From a virus, in IMG/VR virus record IMGVR_UViG_3300042879_002022, positions 1 through 42,018 of that record: 42,018 nucleotides of DNA; one strand, written 5' to 3'. Below the pieces are notes generated by a model. The model made no database searches and was not told where the DNA came from. It saw only the letters and a program-made list of their open reading frames with translations. Made by a program: the position numbers and the translations under genes. This document shows, piece after piece, positions 1 to 42,018 of this stretch; the first letter of the stretch is position 1, and every line of letters starts with the position of its first letter.

Positions 1-48
1 GGCAACCGGCGCTGTGGCCGGAAACCCTGTGGACGGAAGTACGGCCAT
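1..48 (-). CDS. 5' fragment of the small fibre-operon protein that spans the window ends
   Basis: The ATG at 46-48 shares its A with the TGA stop of the upstream 88-residue gene (TGATG), so the two are translationally coupled. Only the first 16 codons fit here. The complete 55-residue gene is seen in the other copy of the overlap at 41772-41939. Confidence 0.75.
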   Translation of the reverse strand, partial: MAVLPSTGFPATAPVA

Positions 49-65
49 CAGCAGAAGCTCCCTGA
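44..65. repeat. 22-bp direct repeat, copy A (end of fibre gene, RBS and next start)
   Basis: These 22 bases recur exactly at 508-529. On the minus strand each copy encodes the last residues GSFC, the stop codon TGA and the overlapping ATG of the next gene, so it is both a C-terminal coding segment and a translational-coupling site with GGGAG just upstream of the start. Confidence 0.85.
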
Positions 66-314
66 CGGAAGGTGAATAGGGTTGTAGGCATCAGCACTGA
101 CGTAGTGAAACGCCGTGCCAGGAGGCACCACCGGGCCAACGCCGAATGGCACTTGCCCAGGGGTGCCAACTGAGAACGAGCCGTTGCGATAGATCGCAGT
201 CAGCTCATCCAGCAACACCGAGCCAGTTGTTCCCTCCGGCCCGACGGGACCGATGGGACCAGGAATTGCTGGGCTAAGCGTTCCCGAGAACGGGTTAAAG
301 GCGTAGTTGGACAT
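48..314 (-). CDS. Small collagen-like tail-fibre-associated protein
   Basis: The protein has 88 residues. The N-terminal third contains a short collagen-like Gly-X-Y run (GPIGPVGPEG, about residues 19-28), a trimer-forming element common in phage fibre parts. The last 45 residues closely match the C-terminus of the tail-fibre protein at 512-1267: both have a SVG.PG..PFGVGPV..PG core and end in PIH..SGSFC. I infer that this is a small accessory or tip protein of the tail fibre, possibly sharing a docking or trimerisation domain with the main fibre. It sits in a tight operon: its start is 3 bp after the 64-residue gene's stop, and its stop overlaps the next ATG across the artificial window end. 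The exact function is unknown. Confidence 0.8.
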   Translation of the reverse strand: MSNYAFNPFSGTLSPAIPGPIGPVGPEGTTGSVLLDELTAIYRNGSFSVGTPGQVPFGVGPVVPPGTAFHYVSADAYNPIHLPSGSFC

Positions 315-317
315 GGC

Positions 318-512
318 TCAGCTCTTGGTGATGCTGGTGACGTTGCCGCTGCCGTCATAGGCAAGGGTCAGCGTGGTAACGGTTGTCCCAGATGCGCCAC
401 CTTGCTTGTAGGTGACCGTCGAAAGATTTGTTCCCGAGTACGTCATCGCAACGTAGTCATGTTCGGGAATGGCGAAGCCTGGAATTGCGTCGCCATAAGG
501 TTGAGTTGCCAT
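318..512 (-). CDS. Conserved small phage protein in the fibre operon
   Basis: The protein has 64 residues and contains YDGSGNVTSITKS at the C-terminus. It is Thr/Ser/Gly-rich with alternating beta-strand character (VTYKQGG, TTVTTLTLAYDG), suggesting a small beta-structured virion component. The ATG at 510-512 overlaps the TGA of the fibre gene (TGATG), so it is probably translated by re-initiation. I cannot assign a function; its position suggests a fibre or baseplate accessory role. Confidence 0.75.
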   Translation of the reverse strand: MATQPYGDAIPGFAIPEHDYVAMTYSGTNLSTVTYKQGGASGTTVTTLTLAYDGSGNVTSITKS

Positions 513-529
513 CAGCAGAAGCTCCCTGA
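508..529. repeat. 22-bp direct repeat, copy B
   Basis: This is an exact copy of 44-65. It covers the GSFC-stop-ATG junction between the fibre gene and the 64-residue gene. The flanking coding sequence on the fibre side is also similar but diverged, consistent with an old duplication of a fibre C-terminal segment plus its junction. Confidence 0.85.
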
Positions 530-1267
530 AGCGTGGTGAATGGGGTAGTAATCGCTCTGACTGATGCCAGAGAACGCAGCCCCAGGCGTCAGCACAGGGC
601 CAACACCGAAGGGAATGGCGCCGGGCCGGCCAACACTGAAGGCAGCGTTAATCAAAATTTCCAGTGGCTCGAGCACCTGAATGGGGCTCTGTGGCACGGC
701 TGCTGCCGTGGCGATCTGCACAGCAGCGTTGGCCGCCGCTGATGCGGCATTGGCCGTGCCGGTGACAGCGTTGGCTGCTGCGATTGCCGCGTTCGATGCT
801 GTGGTCGCCGTAACGGCTTCCGCTTGTGCCGCCGTGGCTGAAGCCTGCGCAGCGGTTGCCGATGCCTGCGCTGCTGTGGCGCTGGCCCCCAGCTGTGTGA
901 TGGCCGCGTCGTTGCGGTCCTGCTGCTCCTGCACCACGTACAGGTTCTGCAGGTCGGCGGTGTCGAGATCGTCGGCGATCAGGTTGCTGCCGTCCTGCCA
1001 GTCCACCAGGCGCGTGGTGTTCGGCGTCTGGCGGATGACGGTCAGCGTCTGTCCGCTGGCGGGTGCTGCAACGGTCTGGATCTGGGTGCCGCTGGTCCAG
1101 TTGAAGCCAGCGCCATTCGCCAGCTCGCTGGTGAAGGTGCCATCAAGGATGTTGAATCCGAGGTAGACCTTGACGTGTGCCTTCAGCAGATACGGGAACG
1201 GGACAGAAAAGGTCGTGGTCGACCCGTTGCCCGCGTACTGGCGGTACGAGAATGGCGTCGCTGACAC
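512..1267 (-). CDS. Tail fibre protein, T7 gp17-type N-terminal anchor
   Basis: The protein has 251 residues, much shorter than T7 gp17 (about 553). Residues 1-125 match the T7 tail-fibre N-terminal domain that attaches the fibre to the tail (YAGNGSTTTFSVPFPYL near residue 11, RLVDWQDGSNLIADDLD near residue 86). Residues about 126-190 are an Ala/Gln-rich heptad region (ATAAQASATAAQA repeated), a likely trimeric coiled coil. The last 45 residues (PFGVGPV and PIHHASGSFC) are shared with the 88-residue protein downstream. It probably acts as an anchor or adaptor while receptor binding is carried by downstream proteins, including the DGR-diversified protein. It follows the 1132-residue virion protein by 7 bp and is coupled to the next gene by TGATG. 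Confidence 0.9.
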   Translation of the reverse strand: MSATPFSYRQYAGNGSTTTFSVPFPYLLKAHVKVYLGFNILDGTFTSELANGAGFNWTSGTQIQTVAAPASGQTLTVIRQTPNTTRLVDWQDGSNLIADDLDTADLQNLYVVQEQQDRNDAAITQLGASATAAQASATAAQASATAAQAEAVTATTASNAAIAAANAVTGTANAASAAANAAVQIATAAAVPQSPIQVLEPLEILINAAFSVGRPGAIPFGVGPVLTPGAAFSGISQSDYYPIHHASGSFC

Positions 1268-1274
1268 GGCATGA

Positions 1275-4200
1275 CTACGGGGCTGTAGTCATTGTGGCTC
1301 CATTCAAGGCCTCAGCAAAGCCACGCAGCCCTCCATCCGTGTTGCGCTCCAGATTGTTGGTTCGCATGATGTCGCGCCGTTCGCGCCATTCCTGAGCGGC
1401 CTGAGTGTTGCTGGTGTTGATCTGATCTCGTGTGATCAGGTGGTAATACTCCTTGGTTGCGTTGATCAGGACCTGGGCCGCTTTGCGGCGGCGTTCAGCG
1501 GCCGGCATGTCGCGGGCCTTGAGGTCGCTGGTGGTGTTGGGGTCGTCCTGCATCGCCTGATACACCGGCGAGTTGATCAGCGAACGCAGCGCCTCCTGGA
1601 CCGTGCGGCCTTTGACGTGTGGCTCCACAAACTGCACAACAGGGAATGTGACCGTCTTGCTGTTGGGGATGGTGATGCCAGTTGGCGTGTCGACGGGGAA
1701 GGCGAGCTGGAAGCTGACCGATGGCACCTTGCCGGCGATGGCAAGCCGCGCGGTCGGCGACATTTCGCCTTGGATCGTCGCGTAGGTGTCGTTGTACTCC
1801 TTCTTCAGGTCGTCGCTCATGGCAACGCCCTCGAGGACGCCTGACATTAACGCGCTGGGCGGGTTGAGCTGGTTCTGGGCGTCGAGCTCGGCATAGAGCT
1901 TCTCGTCAGCCTCGGGCCACACCTGCGGGAAGAAGCGGTCCTTCAGGGCATCGGCCAACTGCTGCCCCCAGGCGAGCTTGATCTTGCTGCCCAGCCAATC
2001 GCGCTCCTTGTAAGCACCGCCGATCAGGCCGGTGAGGCCAAGGGTGCCGTAGGCAAGCTCGCGCAACTGGCGCTCGATCTTTTCGAGCGGGCTGTCATCA
2101 GCGCCCTGGAAGTTCTGCGCTGCGCTCGGTGCGGTGCTGGCGAACAGGTTGCGGCTCTGCATCCCGCTGAAGCGCTCGGCGTCGCGGATCAGGCCGATGT
2201 TCGGGATCTGGCCGCTGCCGAGGTAGCCAAGGAGCCGGGCCGGTGAGCGGTTGGGCTCGAGGAACAGCTCCATCAGCTGATTCACCTGACCCAGGGCGGT
2301 CTGGCGCATGAGGTGGCCGGTGAGCACCTGCATCACGCCGCCTAGGGCGTTGTATTGGTCGTACTTGGAGTACGCCCCGGTCACGAACGTCTCCTTGATG
2401 TCCTTCCACAGGAACAGAGTGTTCAGCACGGGGATGCCGCCCAGGAAGGGGATGCCGGCGATCGTGTTTGGCGCCTTGCCCTGAGCCTGCAGCCCGATCC
2501 GCCACTCCTCCCTCTCGCGCAGATCGATCGGACCATTGCCGATGATCAGGCCCATGGCGTCCAGGGTGGCGAACAGGCCAAGCAGCTGAGCTGAAACCGC
2601 CCATGCGGCCTTGGCCCTAGCCGCCTGCTCTGGCGTTGCGCTCTTGCCAAAGGCGGCCTGCACCGGGACGGTCAGCCAGTCGCTGGCAAGGCGGAAGTCC
2701 AGCAGCGTGCCCATGAAGGGCGACTGCACATACGGGAACGCCAGGTCGAAGAACCAGTGCTTGCGGGCGCCCTGCATGGCGTTGAAGACGCCGCCGGTGA
2801 TCGTGCCCTCCTCAGGGCGGTTCTGCATCCGCATCTCTTGCGAGAACCCTTCGGCGGCCAGGGACTCCGGCGTGTCGAACGTGGGGTAGCCGTAGGTCTC
2901 GCCGACCTTTTCGTTGAGGATGCGCTCGGCAATCTCCTGATCCGTCACGTCGGCGCCCAGGGCGTTCTCGCGGCGGAAGCTCTTGATGTTCTCCTCTGTT
3001 GGCTCCAGCTGGTAGAAGGCCTTGTCCAGCTCGGACTGCACCCACTCATCGCGGCTGCGTTGATCGAACAGGCCGAGTTGGGCGCCGTCACGCCGGGCCC
3101 TGATCTCCAGATCGTTCTTGATCTTGAACAGGTGGAAGAAGTAGCCGGCCGTGTTGTCGACGCCGGCCATCATGCGGAAGCCGGGCGTAAGCACCTTGGC
3201 GCCCATGCTCTCCGCCCACAGTCGCCAGGCGGCGTGCATCTTGTTGCGGAAGACGCCGACGTTCTCAGGGATCGACCAGATGCCGGAATCGCGGCCCGTG
3301 CGGAACGGCATGTCGAGCATCTGCTGTAGCTCGGCCTTGAGCTGCTGGTTGGTCGAGATCTGCCGGCCGTAGGTGTCGGCGTTGCCGCCGAATGGGGCGA
3401 CGCCCTCTTTGAAGGCACTGGTGAACAGCTCGCGCGCGGATGCCCGCGTCATGTCCAGGCCGAACTTGACGCTGTTCCAGGCGACGCCAAAGCCTTCCTT
3501 GGTCGCATCCCACTGCTCGCGGGTGAGCTTGGTGCCGGCCGGCGTCAGGAGCCCGATGTTCTCGTAAGCCTGGCGGTAGGGGCCCAGGAAGAACATGCCG
3601 ATGTTGCTGCCCGCGTTCGTCTTGAACTGGGTCATCGCGTTCAGCAGCTGGCTGTCTTTGGCCAGCGCATTGCCGCGCTTCATCAGCAGGTTGAACCACT
3701 GCTTGTCGCCCAGACGGCTCTTGGGGTCGACGCCATCGAGCTGGGTGATGAGCTTGAGCTGCTCGATGGTTTCGGCCGCACGCTCTGGATTGACCTTGGC
3801 GTCATCAACAGCGTCGACCACCCGGGCGAAGTGGTCGTCGCGCATTAGCTCCTCGGGCGTCATCGTCAGCGCACCCTGCACCTCCGGCGCGTCTGGCTCA
3901 AACAGGCGGCCGTCGGCCAGCTGATCCGCTAGCTCGGTGTCCATGGCGCCAGGGCTGTCCACTGCGCCACGGCGGGCGTAGAGGGCCTGACCAGTGCGGC
4001 GGCCGGCGAGGCTGTAGTGGCGCTCGGAGACCAGGGCCAGCTTCCAGGCCTTGAACGCTGAACCCTTCAGGTCGGCCGGAACGTCGCCCGCACGGATCGC
4101 GGTGCTGATCTCATCCAGCTTGCCGAGGTAGGCGTCGCGGTAGCCCTCCTTGGCCACACGCAGGCGGATCATCCGCTCGGGAATGGCGTTGAACGCTGCG

Positions 4201-4673
4201 GCGTCGTTGGCCATCAAGGCCATGACGTTGTTCACGTCCAGGTTGAGATCCCGGTAGCTGCTGACCACCAGCTGAGCGATGCGCTCCTGGCCGAGCCGCT
4301 CGGTGATAAAGGCGTAGTCCTGGGGGTTCAGGCGCCGGTTGGAGATGGTCAGCAGCTGGGCGAGCTTGGCGTAGTCCTCAGCGGTCTCGATGTCGTAGTT
4401 GGCCAGCAGCTGCTTGAAGTTGATCGGCTGGTCGCCGCCGATGTCGACGCGTGGCTTGGCCTCCAGGGCTGCCTCGATGTAGGCGTTGAACTGATCGTTG
4501 TCGAGCAGCTCGGCCTGGCGGCGGAGTTCCCCCTCGAGCACGTTGTCGGGGATGGTGGCCTCGCCATCAACGGTGTAGCCGCTGACCTTGATCCGATTGA
4601 GGCGGTCCTCGATCTGGCGCTTCTGCTGCTGCAGGCGCTGGATCTCTTGAAAGGCGTCTTCGCAGTTGGACAT
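1275..4673 (-). CDS. Large internal virion / ejection protein
   Basis: The protein has 1132 residues and lies between the gp16-like protein and the fibre gene. It starts with a Gln/Glu-rich coiled coil (about residues 8-27) and is largely helical. There is a hydrophobic stretch near residues 690-715 (AWAVSAQLLGLFATLDAMG). A central segment around the MHAAWRLWAESMG motif resembles the large polyvalent-protein-associated domains found at the C-terminus of ejected phage proteins; this is an impression, not a demonstrated match. T7 has no extra gene between gp16 and gp17, but cyanopodoviruses often have additional large virion proteins here. I infer a role in the inner core and genome ejection. 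Confidence 0.75.
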   Translation of the reverse strand: MSNCEDAFQEIQRLQQQKRQIEDRLNRIKVSGYTVDGEATIPDNVLEGELRRQAELLDNDQFNAYIEAALEAKPRVDIGGDQPINFKQLLANYDIETAEDYAKLAQLLTISNRRLNPQDYAFITERLGQERIAQLVVSSYRDLNLDVNNVMALMANDAAAFNAIPERMIRLRVAKEGYRDAYLGKLDEISTAIRAGDVPADLKGSAFKAWKLALVSERHYSLAGRRTGQALYARRGAVDSPGAMDTELADQLADGRLFEPDAPEVQGALTMTPEELMRDDHFARVVDAVDDAKVNPERAAETIEQLKLITQLDGVDPKSRLGDKQWFNLLMKRGNALAKDSQLLNAMTQFKTNAGSNIGMFFLGPYRQAYENIGLLTPAGTKLTREQWDATKEGFGVAWNSVKFGLDMTRASARELFTSAFKEGVAPFGGNADTYGRQISTNQQLKAELQQMLDMPFRTGRDSGIWSIPENVGVFRNKMHAAWRLWAESMGAKVLTPGFRMMAGVDNTAGYFFHLFKIKNDLEIRARRDGAQLGLFDQRSRDEWVQSELDKAFYQLEPTEENIKSFRRENALGADVTDQEIAERILNEKVGETYGYPTFDTPESLAAEGFSQEMRMQNRPEEGTITGGVFNAMQGARKHWFFDLAFPYVQSPFMGTLLDFRLASDWLTVPVQAAFGKSATPEQAARAKAAWAVSAQLLGLFATLDAMGLIIGNGPIDLREREEWRIGLQAQGKAPNTIAGIPFLGGIPVLNTLFLWKDIKETFVTGAYSKYDQYNALGGVMQVLTGHLMRQTALGQVNQLMELFLEPNRSPARLLGYLGSGQIPNIGLIRDAERFSGMQSRNLFASTAPSAAQNFQGADDSPLEKIERQLRELAYGTLGLTGLIGGAYKERDWLGSKIKLAWGQQLADALKDRFFPQVWPEADEKLYAELDAQNQLNPPSALMSGVLEGVAMSDDLKKEYNDTYATIQGEMSPTARLAIAGKVPSVSFQLAFPVDTPTGITIPNSKTVTFPVVQFVEPHVKGRTVQEALRSLINSPVYQAMQDDPNTTSDLKARDMPAAERRRKAAQVLINATKEYYHLITRDQINTSNTQAAQEWRERRDIMRTNNLERNTDGGLRGFAEALNGATMTTAP

Positions 4674-4675
4674 GA

Positions 4676-7600
4676 TCAGCAGCCCTCCATGGCAGCGCGT
4701 TGCTTGACCGCCTCGATGCGGGCGTTCAGGTCGGCGACCCGAGCTTCGGCGAGCTGCGCGCTCTCCGCCAGGGCCCGAGAAGGCCGCCCGCTGACCGCTT
4801 CTTTGACCGCAGCTCTGGACAGCCCTCGCGGCAGGCCGGTCCTCGGGTTGGTGTCATCGAGGGCTTGAGTTAGCTCATCGACGAGTCGACCCTCGCTAAC
4901 CATGAATGACATCGTTTTGCCGCCAGTGCCCACCTTGCGTCCGTCCCAACTTGCGCTCCTCCAGCCAAGAAGGTCGACGGAGGCTTCCATGCGATCGAAC
5001 CCACCAGAAGGTTCTTCAAAAGCAAATTCGTTTTTGCCTAGAGATCCACTTCGTGCTCTTTCGAAGATGCCCCTCGCGGAATCAAACGCGCCGATTGTAA
5101 ACAGGTTATAAAGTTTTTCAGCAACATCAAAAATGCGATCGAAGGCAGAGATGATCGTGGTGACCGCTTTCGTGAGCCTGTCTGCGTTCGGCTCGTATCC
5201 GCCGAGCATGGCGCGGATGGGGTCTTGTCCGTTCCGTCGTGCCCACGCATACCGCTGAAAGGCGACTGCCTGCGATTCAGCGTAGGCAATCGCAGCGCCG
5301 GACTTGGAGCCGCTCACATGGTCGGAGCCAATGGCCGCCTTCATTCGGGCCCAAGTGTTGTCCAAGACCTTGGCTTCCTTGGGCCCCAACGACAGGTACT
5401 GCAGCCGGTGGAAGGCTTCGTGGTAGGCGGTCGGCATGATCTCGGCGTCGCTCGCGGCTCGCGTGACGCCATTGATCTGGATGAGGTCCTCCGTCAACCG
5501 GTAAAACCCTTTGCGCACCCCCTGCTTCCTGCCGTCGCCACCCCATTCGGACTTGATCGTGACAATCTCGTAGTCGTCTTCGAGGCGAACTGTGACGTCG
5601 TCGCCAACCACCTCGCGGACGATCTGCAGCAGCCCTGCACGCCGGAGCGCAGCGCCCTCGGGGGACATGTCCATTGGGGAGGAGTCAAAGGAGTCCCAGC
5701 CCCTCATGGAGTCGAGATCGCCGTTGCCGAAGCGCTGCTCCGGCACCTGCAGGCTCATCGCCTTCTGCGGTGCAGCGGCTGAGCCGGTCTGCTCCGTGAT
5801 GATGCCCTTGATCGCATCGCGCACCTTGGCGCCGTGCGTGCGGATCGCGGTGATGTTGTAGCCGGCCTCCTCCAGGGCCCGGATCAGGCGTGATTCGCCC
5901 TTCGACTTCTTGGCTTGGTCGCGCAGCATGTAGGCCGCACGGTCCAGGTCAGACGCGAACTCGACCTTCGCCATGCCGTAGCGGGGAGCGGACTTGGCCA
6001 GGTCTGCCGGGAAGGTGAACGCAGCGGGCGGAGCAAGGTCTTGCCCCGTGAGCTCGCGGAGTTGACCGCGCAGCTTGGCGGCGTGATCCATGAGCTGCTG
6101 GGCAAGCTCTGGATTGCGCTCCTCCGCTGCTGGTAGGCGGGACTGCTCAATCTGGCGGATGCTCCGCTCCAGCCGGTCAATCTCCTCGGCGCGCCGTTTG
6201 GCAGCGGCCGCCCCCGGAGGCGGCTCCTCGAAGCCTTCCAGTACCCCCGCGGCCTTCTTCTCGTCGAAGGTCTTGAGGTCGTAGCCCTCGGCGTCGCGCG
6301 CGGCCTTCTCGGCCTCGCGGGCGATCGTTTCATCCAGCTGGCGGTAGGCGTCGCGGAGGTCCAGCTCGTCCGCCATGGCCTTCACCACGTCGTCGGTGAT
6401 GGTGTTCTCTGCCAGATCGCGCTGCACCTTCATCAGGTCAACGCCTGAATCCATCGGCAGCTCAGGGATCGGCGTCTCGGGCGGGCGCACCTCACCGTTC
6501 TGGATGGCGCGCTGGATGGCGAAGAACTCCATCGCTTCCCGGTCGATGGGGTCCAGTCGATCCAACGGCGCGTCGGAAAGCTCCTTGATGACCGAGGCTT
6601 GGTCGCCGAGCTCGCGCGCACCTGCCTCCAGCCCAGCAGCCGCATCGCCAAGCTGGCGGGACATTTCAAGCCCCTTGTCGATCGACTCGCCGTAGGCAGC
6701 CGCGGCTCGGTCGATCTCGCCAAGGAGCGCCTGAGAGTCAGGGAGGAACTGCCCGCCGCCGGCCAGCAGATCTTCCTGGACCACGTCAGCCCGGGTGACG
6801 GCCTGCTCGCCCATCAGATCGGCGAGCTGGCCCACCAGGCGGTTCTTGATCTGCTTGGCGATCGCCCCCTTGTTTTCGCCGGCCGCCACGCGGTTGCCGC
6901 CCTCGTTAAGCAGGTCGCGGATCGGGCCGGTCTCCATCCAGGTGCGCTGGAAGTAGTCGATGGCCCGTGCGTTGGCCTCGGCCACCTGCTGCGCTGCGGT
7001 CTTGTCGATCCGGCTGCCCTTGGCCTCCAGCGCCGCCGAGTTGGCGTCCGCCATGGAGAACAGGCGCTTCTCCCGCTTCAGCAGGGTGGCCACCTCATCG
7101 GCGAGGTCGGCGACCGCCACCATCTGCTTGTTGAAGGTTTGATCCCAGTCGGTGCCGGCCAGCAGATCGGTCTGCTCGCCCATGGCCTGGGCCTCGCCGG
7201 TCATCTGCTTGCTCAGCTCGAGCATCCCCTTCAGGCGGCCCTCAGTGGTGCCGGGGTTCTCGACCAGGTAGCGGTAGGCGCCGCGCATCGAGGCTTCATC
7301 GGCCCCGCTGCCGCCAATGAGCCGGCCCTGGCGCTCCTTGATCTGGCCGCTTTCGACCGCGCGCAGGATGTCCTCCGGCAGACGACTGAGCTGGAAGCCG
7401 GACAGGCCGTTGCCGGAGTCCGGGGCCAGCGGCACTTGAAGCGCTTTCAGTTGCGCCGTATCGGTGATGCCGGCGCCTTTGAAAAACCAGGCTGCATCAA
7501 TTGGCCGGCCGCCGCCGGTGGCGATGTTGCTGAGAGCGCCGACGGTCTTTGCTTGCTCGGGCGACTCGGCAAAGATCTCCTTGATCGGCAGGGTCGGGAT

Positions 7601-9427
7601 GCCCTTGGCCTGGGCCAGGGCGAAGCGGTTGTGGCCGTTCACCACATAGAACTCGCCGTCGGCCGGGTCTTGCCACACCTCGAGCGGCTGCTCCATGTCG
7701 GTGTTCCAGCGATCGACGCCCTCGAGGGAGGAGCCGCGCTGTACGCCTCGAGCGTCGGTGCCTTGCTTGAACTGGAAGCGGGCCGGGTCGATCTTGAGGT
7801 CGCCCGTCTTCATCATTTGCTGGCCGGGCACCAGGCGGCTGGGGATGACGATCGAGCCGTCGTCCGCTGCTGCCTGCAGCGTTTGCACCGCATCGGCCGG
7901 GGTGAGCTCCTCCCATTCCTTGCCGGTGAGCGCCTGGGCCCTTGCGGCCAGGTCGGGATTCACCTCTGGGTGAAGAACGTTGAGCAGTTGCTGCGGTTCA
8001 CGCTTGCCCAGCTGCTGCCATTGCTGCGCGAACGGCGTGATCGGATCAGCCAGGCTGTCGCTGGGCGCCGTATTCAGCTCAGTGCTCAGCGCGGGGTCGG
8101 GCTCAAGCGGCTGGCGGCTGGCCATGCGCTGGTCCAGCTCCTCCAGGACTGAGCCGCCACTGCGGACGGCGTCGAGCAGTTCAGCATCGGAGGCGTTCTT
8201 GATCTGACTGAAGGCGACATCGGCCTCCGGTAGCTCGGGGTCGTAGTCGATGGCCCATGGATCAAGGCCGGGGTCTGCCGTGGGCAGATCGCCTTCCATG
8301 ACGGCGCCGCCGGGCTCCATCGCCTGGCTAGGGATGGCAGGCTCCGGCGCTGCTGCAGGCTCCGGCGCGCTGATGCCGTACTTCTCCTCCAGGGCGGCAT
8401 TGGCCTCGCGCAGGCTTTGGCCCTGCGCGGCCTCTGGGGTGAACGCCGTGGCACCGGTATCGGGGTCGCTCTGGACCAGGCCAGCCCCCTCGAGCTCCGC
8501 CCGGGGCTGCTCAACGGTCTGCTGCACCACGCTGCGAGCTTTCCGCGCCCGGTTGATGCCCACGAAGGCGCCGCCTAGGCCGACGCCGAACGCGACGTTG
8601 GGGATGAATGAGGCTGCGGCCGCATCAGGGAAGGCCATGCCCGGCTTGACCGGGTCGAGCTTGGTGCCGAGAACGGCATCAACCAGGCTCACGGCGCTGC
8701 CGCCGGTGGCGGTGTAATCCAGCGGAGTGGTGACGGCCTCGCCAACGGCGGCGTCAAACGCCAGGCGCGATACTGCGCCCTGCCAGGACTTCGCCAGGGC
8801 CGGGTTCATCGCATTGGCCAGCGTCTGTGCGGCAGGGCCAACAAAGCGGACGCCACTCAGGGCTTTCAGCCCAACGCCAACGCCAACGCCGCCAGCCACG
8901 CCAAGGGTCAGTGCGCTGCGCAGGTCATCGACGCCCTTCTCCTCGGGCGTCATCTGCGATGGAGGCGTTACCCCTGCCGAGCGGTAGACGTGATCGACAA
9001 CCCGGTCGACGGCGCGGCCGGTAGGGCTGGTGCTGTAGTCGGTCTGCTTTCGGCCGCCGGCCCGCTGCTTCCATTCGATGCCAGCGCGAACGGCATTGGC
9101 GGTCGCCGCCGTGGCGCCAAGGCTGCCCTGCCTGAAGGCGATGCCAGCCGGCGTGCTGCGCATGGTCGTGCTCGCCGCCCGCTCAACGCTGCGCAGCGGG
9201 TCTGTCGCCAGCTGGTTGAGCTCGTAGCGGAGGTCGTTGCCGAGCTTGCTCAGTGAGAAGCCGCCGGGCCCGACGCCCCAGAAGTTGTTGGCCTTGGGCT
9301 TGGGTTTCGGCTTGGGCTTGGCGCGAGGGGCCGGGGGACGCTCGGGGACAACAGGCTGGCCAAAGCCCAGCGAGCCCTTGGCAGCAACTTTCCCGGTGCG
9401 GGGATCGGTGACGTACTCGATAGGCAT
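4676..9427 (-). CDS. Giant gp16-position ejection protein with ParB-like and HEAFH motifs
   Basis: The protein has 1583 residues (T7 gp16 is 1318) and occupies the gp16 position. The N-terminus has a Lys-Pro repeat (KPKPKPKPK near residue 37). Two Gly/Ala-rich hydrophobic stretches lie near residues 170-190 and 275-295. Residues about 530-650 look like a ParB/sulfiredoxin-type nuclease fold, with the VVNGHNRFALA signature near residue 593 followed by a PTLPIKEI strand. Residues 1336-1340 read HEAFH, a zinc-metallopeptidase HExxH motif, in the context TAYHEAFHRLQ. This layout fits phage 'polyvalent' proteins injected with the genome. The motifs are visible; activities are inferred. The stop is 2 bp from the next ATG, and the start overlaps the stop of the gene before it. 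Confidence 0.82.
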   Translation of the reverse strand: MPIEYVTDPRTGKVAAKGSLGFGQPVVPERPPAPRAKPKPKPKPKANNFWGVGPGGFSLSKLGNDLRYELNQLATDPLRSVERAASTTMRSTPAGIAFRQGSLGATAATANAVRAGIEWKQRAGGRKQTDYSTSPTGRAVDRVVDHVYRSAGVTPPSQMTPEEKGVDDLRSALTLGVAGGVGVGVGLKALSGVRFVGPAAQTLANAMNPALAKSWQGAVSRLAFDAAVGEAVTTPLDYTATGGSAVSLVDAVLGTKLDPVKPGMAFPDAAAASFIPNVAFGVGLGGAFVGINRARKARSVVQQTVEQPRAELEGAGLVQSDPDTGATAFTPEAAQGQSLREANAALEEKYGISAPEPAAAPEPAIPSQAMEPGGAVMEGDLPTADPGLDPWAIDYDPELPEADVAFSQIKNASDAELLDAVRSGGSVLEELDQRMASRQPLEPDPALSTELNTAPSDSLADPITPFAQQWQQLGKREPQQLLNVLHPEVNPDLAARAQALTGKEWEELTPADAVQTLQAAADDGSIVIPSRLVPGQQMMKTGDLKIDPARFQFKQGTDARGVQRGSSLEGVDRWNTDMEQPLEVWQDPADGEFYVVNGHNRFALAQAKGIPTLPIKEIFAESPEQAKTVGALSNIATGGGRPIDAAWFFKGAGITDTAQLKALQVPLAPDSGNGLSGFQLSRLPEDILRAVESGQIKERQGRLIGGSGADEASMRGAYRYLVENPGTTEGRLKGMLELSKQMTGEAQAMGEQTDLLAGTDWDQTFNKQMVAVADLADEVATLLKREKRLFSMADANSAALEAKGSRIDKTAAQQVAEANARAIDYFQRTWMETGPIRDLLNEGGNRVAAGENKGAIAKQIKNRLVGQLADLMGEQAVTRADVVQEDLLAGGGQFLPDSQALLGEIDRAAAAYGESIDKGLEMSRQLGDAAAGLEAGARELGDQASVIKELSDAPLDRLDPIDREAMEFFAIQRAIQNGEVRPPETPIPELPMDSGVDLMKVQRDLAENTITDDVVKAMADELDLRDAYRQLDETIAREAEKAARDAEGYDLKTFDEKKAAGVLEGFEEPPPGAAAAKRRAEEIDRLERSIRQIEQSRLPAAEERNPELAQQLMDHAAKLRGQLRELTGQDLAPPAAFTFPADLAKSAPRYGMAKVEFASDLDRAAYMLRDQAKKSKGESRLIRALEEAGYNITAIRTHGAKVRDAIKGIITEQTGSAAAPQKAMSLQVPEQRFGNGDLDSMRGWDSFDSSPMDMSPEGAALRRAGLLQIVREVVGDDVTVRLEDDYEIVTIKSEWGGDGRKQGVRKGFYRLTEDLIQINGVTRAASDAEIMPTAYHEAFHRLQYLSLGPKEAKVLDNTWARMKAAIGSDHVSGSKSGAAIAYAESQAVAFQRYAWARRNGQDPIRAMLGGYEPNADRLTKAVTTIISAFDRIFDVAEKLYNLFTIGAFDSARGIFERARSGSLGKNEFAFEEPSGGFDRMEASVDLLGWRSASWDGRKVGTGGKTMSFMVSEGRLVDELTQALDDTNPRTGLPRGLSRAAVKEAVSGRPSRALAESAQLAEARVADLNARIEAVKQRAAMEGC

Positions 9428-12204
9428 CAGCCTTTACCTCCAGTGGTGGCCTGTCTGATTTGGTCCCTTACTTGGTCGTAAAGGGAACCGAAAATGCGCC
9501 TGCCTTCCGCGGCGCTGATCACCTGGCCACGCGTGTACCGGAAAACCCCCTCGTATTGGCCTGGCGCCTTCGCAATGTCGACAATCGGTTTATTGCCGGC
9601 AACGGCAGATCTGTTGATGAGGTTCGCCGCGACCTCAAGTTTTCCCCGCATGGTCGGGCCTGCTTCGGTCAACGCGGTAAAGACAAGGGCATTGACGTCC
9701 TGTTCTGTCAGGCGCTGGGCTCGCTTAATTGCCAGCGGCACAACGGAAGGGTTGAAGTCAAAGAACCAGTTCTCCCTTGGATGACTTTGGTAGTCGCCGG
9801 GGCGCTTGTTCTTGATCAGCGAGATGCCACGGAACGAATTAGCGCCGCGCAGATCCTTGATAACGCCAAGCAAGTTTGTCGAGCCCGATGTTGTTGCCAT
9901 GGCCTGGCCTCTTGCGGAGAAGTTCTGCATTGAGCCCGCGTAAGCAGGAGCCGTGCCGGTGATGGCATCCAGGGCCCACATGCCGGCAGCTGCCAGGGGT
10001 GATTGCGAGCTGCGCTGCGCGGCGGCCACCTGCTGCGAGTAGCTCTGTGTCGCCCGCGCCTGCTGGCCACTTCTCCCGAGTTGCGAGCGCTGAGCCGGCG
10101 TCAGCTTGATGTCGTTGGGGTAGAAGTCCGCCTGCTGGAGCAGGAACTGCTGCGGGCTGGTGCCGGCTGCCTTGGCCGCCCTGGTGAGGGGGGTCGGGAG
10201 AGACTGCCCGCCTAGAGCCAGCGGGATCAGCCGGGCGGTTTCGGATGCGCTGAGCACGGCCTCGCCGCGCCAGTTCTGCAGCCGCTGCTCGCGGCTCGGC
10301 ATCGTGTCCAACTGAGCCACACCAAAGGTGGGTGCTCCCTGCGCCCGGCGGCCCGGCGGCGGCTTGGGCGGTTCAGGGCGATCGGCGCCAGGCCGGGTCG
10401 TCCCAAATGGAACCGTGCTTGGCTGGCCATTGGTGCCGGGAAACAGCGTCTTCCAGGTGGCCGGTGCGTTCTTTTGGAACCCGGTCAAGGTGGAATCAAT
10501 CACCTGCTGCTGTTCGGCCGGAGTGAGGTCGCGGTCGAGCTCGGCGCGTTTGGCGTCGATGGCCCGGTAGATCGAGGTGCGGAAAGCGGCGTTCTGACGG
10601 GCTGCCGACGCGGCGGCATTGGCGTCGCCGGTTGCCATCAGCTCTTCGATGTTGCGGGCGCCGCGGATGGCCGCTGTAACCGTGTCCGGGTAGTTGGTCT
10701 CAAGATTCGCCTTCACCTGGCGCGCGATGGCGCCATTGATGAGGCTGTCCGGCATGTTCTGTTTTTGCGTTTCCTTGCGGCGGCGCACCTCGGCGTACTG
10801 AGCGGAAAACTGAGCGCGCTTATCCGGTGCCACGTTCTGCAGCTCCATCTGGAATAGCCGGTCGAACTGAGCCGGGTCCCAGTCGCTGCCATAGGCCGCA
10901 TCAGCCTCTTGCAGAAACACGGCGCCAGCGTCATCTGCGAAGCCGCGGCTGGTGATGTCCTCGGTGACGTTGGTGGTGCTCTGCTCGATCTTGAGCATTT
11001 CCGACAGCGGCAGTTGCCCCTGGTACTGCCCCCTGATCTGCTCGAGCCGAGCGGCTTTCTCTGGGCCATCCGGTAAGCCAAGGGTGGCTCCGGCGACCTC
11101 GTCGGCATACCGCTGGCCAACGGCTTCTTGTTGCGCCTTGCGGGCGCGGTAATTCATCTGGTCGTACTTATCGGTCGCCTCGAGGATCTCGAGCCCGTAC
11201 ATCTGCTGGGCCGAGGGCCGGTAGCCGTTTGAGTCAGGTGGGCCAACCAGGATCGAGCCGATGACGGCACGCGCCTCCCGATCGATCACGCCGGTCTGCG
11301 GATCCATTGCCATGGAGATCGCCGACTTGATCGCGTTCTCCTTCATCTCCTGGCCCTTGCCAGGGATGCCGAAACGCCGCGCCTCCTGATCGAGGTAGCT
11401 GGTTTCGTTGGCGACGATCTGGGCCAGCGGCACGCCGTCCGCCATAGCCTTCTTCACCCGGCCGTAGATGGTGGCCGCCGCAATCCGCGGCACCGTCTCA
11501 TCCAGGTACTTGTTGTGGTCGTCGATCTGGTCCTGGGTGATCTTGTCCCACTCGCTGTTCATCCGCGGCAGGACGTAGTCCATGAAGCCGGGGGTGAACT
11601 CGCTCAGGCCGAACTTCTGGCTCACCTGGGCGATGGCGGCGGCCTTGACCGCATTGACCTTCGGGTCGGCCGGGTCCAGCAGCGCCAGATCAGCGCGGCG
11701 CTGGTTGAACTCCCGCCGCATGATCATCGGCATCTCAACCGACGCCAGCTTGCTCAGCTGGTTCTGACGGCCGGCCGTGCGGAACGGGTTAGCCCGATCC
11801 ATCAGCAGGCCAGCGACAGGATCCTGTCGGGCCACGTCGCGGTTCTCGGCCGCGTATTCGTCCGCCGACACCATCAACTGGCGGTTGGCGATCGTGTAGG
11901 CCTTCAGCGCTTCGTTCTGGCCCTGCTGGTATTCATTGGAGGCGTACAGCTGGACGCCATAGTTCATCAGCTTGGTGAGGTTCTGGCTAAATGGAGCCAG
12001 TGCTCGAGCCAACTGCTCGCCTTGGTCGTAACCCTGCACGTTCGGCGCGGCAGCGGTCTGCACCAGGCCGATCCGATCACTGGAAAGGTTGATCTGCTGC
12101 GGCTGCGCAGGGCGGGCCGTTTCGATCAGCCCTGGCTGCACAAAGCTCGACACCGGACGGGCCGCCGGCTGGATCTGCCCGAGAGGTAGTTGTTCGCGTG
12201 CCAT
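9427..12204 (-). CDS. gp15-like internal virion protein with C-terminal SleB-type cell-wall hydrolase
   Basis: The protein has 925 residues (T7 gp15 is 747). Residues 1-700 are helical and Gln/Ala-rich, as in inner-core proteins. The last 90 residues match the SleB/cell-wall-hydrolase family: VNALVFTALTEAGP carries the likely catalytic Glu, followed by LEVAANLINRS, PIVDIAKAPGQYEG and a C-terminal helix. In T7 the muralytic domain is at the N-terminus of gp16; here a different hydrolase fold is on the C-terminus of the gp15-position protein. The expected role is local peptidoglycan opening during DNA ejection. The start ATG at 12204 lies 6 bp after the previous stop, and its stop overlaps the next start. 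Confidence 0.87.
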   Translation of the reverse strand: MAREQLPLGQIQPAARPVSSFVQPGLIETARPAQPQQINLSSDRIGLVQTAAAPNVQGYDQGEQLARALAPFSQNLTKLMNYGVQLYASNEYQQGQNEALKAYTIANRQLMVSADEYAAENRDVARQDPVAGLLMDRANPFRTAGRQNQLSKLASVEMPMIMRREFNQRRADLALLDPADPKVNAVKAAAIAQVSQKFGLSEFTPGFMDYVLPRMNSEWDKITQDQIDDHNKYLDETVPRIAAATIYGRVKKAMADGVPLAQIVANETSYLDQEARRFGIPGKGQEMKENAIKSAISMAMDPQTGVIDREARAVIGSILVGPPDSNGYRPSAQQMYGLEILEATDKYDQMNYRARKAQQEAVGQRYADEVAGATLGLPDGPEKAARLEQIRGQYQGQLPLSEMLKIEQSTTNVTEDITSRGFADDAGAVFLQEADAAYGSDWDPAQFDRLFQMELQNVAPDKRAQFSAQYAEVRRRKETQKQNMPDSLINGAIARQVKANLETNYPDTVTAAIRGARNIEELMATGDANAAASAARQNAAFRTSIYRAIDAKRAELDRDLTPAEQQQVIDSTLTGFQKNAPATWKTLFPGTNGQPSTVPFGTTRPGADRPEPPKPPPGRRAQGAPTFGVAQLDTMPSREQRLQNWRGEAVLSASETARLIPLALGGQSLPTPLTRAAKAAGTSPQQFLLQQADFYPNDIKLTPAQRSQLGRSGQQARATQSYSQQVAAAQRSSQSPLAAAGMWALDAITGTAPAYAGSMQNFSARGQAMATTSGSTNLLGVIKDLRGANSFRGISLIKNKRPGDYQSHPRENWFFDFNPSVVPLAIKRAQRLTEQDVNALVFTALTEAGPTMRGKLEVAANLINRSAVAGNKPIVDIAKAPGQYEGVFRYTRGQVISAAEGRRIFGSLYDQVRDQIRQATTGGKG

Positions 12205-12210
12205 TGCTGA

Positions 12211-13089
12211 TTAGCCTCCGTATTGGCGGATGCCGTCGGTCAAGTTGCCGACCGCCGCGGCGCCGGACTTGCCGCTTGATGTGAACTGCTGCAGGCCCTG
12301 CCAGACGCTCAGGCCGGTGTTGATGCCGCTGAGCACCGCATTGCCCATGGTCAAGTTGGCGGCCGCTTGGCTCGGCCCTGCGCCCGTCATCGACGGCGGC
12401 TGAGGCATCACTAACGTCGGCAACGGCGCAAACGGCCGCACCGGGTCTTGATACGGGGCAGGGTCATAGAACTGCTGGCTGTTGTATCGGCTGACGTAGT
12501 TCGCCACGAGGCCGGCCTGCTCGCGCGTGTACTGGCGCTCCCGGAAGTTCTGGTTGATCTGCTTCAGGGCCTCGAAGTCGCCCAGCTGACGCGCGTAGTC
12601 GTTCACCAGCCGATCGACGCTGGCGCCCTCCTGGCCGCTGGCCACCACCTGCGACTGCGCCTTCATCGCCTGATGGGCGTATTGGTAGGCAGCCACGGCG
12701 TCTTGAGAGGCCTGCTCCCGGATGCCTTCGCTCAATGCCTGGCTCTGCAAGCTGAAGTCCGCCATGGCAGAGGTGCGCGTGCGGCGCACAACATCAGCCT
12801 GCTTGTAGGCCTTGACCAGCTCGTAGTTCCGCAGCTGGTTGACGTAGCTGAGGTTCTGGTTGTAGTTGACCGTCTCAGCCCAGTAGCGGTATTTGCTCTG
12901 GGTGTTGGCGATGCGGGCGTTGATCTTGGAGGACCAGCGCGCGTACTTGTCGCTGACCTTCTGAAATCTCAGCGCGTCTTGGTATTGCTGGCGAGCCGAA
13001 GCGTTTTGAGCATTGGCGCCAAAAAGGCCCATGCCCATCTGGCCGAGCCCGAGGCCAATGGCAATGGCGTCATCAACTCCAAATGGCAT
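12211..13089 (-). CDS. gp14-like internal virion protein
   Basis: The chosen start gives 292 residues beginning MPFGVDDAIAIGLG; the ATG at 13087-13089 overlaps the upstream stop (TGATG). A longer frame upstream exists but its extra sequence overlaps the previous gene in another frame. Residues 5-25 are a Gly-rich hydrophobic segment, followed by a long helical Gln/Ala/Tyr-rich body and a Pro-rich stretch near residue 220. Size, composition and position between gp13-like and gp15-like genes match T7 gp14, which inserts in the outer membrane during ejection. Confidence 0.82.
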   Translation of the reverse strand: MPFGVDDAIAIGLGLGQMGMGLFGANAQNASARQQYQDALRFQKVSDKYARWSSKINARIANTQSKYRYWAETVNYNQNLSYVNQLRNYELVKAYKQADVVRRTRTSAMADFSLQSQALSEGIREQASQDAVAAYQYAHQAMKAQSQVVASGQEGASVDRLVNDYARQLGDFEALKQINQNFRERQYTREQAGLVANYVSRYNSQQFYDPAPYQDPVRPFAPLPTLVMPQPPSMTGAGPSQAAANLTMGNAVLSGINTGLSVWQGLQQFTSSGKSGAAAVGNLTDGIRQYGG

Positions 13090-13547
13090 CAGTCCGCCTC
13101 CCTGCAGAAATAACGAAACAGCTGGGCGTAAGGCCCATGGGGCTGGGCCGGATGAACGGTGAAGCCCAGGAACCGCAGCCACGCCACTGACCGGGTGTTG
13201 GCCGCAAAGACCCAGTTGTGAAGGAACCGCCAATCCGGCAGCAGTTCATCCACCCATTGCCGCCCCTTGCGGGCCAGCTGCACCTGGTGACTGCGCGTGG
13301 CCACCAGCTCGTCGGTGCCGAGCATCCAGATCTCCCCGGCGCCGGAGTCCGGGCAGACGCCGCACAGCCCAATCAGATCGCCGTCGTCACCCAGAATCCC
13401 GTGGCGCTCTGAGCTGCCGTTCCAGCTCTGCCACACCGCCTCCCTGGCGCCCAGGCCGTGGCTGGCCCTCGCTTCGCGGCGGTCTTCCGCCCGCAGCAGT
13501 TCAGCCAAATGCTCAATGTCGTGTGTGGCGGGGTCGGTGAATCTCAT
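13089..13547 (-). CDS. gp13-like virion assembly protein with GNAT-like pattern
   Basis: With the ATG at 13545-13547, which overlaps the gp12 stop (ATGA), the protein has 152 residues beginning MRFTDPATHDIEHLA. T7 gp13-family proteins have an acetyltransferase-like fold. Here LAELLRAEDRREA, the DLIGLCGVCPD strand pair and the ANTRSVAWLRFLGF helix-turn fit that pattern. It lies between tail tubular protein B and gp14, the same place as T7 gene 13. In T7 the product is needed for assembly and is a minor virion component. Enzymatic activity is not implied. Confidence 0.78.
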   Translation of the reverse strand: MRFTDPATHDIEHLAELLRAEDRREARASHGLGAREAVWQSWNGSSERHGILGDDGDLIGLCGVCPDSGAGEIWMLGTDELVATRSHQVQLARKGRQWVDELLPDWRFLHNWVFAANTRSVAWLRFLGFTVHPAQPHGPYAQLFRYFCREAD

Positions 13548-16057
13548 TGCATTGATTTGGCCTTGCCAGTGATGAGGCCGATCCACTCGCAAGTGCTGAA
13601 CTTGCAAGGGAGGGCAGAAGCGTTGTGGATTTCCACCACGCAGTTGTCCCCTTTGCTGAGGACCGGGATGGTGAACACCCCTTCCTGATACCGCTTGTCC
13701 TCCGTCGCCTGGTCGAAGTTCCAGGCGTCTTGGCCCACCACGCTGTTGCGGCTGCCGAGGATGACGCCGCTGTACTTGTAGACAGCAGTGCTGCGGCGCT
13801 CAGCCTTGACGTGCGCCTCGAAATAGCCCGTCTCGTGATACCGGAGCAGCGCTTTGCGCACCTGAGTTCGCAGGCTGTTGGCAGCGGTCTTGCCACTGCC
13901 GATCTCTCGCATCGCCTTAAACCGCGTGAAGCGGTATTGGAAGTCGTAGACCTCGCCAAAGAAGATCGCTTGCGTGCTCCAGTCGCCGCGCGCAGTGATC
14001 GTGCTGCCGCTGCTTGCCTCCCCGAGCAGCACGCCGCCGTTGGCCGTCGAGAACGAGCTCCAAGCCTGCGTCTTGGACTTGATTGTGTAGGGCAGCGTCC
14101 ACGTCGTAATGCCCGTCGTGGCGTTGTAGGCGCCCGCCGCAACGCGAATCGCTGTTGGAGTGTCCGTGGTGGTGGACACCCAGCGATCGAGCAGTAGCGG
14201 GGTGGGCTTAGTGGCGCTCTCCGCGGTTTGATCCGCAATCGGCGTCTTCTCCAGCCAGACCTCCGTGCCGTACTGCACCAGCAGGTAGAGCACCTCCTGG
14301 ATGGCAAGCACCTGGAGCACCTTGTCGGCACCGCTCAGCTGCCAATGGCTCCAGCTGTTCTGTAGGCGCTCGACACCGTTGCCTGTGTTTCGCAGGAAGA
14401 ACTTTTGCGCGTAGATCCGATTGAGGTAGCCCGTTCTGTCGCTGATGGCGTACCAGCTGTTGCTGGTGTCATCGGCCGCGATGCGGAACACCCCGCTTGG
14501 CACATAGGCCGCCACCTGCTGGGTCAGCTCAACCGCATCGGCCGCGATCGAAGTGCCGCTGCCGCGGATGCTGAACTCACGAAACTTGGTCCAGTCGCCG
14601 GCCACCTGAGCGAAGACAATGCCGTTGCCGATCTGTGTTGGCCGGCAGCGGGTGTCAATCTCGTACTGGGTCAGCGCGGTGATCTGCGCTGTGGCCGAGG
14701 TCAACGTGGTGTCGTTGCTCGAGAGGCGGAACTGCGTCTGGTCCGAGAACAGAATCAGCTCGTCCTGGAACGGCACCGCGTAACGCAGCACGCTGACCCG
14801 TGTGCCGCTGGCCTTGATGTCGATCGGGTCAGTCGCCAGTGTTGTGGTGACGGTCTCTGGGAAGAACTCAAAGAACTCGCCGGGGCGGCTGAGCACCACG
14901 GCCTCGTCAGCCAGGATCCCCAGGCGGTTCTTGAAGACGAACAGATCCTGGATGCCCTTGCCGATGAAGCTCGGGTCGGGAGCCGTCACATAGTCGCCAC
15001 AGGTGCGATCACCCCACTTCCGCAGCGTGACGCCCGTGGCGATGGTCGAGCCGTCCATCGGCCCGAAATAGAAGGTGTTGTCCGGCTTGCGCACCAGGAC
15101 GTGCGGCATCGTGCTCGGCTTGATGCGGTACTCGGCACCAGGGGCAACGGTTTCGTTCCAGGAGCCCTCGCCGAAGGTGCCCTGGCCAGAGCGTGGCTTG
15201 AACTGGACGTAGTAGCCATCCCAGGCATTGCCCGGGTCGCCGGTGATCTCAATCTGGTAGCCGACTGGAGCGATGGTCGGTAGCTCGGTGAACACCTGAA
15301 CGCTGTTGGTGATCGCCGTGATGTCGGCATTGGCGCGAGCATCCGTCGCCTTGATCGTCATGGCGCTGCTGCTCTTGAAGTGCAGCACCGATCCACTGCG
15401 CTCGATCGTGACGCCGCTCACGCCAGCCAGGCCGGTTTTGATGTTCTCGGCGATTTCAGCCGCGCTGATCTTTGTTTCGGTCAGAGTGCTGCCAACCACG
15501 ATCACGGCCGCCGTGGCGGTGGTCACATCCACCGTCGTGCTGTTCAAGGTGACGGTGTATTTCTGGCCGTAGTTGGCGGCCTTCACCCAGACCAGCGCCT
15601 CGTGGGTGGCGGGCCTGGCGGTCGCCGGGGCCAACAGGGTGCTGTCCATGTCTGGCAGCGCCCGGGTGTTGGAGATGAAGGTGTAGTCGCCGATGGAGAC
15701 GGCGCGGATGTCGCTCTTGGCGCTCACCACCGACGACAGGTAGGTGTACGCACCCGCCGCTGCGCTGACCGTGTACTCAGTGCCGGCCAGATCGAACACC
15801 CGGATGGCGGTCTTACTGATCACCACCAGGTACTTCTCTGCGCTGTCTCGCAGCACGGAGTGGACGAACACGTCGCCCAAATCGGTGGTGCTGATCTTGG
15901 CCAGCGACTGCGTTGGCTCCCGCTTCCTCAGCCCTTCCGAAATTGATGAGTAGCCATTGATCTGCAGCTCGCCCTGGGTCGGGTCACGCTGCGCATCGGG
16001 CTGCTGGCTGATCCCCTGGAACAGGTTGGGGATCGTGTAGGAGAAGAGTTCAGCCAA
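13544..16057 (-). CDS. Tail tubular protein B (T7 gp12-like nozzle)
   Basis: The protein has 837 residues (T7 gp12 is 794). The N-terminus SYTIPNLFQGISQQPDAQR is the hallmark of this family, followed by a beta-rich body. It forms the tail nozzle, where fibres and internal proteins contact. It begins 8 bp inside the end of gene 11 and overlaps gene 13 by 4 bp at its end, so genes 11-12-13 form one translational unit. Confidence 0.95.
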   Translation of the reverse strand: MAELFSYTIPNLFQGISQQPDAQRDPTQGELQINGYSSISEGLRKREPTQSLAKISTTDLGDVFVHSVLRDSAEKYLVVISKTAIRVFDLAGTEYTVSAAAGAYTYLSSVVSAKSDIRAVSIGDYTFISNTRALPDMDSTLLAPATARPATHEALVWVKAANYGQKYTVTLNSTTVDVTTATAAVIVVGSTLTETKISAAEIAENIKTGLAGVSGVTIERSGSVLHFKSSSAMTIKATDARANADITAITNSVQVFTELPTIAPVGYQIEITGDPGNAWDGYYVQFKPRSGQGTFGEGSWNETVAPGAEYRIKPSTMPHVLVRKPDNTFYFGPMDGSTIATGVTLRKWGDRTCGDYVTAPDPSFIGKGIQDLFVFKNRLGILADEAVVLSRPGEFFEFFPETVTTTLATDPIDIKASGTRVSVLRYAVPFQDELILFSDQTQFRLSSNDTTLTSATAQITALTQYEIDTRCRPTQIGNGIVFAQVAGDWTKFREFSIRGSGTSIAADAVELTQQVAAYVPSGVFRIAADDTSNSWYAISDRTGYLNRIYAQKFFLRNTGNGVERLQNSWSHWQLSGADKVLQVLAIQEVLYLLVQYGTEVWLEKTPIADQTAESATKPTPLLLDRWVSTTTDTPTAIRVAAGAYNATTGITTWTLPYTIKSKTQAWSSFSTANGGVLLGEASSGSTITARGDWSTQAIFFGEVYDFQYRFTRFKAMREIGSGKTAANSLRTQVRKALLRYHETGYFEAHVKAERRSTAVYKYSGVILGSRNSVVGQDAWNFDQATEDKRYQEGVFTIPVLSKGDNCVVEIHNASALPCKFSTCEWIGLITGKAKSMQ

Positions 16058-16712
16058 TGAGGTGCCCTCCTCCCGGTCCGCGCAGCAGGCCGTAGCCCGG
16101 GCTGTAAGTCGGGAAGGGGCGCAGGCCAGGGCCGCCAGTCAGCAGGTTGTAGTGGTCGTTCTCGGCCTCCATCCGCAGCAGTTCATTCAGCGCTGCTTGC
16201 TCGTCGATGGCCGTGTACTTGAACAAGGCGTCAGAGCTCAGGACGCGATCACTGAAGACGCGGGCGGATCGAATCGTGATCCAGCGGTTGAAAGGCTCTG
16301 GGCAGTCATCCCACGGCAGCAGGAACACCACATCAGCCAGCACCTGAGTGATGTCAGAACCCAGGATTGAGGTGCGCTTCTCGCGGTCGTAAACCTTCTG
16401 CCCGCGCAGCTGAAAGCGCCCAGCCCACTGGTACGGATCGGGCGACCACCGCACCACGTTGGCCGGCACGGTGATCGTGTTGGTGGTGACGTCCTTGCTG
16501 AAGGGGTAGCCGGATTCGGTGTTCCATGCCCAGCCCCTGGACTGCCCTTCCTTGTGAAACTCGAGCAGCGTCCGCTCTGCAATGCGGGCTTCTGCAACCT
16601 GTTCATTCTCGAGCGTTTCCACCGGCGCCTCGCCGATGTTCTCGAGCAGCACGTTGACGGCCTCGAGAAGGCCGGTCCGCCCTGGCGTCAGTGACTGGTT
16701 GGCGGTGCCCAT
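16050..16712 (-). CDS. Tail tubular protein A (T7 gp11-like gatekeeper)
   Basis: The protein has 220 residues (T7 gp11 is 196). LLEAVNVLLENIGEAPVETLE, AERTLLEFHKEGQSRGWAWNTE and the DRVLSSDALFKYTAIDEQ region are typical of the adaptor ring between portal and nozzle. It lies directly downstream of the capsid gene and its terminator. A quasi-palindromic CTAC...GTAGAGC element (16718-16731) is 5 bp upstream of the ATG. This start is preferred because no other in-frame start precedes the conserved N-terminus. Confidence 0.94.
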   Translation of the reverse strand: MGTANQSLTPGRTGLLEAVNVLLENIGEAPVETLENEQVAEARIAERTLLEFHKEGQSRGWAWNTESGYPFSKDVTTNTITVPANVVRWSPDPYQWAGRFQLRGQKVYDREKRTSILGSDITQVLADVVFLLPWDDCPEPFNRWITIRSARVFSDRVLSSDALFKYTAIDEQAALNELLRMEAENDHYNLLTGGPGLRPFPTYSPGYGLLRGPGGGHLIG

Positions 16713-16717
16713 TGGCT

Positions 16718-16731
16718 CTACGGGGCCGTAG
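16718..16731 (-). promoter_or_regulatory. Quasi-palindromic GTAGAGC element upstream of gene 11
   Basis: On the minus strand the sequence is CTACGGCCCCGTAG followed by AGCC and the gene 11 ATG. The arms CTACG/CGTAG are a perfect 5-bp inverted repeat with a four-base C-rich loop. Related elements precede other units (for example 26679-26692). It may be a phage promoter, an operator or an RNA hairpin; the sequence alone does not decide. Confidence 0.55.
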
Positions 16732-16752
16732 ACCTAACTGTACGAGCCGCAC

Positions 16753-16780
16753 AAAAAAGGGGCCAGCCGTAGCCAGCCCC
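16753..16780 (-). terminator. Rho-independent terminator after the capsid gene
   Basis: On the minus strand a 9-pair stem (arms GGGGCTGGC and GCTGGCCCC, with two G-U pairs) closes a TACG loop and is followed directly by six T. It lies 39 bp downstream of the capsid stop and before gene 11. This is the same place as T7's late terminator, which raises capsid expression relative to downstream tail genes. Confidence 0.9.
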
Positions 16781-16818
16781 AGGTGATTTCCACTCGACCC
16801 CGAGGAGTCGAAGCGAGC

Positions 16819-17829
16819 TTAAGGGACGACGATCTTGTAGGCAGCCTCAGCGCGAAGCACGCCCATGCCGATGGCCTGGCGGGCCACCATCAGGGTTGCT
16901 TGCATCTGGACGTTCCAGTCGCCGCTGGTGATCTGCAGAGAGGGGCTCATCAGAGTCACCACGCCGGCGGCTTCCTTGTTAAAGATCAGGCCGCGGCACT
17001 TCGACAGATCCTGCGCGTAGTCAGTGTTCTTGTCTCCGGTGACGTTGGTGTAAGCCGCCTGGGTGACGTGGTTCGACATCAGGATGGGGATGCCGGCCAC
17101 CTGCAGGGTCTTGCCGCTGGCGATGGTGCCGTTGCCGCCACTGCCGCCGTTGAAATCTGCGTTAATCGCGCGCGAAGATTGCGTGATGAAGTAATACTCC
17201 TCAGGGGAGAACACTGCATACATGCCATCAACGGGGACGTCCTTCTTGTCGAAGTTCACCCGTGCGGCGAAGATCGCATCCACCAGCTCATCACCCTTGG
17301 CCTGGTTGGTGGCAGCGGCGTAGCCGGCAGAGAGGGTCTTGCCAGCACCGATGCGACCGGCGTTGCCGGCTTTGCCCAGGGGCTCGGTGACGTTGGAGGC
17401 GGCGGCAAACAGGATGCGAGCCACACGCTTGTCGTACTCGTAGGCCAGGGCCCGGCCGAGTTCGGTGGTGTAGATCTGGCGCACGTCGTAGTACGCCATC
17501 AGCTCGTCGATCTCTGCCACAGCAGCGTCGGCGATCATCAGACCGTCGAGCTCAATGAGGCGCTCGTTCAGGTCGGAAGGGTTGTTGCCTTCACCGAGAA
17601 TCGGAACGCCGGGCGAGTGGTACCTCGCTGCCATTTTCCCGGTGATGGGGAAAGCAACCGACTTCCCACCCTTGATGTTGCGCTCGCGGGTTTTGCCCTT
17701 GAAGACGGTGGTGCGCTCGAACGCGTCGAGAACTTCAGCAGCGCCGAGCTTGAGGAATAGAGCACGGTCATCACCCGTGCCTTTGATTTGACCAAGCCGC
17801 TGAAGCGCGGCATCGGGAGGGGTAGCCAT
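16819..17829 (-). CDS. Major capsid protein (T7 gp10-like, HK97 fold)
   Basis: The protein has 336 residues (T7 gp10A is about 345). FKGKTRERNIKGGKSVAFPI and the GEGNNPSDLNERLIELDGLM segment are typical of the T7-like HK97-fold shell protein; LARALAYEYDKRVARILF-type helices and the AAYKIVVP ending are also characteristic of the family. It is flanked by a 112-bp structured leader upstream and a strong terminator downstream, consistent with high, separately tuned expression. The ATG at 17827-17829 follows the AC-rich leader AAACACC; no strong Shine-Dalgarno sequence is visible. Confidence 0.96.
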   Translation of the reverse strand: MATPPDAALQRLGQIKGTGDDRALFLKLGAAEVLDAFERTTVFKGKTRERNIKGGKSVAFPITGKMAARYHSPGVPILGEGNNPSDLNERLIELDGLMIADAAVAEIDELMAYYDVRQIYTTELGRALAYEYDKRVARILFAAASNVTEPLGKAGNAGRIGAGKTLSAGYAAATNQAKGDELVDAIFAARVNFDKKDVPVDGMYAVFSPEEYYFITQSSRAINADFNGGSGGNGTIASGKTLQVAGIPILMSNHVTQAAYTNVTGDKNTDYAQDLSKCRGLIFNKEAAGVVTLMSPSLQITSGDWNVQMQATLMVARQAIGMGVLRAEAAYKIVVP

Positions 17830-17941
17830 GGTGTTTCAAAGAAGAAGTGATCGGCTGACTTCTTCCCCTCTGCACCGGGTTGTCTCCCTAGGGAGGCCCG
17901 TTCAGTTACGGGGGTGTAGAACTTGCCTCCCTTGAGAGTAA
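17830..17941 (-). promoter_or_regulatory. Structured leader and candidate late promoter of the capsid gene
   Basis: This 112-bp gap contains three nested elements. An 8-bp inverted repeat (AGGGAGGC at 17890-17897, GCCTCCCT at 17925-17932) encloses a copy of the GTAGA element (17906-17919). A perfect 12-bp palindrome CTCCCTAGGGAG lies at 17884-17895. On the minus strand the palindrome reads CCCTAGGGAGA, resembling the CTATAGGGAGA initiation region of T7 promoters, and is about 55-65 bp upstream of the capsid ATG. A promoter for the phage RNA polymerase is likely but not proven. Confidence 0.6.
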
Positions 17942-18802
17942 CTAGAAGACGTCAGAAGCGTCCAACATCCGAATCACCTGCGCGCGGTAGGCCTCGTCAA
18001 CGTCGTACAGGCGCTGACCCTTGCCGTTGAGCTTGTTCATCGCCTCGAGGACTTGGGCTTTCGACTCGAATGTCTTGCCGGCCGATGGCGCACGGCCGCT
18101 GCCCACCAGCTCTGGTTCCTTAAGGGTCGCCTGCTTGGGTGCGCTGCCCTGAGATGCCCGCGCCTGCATCGCTTTCAGCGCCCAGCGGATCGCCTCTTTG
18201 TTCCCAGCCGCAACCACTGCGTTGTATTCGTCGATCTCGTCCTGGGGGACGTTCTCTTTGACCCAGGCCGACAGCTGCTGGAACTGCTCCTCGCCGCCAA
18301 CCAGGCCTTTGATCTCAGCCTGATCTTCAGCGCTGAGCTCAACGGACCCGGGCGCGGATTCATAGCCGCCCTCGAGGTAGCGCTCGACGATGGAGCGGGG
18401 GATGCCAACGCCCTCGAGCTTGGCCATGAACGGCTCGACGTCCTGGCCTGCTTCAAAGGCGGCGGCCATTTCGTAGGGGTTGAACTCAGCCTCCTCGAAC
18501 TTGCCGGCCAGGAACTCGCCGTACTCCTTGACGCCTTCCTCCCGGGTGTAAGCCTTAGGGGGTGAAGGCAAGGTTTCAGCGGGCTGGTCTTTGGGCTGGC
18601 CCAGTTTCCTCTCCAGCTCCTGATACGCCTTGGCCAGCTCCTCCTGGCTGTTGAACTTGCCGAGGATCTTCTCCGGCTCGGCCTGTTCAGCGTCCCGTTC
18701 TGCCAAGAACTCCTCGAGCAGGCTTTCCTGCCCAGGAGCAACCGGCGTTTCGTTGATGGCTTCAGCTGTGCTGAGGCTGTTGTCGACGGGTGCTTGGGTC
18801 AT
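17942..18802 (-). CDS. Scaffolding (capsid assembly) protein, T7 gp9-like
   Basis: The protein has 286 residues (T7 gp9 is 307), is very acidic in its N-terminal half and helical throughout (EEFLAERDAEQAEPEKILGKF, NSQEELAKAYQELERKLGQ). The C-terminal segment SKAQVLEAMNKLNGKGQRL followed by DEAYRAQVIRMLDASDVF corresponds to the basic, capsid-binding helix-turn-helix of T7-like scaffolds. It lies between portal and capsid, overlapping the portal gene by 4 bp (ATGA). Confidence 0.92.
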   Translation of the reverse strand: MTQAPVDNSLSTAEAINETPVAPGQESLLEEFLAERDAEQAEPEKILGKFNSQEELAKAYQELERKLGQPKDQPAETLPSPPKAYTREEGVKEYGEFLAGKFEEAEFNPYEMAAAFEAGQDVEPFMAKLEGVGIPRSIVERYLEGGYESAPGSVELSAEDQAEIKGLVGGEEQFQQLSAWVKENVPQDEIDEYNAVVAAGNKEAIRWALKAMQARASQGSAPKQATLKEPELVGSGRAPSAGKTFESKAQVLEAMNKLNGKGQRLYDVDEAYRAQVIRMLDASDVF

Positions 18803-20415
18803 TGCGGTTCGGTGGGTTGGTCAGGGTTGGCCAGCTGCTGCTCGATGGCAGCGGCCTCGGCCTGTTTCCGTGGGTCGGCCATGGGTGATGCCATGGCCTG
18901 CTGAGCAAGCGCCATCTGTTGGGCCTGCTGCTGTTCAGCGGCGACTTCCTCGTCGGTCTTGATCAGGCCAACGGTGTCGACGCCCATGGACGCGGCAAGC
19001 CGGCGGATCAGCTCCGAGGGGTTGACCCGCATCGTCACCTCCTGTTGGCCAATGGCGTTGCCGAGCTCGGCGATGGTGCTGACAAAGCGCACCACCCGCT
19101 CGAGGTCGTTGCTGCGACCGACGGCGGCCAGGCCAACACTGACCACCGGGCGCACCAGCTCCTTGGGCAGGGGCTGGAGCTTGCCCTGACGGATCAACAG
19201 ATCCAGCTTGCGGGTGACGTAAGGGGTCTGGAATTCAGTGGTGAGGATCGAATAGATCGAACCGAGGGAGTTCTCGATCTGCAGCGCCTGGAGGCGGACC
19301 TCTTCTGCTGTGGTGCGCTCGCTGTCGCGCACGTCGGCGAGCATGAAGGCCTGGCTGAGGCGGGCCTCCACTCGAGCCAGCCCTGCCATGGCCACCTGCA
19401 TGTCGCCGGCCTTCTGCACCTGCAGGGCCTGGACGTCATTGATGTCGCCGACGACAAAGGCGCCGTTGGCGGCGTCCGCCAGGGCCTTTGCCTTGGTGAC
19501 ACCGTTGGGGCGCACCAGGAATCGAATGGCAGCGCTGGCCAGGGAGCCTTCGGCCACCGCCTGGCTCAGGGCCTCAGCGGTCTTGAGGTCGGCCAGTGCG
19601 GCCGACTCGACGTAGCCCACTCCATAGGGCTGGCCATCCACGCGCGACATGCGCAGTGGCATCCAGGGGTTCGACTCGATCGGGGCCTCGCCCTCGCTGC
19701 CGGGGATCCGCTTGCCCTTGACCTCCTGATACCACTCGACCTTGCCCTTCTCCCAGTGAACGCAGGTGTAGACCTGGACCGTCTTGTCGTACTCGCCGAT
19801 CTCGTCGTAGTCGTCTTTGACCAGGCGGCCGACAACGTCGTCCTCGTCCTCCTCGAGCAGCACCTTGATCTCTGGCGGGAGCGTGTTCATCGCCAGCTCC
19901 TCGCACGTCACCACCTCCAGGGGGTTGCCCATGGGGTCGCGTGAGCAGACGTAGCGGTTCAGGTGGTAAACCTTCAGCCCGTCTTTGCCGACGTAGAGCA
20001 GCACGTTGCCGCAGACGATCAGCCACAGCAGCGCCTCATGGAAGGCGACCCGGTCGTTGGTGCCCTCGATCGAGCGGAGCACTTCCTGCTCCATCTTTGC
20101 CAGGGCCGAATCGAACTCTGACTTCTGCGAGGTGTCGATGCCCTGGCGGATCATCTCCATCTCGTTGAGTGTGAACCGGAAGAAGCTCTGCGTCGGGGGC
20201 AGCAGGGCCAGCAGCATCCGGCTCGCCAGGTTCAACACGCCCCTGGCACCAATGCCATTCCACGGAAGGGGGAACACTTCTTTGTTCCCCTTGGTGGGCT
20301 CGTTGCTGGATGGCACGAGGTAGGGAAGGGTGAGCCGCGCAGCCTCCCGTCCCCGCTCGAGGTAGTAGTTCCGATCGGACTCAAGGGCCCGGTAACGCTG
20401 CGCTGCAGTGGCCAT
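18799..20415 (-). CDS. Portal (head-tail connector) protein, T7 gp8-like
   Basis: The protein has 538 residues (T7 gp8 is 536). RYRALESDRNYYLERGREAA, LPLPWNGIGARGVLNLASRM, LLALLPPTQSFFRF and the SERTTAEEVRLQALQIENSL segment are signature regions of the T7-like connector. The C-terminus is a long Gln/Ala-rich helix (EEVAAEQQQAQQMALAQQAM), as in the barrel of other portals. It forms the dodecameric ring through which DNA is packaged and ejected. It is 2 bp downstream of the preceding gene and overlaps the scaffold gene. Confidence 0.96.
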   Translation of the reverse strand: MATAAQRYRALESDRNYYLERGREAARLTLPYLVPSSNEPTKGNKEVFPLPWNGIGARGVLNLASRMLLALLPPTQSFFRFTLNEMEMIRQGIDTSQKSEFDSALAKMEQEVLRSIEGTNDRVAFHEALLWLIVCGNVLLYVGKDGLKVYHLNRYVCSRDPMGNPLEVVTCEELAMNTLPPEIKVLLEEDEDDVVGRLVKDDYDEIGEYDKTVQVYTCVHWEKGKVEWYQEVKGKRIPGSEGEAPIESNPWMPLRMSRVDGQPYGVGYVESAALADLKTAEALSQAVAEGSLASAAIRFLVRPNGVTKAKALADAANGAFVVGDINDVQALQVQKAGDMQVAMAGLARVEARLSQAFMLADVRDSERTTAEEVRLQALQIENSLGSIYSILTTEFQTPYVTRKLDLLIRQGKLQPLPKELVRPVVSVGLAAVGRSNDLERVVRFVSTIAELGNAIGQQEVTMRVNPSELIRRLAASMGVDTVGLIKTDEEVAAEQQQAQQMALAQQAMASPMADPRKQAEAAAIEQQLANPDQPTEPQ

Positions 20416-20417
20416 GA

Positions 20418-21170
20418 TCAGACGGGGATGTTGAGGCCAGTGCCGGCCGTTGCGGTCTCAGTCGGCGAGATCGCCAACGAGGTGTTGAGGTTCTTCAGGC
20501 GGCGGTTAATCGCCTGCGTTACCTGCGCGCCCTGAACCGGAGCGTTTGTTGTTGTCATCACCGCATAAGGAGCAGCTGATACTTGCTGTTGCTGTTGCTG
20601 CATATTGGCGGCCGACATCTGATTCATGAGGTCATTGATCATCCCCATGTAGAGATCTTGGTTCGCCTGGTTCTGCGCGACGGACGCATTGATTGCGTCG
20701 ATCATTGCCTGACTTCCGTCGTCGACGGAATTGGACCACTGCTGCGTTTGGTTGCTGATCTCGGGCGTCTGCTGCACCGGCGCGGCCGCTGCGACTGGGG
20801 CCTGCGTGACCTTGACCGTCGTGGACGGCATGAAGCTGTAGGTCGGCAGATTCGTAGTGGAGTCCTGCCAGTTCTGGCCCTTGATCACCGGCCCCTGGGT
20901 CGCCTGCGAGCCGGTTACGGCCCAGCCAGATCCGGGCTTTGGCGCTGGAGCGGCGGCCGCTGGCGTATAGCTGATGACGCCTTTCTTGTTCTGGTCAATG
21001 TTGTAAATCTCCTGCGCTTTCTGGCCGATCGTTGCGTCGTTTTTGGCCGCAACAGTCAGGATTTTTGCGGTCGAGATTCCAGCATTATTGAGATTCTTGA
21101 TTTCAGACGCGGTCAGCCTGTTGTTGCCCTGCAGGGCCCGCTGAACTTGCTTGTTGGCGTTCTTGGCCAT
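20418..21170 (-). CDS. Conserved head-module protein of unknown function
   Basis: The protein has 250 residues. The first 60 residues are basic and helical (NKQVQRALQGNNRLTASEIK, NAGISTAKILTVAAKND). The middle is an Ala/Pro/Thr/Gln-rich low-complexity region including AAAAPAPKPG and a run of seven Gln near residue 195. Position between a small Gly-rich protein and the portal matches an uncharacterised gene in many cyanopodoviruses. A role in the virion or head assembly is plausible from context only. Confidence 0.72.
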   Translation of the reverse strand: MAKNANKQVQRALQGNNRLTASEIKNLNNAGISTAKILTVAAKNDATIGQKAQEIYNIDQNKKGVISYTPAAAAPAPKPGSGWAVTGSQATQGPVIKGQNWQDSTTNLPTYSFMPSTTVKVTQAPVAAAAPVQQTPEISNQTQQWSNSVDDGSQAMIDAINASVAQNQANQDLYMGMINDLMNQMSAANMQQQQQQVSAAPYAVMTTTNAPVQGAQVTQAINRRLKNLNTSLAISPTETATAGTGLNIPV

Positions 21171-21181
21171 TGATCGTTCTC

Positions 21182-21730
21182 CTAGATGGTGAGGGTGCTG
21201 GAGGGAGTGCGGTCAATCCGCAATGCCTGCCTGGTCTGCCCAGGCCTGTAGTTCTCGTCGCGGAACCGGCCGACCACGGGCCGATCGGCGCTGTCCTCCG
21301 GCGGAGGCGCGCCCTTCAGCAGGCTCTGCCGCATGGCGTCTTGCTGAAGGAGTTGCTGGTTGTCGGCTGCCATCTCCGACAGATCCTTGAGCTGCGTCAG
21401 CGTGTCCTGCAGCCCCTGGTTCGACTGGTTCAGCAGGTCCTGCGCCAGGTTCAGCGGGTTGCCCGGGGCCAGTAGGTCTTTGACCTTGTCCCACATGAAC
21501 TGGGTGTCGTTCTCGACCCGGTTGGCGCGGGGGTCTTTGTATTTGGTCTTGACCGCTTTGCGCTGCTGCCTGGCGTTGCCGAGCTTTTCTTTGTAGGTGG
21601 CCGGATCCATCTGGCCCTTCCTGGCCTTGATGCGTTGCACCCGCTGCGTGGCCTGCCCGTACTGCTTGGTGCGTTGCAGAGTGTCAGTGATGCGGGCAGC
21701 TGGCGCGCCCCCGCCGCCTCCAACGCACAT
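21182..21730 (-). CDS. Conserved MCVGGGG-type protein upstream of the portal
   Basis: The protein has 182 residues with the N-terminus MCVGGGGGAPAA. A cysteine at position 2 followed by a glycine tract is typical of a small family found upstream of the portal in marine T7-like phages; the cysteine might be modified. The rest is highly charged and helical (KYKDPRANRVENDTQFMWDK, a coiled coil about residues 95-135) with a Pro-rich, Arg-rich tail. Function is unknown. The ATG overlaps the upstream stop by 1 bp. Confidence 0.78.
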   Translation of the reverse strand: MCVGGGGGAPAARITDTLQRTKQYGQATQRVQRIKARKGQMDPATYKEKLGNARQQRKAVKTKYKDPRANRVENDTQFMWDKVKDLLAPGNPLNLAQDLLNQSNQGLQDTLTQLKDLSEMAADNQQLLQQDAMRQSLLKGAPPPEDSADRPVVGRFRDENYRPGQTRQALRIDRTPSSTLTI

Positions 21731-21921
21731 CAGCCCACCTCCAAATCAACGCCTTTCTCGAACTGCTCCTGCATTGCGGCGACCAGGAAGCGGACCACGG
21801 AGGCCTGGCCGGAGCGGAACCAGACCTCCTTCTCGGTCCACTGCAGATCAGGCGCACGATCCGGGAACTTTTGCGCCAATGCACTCACAAGACGCTCAGA
21901 GATCGGGGGCAGCGCAACCAC
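21730..21921 (-). CDS. Small conserved hypothetical protein
   Basis: The protein has 63 residues: ISERLVSALAQKFPDRAPDL then a WTEKEVWFRSGQASVVRFL segment, a compact alpha/beta sequence. The GTG start at 21921 is chosen because it directly follows, and slightly overlaps, a palindromic element (21921-21940), and its stop overlaps the next ATG. I do not recognise a family; it is the first gene of the head block. Confidence 0.72.
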   Translation of the reverse strand: MVALPPISERLVSALAQKFPDRAPDLQWTEKEVWFRSGQASVVRFLVAAMQEQFEKGVDLEVG

Positions 21922-21940
21922 TACAGGCCTGCAGATGTAG
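21921..21940. promoter_or_regulatory. Palindromic element between exonuclease and head genes
   Basis: The 20 bases from the exonuclease stop to the next GTG start form an imperfect palindrome with arms CTACA/TGTAG around an inner CTGCAG. It belongs to the same family of elements as those before gene 11 and SSB. It marks the change from DNA-metabolism to head genes. Confidence 0.45.
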
Positions 21941-22681
21941 TCAGGCTACCGGCGGGCTCCATAGCAGGGGAGTGCTGGTTTGCAAGTCATACTCACCAGG
22001 GCGAAGGATGCGAGCACACCTGGCCTGAGTAATTGCATAGGCCTCGCTCAGCTCCTTCTTGGCATAGGCGGCGAGCACCGCCTGCCACATCTCCGCCTCC
22101 GTTGAGCAACTGGCTAATGCCTTCTCGGCTGTGACCGGACCGTATCCGGGGCAGCCGGGGTAGTTATCTGTGGCATCGCCGGTCAGCACCTGGGCGTAGA
22201 ACGTGCGATCGGCCTCGAGCCTGCTGGCGTGAATGATCTCGCCATTGCGCAGGTGCAGCCCAGGGATGGTGAGCAGATCTTTGTCGATGGAAGCGATCAC
22301 ATCGCCGTCTTCGTAAAGCACGCCCAGCACGTCATCTCCTTCGATGTCAGGGAGGCGCGCAACCTGCCAGCCACGGGACTGAGCCGCCTTTTCAACCCAC
22401 TCGATCAGCTGCTTGTAGCCGGCTGGCCTGCGGTACTTCTTGCGGTTCGCCTTGTACTGGGGCCAGACGCCATAGCGAAAGGAGACGCGATCCCCAAAGA
22501 CCAGCACGGGCTGGTGATCGGGGGCGCCCTCGCGGATCTCGGCGATCAGCTCCTGGAAATTGGCCTGGGCATCAGCGTGCCTGCACAGATAGGTCCAGTC
22601 GCCGTCATCCCACTCGGCCTCCCATTCCGCCGCGGTGGCGGAGCGGAACAGGTAGACCTCGGCATCGATCAGCAGCTTCAC
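21941..22681 (-). CDS. 5'-3' exonuclease (FEN / T7 gp6-like)
   Basis: The protein has 246 residues. It shows the metal-binding set of 5' nucleases: D6 in LLIDAEVYLFR, the arch KYRRPAGYKQLIEWVEK, E114-D116-D117 in DIEGDDVLGVL, D133 and D135 in ASIDKDLLTI, and D169/D172 in LTGDATDNYPGCPG with the following helix-hairpin-helix GYGPVTAEKAL. Its role is removal of RNA primers and degradation of host DNA. The start is GTG, in a GTGA overlap with the preceding stop. It is the only clear replication nuclease besides RusA; no polymerase gene accompanies it. Confidence 0.93.
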   Translation of the reverse strand: MKLLIDAEVYLFRSATAAEWEAEWDDGDWTYLCRHADAQANFQELIAEIREGAPDHQPVLVFGDRVSFRYGVWPQYKANRKKYRRPAGYKQLIEWVEKAAQSRGWQVARLPDIEGDDVLGVLYEDGDVIASIDKDLLTIPGLHLRNGEIIHASRLEADRTFYAQVLTGDATDNYPGCPGYGPVTAEKALASCSTEAEMWQAVLAAYAKKELSEAYAITQARCARILRPGEYDLQTSTPLLWSPPVA

Positions 22682-22827
22682 AGCCCTGCCTCCTGCATGT
22701 CCCGCTCAACCAGCTCTTTCAACCGCTCCTGGTAGAGCCCGGTGTAGGTGCTGCAGGTGCGGCCTGATTGCTGATACAGCCACTCGAGGTACTCCTGGCG
22801 GCGCTGTTCGATCTTTGGGTTAATCAT
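22678..22827 (-). CDS. Small hypothetical protein (49 residues)
   Basis: The protein starts MINPKIEQRRQEYLEWLYQQ and ends in ERLKELVERDMQEAGL. It is strongly helical and charged. The stop overlaps the GTG start of the exonuclease (GTGA), and the ATG follows the leader CACTAAACACC, close to that of the gene at 23248. Coupling to the exonuclease suggests a DNA-metabolism accessory; no family recognised. Confidence 0.65.
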   Translation of the reverse strand: MINPKIEQRRQEYLEWLYQQSGRTCSTYTGLYQERLKELVERDMQEAGL

Positions 22828-22845
22828 GGTGTTTAGTGAAGGTGA

Positions 22846-23073
22846 CTACTGGGCTTCAAGTTCAATAGCAATGGCCAAAAGTTCGGCGCGTATTGCTGAC
22901 GCGTTTACATCACAGCAAGAGTCATACGGAAGATGTGGCGCTGGCACTACCTGATCCGCAGCAGCTCGCAGGGCGGCGGCGGTGACCCACTGAACGTGAC
23001 GACGCGGGGCGTAGTCCATTTCTCGGTATGCGGCATCTAGCACCGCCTGTGCAGCGGGGGAGATGTCAGTCAT
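22846..23073 (-). CDS. Small hypothetical protein (75 residues)
   Basis: The start MTDISPAAQAVLDAAYREMD at 23073 is chosen because it overlaps the upstream stop by 8 bp; a longer frame would run deep into the upstream gene. It is helical and Ala-rich, with VTAAALRAAADQV and IRAELLAIAIELEAQ, and has a Cys pair (DSCCD). This pattern is common among small cyanophage ORFs of unknown function. Confidence 0.65.
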   Translation of the reverse strand: MTDISPAAQAVLDAAYREMDYAPRRHVQWVTAAALRAAADQVVPAPHLPYDSCCDVNASAIRAELLAIAIELEAQ

Positions 23074-23248
23074 CTTCGTCAGGCAGGATTTCGAGTAGGG
23101 ATGTGATGCAGTGGCCGGTGGAGTTCTCAGCGCCAAGGCAGTAGCGCTCGGCTTCGCAAAGTGCCATTCGCAGCCGCTCGACGACAGGCCATGGATCGCC
23201 CAGCTCAGTTGAAAAGTCTTGAAACGGCGCAGGGTGGAAGTCGGTCAT
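23066..23248 (-). CDS. Small acidic hypothetical protein (60 residues)
   Basis: The protein starts MTDFHPAPFQDFSTELGDPW, has a helix VVERLRMALCEAERYCLG and ends in a very acidic tail LPDEDD. The ATG follows the leader CACTAATCACC. There is a 36-bp gap upstream. Function unknown; it belongs to the run of small genes that replaces the usual polymerase/primase region. Confidence 0.62.
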   Translation of the reverse strand: MTDFHPAPFQDFSTELGDPWPVVERLRMALCEAERYCLGAENSTGHCITSLLEILPDEDD

Positions 23249-23284
23249 GGTGATTAGTGGAAGCGGCTTGTGGGCTTGGCTGAA

Positions 23285-23644
23285 CTATCTGCGATTTCCG
23301 GAAGGTTCGTGATTGGGTAGTTGTTCAAGGGCGCGGCGGATGGTGTCTGTGATCTCTGGGATCACGACATCCATCCTTTCAATCGTGTACAGCATCTTCA
23401 AGGCAATGCTTTTCAGGGTTTCAGGTTGAGGGCGGCGGGCGATGAGCAGGTCGACAGGCCAGTCGGGATGGTCGTGCGCAAAATCGCTTAGCCAATCGCA
23501 GCACGCCTCCAGCTCTTGGTCTGCGCCCCATTGGGCGGCGCAGTTGGCGATGTACTCGGGCAGAGGCAAAGGGTCCCGAAGAAGTTCTCGGTCTTCTGCC
23601 CACTCGTAGACCAACTCCGGCGGCACGGTGACGGGATTAGTCAT
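23285..23644 (-). CDS. Hypothetical protein (119 residues)
   Basis: The start MTNPVTVPPELVYEWAEDRE at 23644 overlaps the upstream stop by 8 bp and is chosen over a longer frame that lies inside the upstream gene. The protein is acidic with Trp and Cys clusters (NCAAQWGADQELEACCDWL) and a C-terminal helix ITDTIRRALEQLPNHEP. No family recognised. Confidence 0.65.
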   Translation of the reverse strand: MTNPVTVPPELVYEWAEDRELLRDPLPLPEYIANCAAQWGADQELEACCDWLSDFAHDHPDWPVDLLIARRPQPETLKSIALKMLYTIERMDVVIPEITDTIRRALEQLPNHEPSGNRR

Positions 23645-23840
23645 CAGCGGTCTCTCTGATGAGCCGATCGGCCACCTCGTTGATGGCCAGGAAGCAGATG
23701 CGGGCCTGCCCCTCGTCGGGCGCCCAGGTGCGGATGCGATCGCTGATCTCATGCACCACAGCCCTCATCCGCCGGCGGTCATCGATGCTGTATTCGCCCA
23801 GGCTCCAGTAGAGCTCGGTCAGTTCATTCAGAAGGGTCAT
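23637..23840 (-). CDS. Small hypothetical protein (67 residues)
   Basis: The protein starts MTLLNELTELYWSLGEYSID, continues with a helix RMRAVVHEISDRIRTWAPDE and ends NEVADRLIRETADD. The ATG overlaps the upstream TGA (ATGA) and the stop overlaps the next start, so it is embedded in a coupled series. Function unknown. Confidence 0.65.
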   Translation of the reverse strand: MTLLNELTELYWSLGEYSIDDRRRMRAVVHEISDRIRTWAPDEGQARICFLAINEVADRLIRETADD

Positions 23841-24061
23841 TCGAGTGCCTCAACAGTTGCGTCTGGCCAGCGGTTTTTGCAGTAGCTGATCGCCTTGGCC
23901 TTGGTCGGCGCCGGCATCACCACACGCATGGCCGGCATGTTTGGCTGCTTGACCCGCAAGCGGAAGTCACGGGTGCGCTCATCGGCCTTGGGCCGGCTGA
24001 CGCCAGGGCCAAGGTTTGGCTCCGCCCATCCGGGTGGGATGCAGTTCGGGGCAAGTCCCAT
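23837..24061 (-). CDS. Small basic hypothetical protein (74 residues)
   Basis: The start MGLAPNCIPPGWAEPNLGPG at 24061 shares its A with the upstream stop (TGATG). The C-terminal half is basic (MRVVMPAPTKAKAISYCKNR), consistent with nucleic-acid binding, but no motif is diagnostic. Confidence 0.6.
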   Translation of the reverse strand: MGLAPNCIPPGWAEPNLGPGVSRPKADERTRDFRLRVKQPNMPAMRVVMPAPTKAKAISYCKNRWPDATVEALE

Positions 24062-24234
24062 CACTCGTTCTCCATCTCGAGCATGTGCTCGCAGCACCGG
24101 ATGTATCCCTCCCACCACGTCTGCGCGTAGGAGCGTTCGACGCACTCCGCGTGGTGCTTGTGAGCGCGACTCAGAAGTCGAGTAACGGCGGCTCTTGAAA
24201 CGTCGATTGGGGTTTCTCCTTTTCGGATTGCCAT
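24061..24234 (-). CDS. Small hypothetical protein (57 residues)
   Basis: The protein starts MAIRKGETPIDVSRAAVTRL and has a helical, His/Cys-rich second half (AHKHHAECVERSYAQTWWEG, CCEHMLEMENE). It overlaps the end of the preceding gene by 64 bp in another frame, so the true start may be further downstream. An AAGGAG lies inside this overlap, but no standard start codon follows at the right distance. Moderate confidence. Confidence 0.5.
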   Translation of the reverse strand: MAIRKGETPIDVSRAAVTRLLSRAHKHHAECVERSYAQTWWEGYIRCCEHMLEMENE

Positions 24235-24395
24235 GGCTGGATGTTGCGAGAGTCGTGGACGTTGATGTGGCCGAACTTCCCGAGGAAGACCATCAAGCTG
24301 TTCTTGCGTCGAGAGACCACGGCCCCGCATTTCCAGTTGCCCTGGTGGTAGGCCTTGATCTCGTCGCCAGGTTGGTAGTCATTGGTCCAGCTCAT
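24171..24395 (-). CDS. Small SH3-like beta-barrel protein (74 residues)
   Basis: The first 50 residues read as a small barrel: YQPGDEIKAYHQGNWKCGAV, then VSRRKNSLMVFLG and FGHINVHDSRNIQPW. PGDxIxAYH with WKxGxVV is typical of SH3/Tudor-like folds. The ATG overlaps the upstream TGA (ATGA). The biological role is unknown; nucleic-acid or protein binding would fit the fold. Confidence 0.6.
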   Translation of the reverse strand: MSWTNDYQPGDEIKAYHQGNWKCGAVVSRRKNSLMVFLGKFGHINVHDSRNIQPWQSEKEKPQSTFQEPPLLDF

Positions 24396-24592
24396 CCATG
24401 AATTTTGCGAAAGGCCTCCATGTCCCTGAAATCCATCTCCTGAAACTGCGGGTGCTGCGCCAGGAACTCAGGGCTAGGCAGGATTACGTCCCAACCTGTT
24501 TTGTTGAACTGAAGCGTTGACCACTTGCCGGTCAATAGGCCCCGCTCGAGGATCGACTGCAGCTCGTGCCTGCTGAACAGTGGTTCCATCAC
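24392..24592 (-). CDS. Small hypothetical protein (66 residues)
   Basis: The protein starts MMEPLFSRHELQSILERGLL and has Trp/Phe-rich strands (GKWSTLQFNKTGWDVILPSP) and an acidic-basic tail. The ATG overlaps the stop of the 175-residue gene (ATGA), and its own stop overlaps the next start. No family recognised. Confidence 0.62.
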   Translation of the reverse strand: MMEPLFSRHELQSILERGLLTGKWSTLQFNKTGWDVILPSPEFLAQHPQFQEMDFRDMEAFRKIHG

Positions 24593-25116
24593 TGCTCACG
24601 GGTCGCTTCCTCTTGCGCCCATCGCAGGTAGTCCTGCCACTTCTTCTCAGTGAGGGGGCAGTCTTCTGCGATCGGGGGCAGCAGGGGCTGATCTGCCGTG
24701 GTGAAAGGCAGGTACGCCTCGCTGTTGTGCGGATCCGGCGCGGAGATCAGCGATCGCTTCGCGGTCGGCAGCATCGTCAGCTGGCTGGCGGTTGGCCTGC
24801 AGAACGGAGGCAGCTCCTCGCGGAAGCCCCAGCTCCTGTTCGCCATGCCGTTCTCTGTTCGATACAGCGGTGCCATCAGTTCTTTCCAGGTGGGGTAGCG
24901 CTTGAAGGTGTTGGGCTCGAGGCCCTGGATCCACTGCTCAGCGGCCCACATGAACTGGGTCTCGCTGATCTCCGGGAACTCAGAGGTGAAGCTGTGGAAC
25001 TTGAGCCGGCAGATGTGCGGGCTCCATCGATCGGCCTCTTTGATCCGCAGCTGGGCCGCGATCATTTCGGCGACCGCCAGAAACGTCTCTGGCGTCAGGC
25101 TGTTTGACTTGGCCAT
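24589..25116 (-). CDS. Uncharacterised protein in the replication region (175 residues)
   Basis: Residues 1-95 form a helical domain (TPETFLAVAEMIAAQLRIKE, ETQFMWAAEQWIQGLEPNTF) that ends in YPTWKELMAPLYRTENG; the tail is Pro-rich and ends in EKKWQDYLRWAQEEATREQ. The helical block plus W..YP.W.EL pattern reminds me of phage helicase-loader/primosome proteins of the lambda P type, but this is a weak resemblance. It overlaps the zinc-ribbon gene by 22 bp. It lies where T7-like phages normally keep primase-helicase and polymerase, so a role in recruiting host replication proteins deserves testing. Confidence 0.6.
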   Translation of the reverse strand: MAKSNSLTPETFLAVAEMIAAQLRIKEADRWSPHICRLKFHSFTSEFPEISETQFMWAAEQWIQGLEPNTFKRYPTWKELMAPLYRTENGMANRSWGFREELPPFCRPTASQLTMLPTAKRSLISAPDPHNSEAYLPFTTADQPLLPPIAEDCPLTEKKWQDYLRWAQEEATREQ

Positions 25117-25682
25117 TGCTCAAGGGCGGCGAGCATCGCCGGGTCTTTGGGCATCGGGCGGCCCTGGGCCGTGGGGGCCGTGAGCTCGTCCTTCATGTAT
25201 TCGGGCTTGAGCGTTTGCCAGCCGTGTTCAACTCCGGCCCTGGCCAGCAGCACCTGCTGCCAGGCAGGGAGCTTGGCGACGCGGGCCACGCTCGAAAGCC
25301 AGGCGGCCTCGCTCCACGCGGCCTTGGCGCCGTGCTTGCTCTTGCGGCTGACGTTCCACCACTCAACGAGCAGCGGCTGCGCCTCCGAGCAGACATTCAC
25401 CAGGCAGTCCTCGTCCAGGCTGGCTGCGTGGCGCTGGGTCTTGGCCGCAGCGGCCGGGCGGTCCTGCTGCAGCCGAATCACCGGGGCTAGGGGCGCCGGC
25501 TGATCAGGCGCCACCGCCACATAGGACTGGATCCCGGGATCCCACTCCTCGATGCGCTCGAGGGTGGCGAACTTGTGGCGACAGCGCTTGCCGTTGCAGA
25601 TGCGGTGACGGCGAATCCCCTCCCGGACCCTGATCGTGTCGAGGATCCTGTTGCTGGTGCCGCCACATTTCGGGCAATTCAT
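25095..25682 (-). CDS. NrdR-like zinc-ribbon protein with a C-terminal helical domain
   Basis: The ATG at 25680-25682 overlaps the RusA stop (ATGA), giving 195 residues. Residues 1-48 match the NrdR N-terminal zinc ribbon: C3 and C6 in NCPKCGG, then VREGIRRHRICNGKRCRHKF with C29 and C34, then ATLERIEEW. There is no NrdR ATP-cone. Instead a Pro/Ala linker leads to a helical domain (LLVEWWNVSRKSKHGAKAAW, ARAGVEHGWQTLKPEYM), whose W-rich helix and GWQ.L ending resemble the C-terminal domains of phage replication-initiator proteins. DNA or RNA binding is likely. Whether it regulates transcription or starts replication cannot be settled from sequence. Confidence 0.72.
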   Translation of the reverse strand: MNCPKCGGTSNRILDTIRVREGIRRHRICNGKRCRHKFATLERIEEWDPGIQSYVAVAPDQPAPLAPVIRLQQDRPAAAAKTQRHAASLDEDCLVNVCSEAQPLLVEWWNVSRKSKHGAKAAWSEAAWLSSVARVAKLPAWQQVLLARAGVEHGWQTLKPEYMKDELTAPTAQGRPMPKDPAMLAALEQWPSQTA

Positions 25683-26038
25683 TCCCAGATCACCTTCATG
25701 TAGATCGATTGCTTGTCTTTGGGTGCCCGGGTGAAGCGCAGCGCCATGGCAGGCAGCACGTTCACCCGGTCGTCGGCCCACACCAGGCCGTTGCCGCTGT
25801 CGAGCACCGCGCCGGCGAGGTTGTCGAGATCGCCACGGGCCGGGCCGCGGAAAGTCAGCACCAGGCAGCTCACCTGCTGCAGCGGTGGCTCGCACCACCA
25901 CTCGGCCAGCAGGGCGCGCACCGTCGCCTTCCACTTCATGTAGGCCGGGGGCATGTAGGGCCGGCCGCCGCCCCTGGGGGAGCGGGGCCTGGCCTTTGAC
26001 ATCAGCGGCACGTTCAGCTCGAAGTCAGCGGACTGCAT
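25679..26038 (-). CDS. RusA-family Holliday-junction resolvase
   Basis: The protein has 119 residues, the usual RusA length. The metal-binding aspartates are in GDLDNLAGAVLD (D70, D72) and VWADDRVN (D90), the classic RusA pattern, with conserved Lys in the KARPRSP and PAYMKWKATVRALL segments. It should cleave branched phage DNA before packaging, taking the place of T7 endonuclease I (gp3). The ATG shares its A with the SSB stop, and its stop overlaps the zinc-ribbon gene. Confidence 0.9.
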   Translation of the reverse strand: MQSADFELNVPLMSKARPRSPRGGGRPYMPPAYMKWKATVRALLAEWWCEPPLQQVSCLVLTFRGPARGDLDNLAGAVLDSGNGLVWADDRVNVLPAMALRFTRAPKDKQSIYMKVIWE

Positions 26039-26673
26039 CAGAAGGGCATCTCTTCTGTGTCGTCCCAGCTGGGGCCGGCTTCCTCTTTCGCCGGGCCCTC
26101 GGCCGGGCTGCGCTTCTCGTCGCCGGTGAGTGCATAGCCCTTCTCGGGTTCGCCGAACACCGAGCTCATATCTGGGGCGCTGTACTCCACCAGGTGCAGC
26201 ACGCGCACGGCCTCGAGGTTGAGGCTCACGCCCTTCCCTCCCTCGGGGTTGGTCCAGCTCCAGGGGCTGAACGCCACCTTCCCGGTGCTGCCGTTGCCGA
26301 TCAGCACGTCCTCGGGCCAGGGCGTTCCCTTGGCGTCCTGCACTGCCGGCGGGGGCAGCTCCATGCCGCGCTTGGTCAGCACGTTCCGCTTGAAGCTGAA
26401 CTGCCAGAGCGAGGTCTCATCACCGCTCTGGTCCAGGTAGGTCTTGAACGGCAGGCCGTTAGGGCCAGGGCGGCTGCTGCTGCCGTGGGCCTCCATGAAG
26501 GCCTCCTTCAGTGACTTCACAAACGCCTGGGCCTCGGCGTCGTCCTTGCTGAGCAGCAGGTCGACAGACCACTGCTCCTTCTCGTTGTCCTTCCCTTTGT
26601 TCGCAATGCCAGGGCGCAACACCTTGGCCCACATCAACTCCCCTTGCGGCGAAACCTTGATCTCCTTGGGCAT
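26038..26673 (-). CDS. Single-stranded DNA-binding protein (T7 gp2.5-like)
   Basis: The protein has 211 residues (T7 gp2.5 is 232). The OB-fold body has EQWSVDLLLSKDDAEAQAFV and FSPWSWTNPEGGKGVSLNLE, typical of the cyanophage gp2.5 group. The acidic tail ends DDTEEMPF, the SSB-type C-terminal peptide used to dock partner proteins, ending in the hydrophobic P-F pair. With no phage polymerase visible, this tail may contact host replication proteins. The ATG is 5 bp after a GTAGAGC palindromic element. Confidence 0.88.
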   Translation of the reverse strand: MPKEIKVSPQGELMWAKVLRPGIANKGKDNEKEQWSVDLLLSKDDAEAQAFVKSLKEAFMEAHGSSSRPGPNGLPFKTYLDQSGDETSLWQFSFKRNVLTKRGMELPPPAVQDAKGTPWPEDVLIGNGSTGKVAFSPWSWTNPEGGKGVSLNLEAVRVLHLVEYSAPDMSSVFGEPEKGYALTGDEKRSPAEGPAKEEAGPSWDDTEEMPF

Positions 26674-26678
26674 TTGCT

Positions 26679-26692
26679 CTACGGGTCTGTAG
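26679..26692 (-). promoter_or_regulatory. Quasi-palindromic GTAGAGC element upstream of SSB
   Basis: On the minus strand it reads CTACAGACCCGTAG followed by AGCAA and the SSB ATG. It is close in sequence and position to the element before gene 11. The intergenic region (26674-26757) has no other clear signal apart from a weak CTCT/AGAG hairpin just after the RNA polymerase stop. Confidence 0.55.
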
Positions 26693-26757
26693 TAGACGTG
26701 CGGAACCTAGTCGCCTGCTCGCTGATCGTCAACCCGTATGTGTCTCTTACGAGAGTC

Positions 26758-29172
26758 CTACGAAAAGCAGTAGGGGTTGGATCCCACCTGTCCTGGGCAG
26801 AGATCTCCCGTGAAAGGAGCGCGACGCATCCTTCGAACCTTTGCAGCAGAAGCGATCTCGGCTGCCATCAATTCCAGCCAGTCCACCTTGAACATCTCCC
26901 GCAGCTGGCGGTGCAATTCCCCGTGCAACCACTCCGCCCGTTCTGGAACGACAGCAAAGCAGTCGTGATTCGTAAGAATCTGCGCGCCGTGCGCATCGGC
27001 CGTGGAGACAATCGAATGGCACAGGGCTGCGTCGAATGAATGGATGGCGTTGGCCGTGATGCCCCTGTTGGTGGCGCGTGCGCTCAGCTCCCCGGCCGGG
27101 CGCTCCTCTCGCCTGCTCCGCTGCCGCGGCAGGGAGATCAACGCTGTGCCGCTCGGGATGGTGCCGGGCAGCTCCTCGCCCAGGCGCATGGGCCAGCCGG
27201 TGGGGCCGGTCCATTCGATCGGCTTCTTCTTGCTGACCACGCGCCGCGACAGCTCACGCAGCCAGCCCTGCAGCGCCAGGCAGGGTGCGACCTCCTCCTG
27301 CAGCGCCTGGCGCATGACCTTGGCCATGTGACGGACTGGCGCCAGCACGTCGCCCTGCAGTCGCCACAGATCGGCCTGCCCGTTGCGCTGCTCCACTGCA
27401 GCGATCAGACCGTCCATCAGGGTCTGATGCGTGGCTCCATATATAGACGTCATCACCGGCCCCTTCGCCAGGGAGCGGTCGATGCCGAAGTCCAGCCAGA
27501 AGATCGCGTGCTTAGCGATGGTGCCGCCAGCCAGCTCCACCTCCTCGCGCAGCAGGCGCACCACCCGATCGGCCACCGCCTGGTAGATGTCGGCCCGGGT
27601 GCTGCCGATCAGGTTGGTGTGGCGGGCCAGCCTCTTGTCCCGCAGCAGCGCCGCAGCGATGCCGACCCCAGAGCAGGTCTGATCCAGCCGCACCGGGCAG
27701 CCGATCGGGGTGGTCGGGTCGGCCAGCCACTGGCGCACAGCCCGGGCCACCTGCAGCAGCTGCCACGGATCATCAGCGCCGCGCCATAGCTCGAGCCGCT
27801 CGAGGGGCTCCTCGGCAATGGCGGTCAGCCGCTCGAGGTTTTGCTTGCCCCAGTCCAGCCGGTCAGCCCACTTCGCTTTGCCCAGGCCGTAGTGTCCGGC
27901 CGCGGCCATCAGCAACCACTCGAACCCCCGCTCGCCGCATGGCTCGCCCTGCTCGAAGCTGATCAGTGCCTTCTCGTGATCAGGGCCCTGGTGCGTGGCG
28001 TAGCGGTTGCTGCTGTAGATCCGCCCCCTGAAATCCAGCTCGTAGGCAAACCAGCTGGGTCGGCCGGCGATTGATTCGCACTGGCGCAGGGCCTCCTCGA
28101 TCCGCACCCGGGCCGCCCGGTTGGCGTTCTCATCAGCCCAGGCCTCGGCCCGTCGGCGCCGGTATTCGATCCAGGCCTCTTTGCCAGCATCTATCTCCGG
28201 CTCGGGCGGCACCACCAGCGGGTCGCGCTGCACCGGGAACAGCCCGCGGATGTTGCTATCCCATGCAGCGCGCTGCTGCTCCACCATCCACGGGTCGATC
28301 ACCATCGCCTGCTGCTGCAGGGCATTGATCACCCGCAGTTGCAGCGACAGGTCGGCCTTCTCGTAGGGGGCCAGATCCAGCGGCCGCCGTGCCACCACCA
28401 GGGCAGAGCTGTTGTCCAGGTGGCCGCCGCCATGCAGCCCCTGCCATGGCCTCGGCTCCACCAGCATTGGCAGCCGGCGCACGGGGATAGGCCGCGGCGG
28501 GTTGGCCTTGATTAACGCCAGCACTTCTGGCGCCGGCTCCACCACCTGCCGGGTGCGGGCCTGCTGCACCACGCGCACCAGGCCGGTGTGCTCCACCACC
28601 AGATCCAGCAGCAGGCCGCCGACGTGGAAGCGGTCCTGCGTGGCCCAGGCCTCCTGCCCCAGGTGCAGCAGTTGCATGGTCCACTTGCCCACCACTTCTT
28701 TGCGGCGGCCGCCGCTGCGCTTCTTCAGCACGCGCAGCAGGTCGCGGTCCTTGGCCTGGATCTTCATCGCACGCACTTCGTCCTCGATCTCGCGGCCAAT
28801 GGCCAGGGCCAGCTCCCGATACGGGCGGCGCTGGCTGATGCGGTCGATCACCGCGCCCAGGGCGATCGATGCAATGGGCCTGGGGCCCTTGTCCTTGAAC
28901 ACCAGCAGGGCGGGCAGGGCGCAGTAGTGCGGGCCGGCCGCGCATTGTTTCCGCAGGAGCCGACCGAACAGCGCATCAAGGGCGTCACCTACCCGTTCCG
29001 CGTTCTGCTGGAACAGTTCTCGGCCGTATTCGGTGGCGCGCTCCCGGCCCGCAACCTGAAGATTCCGGCGCATGGCTTGCGCCTTGTTTTCAGACTCCCT
29101 GCGCTGAGCGGTTTCTCGCGCCAGTTCATCCGAAATGGAACTGGTGGATGAAATGCGGGATGCAGGAACCAC
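26758..29172 (-). CDS. Single-subunit T7-type DNA-dependent RNA polymerase
   Basis: The protein has 804 residues (T7 RNAP is 883). All catalytic elements are visible: DFRGRIY at 380-386; the first metal aspartate D497 in RLDQTCSGVGIAAALLRD (T7 D537); R566, K570 and Y578 in DRSLAKGPVMTSIYGA (T7 R627, K631, Y639); and H736-D737 in ILTNHDCFAVVP (T7 H811-D812). It should transcribe the DNA-metabolism and virion genes from phage-specific promoters. The first ATG (29172) is used; a start about 33 residues later is possible. The C-terminus differs from the T7 FAFA foot and ends in NPYCFS. Confidence 0.96.
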   Translation of the reverse strand: MVPASRISSTSSISDELARETAQRRESENKAQAMRRNLQVAGRERATEYGRELFQQNAERVGDALDALFGRLLRKQCAAGPHYCALPALLVFKDKGPRPIASIALGAVIDRISQRRPYRELALAIGREIEDEVRAMKIQAKDRDLLRVLKKRSGGRRKEVVGKWTMQLLHLGQEAWATQDRFHVGGLLLDLVVEHTGLVRVVQQARTRQVVEPAPEVLALIKANPPRPIPVRRLPMLVEPRPWQGLHGGGHLDNSSALVVARRPLDLAPYEKADLSLQLRVINALQQQAMVIDPWMVEQQRAAWDSNIRGLFPVQRDPLVVPPEPEIDAGKEAWIEYRRRRAEAWADENANRAARVRIEEALRQCESIAGRPSWFAYELDFRGRIYSSNRYATHQGPDHEKALISFEQGEPCGERGFEWLLMAAAGHYGLGKAKWADRLDWGKQNLERLTAIAEEPLERLELWRGADDPWQLLQVARAVRQWLADPTTPIGCPVRLDQTCSGVGIAAALLRDKRLARHTNLIGSTRADIYQAVADRVVRLLREEVELAGGTIAKHAIFWLDFGIDRSLAKGPVMTSIYGATHQTLMDGLIAAVEQRNGQADLWRLQGDVLAPVRHMAKVMRQALQEEVAPCLALQGWLRELSRRVVSKKKPIEWTGPTGWPMRLGEELPGTIPSGTALISLPRQRSRREERPAGELSARATNRGITANAIHSFDAALCHSIVSTADAHGAQILTNHDCFAVVPERAEWLHGELHRQLREMFKVDWLELMAAEIASAAKVRRMRRAPFTGDLCPGQVGSNPYCFS

Positions 29173-29203
29173 CGCAAATTGGGCATTTTCTGCAATTTAT
29201 CCA

Positions 29204-29217
29204 CCACACCCCTGTAG
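29204..29217 (+). promoter_or_regulatory. GTAGAGC element upstream of the RNA polymerase gene
   Basis: The plus strand reads CCACACCCCTGTAG followed by AGCT, matching the family seen before gene 11 and SSB but in the opposite orientation. It lies 32 bp upstream of the RNA polymerase start, in the int-RNAP intergenic region. Confidence 0.4.
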
Positions 29218-29258
29218 AGCTCGGATTTACTGGCGGTCTTCCAGTGTTGGTGGATGTT

Positions 29259-29272
29259 CTGCGGGGGTGTAG
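29259..29272 (+). promoter_or_regulatory. GTAGAG element next to attP
   Basis: The plus strand reads CTGCGGGGGTGTAG followed by AGGT. It lies 10 bp from the tRNA-derived attP core. Its core CGGGGGTGTAGA is also in the capsid leader. Confidence 0.4.
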
Positions 29273-29281
29273 AGGTAAAAA

Positions 29282-29325
29282 ACGGATTTTAAGTCCGCTG
29301 CGTATGCCAATTCCGCCATGCTCCC
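29282..29325 (-). other. Putative attP: 5' half of tRNA-Leu(UAA)
   Basis: On the minus strand these 44 bases read as tRNA-Leu from the acceptor 5' arm through the D-arm (TGGCGGAATTGGCATACGC) and the full anticodon stem-loop with anticodon TAA (CGGACTTAAAATCCG). After the anticodon stem the tRNA similarity stops, so it is not a complete tRNA gene. It lies about 120 bp downstream of the integrase gene. Cyanopodovirus P-SSP7 carries a comparable tRNA-Leu(UAA)-matching segment beside its integrase. Integration here would use the host tRNA-Leu(UAA) gene. Confidence 0.85.
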
Positions 29326-29359
29326 CCGTTGCGCCGCAAGGGATCTCAGGGATTGGGCA

Positions 29360-29399
29360 GGATGCGGGGAAATGCAGTTTCGTGCAATTCTCCGCATCC
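29360..29399. other. Strong 40-nt stem-loop between integrase and attP
   Basis: A 17-position stem (outer arms GGATGCGG and CCGCATCC, one G-T pair and one A-A mismatch) closes a six-base loop. No T-run follows on either strand, so it is not a typical intrinsic terminator. Its position beside attP suggests a role in recombination or int mRNA stability. Confidence 0.7.
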
Positions 29400-29445
29400 G
29401 AAACGCAACCGCTGCGGTCCTGCGGACGTTGCCCACAGTAGGAGC

Positions 29446-30438
29446 TCAGGCCTCGATTGCAGCGGTGCAGGCCGTCAGGTGGTGGGTCTGCAGGTGCATG
29501 TAGCGCTGCACCGCCGCCAGGGTTTTCCAGCCGCCATAGGCCTGGATCTGCTGGAGGGGCACGCCGGCCTGGGCCATGCGCGTCGCCCCGGTGTGACGGG
29601 CGCAGTGCATGGTCAGCTTCCGGTCGCCCTCGAGGCCCATGTGTGCCTTGGCCCGATCAAACAACTCGCGTGCTCGGTGGTATTTCAAGCCGAACACGCG
29701 CTGGCGCGGCACCGGCGGGACGTGAGCCTCGATGAGGCTGCGCGCCTTAGGGCCCAGCGCAATGGTGCGAGGGCTGCCGTTCTTGGTTTTCCAGAACGTG
29801 ATCAGCCCGCGCTCGAGGTCGACGTCCTCGCCGCGCAGCCGCTCAATCTCACCCCAGCGGGTGCAGGTCAGGGTCATGAGCACCAAGACGTCGGCCATCT
29901 CGGTTTCGCCCCACTCCCGGAAGATGTGGCAGAAGGTGGCCAGCTCCTCCTTTGTGATGATCCGGTCTTTGGTGTTGGCGATCTTCAGCTGCTGCGGGAG
30001 ATCCTGCTTTTGGCCGATGTAGCCATGCAGAAGCGCGTCGTTGATCATCCCCTTCAGGCAGCTCACTTTGTGGTTCACCGTCGCGGGACTGTTGCCCCCC
30101 TCGAGCAGGTACTGGCGCCAGCGCTCGACGTCCGGCGCCTTGATCGAATCGAGCTGGGTGGTGGACCCGAAGAACTCAACCGCGTGCTGGCTGTAGATCC
30201 CTGCGGTGCGCTCCCAGGCCAGGCCCTTCCAGCGGATGCGCAGTGACAGGGCCCGGGCGTCTTTGACGGTGATGCCGGTGCCGGTGCTGCGGTTGGTGTC
30301 GGAGCGCGAGGCGATTTGCTCGAGCAGCTCCTTCTGTTTGGCCAGTGCCTCGGCCTTGGTTTTCGCCTTACGGGTGCGGCGGACGCCGTCGACGGTGACG
30401 TCGGCGATCCATCCGTCCGCGATCTTGCGGACTGACAT
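29446..30438 (-). CDS. int: Tyrosine recombinase / phage integrase
   Basis: The protein has 330 residues. Residues 1-45 resemble an arm-binding domain, 55-150 a SAM-like core-binding domain, and 160-330 the catalytic domain. The active-site set is visible: R194 in TCTRWGEIERL, a Lys in KTKNGSPRTIAL (217 or 219), H278-x-x-R281 in MHCARHTGATRM, W304 in GGWKTLA at the usual His/Trp position, and the nucleophile Y313 in QRYMHL. With attP 120 bp away and regulators upstream, this is a plausible lysogeny module. Its ATG is preceded, after 14 bp, by the repeated 12-mer leader (30453-30464). Confidence 0.95.
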   Translation of the reverse strand: MSVRKIADGWIADVTVDGVRRTRKAKTKAEALAKQKELLEQIASRSDTNRSTGTGITVKDARALSLRIRWKGLAWERTAGIYSQHAVEFFGSTTQLDSIKAPDVERWRQYLLEGGNSPATVNHKVSCLKGMINDALLHGYIGQKQDLPQQLKIANTKDRIITKEELATFCHIFREWGETEMADVLVLMTLTCTRWGEIERLRGEDVDLERGLITFWKTKNGSPRTIALGPKARSLIEAHVPPVPRQRVFGLKYHRARELFDRAKAHMGLEGDRKLTMHCARHTGATRMAQAGVPLQQIQAYGGWKTLAAVQRYMHLQTHHLTACTAAIEA

Positions 30439-30452
30439 CGTTTTCGGTGTGG

Positions 30453-30464
30453 TGGTGGTTGGTC
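30453..30464 (-). repeat. 12-mer leader GACCAACCACCA, copy 1
   Basis: Exact copy of a 12-mer found five times in 4.3 kb. It is 14 bp upstream of the integrase ATG, and its GAC overlaps the TGA stop of the upstream winged-helix gene. Confidence 0.8.
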
Positions 30465-30780
30465 ACAGGGCCCGCAGCTGGTTGATCAGGTGCTTGCCCT
30501 TGGTGGTGAGCCGCACAAGGAAGCGCCGGTTATCGGCGGGGTCTCGGTAGGCCTCCACCAGGCCCAGACCTGGCTGGCCGTTGTCCTTGCCGTCGCTCAG
30601 GGCCTGGATGCCACGGCTGACTGAGGCGTTGCTGGTGATCAGCCGCGCCTCGAGTTCCTTGTACTCAACGGGAGCACATTCGGCGATCTCCAGGAACATG
30701 CGGATGCGATGCGCCGGCAGTTGAGCTGGGTCCAAAGTTTTGAAAACATCCAGAGCCCTTGCCAGTTGATCCAGATCCAT
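30463..30780 (-). CDS. MarR-like winged-helix DNA-binding protein
   Basis: The protein has 105 residues. The winged helix is clear: IRMFLEIAECAPVEYKELEA, LITSNASVSRGIQAL (recognition helix), then a wing with LGLVEAYRDPADNRRFLVRL and LTTKGKHLINQL. Its position directly upstream of int suggests control of integration or early transcription. No second copy of this sequence is seen, but the gene at 30935-31315 has the same fold type. The ATG at 30778-30780 is used. Confidence 0.82.
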   Translation of the reverse strand: MDLDQLARALDVFKTLDPAQLPAHRIRMFLEIAECAPVEYKELEARLITSNASVSRGIQALSDGKDNGQPGLGLVEAYRDPADNRRFLVRLTTKGKHLINQLRAL

Positions 30781-30934
30781 GGCTCCCCGGGGTCTCGCAG
30801 GTGTGTCCTAGGACTCTCGCACGCCTGGAGAGAAACCCTGGCCCTGCCCGCTATCTGCTCCCCATAGGCGGCGAAGTGCTGCCACGTCTGGCGTCTGGGG
30901 ATTTCGGCGCTGAAAAGTAAAGCAAGGCGCATAG

Positions 30935-31315
30935 TCAAAGCTCTCCAGACCCGTTGAGTGGTGCAAATGTACTATCCAACAGCTCTTGGGCCTCTTCCGT
31001 TAGTTCCAGCCGATATCCCCGGCGGTGCGGGTGGTTGGTTACTTTCACCAGCCCAAGCCTGGATTCAATCCAGCGCCCGTCCTCCTTGCGGCCGCGGCCA
31101 CGCAGCAGGCACAGGGTCCGATTCACACGCGCGTGATCAATCCCCATGTGTTTCTGCAGATCGGTGACGTGATCGATGCCGCTGTAGATCCAGAGCAGGG
31201 CCTCAGCGGCCACCAGGGGCATCCCGCCATCGAATGTTGATCGCTTGGATGCCTTGCGCAGACCGCCCAGCAGTCCGGCGATGCTGTAGACCGCGACGAT
31301 GTTCCGCGGTCTCAT
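30935..31315 (-). CDS. Second winged-helix regulator
   Basis: The protein has 126 residues. After a short hydrophobic N-terminus, PLVAAEALLWIYSGIDHVTD and HMGIDHARVNRTLCLLRGRG make a helix-turn-helix, followed by a wing LGLVKVTNHPHRRGYRLELT and a C-terminal helix EEAQELLD. This is MarR-like. It overlaps the upstream gene by 4 bp (ATGA). The 154-bp gap to the next regulator has no convincing gene (see the rejected reading frame at 30639-30938). Confidence 0.75.
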   Translation of the reverse strand: MRPRNIVAVYSIAGLLGGLRKASKRSTFDGGMPLVAAEALLWIYSGIDHVTDLQKHMGIDHARVNRTLCLLRGRGRKEDGRWIESRLGLVKVTNHPHRRGYRLELTEEAQELLDSTFAPLNGSGEL

Positions 31316-31623
31316 TGGCGGGGCCTACGGCGAGCGGCAGGGCGGCACAGGCCAGCCAAGACGCGTGCGCGGTTGGCCGGGGTGTTAGCGAGCTTGTGCG
31401 CGATCAGGTGGTACTGGATCAGGGCTTCGGCCTTGCGTTCTTCCTTCTCGCGTTCGCGCTGTTCTGCTTGCTTCTTGCTTGGGTGGCGCATGATCTCCCA
31501 CACCAGATAGGCGGGAATCAGCACCATCCCAAACATGGGAAGGATGGCCAGCAGGTACAGCGCCCCAACCGGGGCCAGCACGACGCCGACCACGGTGAAA
31601 GCTCTTTTGAGCCACTTCTTCAT
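31312..31623 (-). CDS. Small membrane protein with charged C-terminal tail
   Basis: The protein has 103 residues. Two hydrophobic segments (FTVVGVVLAPVGALYLLAIL and FGMVLIPAYLVWEIM, about residues 9-45) are likely membrane helices. A strongly charged helix follows (KKQAEQREREKEERKAEALI) and then an Arg-rich end. It is the only clearly two-pass membrane protein in the early region apart from the one at 31849. A role in host take-over or superinfection exclusion is possible but unsupported. Confidence 0.68.
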   Translation of the reverse strand: MKKWLKRAFTVVGVVLAPVGALYLLAILPMFGMVLIPAYLVWEIMRHPSKKQAEQREREKEERKAEALIQYHLIAHKLANTPANRARVLAGLCRPAARRRPRQ

Positions 31624-31829
31624 GCCTGGGCCTCGAACGCCTGGGCATTGCGCACTTTGAGCAGAGCGCCATGGGCGACGCGCAGGGCGTCTTGGGTATC
31701 GGCCCAGGCGTCGTCGCCGGGTGCCAAGGCCTGGATTTGCACCTCGAGCAGTTCGCTTAGCAGGTGTGCGCGAGGGCGCAGCAGCTCACAGAGCAGCTCG
31801 GCTTCCTTGCGGTTGATGTTGAGTTGCAT
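31620..31829 (-). CDS. Small helical hypothetical protein (69 residues)
   Basis: The sequence MQLNINRKEAELLCELLRPR and the ADTQDALRVAHGALLKVRNA segment form two amphipathic helices. Stop and start codons overlap the next gene by 4 bp. Function unknown. Confidence 0.65.
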   Translation of the reverse strand: MQLNINRKEAELLCELLRPRAHLLSELLEVQIQALAPGDDAWADTQDALRVAHGALLKVRNAQAFEAQA

Positions 31830-31848
31830 GGGTCAATCGCTCTTGTGA

Positions 31849-32103
31849 TCAGGCAACCGCCAATGCGGGCCGTTTGCGAGTCCGGCCAGCGCGCACGGGC
31901 GCGGGCGGGTTCTTGGTTGGTTTCGTAGGCAGTGGCGCTGGGTTGGCCGCGGCCGCCTCCTTTTGGGTTGTGGGCCTCCAGCCGGCGGCGGTGAGCAGCA
32001 GAGCCAGGGCGTGAGCCAGCAGGGGCCGCAGGGCCACGGCCACCAGCTCGAGGGCCAGACCCAGCAGCGCCAGGGCGGCCAGGGCGGGATCGTTGCGGTT
32101 CAT
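31849..32103 (-). CDS. Small membrane protein (84 residues)
   Basis: The start MNRNDPALAALALLGLALEL at 32103 overlaps the stop of the ribbon-helix-helix gene (ATGA). Two Leu/Ala-rich hydrophobic stretches cover residues 7-45, followed by a Pro/Lys/Arg-rich cytoplasmic-type tail. No family recognised. Confidence 0.62.
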   Translation of the reverse strand: MNRNDPALAALALLGLALELVAVALRPLLAHALALLLTAAGWRPTTQKEAAAANPAPLPTKPTKNPPAPVRAGRTRKRPALAVA

Positions 32104-32276
32104 TTGAACGACTCCCACTTCTCAACAGCGCGCTCGAGCAGGTAGGCGCTGAGGTTGGAGAGGCTGCGGCCTTCCTCCAGCGCACGGCGCTCGAGGCGGC
32201 TCATCACTCCATAGGGAACGGTGATCGTCATTCGTTGCGAGCGACGCAGGGCCAGCTCGTCCGGGGTAAGTGTCAT
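32100..32276 (-). CDS. Ribbon-helix-helix (CopG/Arc-type) DNA-binding protein
   Basis: The protein has 58 residues. QRMTITVPYGVMSRLERRAL, followed by EEGRSLSNLSAYLLERAVE, gives the beta strand (TITVPY), first helix, turn and second helix of a ribbon-helix-helix dimer. It is a good candidate regulator of this early block. Its ATG at 32274-32276 is 11 bp downstream of a copy of the 12-mer leader (32288-32299), a plausible autoregulatory operator. The 81-bp gap upstream has no other gene. Confidence 0.82.
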   Translation of the reverse strand: MTLTPDELALRRSQRMTITVPYGVMSRLERRALEEGRSLSNLSAYLLERAVEKWESFK

Positions 32277-32287
32277 GGGTGGGCGTT

Positions 32288-32299
32288 TGGTGGTTGGTC
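32288..32299 (-). repeat. 12-mer leader GACCAACCACCA, copy 2
   Basis: Exact copy, 11 bp upstream of the ribbon-helix-helix gene start. Confidence 0.8.
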
Positions 32300-32357
32300 G
32301 CTGGGTGAGCCCAGCAGGGAACCCGAGGGCCAGGGGCCCAGGGGCTCGGTGCTGAGG

Positions 32358-32843
32358 TCAGCCGATGCCGCAGCGGCGAGCGATGGCCGCGGCGGATTCG
32401 GGCGGCGCGTCGTGCGCCATGCAGGCCTTGAACAGCTCCGCGTGGCTGGTGTCCTCGTGTTCGTTGAGGGTGTAGTAGCTGTCACCGACTCGCACGCAGA
32501 ACGTGGCGATCGCCCCGGTGAGCCGCTCGGAGATGCGGAACGAGGCGTAACCCACGCCACGAGTCCAGCGCTCGGGCGGCAGGCAGTTGAGCAGCTCCTC
32601 GTAACGCTCCTGGGTGATGCGGCGCGGGCCGGTGCAGTAGCGCTGGCGATCGCTCTGCTCTTGGAGCTCGAGCGCCTCGATGGTGGGCAGGGTGTAGGCC
32701 TGCTTGCTGACGTGGCCTAGGGCCCGCAGCTCCTCGAGGGTCTCGCCACCCCAGAAGCTCCGGCCATCGCGGCCGAGGAATGTGTAGATCCGGCCGGTGG
32801 TGGGATCCCACACGGCGGGCGTGCTGTCGTTGAAGTTGCTCAT
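32358..32843 (-). CDS. Uncharacterised early protein (161 residues)
   Basis: The protein starts MSNFNDSTPAVWDPTTGRIY and contains FLGRDGRSFWGGETLEELRA, a central acidic helix (TIEALELQEQSDRQRY) and a C-terminal CMAHDAPPESAAAIARRCG. The first half reads like a small beta-rich domain. No family recognised. It is one of the first genes transcribed leftward. The leader copy at 32853-32864 is 9 bp upstream of its ATG. Confidence 0.72.
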   Translation of the reverse strand: MSNFNDSTPAVWDPTTGRIYTFLGRDGRSFWGGETLEELRALGHVSKQAYTLPTIEALELQEQSDRQRYCTGPRRITQERYEELLNCLPPERWTRGVGYASFRISERLTGAIATFCVRVGDSYYTLNEHEDTSHAELFKACMAHDAPPESAAAIARRCGIG

Positions 32844-32852
32844 GGTTGGTGG

Positions 32853-32864
32853 TGGTGGTTGGTC
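32853..32864 (-). repeat. 12-mer leader GACCAACCACCA, copy 3
   Basis: Exact copy, 9 bp upstream of the 161-residue gene start. The spacer is also CA-rich (CCACCAACC). Confidence 0.8.
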
Positions 32865-32911
32865 GAGGGGTGAGCCCCTCAGGGAGCCGCAACAGCAGCT
32901 CCGGGAGAGGG

Positions 32912-33061
32912 TCAGGGCCCAGGCCGCTCCGCCGGCATCGCACGCCCGCGGATCAGGCCCAGTTCCGGCCGGTCAGGCGCCCCAGGCGCCAACGGCTTGT
33001 GGAGCCAGCCCAAGGCCAGCCCCAGGGCCAGCCCATAGGCCGCCAGTGATGCGCCGCGCAT
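32912..33061 (-). CDS. Small protein with N-terminal signal/membrane helix (49 residues)
   Basis: The protein starts MRGASLAAYGLALGLALGWL, a signal-like or membrane helix, then becomes Pro/Arg-rich (APGAPDRPELGLIRGRAMPA). The ATG at 33059-33061 shares its A with the stop of the 63-residue gene (TGATG). Function unknown. Confidence 0.55.
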   Translation of the reverse strand: MRGASLAAYGLALGLALGWLHKPLAPGAPDRPELGLIRGRAMPAERPGP

Positions 33062-33252
33062 CAGTACCCCAGCCAGTGCAGCAGTGCCTCGGCGTTGCGC
33101 TCGTCCAGGTGGACAGCGCTCACCCCGTGGTCGTCCTCGTACACGTCGTCCAGGGTGAACCCGTGCTCGCCCAGCAGTTGCACCGCGTCGGCGCGGGTCA
33201 GGTTGCCGTAGCCGTCCGCGTAGGACAGCACCGACTCCTCGTAGCTATTCAT
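33061..33252 (-). CDS. Small acidic hypothetical protein (63 residues)
   Basis: The protein starts MNSYEESVLSYADGYGNLTR, continues with the helix ADAVQLLGEHGFTLDDVYED and ends in an acidic helix DERNAEALLHWLGY. It may be the first gene of the leftward early block. The leader copy at 33267-33278 lies 14 bp upstream. Confidence 0.68.
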   Translation of the reverse strand: MNSYEESVLSYADGYGNLTRADAVQLLGEHGFTLDDVYEDDHGVSAVHLDERNAEALLHWLGY

Positions 33253-33503
33253 CGGTCTAGGTGCGGTGGTGGTTGGTCAGACCGCGGGCCCGGCGCAGTG
33301 CGCTGCAGCCCCGTAGCGGTCCTGCTGCCATCCTGCTTGATCTCCACGGGGGTGGAGCAGATGCCCTGGGGCGCACCTGCCAATCTGTAACAACTCTTTA
33401 CGTTGCCCCGTGGCGCCTGCCTGCCGGCGCAGGTCCAGCGGCGCCAGCACCCCCACCCCACCAGGCCGGACAGGCCCACCAGCAGCCCCCAGCGGATGTG
33501 CAA
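33249..33503 (-). CDS. Doubtful small ORF upstream of the early block
   Basis: A TTG-initiated frame of 84 residues with a hydrophobic N-terminus (HIRWGLLVGLSGLVGWGCW), whose stop overlaps the next ATG (ATGA). Against it, the repeated 12-mer leader, which is non-coding or at a gene end elsewhere, lies inside its C-terminal codons (SDQPPPHLDR), and no good ribosome-binding site is seen. It may simply be leader sequence. Confidence 0.28.
   Translation of the reverse strand: MHIRWGLLVGLSGLVGWGCWRRWTCAGRQAPRGNVKSCYRLAGAPQGICSTPVEIKQDGSRTATGLQRTAPGPRSDQPPPHLDR
33267..33278 (-). repeat. 12-mer leader GACCAACCACCA, copy 4
   Basis: Exact copy, 14 bp upstream of the 63-residue gene start at 33252. 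Confidence 0.8.
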
Positions 33504-34050
33504 TCCGCTGAGAACCCAGCCGCCACCAGCCCCCAGGCCCTAGCAGGCTGCAGGCCGGCTGCACCCAGGCCCGCAGGGCCCAGCAGCCACAGGCAGAAAA
33601 GGCAGGGGGTGCAGGGGGGAGCTGTCGCCCGCACGTACTGGGCACCCCACCACATCGCGCGACCCAAAAATCGGCCCCTGGGTCTGAACCGGATCTAGCC
33701 AGGGTCAATACGGGGGTGGAGCGGGAACTGGGTTGGGTTGATGTTGGGAGTGTGCCCACCCTGGTGGAGGACGTCGGGGGTGGAGCGGAGTGCAGACGGT
33801 CTTGCGTGGAGAGGGAGACGTCTGGAGACGGGGTGGGAGGGCTGCGCCGGATGTTTCTGGAGATTTCTTCCTACCTACCAGTAGAGATATCCAGAGCAAC
33901 TGTGAAATGGCCCAGTGGTGGAGCGGAGCTCTACGGGGGCGAGTAGTAAGCCTTTATGATTTGAGTGCATGAGATCCCTTCCGGCGACAGGGGTCGGATC
34001 CTGAAGCCGGTATTAAGGGGATCTCGCCAGTGTTATGCGCCACTGACTGC
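33504..34050. promoter_or_regulatory. Divergent control region between the two transcription blocks
   Basis: No convincing gene lies in this stretch of about 550 bp, which separates leftward and rightward transcription. It holds three iterons around GGTGGAGCGG (33716-33725, 33780-33789, and GTGGTGGAGCGGAG at 33915-33928); two TCTGGAGA copies, one forming an imperfect inverted repeat with ATATCCAGA near 33895; and a GTAGAGC-family element at 33931-33946. Promoters, operators for the winged-helix or ribbon-helix-helix proteins and a replication origin are all possible here. Confidence 0.55.
33931..33946 (-). promoter_or_regulatory. GTAGAGC element in the divergent control region
   Basis: On the minus strand CTACTCGCCCCCGTAG is followed by AGCTCC. 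It belongs to the same family as the elements before gene 11 and SSB, with a spacer two bases longer. Confidence 0.45.
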
Positions 34051-34425
34051 ATGAACCCTATCGAATCTGACGGCGAGGATTACGTCATGCTCCACAGGCA
34101 AGGTCGAGAGGCTTGCGCGGAGCTGTTGAAGGAGCGGAAATTGCTCCCCCGCGATCTGGCGGTGCTCTGGGGCCTGACCATTCATCTGCACTGGCGCAGT
34201 GGCCGGGTGAAGGTGACGGCCAAGTGCCTGGCGGAGCAGCTGGGGATGCGGATTCAGGACGTCACCCACTCGCTGAAGCGGCTGCGGGAGCACCTAGTGA
34301 TCAGCAAGGCCTACGACCAGACCACGGGCGAGACCTACTTCTTGTTCAACCCCTGGTACATCTCTGTTGGTGGGGCAAAACGCCGCGGCCACATCCACCG
34401 TCAGTTCACGGATTCACTGGAGTGA
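34051..34425 (+). CDS. Winged-helix protein, regulator or replication initiator
   Basis: The ATG at 34051 gives 124 residues beginning MNPIESDGEDYVM; a GTG 21 bp upstream is an alternative. LLPRDLAVLWGLTIHLHW is followed by the helix-turn-helix GRVKVTAKCLAEQLGMRIQD then VTHSLKRLREHLVISKAYD and a wing GETYFLFNPWYISVGG. The FLFNP..I..GG ending resembles RepL-type plasmid initiators and related wHTH proteins. It is the first gene of the rightward block, next to the iteron-bearing control region, so either transcription control or replication initiation is plausible. Confidence 0.7.
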   Translation: MNPIESDGEDYVMLHRQGREACAELLKERKLLPRDLAVLWGLTIHLHWRSGRVKVTAKCLAEQLGMRIQDVTHSLKRLREHLVISKAYDQTTGETYFLFNPWYISVGGAKRRGHIHRQFTDSLE

Positions 34426-34449
34426 GCCAAGCAAGGCCGATAGCCTGAA

Positions 34450-34695
34450 GTGAACTGCTCTACACCCGTGTATTTGTCCAACACAGAGCGGGAACGCCTT
34501 GGTCTGTTTGGTTTTGGCTCTGATGTTCCTGATGACGTGGTGGCCGCAGCTGAAGCGGCGCTGGCATCGCCTTGTGGAGGTGCTTGTCCTGCCCCAGCGG
34601 CGAAGACCACGAAGCGTGCACGCAATAAGGCCGGTGAATACGTCGGTGATGACCCGGCGACGGCTGAAGTGAACGAGGCTTATGAGGCTGGCTAA
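34450..34695 (+). CDS. Small conserved phage protein upstream of TerL (81 residues)
   Basis: The C-terminus KTTKRARNKAGEYVGDDPAT followed by AEVNEAYEAG resembles an uncharacterised basic-acidic tail that recurs in small cyanophage proteins. The start is uncertain: GTG 34450, GTG 34468 or TTG 34474. A GTAGAGC-family element occupies 34460-34473, and if it acts as it seems to elsewhere, the start would be the one after it. Confidence 0.6.
   Translation: MNCSTPVYLSNTERERLGLFGFGSDVPDDVVAAAEAALASPCGGACPAPAAKTTKRARNKAGEYVGDDPATAEVNEAYEAG
34460..34473 (-). promoter_or_regulatory. GTAGAGC element at the start of the 81-residue gene
   Basis: On the minus strand ATACACGGGTGTAG is followed by AGCAG. 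It overlaps the possible upstream start codons of the 81-residue gene. Confidence 0.4.
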
Positions 34696-34758
34696 GGTCA
34701 TGTCGCCCACCCAGGTGGTGCTGGGAGGCCCGCTAGCGCTTCGTCTCTGCGGACGTGC

Positions 34759-34770
34759 TGGTGGTTGGTC
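34759..34770 (-). repeat. 12-mer leader GACCAACCACCA, copy 5
   Basis: Exact copy in the 114-bp gap before TerL. No minus-strand gene follows it; on the plus strand it is 39 bp upstream of the TerL ATG. This makes a pure minus-strand ribosome-leader role less certain. Confidence 0.75.
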
Positions 34771-34809
34771 GGAAGCCCATTCTGCCCTCGTGGTGGGAGG
34801 GGCTTCCAC

Positions 34810-36582
34810 ATGAGTTGGACCCCAATCCCGCCGGAACTGGGTGTCGGGCGGTTCCCATATTTCTTCTGCTACATCCTGCGGGAGCTGGGGTTGGCGGAAG
34901 TGCCGACCAAACAGCAGCTGCGGATCTGTGACTGGCAGGAGAACGGCCCCTCCCGTCAGATCACCGTTGGCTTTCGTGGTGTGGCGAAGAGCACGATCGC
35001 CGCGGCCAGGGCCTTGCACCGGCTACGGATCGATCCGTTCAACGAGAAGGTGCTGATTCCAGGCTCCACAGCGGAGAAGGCCCTGGAGATCACCACGTTC
35101 ATGGCGCGGTGCATCCGTGATATCGACATCCTGAGGTGCCTGGAGCCACGCAACGACGGGCGGAGCAGCACCAGGGCGTTTGATGTGGGCCCTGCAGTGG
35201 TGGATCAAAGCCCGAGTGTCCGCGCTGTGGGAATCCTGTCGCCGTCATTGACCGGCAAGCGCTGCACGATCGCCATCCCGGACGACATCGAGACCCTGAA
35301 CAACTCGATCACACCGCTGAAACAGGAGCGTTTGGCCGCGGCCGTGACCGAATTGGAGGCAATCCTCAAGCCGGATGAGGGCCAGGAGCTGCCGCGGATG
35401 GTCCAGTTCCTGGGTACGCCTCACCTGGAGACGTCGCTTTACCTGCGGCTGGTGCGTGAGCGGAATTACTCGATCCGCTACTGGCCAGCGCGGTATCCAG
35501 ATCCCTCTGATGCGGACCAGTGGGACTGCTACGAGGGACATATCGACCCCGTGATGGCAGCTGAGGTCGAGGAAGACCCGTCATTGGTAGGTCAGCCGAC
35601 TGATCCAGAGCGTTTCGGGCACGAGGAACTGCTGGGCCGCGAGATGCGGATGACCAGGGCGTCGGTGCAGCTGCAGTTCCAGCTGAACTGCCGCTTGTCG
35701 ACCCTGGATCGCTATCCGATCCGCCTTGGCGACCTGATCGTGCTGCCGCTGGACGGCAAGGCGTTGCCAGAGGTGGTGGCGTGGTCGTCGGGAACGGAGT
35801 ACCGGATCCAATCCATCCCGTGTGTGGGCCTTGGCGCGGACCGGTACTACCACTCACCGGCCGTGATTCAGGGCTGGCTGCCCCAGGAAGAGGCCTGGCG
35901 GTGCGTGCTGGCCATTGACCCGTCCGGCCGCGGCAGCGACGAGTTGGCGTGGGCTGTGGTGGCGGAGTTGAACGGCAACCTATTCGTCCTCGAGAGCGGT
36001 GGCACCACCCGCGGCTACGAGGAGGAGGTGCTGGTCCACCTGGCGAACGCCGCCAAGCGCTGGAAGGTGAACTACGTCATCCCGGAGCCGAACTACGGCG
36101 ATGGCATGTTCGCCGCGTTGCTGAAGCCGGTGATGCAACGCATCTGGCCCTGCACGGTGGAGGAGCCGCCCAGGAGCGCCGGGCAGAAGGAAAAGCGCAT
36201 CGTGGATGTGCTCGGGCCGCTGAGCCAGCAGCACCGGCTGCTGTTCAACAGCGAGCTGGTGCAGAAGGATTGGAACGGCGCGGAGCGTGACCCCGATACG
36301 GGCCATCAGCGGTCATTGATGTACCAGATGAGCCGCATCACGGCCGATCGGGGCTGCCTCACTTACTACGACCGCATCGATGCGCTGGCGATTGGCTGCT
36401 CATGGTTCGTTGAGGCCGCTGCTCAAGACCAGGTGAAGGCGCAACAGCAACGCGCCGACGAGATCGAGGACTGGTCTAGGCAGGCCTGGATGGACGAGAC
36501 AGGGGCCAGCGTGGATGCACTGGCCTTGGGGTTCCGTCCAATGGCCCGCAGCGCTGCTTATGGCGGCGTCAGGCGGCGGTAG
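34810..36582 (+). CDS. terL: Terminase large subunit (T7 gp19-like)
   Basis: The ATG at 34810 follows a strong GGGAGGGG ribosome-binding site; the product has 590 residues (T7 gp19 is 586). The ATPase shows Walker A GFRGVAKST (54-62) and Walker B TIAIPDDIE (153-161). The nuclease domain has D370 in VLAIDPSGRGSDELAWAVV and a later acidic site in YDRIDALAIGCSWF. It packages DNA through the portal. It is on the plus strand, opposite to all head and tail genes, and its end overlaps the small terminase gene by 14 bp in convergent orientation. That layout differs from T7, where all late genes share one strand. Confidence 0.95.
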   Translation: MSWTPIPPELGVGRFPYFFCYILRELGLAEVPTKQQLRICDWQENGPSRQITVGFRGVAKSTIAAARALHRLRIDPFNEKVLIPGSTAEKALEITTFMARCIRDIDILRCLEPRNDGRSSTRAFDVGPAVVDQSPSVRAVGILSPSLTGKRCTIAIPDDIETLNNSITPLKQERLAAAVTELEAILKPDEGQELPRMVQFLGTPHLETSLYLRLVRERNYSIRYWPARYPDPSDADQWDCYEGHIDPVMAAEVEEDPSLVGQPTDPERFGHEELLGREMRMTRASVQLQFQLNCRLSTLDRYPIRLGDLIVLPLDGKALPEVVAWSSGTEYRIQSIPCVGLGADRYYHSPAVIQGWLPQEEAWRCVLAIDPSGRGSDELAWAVVAELNGNLFVLESGGTTRGYEEEVLVHLANAAKRWKVNYVIPEPNYGDGMFAALLKPVMQRIWPCTVEEPPRSAGQKEKRIVDVLGPLSQQHRLLFNSELVQKDWNGAERDPDTGHQRSLMYQMSRITADRGCLTYYDRIDALAIGCSWFVEAAAQDQVKAQQQRADEIEDWSRQAWMDETGASVDALALGFRPMARSAAYGGVRRR

Positions 36583-36835
36583 GGGGTGCTGGCGGGCGGA
36601 TCGGCACCACTTTGACCTTCTGCTCGAGCTCAGCGAAGTTGAGCTTGCCCGACATGCGCGCCAGATCGGCCGTTGGCGTTTCTGGCATGGCTGCAGCGGT
36701 GATGGCGTTCTGCTTCAGGAGCTGCAGCGCTTCGCGGCGGGCGTTTTTGTCGCCATTGCGGAGGTCATCAAGGATTCCATGCGCCACTTCGGCGTGGATG
36801 TCCTCCAAGACCTCTCGGAGATCGTGGTTTGCCAC
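36569..36835 (-). CDS. terS: Probable terminase small subunit (T7 gp18-like)
   Basis: The protein has 88 residues (T7 gp18 is 89). The helical core DLREVLEDIHAEVAHGILDD and NARREALQLLKQNAITA parallels the T7 gp18 DNA-recognition/oligomerisation helices, and the tail TADLARMSGKLNFAELEQKV then VKVVPIRPPAP is typical of cyanophage small terminases. The start is GTG. It lies within the plus-strand block but on the minus strand, between terL and the endolysin. Assignment is from size, helix pattern and neighbourhood; sequence identity to T7 is low. Confidence 0.72.
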   Translation of the reverse strand: MANHDLREVLEDIHAEVAHGILDDLRNGDKNARREALQLLKQNAITAAAMPETPTADLARMSGKLNFAELEQKVKVVPIRPPAPPTAA

Positions 36836-36864
36836 GTTTACATGGGTGGAGAGCTTTCCCCATC

Positions 36865-37575
36865 ATGCCGATCGAGGAAGTCCAGTTCACTGATCAGCGA
36901 TGGCTGCAGTTCTGGGAGAACTACAAGGGGCTTCCGCATCAAAAAGATGCGATCACGAAGCTTGGTCAGCAGATCAAGCAGGCTGACCAGGGGCTTTTGA
37001 GTGAGTCGTCAGAGTGGGTAGAGAAATGGAAGCAGCCGCAAACGGCTGCATTGGTGCGTAATCCGCTGAATGTGCGTTGGCAGAGCCAGTTGGATAACAA
37101 ATCTGGGGCCGGATACCGGGAGTGCTTCAGCTCCAGTTGCGCCATGTTGGCGATGTACTGGGGGAAGGTGGTTGGCGACGACGCCTATAACACCGTCCGG
37201 CAGAAGTTTGGCGACACCACATCAGCAGAAGCCCAGCTGGCGGCGTTGCGGTCACTTGGGCTGCGGGCTGATTTCTTCACCAACGGCACGGCAGTGGCCC
37301 TGGAGCGCGAGATCGATGCAGGTAGGCCTGTTGCTGTTGGTTGGCTGCACAAAGGCCCTGTGACGGCCCCCAGCGGCGGCGGGCATTGGTCCGTGATCAT
37401 CGGCTACACCGATGCCGCCTGGATCCAGAACGATCCGAATGGCGAGGCCATGCTCGTTGGCGGCGGCTACGCCAACAACACCAAGGGCGGCGGCGTGGTT
37501 TACAGCCGCAAGAACTGGAATCCGCGCTGGATGCCGGGCGGCAGCGGCGGCTGGTATCTCACCTGCAAGCCATGA
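36865..37575 (+). CDS. C39-type cysteine peptidase, probable endolysin
   Basis: The ATG at 36865 follows GGAGAG by about 11 bp, giving 236 residues. The papain-like C39 signature is clear: NVRWQSQLDNKSGAGYRECF places catalytic C87 before SSSCAMLAMYWGK; H174 is in GGGHWSVIIGY; D190 follows in WIQNDPNG. The N-terminal 60 residues are a helical region. A peptidase cutting peptidoglycan cross-bridges is the likely lysis enzyme, in place of the T7 gp3.5 amidase, which is absent. It diverges from terS and overlaps the next gene by 4 bp. A protein-processing role cannot be excluded. Confidence 0.84.
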   Translation: MPIEEVQFTDQRWLQFWENYKGLPHQKDAITKLGQQIKQADQGLLSESSEWVEKWKQPQTAALVRNPLNVRWQSQLDNKSGAGYRECFSSSCAMLAMYWGKVVGDDAYNTVRQKFGDTTSAEAQLAALRSLGLRADFFTNGTAVALEREIDAGRPVAVGWLHKGPVTAPSGGGHWSVIIGYTDAAWIQNDPNGEAMLVGGGYANNTKGGGVVYSRKNWNPRWMPGGSGGWYLTCKP

Positions 37576-37865
37576 AACGCGAACGACTGCATCTCAGCCA
37601 TACGACAACGGTTGAGACAGGAAAGGACTGGAACGGACGTTTTTTCATCGCTTACGACAAGGGGGCTTCTGTGTTCTTGCGTTGTCCGATCGCGGTGCGG
37701 AAGTGGCTCAAGCTGCCGACCAAGATCCCGATGCGCGAGTCGTACGACAGCTGGATCGCGTCTCTGGAGGCGGCCGACACCAATCCATCGCCAAATTTGG
37801 GGCAAATTAGGAGTTCCGCGCTCGATGAGAGCGACCCGAACCACCAGACCAGGACGGTGATCTAG
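37572..37865 (+). CDS. Hypothetical protein downstream of the endolysin (97 residues)
   Basis: The ATG at 37572 overlaps the endolysin stop (ATGA); a longer frame upstream is an out-of-frame reading of the endolysin gene. The sequence has GKDWNGRFFIAYDKGASVFL and RCPIAVRKWLKLPTKIPMRE, a basic alpha/beta domain, then a Ser/Asn-rich tail. No family recognised. It ends the rightward block and overlaps the convergent membrane-protein gene by 4 bp. Coupling to the endolysin suggests a lysis accessory. Confidence 0.65.
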   Translation: MKRERLHLSHTTTVETGKDWNGRFFIAYDKGASVFLRCPIAVRKWLKLPTKIPMRESYDSWIASLEAADTNPSPNLGQIRSSALDESDPNHQTRTVI

Positions 37866-38047
37866 CGCTTCACTCTGGGGCTGATGATGCCGGCTGCCAC
37901 TTCGATGACCCGGTAGAACTTGACGAGGAGCCGGGTGTAGTCGTTGAGGGCCTTGTTGTCCTTGGGCGTGGGGGTCATGTTGACCACCACCAGGGCGACG
38001 CCGTGGATGGCGATGGCCAGGGCGACGTAATCAGAGAAGTGGTTCAT
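37862..38047 (-). CDS. Small membrane protein, candidate holin
   Basis: The protein has 61 residues. Residues 7-24 (YVALAIAIHGVALVVVNM) form one membrane helix; a Pro/Lys turn (TPTPKDNK) leads to an amphipathic helix that ends AAGIISPRVKR. Small one-pass proteins of this type are common in the lysis region of cyanophages. The ATG shares its A with the preceding stop (TGATG). Holin function is inferred from size, topology and place. Confidence 0.68.
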   Translation of the reverse strand: MNHFSDYVALAIAIHGVALVVVNMTPTPKDNKALNDYTRLLVKFYRVIEVAAGIISPRVKR

Positions 38048-38223
38048 CAGGGTCGCTCAAGATCGCGGAGCCTGGTCTCGTGGTCCTGCAGCATCGTCTG
38101 CACGCCCTCGAGAATTGTTGTGGTGCGTGATTCAAATCGCCCCAGGCCGTTGGCGATCTTCCAGAGCGCGGCGACGCCCGAGCCGCCAAGTCCGATGAGG
38201 GCAAGGATGCTCGCTGGGTCCAC
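38047..38223 (-). CDS. Second small membrane protein with coiled coil (58 residues)
   Basis: A GTG start gives a protein beginning with PASILALIGLGGSGVAALWK, one membrane helix, then a charged heptad helix FESRTTTILEGVQTMLQDHE and TRLRDLERP. This topology (N-terminal membrane anchor, C-terminal coiled coil) resembles T7 gp18.5/spanin-like or holin-associated proteins. It is coupled to the candidate holin by TGATG. The GTG is chosen because no ATG lies in frame before it; the region immediately upstream is the stem-loop after the RT gene. Confidence 0.68.
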   Translation of the reverse strand: MDPASILALIGLGGSGVAALWKIANGLGRFESRTTTILEGVQTMLQDHETRLRDLERP

Positions 38224-38231
38224 GCCAAGAT

Positions 38232-38249
38232 GTCTGCACCCCTGCAGAC
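38232..38249. promoter_or_regulatory. Perfect stem-loop at the end of the RT gene
   Basis: GTCTGCA/TGCAGAC arms (7 bp, perfect) close a CCCC loop on the plus strand. It begins in the RT stop codon and lies 8 bp before the GTG of the next gene. There is no T-run. It resembles the GTAGAGC family (CTGCACCCCTGCAG core), and could separate DGR and lysis expression. Confidence 0.6.
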
Positions 38250-39262
38250 TATCGGCCTGGCCTGTGCCGGCAAATCCAGGCGTAGATCTCTGGGCGGTGT
38301 TCAGGATTGCAGCGCCAAAGCAGCTGCCTCACATACCGCAGGCTTGCCGTGTCATTGGCGTGGCTGAGGTAGGCCATGGTCGTCTCCAGGCTGCAGCCCG
38401 CCGCGGCCTTGCGCTTCAGGCGTTTGAGCGAGCGCTTGCGGATCAGCTTGTAGGTGCGCCAGTGGCGGTAGCCAACCCAGTCCACGCCGTCATCCACCCA
38501 GCCCACACCGCTCTTGTTGTTGAGCCTCATGCCCAGCTCCTCCACCTTCTGCGCCATCGCCTGGTGGGCAGCGTGGGCAGCTGCCGCGGTCTCGAACAGG
38601 GCGATCATGTCGTCGCAGTAGCGCAGGTAGGTGTCGAGCTTCAGCTCGCGCCGGGCGAAGTGATCGAGGGGGTTGAGCGCCATGTTGGCCATGATCTGGC
38701 TGGTGCTCGCGCCAATGGGGATGCCGCAGTCGCCACCGTTCACCGTGATGTAGCGCCACAGCAGAGCAAGCGTTGGCTTGCATTTGATGTGACGGCACAT
38801 CTCGGCATAGAGCGCTTCGTGGTTGATGCTGTAAAAGAACTTGCTGATGTCCAGGCTGAGGTAATACTTCCAGCGACGATCCTTCAGATAGGCATGAAAC
38901 TGCTGGCTGCAGCGATGGGTGCCGCGGCCAATCAGGCAGCTGTAGGTGTGAGCGATTAACCGCTGCTGCAGGGGCACACGCAGCACGTTGCAGACGGCGT
39001 GCTGCACGATGCGATCCTCAAGGAACGGCGCTTGGATCAGCCGGGGCTTTGGGTCCTTGATCCAGAACTCATAGTGCGGCCGTGGCTTATACCTGCCGTC
39101 CAGCAGCTTGGCTTCCAGGTGCGACAGGTTGACCGCCAGGTTGCTCTCGTACTGGAGGATCAACCGCTTGTCGCCCTTGCCGCTTCTGACTTCCTTCCAG
39201 GCGTCCAGCAGCGCGTCGTAGCTGGCGATCTGTGGCCACAAATTGCTGAGCTTGTGGGGCAT
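38249..39262 (-). CDS. DGR reverse transcriptase
   Basis: The protein has 337 residues. Motifs in order: RT2-like KPRLIQAPFLEDRIVQHAV (72-90); RT3 LSLDISKFFYSINHEAL with catalytic D138; the DGR-diagnostic RT4 GIPIGASTSQIMANM with IGxxxSQ at 183-189; RT5 TYLRYCDDMIALF with Y-C-D-D at 215-218; and a basic thumb (RKRSLKRLKRKAA, 275-287). The IGxxxSQ pattern separates DGR enzymes from group II intron and retron RTs. It should use TR RNA, with Avd, to make adenine-mutagenised cDNA. The ATG at 39262 is 135 bp downstream of TR. The YCDD variant in place of the more usual YMDD/YVDD is noted. Confidence 0.96.
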   Translation of the reverse strand: MPHKLSNLWPQIASYDALLDAWKEVRSGKGDKRLILQYESNLAVNLSHLEAKLLDGRYKPRPHYEFWIKDPKPRLIQAPFLEDRIVQHAVCNVLRVPLQQRLIAHTYSCLIGRGTHRCSQQFHAYLKDRRWKYYLSLDISKFFYSINHEALYAEMCRHIKCKPTLALLWRYITVNGGDCGIPIGASTSQIMANMALNPLDHFARRELKLDTYLRYCDDMIALFETAAAAHAAHQAMAQKVEELGMRLNNKSGVGWVDDGVDWVGYRHWRTYKLIRKRSLKRLKRKAAAGCSLETTMAYLSHANDTASLRYVRQLLWRCNPEHRPEIYAWICRHRPGR

Positions 39263-39309
39263 GGCGAGACGGTCGCAGAGCTACTGGAATCGCCTTCCCC
39301 GGCTATTGA

Positions 39310-39324
39310 GAGCCCAGTGGGCTC
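39310..39324. other. Stem-loop in the TR-RT spacer
   Basis: GAGCCCA/TGGGCTC arms are a perfect 7-bp inverted repeat around a single central base, and extend further (TTGAG...CTCAA) with a 2-base bulge. It lies in the 135-bp spacer between TR and RT, the part of DGR RNAs that is structured and needed for cDNA priming in BPP-1. Confidence 0.65.
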
Positions 39325-39397
39325 AAGGACGAACTCCCTCCCTTCAACACGACACGGCCGGTCCCACGTGAGGCCCGACGCTGGGCGTGATTGTGTC

Positions 39398-39521
39398 GAA
39401 GTCGGACGGCACGCGCCCCATTGTTGTTGTTCGCGTTACCGGATGTGTTGTTGAGATTCACGTTGAACACGCCCGCATTGGCCGTGTTGTCCCAGTTGCC
39501 CCCAACATTCGGCAGCATGTC
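39398..39521 (-). repeat. DGR template repeat (TR)
   Basis: This 124-bp segment aligns without gaps to VR at 39962-40085. In the VR reading frame TR would encode an Asn-rich segment (12 Asn codons, AAC or AAT), the usual codon design that lets adenine mutation reach many amino acids without stop codons. Its 5' end overlaps the avd stop codon by 2 bases. Outside these limits the first mismatches are at non-adenine positions, which sets the repeat ends. Confidence 0.97.
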
Positions 39522-39954
39522 AGGAGTCCGCCCTGAGTTCAGAGCGTAGCCAGCCCCCTAGAAGTTTGCCCACTTCGTCGAGCTTCTCGCAGGCAACACG
39601 GTGTCGCCTGGGCTCGATGAACTTGGCTTCCACTGCCAGGTTGAGCAGCTGCCTGAGGAACTCGTGCTGCACATTGAAGCGCGTGAGATCGGTCTTCTTG
39701 TGCTGCTTCTTGTTGGCGGCGATGGCCAACTCCAGACAGAGATACCCGATCTCACGCATCTTGGCGCTGAGGACATACTTTTCATACCGCGGCATGTTCC
39801 TTGTAAGAACGTCGAGGTAGAGGCAGAGGTCCTTGCAGCGCCGCTCGATGAGCCAGTAACGCTCCCGCCGGCGGTCGAGGCCCAGGGCCTGTTCTTCCGG
39901 CGGTGTGGCGTCAGAGGGAAGGCCCGCTGCCGCGGGCCCCACATGGCTGCTCAC
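39520..39954 (-). CDS. avd: Avd-like DGR accessory variability determinant
   Basis: The protein has 144 residues. After a Pro-rich start it is a four-helix protein, highly basic: RRRERYWLIERRCKDLCLYL, DVLTRNMPRYEKYVLSAKMR, EIGYLCLELAIAANKKQHKK and FNVQHEFLRQLLNLAVEAKF. It matches the Avd/23S-rRNA-intervening-sequence four-helix family that forms a barrel, binds RT and TR RNA and is required for mutagenic retrohoming. The start is GTG, in a GTGA overlap with the target gene stop, so it is translated by coupling. The TR begins at its stop codon. Confidence 0.92.
   Translation of the reverse strand: MSSHVGPAAAGLPSDATPPEEQALGLDRRRERYWLIERRCKDLCLYLDVLTRNMPRYEKYVLSAKMREIGYLCLELAIAANKKQHKKTDLTRFNVQHEFLRQLLNLAVEAKFIEPRRHRVACEKLDEVGKLLGGWLRSELRADS
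39921..39938. promoter_or_regulatory. GC-rich stem-loop downstream of VR
   Basis: On the coding strand GGCCCGC-GGCA-GCGGGCC is a perfect 7-bp stem with a four-base loop, 23 bp beyond the VR 3' end and inside the first codons of avd. In BPP-1, a similar hairpin/cruciform after VR promotes target recognition; the GGCA loop fits the G-purine-N-A type I recall for phage DGRs. Confidence 0.8.
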
Positions 39955-41489
39955 GCAGCCAGAAGGCGGACGGCACGCGCCCCAGCGTTGTTGTACGCGT
40001 AACCGGATGCGCTGCTGAGAAGCACGGTGAACACGCCCGCAGCGGCCGTGTAGTCCCAGACGCCCCCAACAATCGGCAGCAGGTCGTTGGGACTGGAGCG
40101 ATACACACCGTCACCACCAAAGATGTTGGTGCTGGTCTGCGTGCCGCTGGTGCCCAGCTCCCTGGGAATCAGGGTCTCCGTCATCGCCCGCTTGGTGGCG
40201 TTGCTGAAGCTGCTGGAGGGGTGGAAGGTGCCACCGCTGTGGGGCACCAGGTAGCTCCAGCCAGCGCTGCCGAACCAGATGCCGTCATCGGCTGCGGCAA
40301 CGCTCTCTGCGGCCAGGGACAGCACGCCAGAAGCGCCTGTGATCGAGGCGTTGCCGGTGGTGTTGGTCCAGGCTGCAGAGCTCGGGAACAGACGGAAGCC
40401 CCCGTTGCCGCCGCCGCTGTTGGTCAGGCCAGGGGCCAGTTCCCACTGGTTGCCCTGAATGTCCACGATCCCGCTGAGCTGACCGTTGTGAGTGGTGTGC
40501 TCAGTGGCTGCAGCACCGCTGATCCGAGCGGCGCCGGTGAAGGCGCGGCTGTTGCGGCCGGCGTAGCCCGAGCCGTTGTGCCCGGTCAGATCCGTGCGGG
40601 CGAACTGCAGGCTGGACTTGTTCACGTCCGAGCCGTTGTTGTTGTTGCCCTTGGGCGCATAGGGCGCCACGTCCATCCAGGCCGCCTTGGTGGTGGCACC
40701 GGCGATGGGTGCGCCGCCAGCATCGAGCAGGGCCTGGGCATGGGCCAGCGACAGGAAGGCGATCTGGCTGCGGATCCACAGGGGGATGGGCGCAAAGTCC
40801 AGGCCGCGGGTCTTCACCAGGGCCCACACGCCACCGAAGTTGTTGGCGGGGGTGCCAGCAGCGCTGTTCAGCGCGGTGCTGTTCACCAGGCTGAAGGGGC
40901 TGTTCCAGTCAGTGCCGCCTTCGTCCTTGGTGGTGGGGCTGCAGGGCCAGTGCAGGGGCCGCGACACGGCGATGCCGCCGGTGAGCGGGGTGCCGCCGGG
41001 GCCGTTGGTGTGGTTCGGAGAGCCAGAGCCATCGGGCTTGCCGTTGGAGATCTGGTACTTGTCCACGAACACGCCGATCAGGCTCTGGCCTGCGTCCGTG
41101 AACGCCTTGGGCAGGACAGCGTTGCCACTCTGCGTGTCACTGATCACCACCTTCGTGCCATAGAACGGCGCGTTGGTGTTGCCGGGGGCCTGCACGTCGA
41201 TGTAGTGCGCCGGGATGAAGCACACAATCGAAGCGCTCGGGATGTGGATGTAGTTCCCGAAGTGAGGGTGCTCGCGCAGCGGGTCGTAGGTGCCGGCGCT
41301 CAGTGGCGCGAAGTCGGCAGGCAGCAGCTCAATGGGGCAGCAACCGATGCCGAAGCCGCTCATGCCGGCCAGGCCCACGGTGTAGCGCCACTGATCGCGG
41401 TAGCCGTACCACTCGTTCTCGATGTTGAAGATCCCGGAGGGACCAACAATGCGCTCCTTGACGCGGAGCAATGGTGTGATGACAGTCAT
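39951..41489 (-). CDS. DGR target protein: C-type-lectin/FGE-like tail protein with variable C-terminus
   Basis: The protein has 512 residues. The C-terminal half has the formylglycine-enzyme-like C-lectin features of DGR targets: a central VDIQGNQWELAPG (compare the GN.WE motif), the WSYLVPHSGG strand region and the end GARAVRLLAA. VR codes for residues 469-509; 13 amino acids differ from the TR-encoded residues and cluster on the expected ligand-binding face. The first 330 residues are beta-rich with FHP/SPNHTNG loops and are probably the virion-attachment part. It lies in the tail-fibre operon, so it is most likely a receptor-binding tip. The start is ATG 41489, 3 bp after the upstream stop. 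Confidence 0.93.
   Translation of the reverse strand: MTVITPLLRVKERIVGPSGIFNIENEWYGYRDQWRYTVGLAGMSGFGIGCCPIELLPADFAPLSAGTYDPLREHPHFGNYIHIPSASIVCFIPAHYIDVQAPGNTNAPFYGTKVVISDTQSGNAVLPKAFTDAGQSLIGVFVDKYQISNGKPDGSGSPNHTNGPGGTPLTGGIAVSRPLHWPCSPTTKDEGGTDWNSPFSLVNSTALNSAAGTPANNFGGVWALVKTRGLDFAPIPLWIRSQIAFLSLAHAQALLDAGGAPIAGATTKAAWMDVAPYAPKGNNNNGSDVNKSSLQFARTDLTGHNGSGYAGRNSRAFTGAARISGAAATEHTTHNGQLSGIVDIQGNQWELAPGLTNSGGGNGGFRLFPSSAAWTNTTGNASITGASGVLSLAAESVAAADDGIWFGSAGWSYLVPHSGGTFHPSSSFSNATKRAMTETLIPRELGTSGTQTSTNIFGGDGVYRSSPNDLLPIVGGVWDYTAAAGVFTVLLSSASGYAYNNAGARAVRLLAA
39962..40085 (-). repeat. DGR variable repeat (VR)
   Basis: 124 bp at the 3' end of the target gene, 8 bp before the stop codon. It differs from TR at 18 positions, all of them adenine in TR. 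Both ends are unmutated, GC-rich and identical to TR, and the 3' part (coding GGGGCGCGTGCCGTC) is the expected initiation-of-mutagenic-homing segment. Confidence 0.97.
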
Positions 41490-41492
41490 GGC

Positions 41493-41768
41493 TCAGGCCT
41501 CGTTGAAAGGAGCGGGGTAGAAGGTGACGGGATTGGGTAGCTGCGTCTTGGTGATTGCTGTCACCGGCTGGCCACCAGCCCAGGCGTCGATGTCATCACC
41601 AACGCCATAGGCCCCGAAGTAATCGAAGCCGTCGTGAGTGTTGGCGTCAGGGTCAGCATCACGCTGCAGTGCCACCAAGGTGAAGGTGGGCTCGGTGCCG
41701 GGATCTTGCTCAGGCCATTGCACGTTGGTGCCGGGCTCGGGATCAGCCTTGTAGAAACGGAAGTCCAT
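41493..41768 (-). CDS. Small acidic fibre-operon protein upstream of the DGR target
   Basis: The protein has 91 residues. It is very acidic and aromatic: MDFRFYKADPEPGTNVQWPE, QRDADPDANTHDGFDYFGAY and a C-terminal VTFYPAPFNEA. No family recognised. The stop is 3 bp before the DGR target ATG, so the two are co-translated; it may be a chaperone or adaptor for the variable protein. Confidence 0.72.
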   Translation of the reverse strand: MDFRFYKADPEPGTNVQWPEQDPGTEPTFTLVALQRDADPDANTHDGFDYFGAYGVGDDIDAWAGGQPVTAITKTQLPNPVTFYPAPFNEA

Positions 41769-41771
41769 GGC

Positions 41772-41939
41772 TCACATGTGAGAAGCGGAAGTGGGGTCGA
41801 TCACAGAACGACCGCCATAGCTGCGATCACCAGGGCGACCGATTGGCAGTGTGTCTTGATCAAATTGCTGCAGTTTCTGCAGGCTGGGTTCGGCAACCGG
41901 CGCTGTGGCCGGAAACCCTGTGGACGGAAGTACGGCCAT
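41772..41939 (-). CDS. Small fibre-operon protein spanning the window ends (55 residues)
   Basis: The protein starts MAVLPSTGFPATAPVAEPSL, continues LQKLQQFDQDTLPIGRPGDR and ends DPTSASHM. It is largely disordered. Its ATG (41937-41939) corresponds to 46-48 in the left copy of the overlap, where it shares an A with the stop of the 88-residue gene. This coupling across the ends is the best evidence that the ends are joined in the real molecule. Function unknown. Confidence 0.75.
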   Translation of the reverse strand: MAVLPSTGFPATAPVAEPSLQKLQQFDQDTLPIGRPGDRSYGGRSVIDPTSASHM

Positions 41940-42018
41940 CAGCAGAAGCTCCCTGACGGAAGGTGAATAGGGTTGTAGGCATCAGCACTGACGTAGTGAA
42001 ACGCCGTGCCAGGAGGCA
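41892..42018. repeat. Terminal overlap, right copy
   Basis: Identical to bases 1-127. See the left copy. Confidence 0.93.

What the first reader, a model, noticed from the sequence alone, without database searches (positions are those of the whole stretch)
30453..34770. Exact 12-mer GACCAACCACCA repeated five times upstream of early genes
Identical copies occur at 30453-30464, 32288-32299, 32853-32864, 33267-33278 and 34759-34770. Four are 9-14 bp upstream of minus-strand start codons (integrase, ribbon-helix-helix protein, 161-residue protein, 63-residue protein). No Shine-Dalgarno sequence is present at these genes. The element could be an operator for the ribbon-helix-helix or winged-helix regulators, or a CA-rich translation leader for early genes.
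Basis: seen in the sequence. Interest (0 to 1): 0.72.

Follow-up and report, generated by a model that had tools for sequence, protein, structure and literature searches.

The report
Phage antisense RNA targeting early genes
Five identical 12-letter repeats in a cyanobacterial virus are four target sites just ahead of early genes plus one mirror-image copy in a folded RNA leader ahead of the DNA-packaging gene; the two sides change together across dozens of related viruses, which suggests that one viral RNA regulates a whole set of viral genes by base-pairing.

Summary
The five exact GACCAACCACCA copies are real. Four are C/A-rich leaders 9-14 nt upstream of early leftward genes (integrase, RHH, 161-aa, 63-aa). 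About 50 related cyanopodovirus loci carry this terminase-leader module: hairpin HP0, a G/U element, then a 14-18 bp hairpin HP2 ending just before the start codon, with strong covariation. HP2 folds better on the terminase-sense strand in 35 of 35 sequences. The G/U element differs between lineages, yet in each genome it is the exact complement (10-22 nt) of the repeated leader before that genome's own integrase and other early genes. This held in genomes where the module was found by structure alone, including two cyanobacterial assemblies. Best explanation: a trans-acting antisense RNA, the terminase mRNA leader or an sRNA cut from it, pairs with the start-codon-proximal leaders of all early mRNAs and most likely blocks their translation. 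It works like P1/P7 c4 and P4 CI RNA, but as one regulator with many co-diversifying targets. No expression data exist. An RHH operator is not supported.

The parts
30453..30464 (-). C/A-rich target element in the integrase leader
   Evidence: exact copy; conserved before the integrase in nearly all relatives
32288..32299 (-). C/A-rich target element in the leader of the 58-aa RHH gene
   Evidence: conserved in L001, L003, L004
32853..32864 (-). C/A-rich target element in the leader of the 161-aa gene
   Evidence: conserved in L001, L003, L004
33267..33278 (-). C/A-rich target element in the leader of the 63-aa gene
   Evidence: conserved position in relatives
34759..34770 (+).
   Evidence: complementary to all four targets (predicted duplexes -31.9 to -36.0 kcal/mol)
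34710..34725 (+). HP0: hairpin CCCAG-GUGGUG-CUGGG with conserved loop
   Evidence: covariation in alignment A2 (G-C to A-U in 11 rows at one pair)
34730..34764 (+). HP1: predicted hairpin that pairs the first half of the G/U element and leaves UUGGUC (34765-34770) single-stranded
   Evidence: minimum-energy fold of the window only; not tested by covariation
34771..34807 (+). HP2: hairpin ending 2 nt before the terminase ATG
   Evidence: 35/35 relatives more stable on the terminase-sense strand; covariation
34810..36582 (+). terminase large subunit gene downstream of the module
   Evidence: PHROG 38, E=2e-72
34057..34425 (+). winged-helix-like gene at the head of the rightward cluster; candidate regulator
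   Evidence: weak HTH_Crp_2 match below cut-off; homologues precede the module in relatives
34450..34695 (+). 81-aa gene immediately upstream of the module
   Evidence: conserved in most relatives
29446..30438 (-). tyrosine integrase, putative target gene
   Evidence: PHROG 1
32100..32276 (-). RHH_5 protein gene, putative target
   Evidence: PF07878, E=1e-12
32358..32843 (-). 161-aa gene, putative target
   Evidence: no family match
33061..33252 (-). 63-aa gene, putative target
   Evidence: PHROG 25588, unknown function

Best explanation
The repeat is one half of an RNA-RNA regulatory circuit. The leader of the terminase mRNA, or a small RNA processed from it, presents a G/U-rich element between two hairpins. 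This element base-pairs with the identical C/A-rich sequence just upstream of the start codons of the phage's early genes (integrase, RHH and others; anti-restriction genes in relatives). Shown by sequence: the structured terminase-sense leader, the exact complementarity, and its co-variation across lineages. Inferred: that both RNAs meet, that pairing occurs, and that it blocks 30S binding because it covers the start-codon region. The likely role is shut-off of early and integration genes, when the rightward cluster is transcribed in a lysogen or late in infection.
For: (1) HP0 and HP2 covary: 95.5% of cells paired, 59 double-change cells against 20.5 shuffled, 0/500 shuffles, slid controls far lower. 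(2) HP2 is more stable on the terminase-sense strand in 35/35 unique sequences, 128 G-U pairs against 15, so the terminase-sense RNA is the selected molecule. (4) Integrase leaders: own complement mean 14 nt against 8.9 across clades; 9-clade permutation P=6e-5; up to 19-22 nt, reaching into HP2. Predicted duplexes -30.4 own, -23.5 cross. (5) Held-out test: modules found by a covariance model built on other genomes predicted the early leaders of L348 (12 nt), L351 (17), L353 (17), L354 (12), L015/L016 (12), L352 (11, a new variant containing T/A) and G222 (14, new variant). The predicted 12-mers occur 7 times in G052 and 0 in G222, and 5 and 0 for the other variant. (6) Targets are unpaired (0.83 against 0.41) and a median 13 nt from the ATG.
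Against: No transcript or protein data. The G/U element itself is predicted to be mostly paired (0.27 unpaired); in the window only a 6-nt toehold is free. L324 has the module but no clear match. Repeated C/A leaders occur without a detectable module in marine S38C3, so the leader may also have a cis role. C/A against G/U low complexity gives some cross-lineage complementarity. In one search the variant was chosen by matching, so that test is partly circular; one search is not. Hairpins next to the early copies are enriched but show no strand preference (41 against 42 of 100).
Confidence: 0.68

Rival explanations
1. DNA site: the 12-mer is an asymmetric operator bound by a phage repressor, like mycobacteriophage stoperators, with lineage-specific sequence tracking the repressor.
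For: One DNA orientation, several identical copies in gene gaps, lineage-specific consensus, as for stoperators (PMC6550527).
Against: Copies keep a fixed place next to start codons in sense orientation. The terminase copy lies in an RNA leader with strand-specific, G-U-containing, covarying hairpins. Variants are almost purely C/A on the mRNA strand. Complementarity extends into HP2 in some integrase leaders. No protein shared by all genomes was linked to it.
Confidence: 0.14
2. Purely cis-acting C/A-rich translation leader for early genes (unstructured, non-Shine-Dalgarno initiation), homogenised by duplication.
For: Unpaired leaders; C/A richness runs on into coding starts such as MTTTT; present in S38C3 without a module.
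Against: Does not explain an exact, lineage-tracking complement in the terminase leader, nor its prediction in held-out genomes; motif rare in host genomes.
Confidence: 0.1
3. Recombination seams: short repeats kept alike by gene exchange among early gene cassettes, without regulation.
For: An extra cassette with the same leader is inserted in L001; identical copies within a genome.
Against: The terminase copy is inverted, not at a cassette border, and embedded in a conserved RNA fold.
Confidence: 0.05
4. Promoter of the phage's T7-like RNA polymerase.
For: T7-like polymerase is encoded; repeated lineage-specific sites in one orientation.
Against: Sequence upstream of the 12-mer is not conserved; late genes lack the motif; a better candidate, CCCGTAGAGC, precedes two later genes.
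Confidence: 0.03

Closest known systems
c4 antisense RNA of phages P1 and P7 (PMC12197685)
   Same: Phage RNA pairs with complementary sequence around the ribosome binding site of a phage mRNA, blocks translation, and sets heteroimmunity between related phages.
   Different: c4 targets ant mRNA; here one element matches 3-7 separate early mRNAs, lies in a terminase leader, and is unrelated in sequence. Function not shown.
CI RNA (seqA/seqB/seqC) of phage P4 (PMC4825925)
   Same: RNA processed from a longer transcript, pairing with more than one complementary site of the same phage.
   Different: P4 CI RNA causes transcription termination in its own leader; here targets are start-codon-proximal leaders of separate genes on the other strand.
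Start-associated sequences (SAS/ESAS) of Cluster K mycobacteriophages (PMC3203893) and Microbacterium cluster EF phages (PMC7302621)
   Same: 13-bp asymmetric repeat directly before many start codons, nearly always one orientation, sometimes with inverted repeats upstream and a single copy on the other strand.
   Different: SAS resembles a Shine-Dalgarno sequence; its inverted repeats do not support RNA pairing; no complementary structured partner was reported. Here the partner is found and co-varies.
Stoperators of Cluster A mycobacteriophages (PMC6550527)
   Same: Asymmetric repeated sites, one orientation, lineage-specific consensus.
   Different: They are DNA sites for a protein repressor; here the evidence points to RNA.

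Membership tests
Phage antisense RNA regulators (c4 / CI RNA type) | Exact complementarity between a regulator RNA and phage target mRNAs | tested here: met
   10-22 nt in integrase leaders, own against cross-clade (one row is a start mis-call); held-out genomes
Phage antisense RNA regulators (c4 / CI RNA type) | Regulator has conserved secondary structure on the regulator strand | tested here: met
Phage antisense RNA regulators (c4 / CI RNA type) | Pairing region near the target's translation start | tested here: met
   median 13 nt upstream of ATG, n=103
Phage antisense RNA regulators (c4 / CI RNA type) | Regulator RNA is transcribed and changes target expression or immunity | not testable with these tools
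   no transcriptome or genetics available
Phage antisense RNA regulators (c4 / CI RNA type) | Homology to a described RNA family | tested here: not met
   no Rfam match at gathering threshold; only a chance-level hit near the module
SAS/ESAS | 13-bp repeat immediately upstream of start codons, mostly one orientation | tested here: met
SAS/ESAS | Shine-Dalgarno-like sequence (GGGATAGGAGCCC) | tested here: not met
   motif is GACCAACCACCA; no purine-rich SD
RHH operator | RHH gene present wherever the motif architecture is present | tested here: not met
   no RHH match in L008, L141, L144
Stoperator | Repressor protein binds the DNA site | not testable with these tools
   needs binding assay

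The most novel reading that the evidence does not exclude
A widespread RNA-based immunity and timing switch in temperate T7-like cyanophages: the terminase-leader RNA of a resident prophage silences the early genes of incoming phages with the same leader variant, so that the dozen or so co-diversifying sequence variants define immunity groups, with all targets in a genome switching sequence together.
Probability: 0.3. Interest if true: 0.92.

Novelty: new variant of a known kind. Interest (0 to 1): 0.8.

Why it matters
It would be a phage regulon run by a single antisense RNA hidden in a structural gene's leader, with its targets readable directly from sequence. It suggests how T7-like phages with integrases in abundant freshwater and marine cyanobacteria may control early genes and possibly superinfection immunity. 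It poses a testable evolutionary puzzle, namely how one regulator and three to seven targets change sequence together many times. It also offers a covariance model for finding such prophages and a ready-made orthogonal set of RNA regulators for cyanobacteria.

Tried and rejected
Host-wide leader motif: rejected, 14 copies in six Cyanobiaceae genomes of about 16 Mb. T7-like RNAP promoter: flanks not conserved; other candidate promoter sequence found. RHH operator: gene absent in genomes with the same architecture. Early-gene hairpins as a conserved RNA part: enriched upstream of the copies (28% of 46 in the top 5% of local hairpin energies, MWU P=2e-4, copies not independent) but no strand asymmetry among 100, so not claimed. 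A first crude hairpin score missed odd-length stems and was redone. Rfam: nothing. Genome-contig scan with the integrase found no relative. Host sigma-70 promoters and terminators around the region: nothing beyond chance. The prophage-like L256 does not show the matching pair.
Full report
OBSERVATION. The five GACCAACCACCA copies are exactly where reported, all on the minus strand. Allowing two mismatches, 15 sites are found against 3.5 +/- 1.8 in shuffles, with 0 of 100 shuffles as high. Four end 9-14 nt before minus-strand ATGs. The fifth, 34759-34770, has no minus-strand gene behind it. The window is a complete virus record with a 127-bp terminal repeat. It encodes a T7-like RNA polymerase, integrase, portal, capsid and tail genes and a diversity-generating retroelement. 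The nearest isolate, by polymerase, is Synechococcus phage S-SRP02 (48% identity). Its published description does not mention promoters, motifs or hairpins (PMC8790148).

RELATIVES. In phages with 74-98% identical polymerase the same 12-mer, or its first 11 letters, stands before the same genes and before an extra gene inserted in L001. More distant relatives have a different C/A-rich element in the same places: CCCAACAACCACC in S-SRP02, L015 and L016, CACCACCACCA in L008, ACCAACCAACC in the marine phage S38C3. The element is not a host habit: the 11-mer occurs 14 times in six Cyanobiaceae genomes totalling about 16 Mb.

THE FIFTH COPY. In every one of these lineages where the region was seen, except S38C3, one copy is on the antisense side of the terminase cluster (for gene positions). 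A terminase-based scan brought in 80 loci. About 50 show, on the terminase-sense strand, a G/U-rich element followed by a hairpin that ends a few bases before the terminase start codon. One search asked whether this element is complementary to leaders of early genes in the same genome: 30 of 35 loci matched over 11-14 nt (14 was the longest length tried), in about nine different variants. The five exceptions were L324, L348, L349, L351 and L354. For L348/L349, L351 and L354 the module was later found slightly upstream, before a small gene, and does match. L324 remains a genuine exception.

RNA LEVEL. The terminase-side hairpin HP2 is more stable on the terminase-sense strand in 35 of 35 unique sequences, by 9.8 kcal/mol on average, because of conserved G-U pairs (128 against 15). 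An alignment of 30 leaders supports HP2 and an upstream hairpin HP0 with loop GUGGUG: 95.5% of cells paired, 59 cells with changes on both sides against 20.5 in shuffles (0 of 500), and slid versions far below. Rfam has no matching family. By contrast, hairpins beside the early copies are only enriched and show no strand preference; I do not count them as established.

CO-VARIATION. Using integrase leaders only, the longest exact complement to the genome's own terminase leader averages 14 nt, against 8.9 nt between clades. A permutation over nine clade representatives gives P=6e-5, even with one mis-called integrase start (L323) left in. In S-SRP02, L317, L336 and L319 it reaches 19-22 nt and continues into the 5' arm of HP2. 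Predicted duplexes average -30.4 kcal/mol own and -23.5 cross. On a terminase tree most multi-member variants form single clades, and about 20 labels need at least 19 changes, although some labels differ trivially.

HELD-OUT TEST. A covariance model built from 30 leaders found the module in genomes not used for it, including two Cyanobiaceae assemblies. Its G/U element then predicted the early leaders: L348 12 nt before three genes including integrase, L351 17, L353 17, L354 12, L015/L016 12, L352 11 with a new variant in which a T in the target is mirrored by an A, and G222 14 nt before its integrase, again a new variant. The 12-mer predicted for G052 occurs 7 times there and not in G222; the one for G222 occurs 5 times there and not in G052; each of these counts includes the copy in the module itself. 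I regard this as the strongest evidence, because the early targets were not used to find the module.

MECHANISM. The early elements are single-stranded (0.83 unpaired, controls 0.41) and lie a median 13 nt before the ATG, so pairing would occlude ribosome binding. In the window fold the first half of the G/U element is paired in hairpin HP1, while UUGGUC remains free between HP1 and HP2, a possible toehold for the targets' 5' GACCAA. Window targets pair at -31.9 to -36.0 kcal/mol, five non-target leaders at -15.9 to -26.8. Putative targets across lineages include integrase in nearly all genomes, ArdC-type and other anti-restriction proteins, RusA-like and RHH genes: establishment functions. 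The module lies downstream of a winged-helix gene and an 81-aa gene on the opposite strand. Expression of that cluster in a lysogen would shut off the early genes and could give immunity; late expression would shut off early translation. Which of these holds is inference.

COMPARISON. It works like the c4 RNA of P1/P7, an antisense RNA pairing at ribosome binding sites with a role in heteroimmunity (PMC12197685), and like P4 CI RNA, a processed RNA with more than one target site (PMC4825925). Architecturally the early side resembles the start-associated sequences of Cluster K mycobacteriophages (PMC3203893) and Microbacterium EF phages (PMC7302621), whose function is open. Membership in any of these is not claimed: expression and effect are untested, and there is no sequence family match.

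LIMITS. No transcripts. Low-complexity C/A and G/U sequences inflate cross-matching, which the own-versus-cross design controls for. Some marine relatives keep repeated C/A leaders without a detected module, so the leader probably also serves translation in cis. A DNA-binding repressor remains the main rival.

Noticed in passing
window 38249-40085: Diversity-generating retroelement: reverse transcriptase 38249-39262(-), template 39398-39521 and variable repeat 39962-40085; all 18 mismatches are at template adenines on the minus strand.
   Followed up: partly
window 33348, 33712, 33776, 33917 (+): GGGGGTGGAGC three times and a related GGTGGAGCGG in the non-coding region between the divergent gene clusters: candidate operator cluster.
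   Followed up: no
window 30807-30813; L143 upstream of 13625 and of 10024: TCCTAGGA-type palindrome before the MarR/winged-helix gene and, in S-SRP02, also before the divergent winged-helix gene: likely autoregulatory operator.
   Followed up: no
window 26684, 16723 (-); also 33937, 1281: CCCGTAGAGC with a nearby inverted GTCTAC before the ssDNA-binding protein and tail genes: candidate phage RNA polymerase promoters.
   Followed up: no
window 29227-29436 (-): Sequence after the integrase translates as MAELAYAADLKS, typical of a tRNA 3' fragment; possible attP.
   Followed up: no
L306, L008, L336, L332 early genes: Many early proteins begin MTTTT, MATTTT or MTSTSTS; the C/A-rich stretch continues into the coding region, as if selected for an unstructured start.
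   Followed up: no
L348 2925-3072: The structure model also hits the antisense of the integrase leader, suggesting that early leaders and the terminase module may share descent by inverted duplication.
   Followed up: no
A2 columns 33-48 (HP0 loop): The HP0 loop GUGGUG is nearly invariant across lineages while the G/U element varies; it could pair with the ACCACC present in most C/A elements.
   Followed up: no
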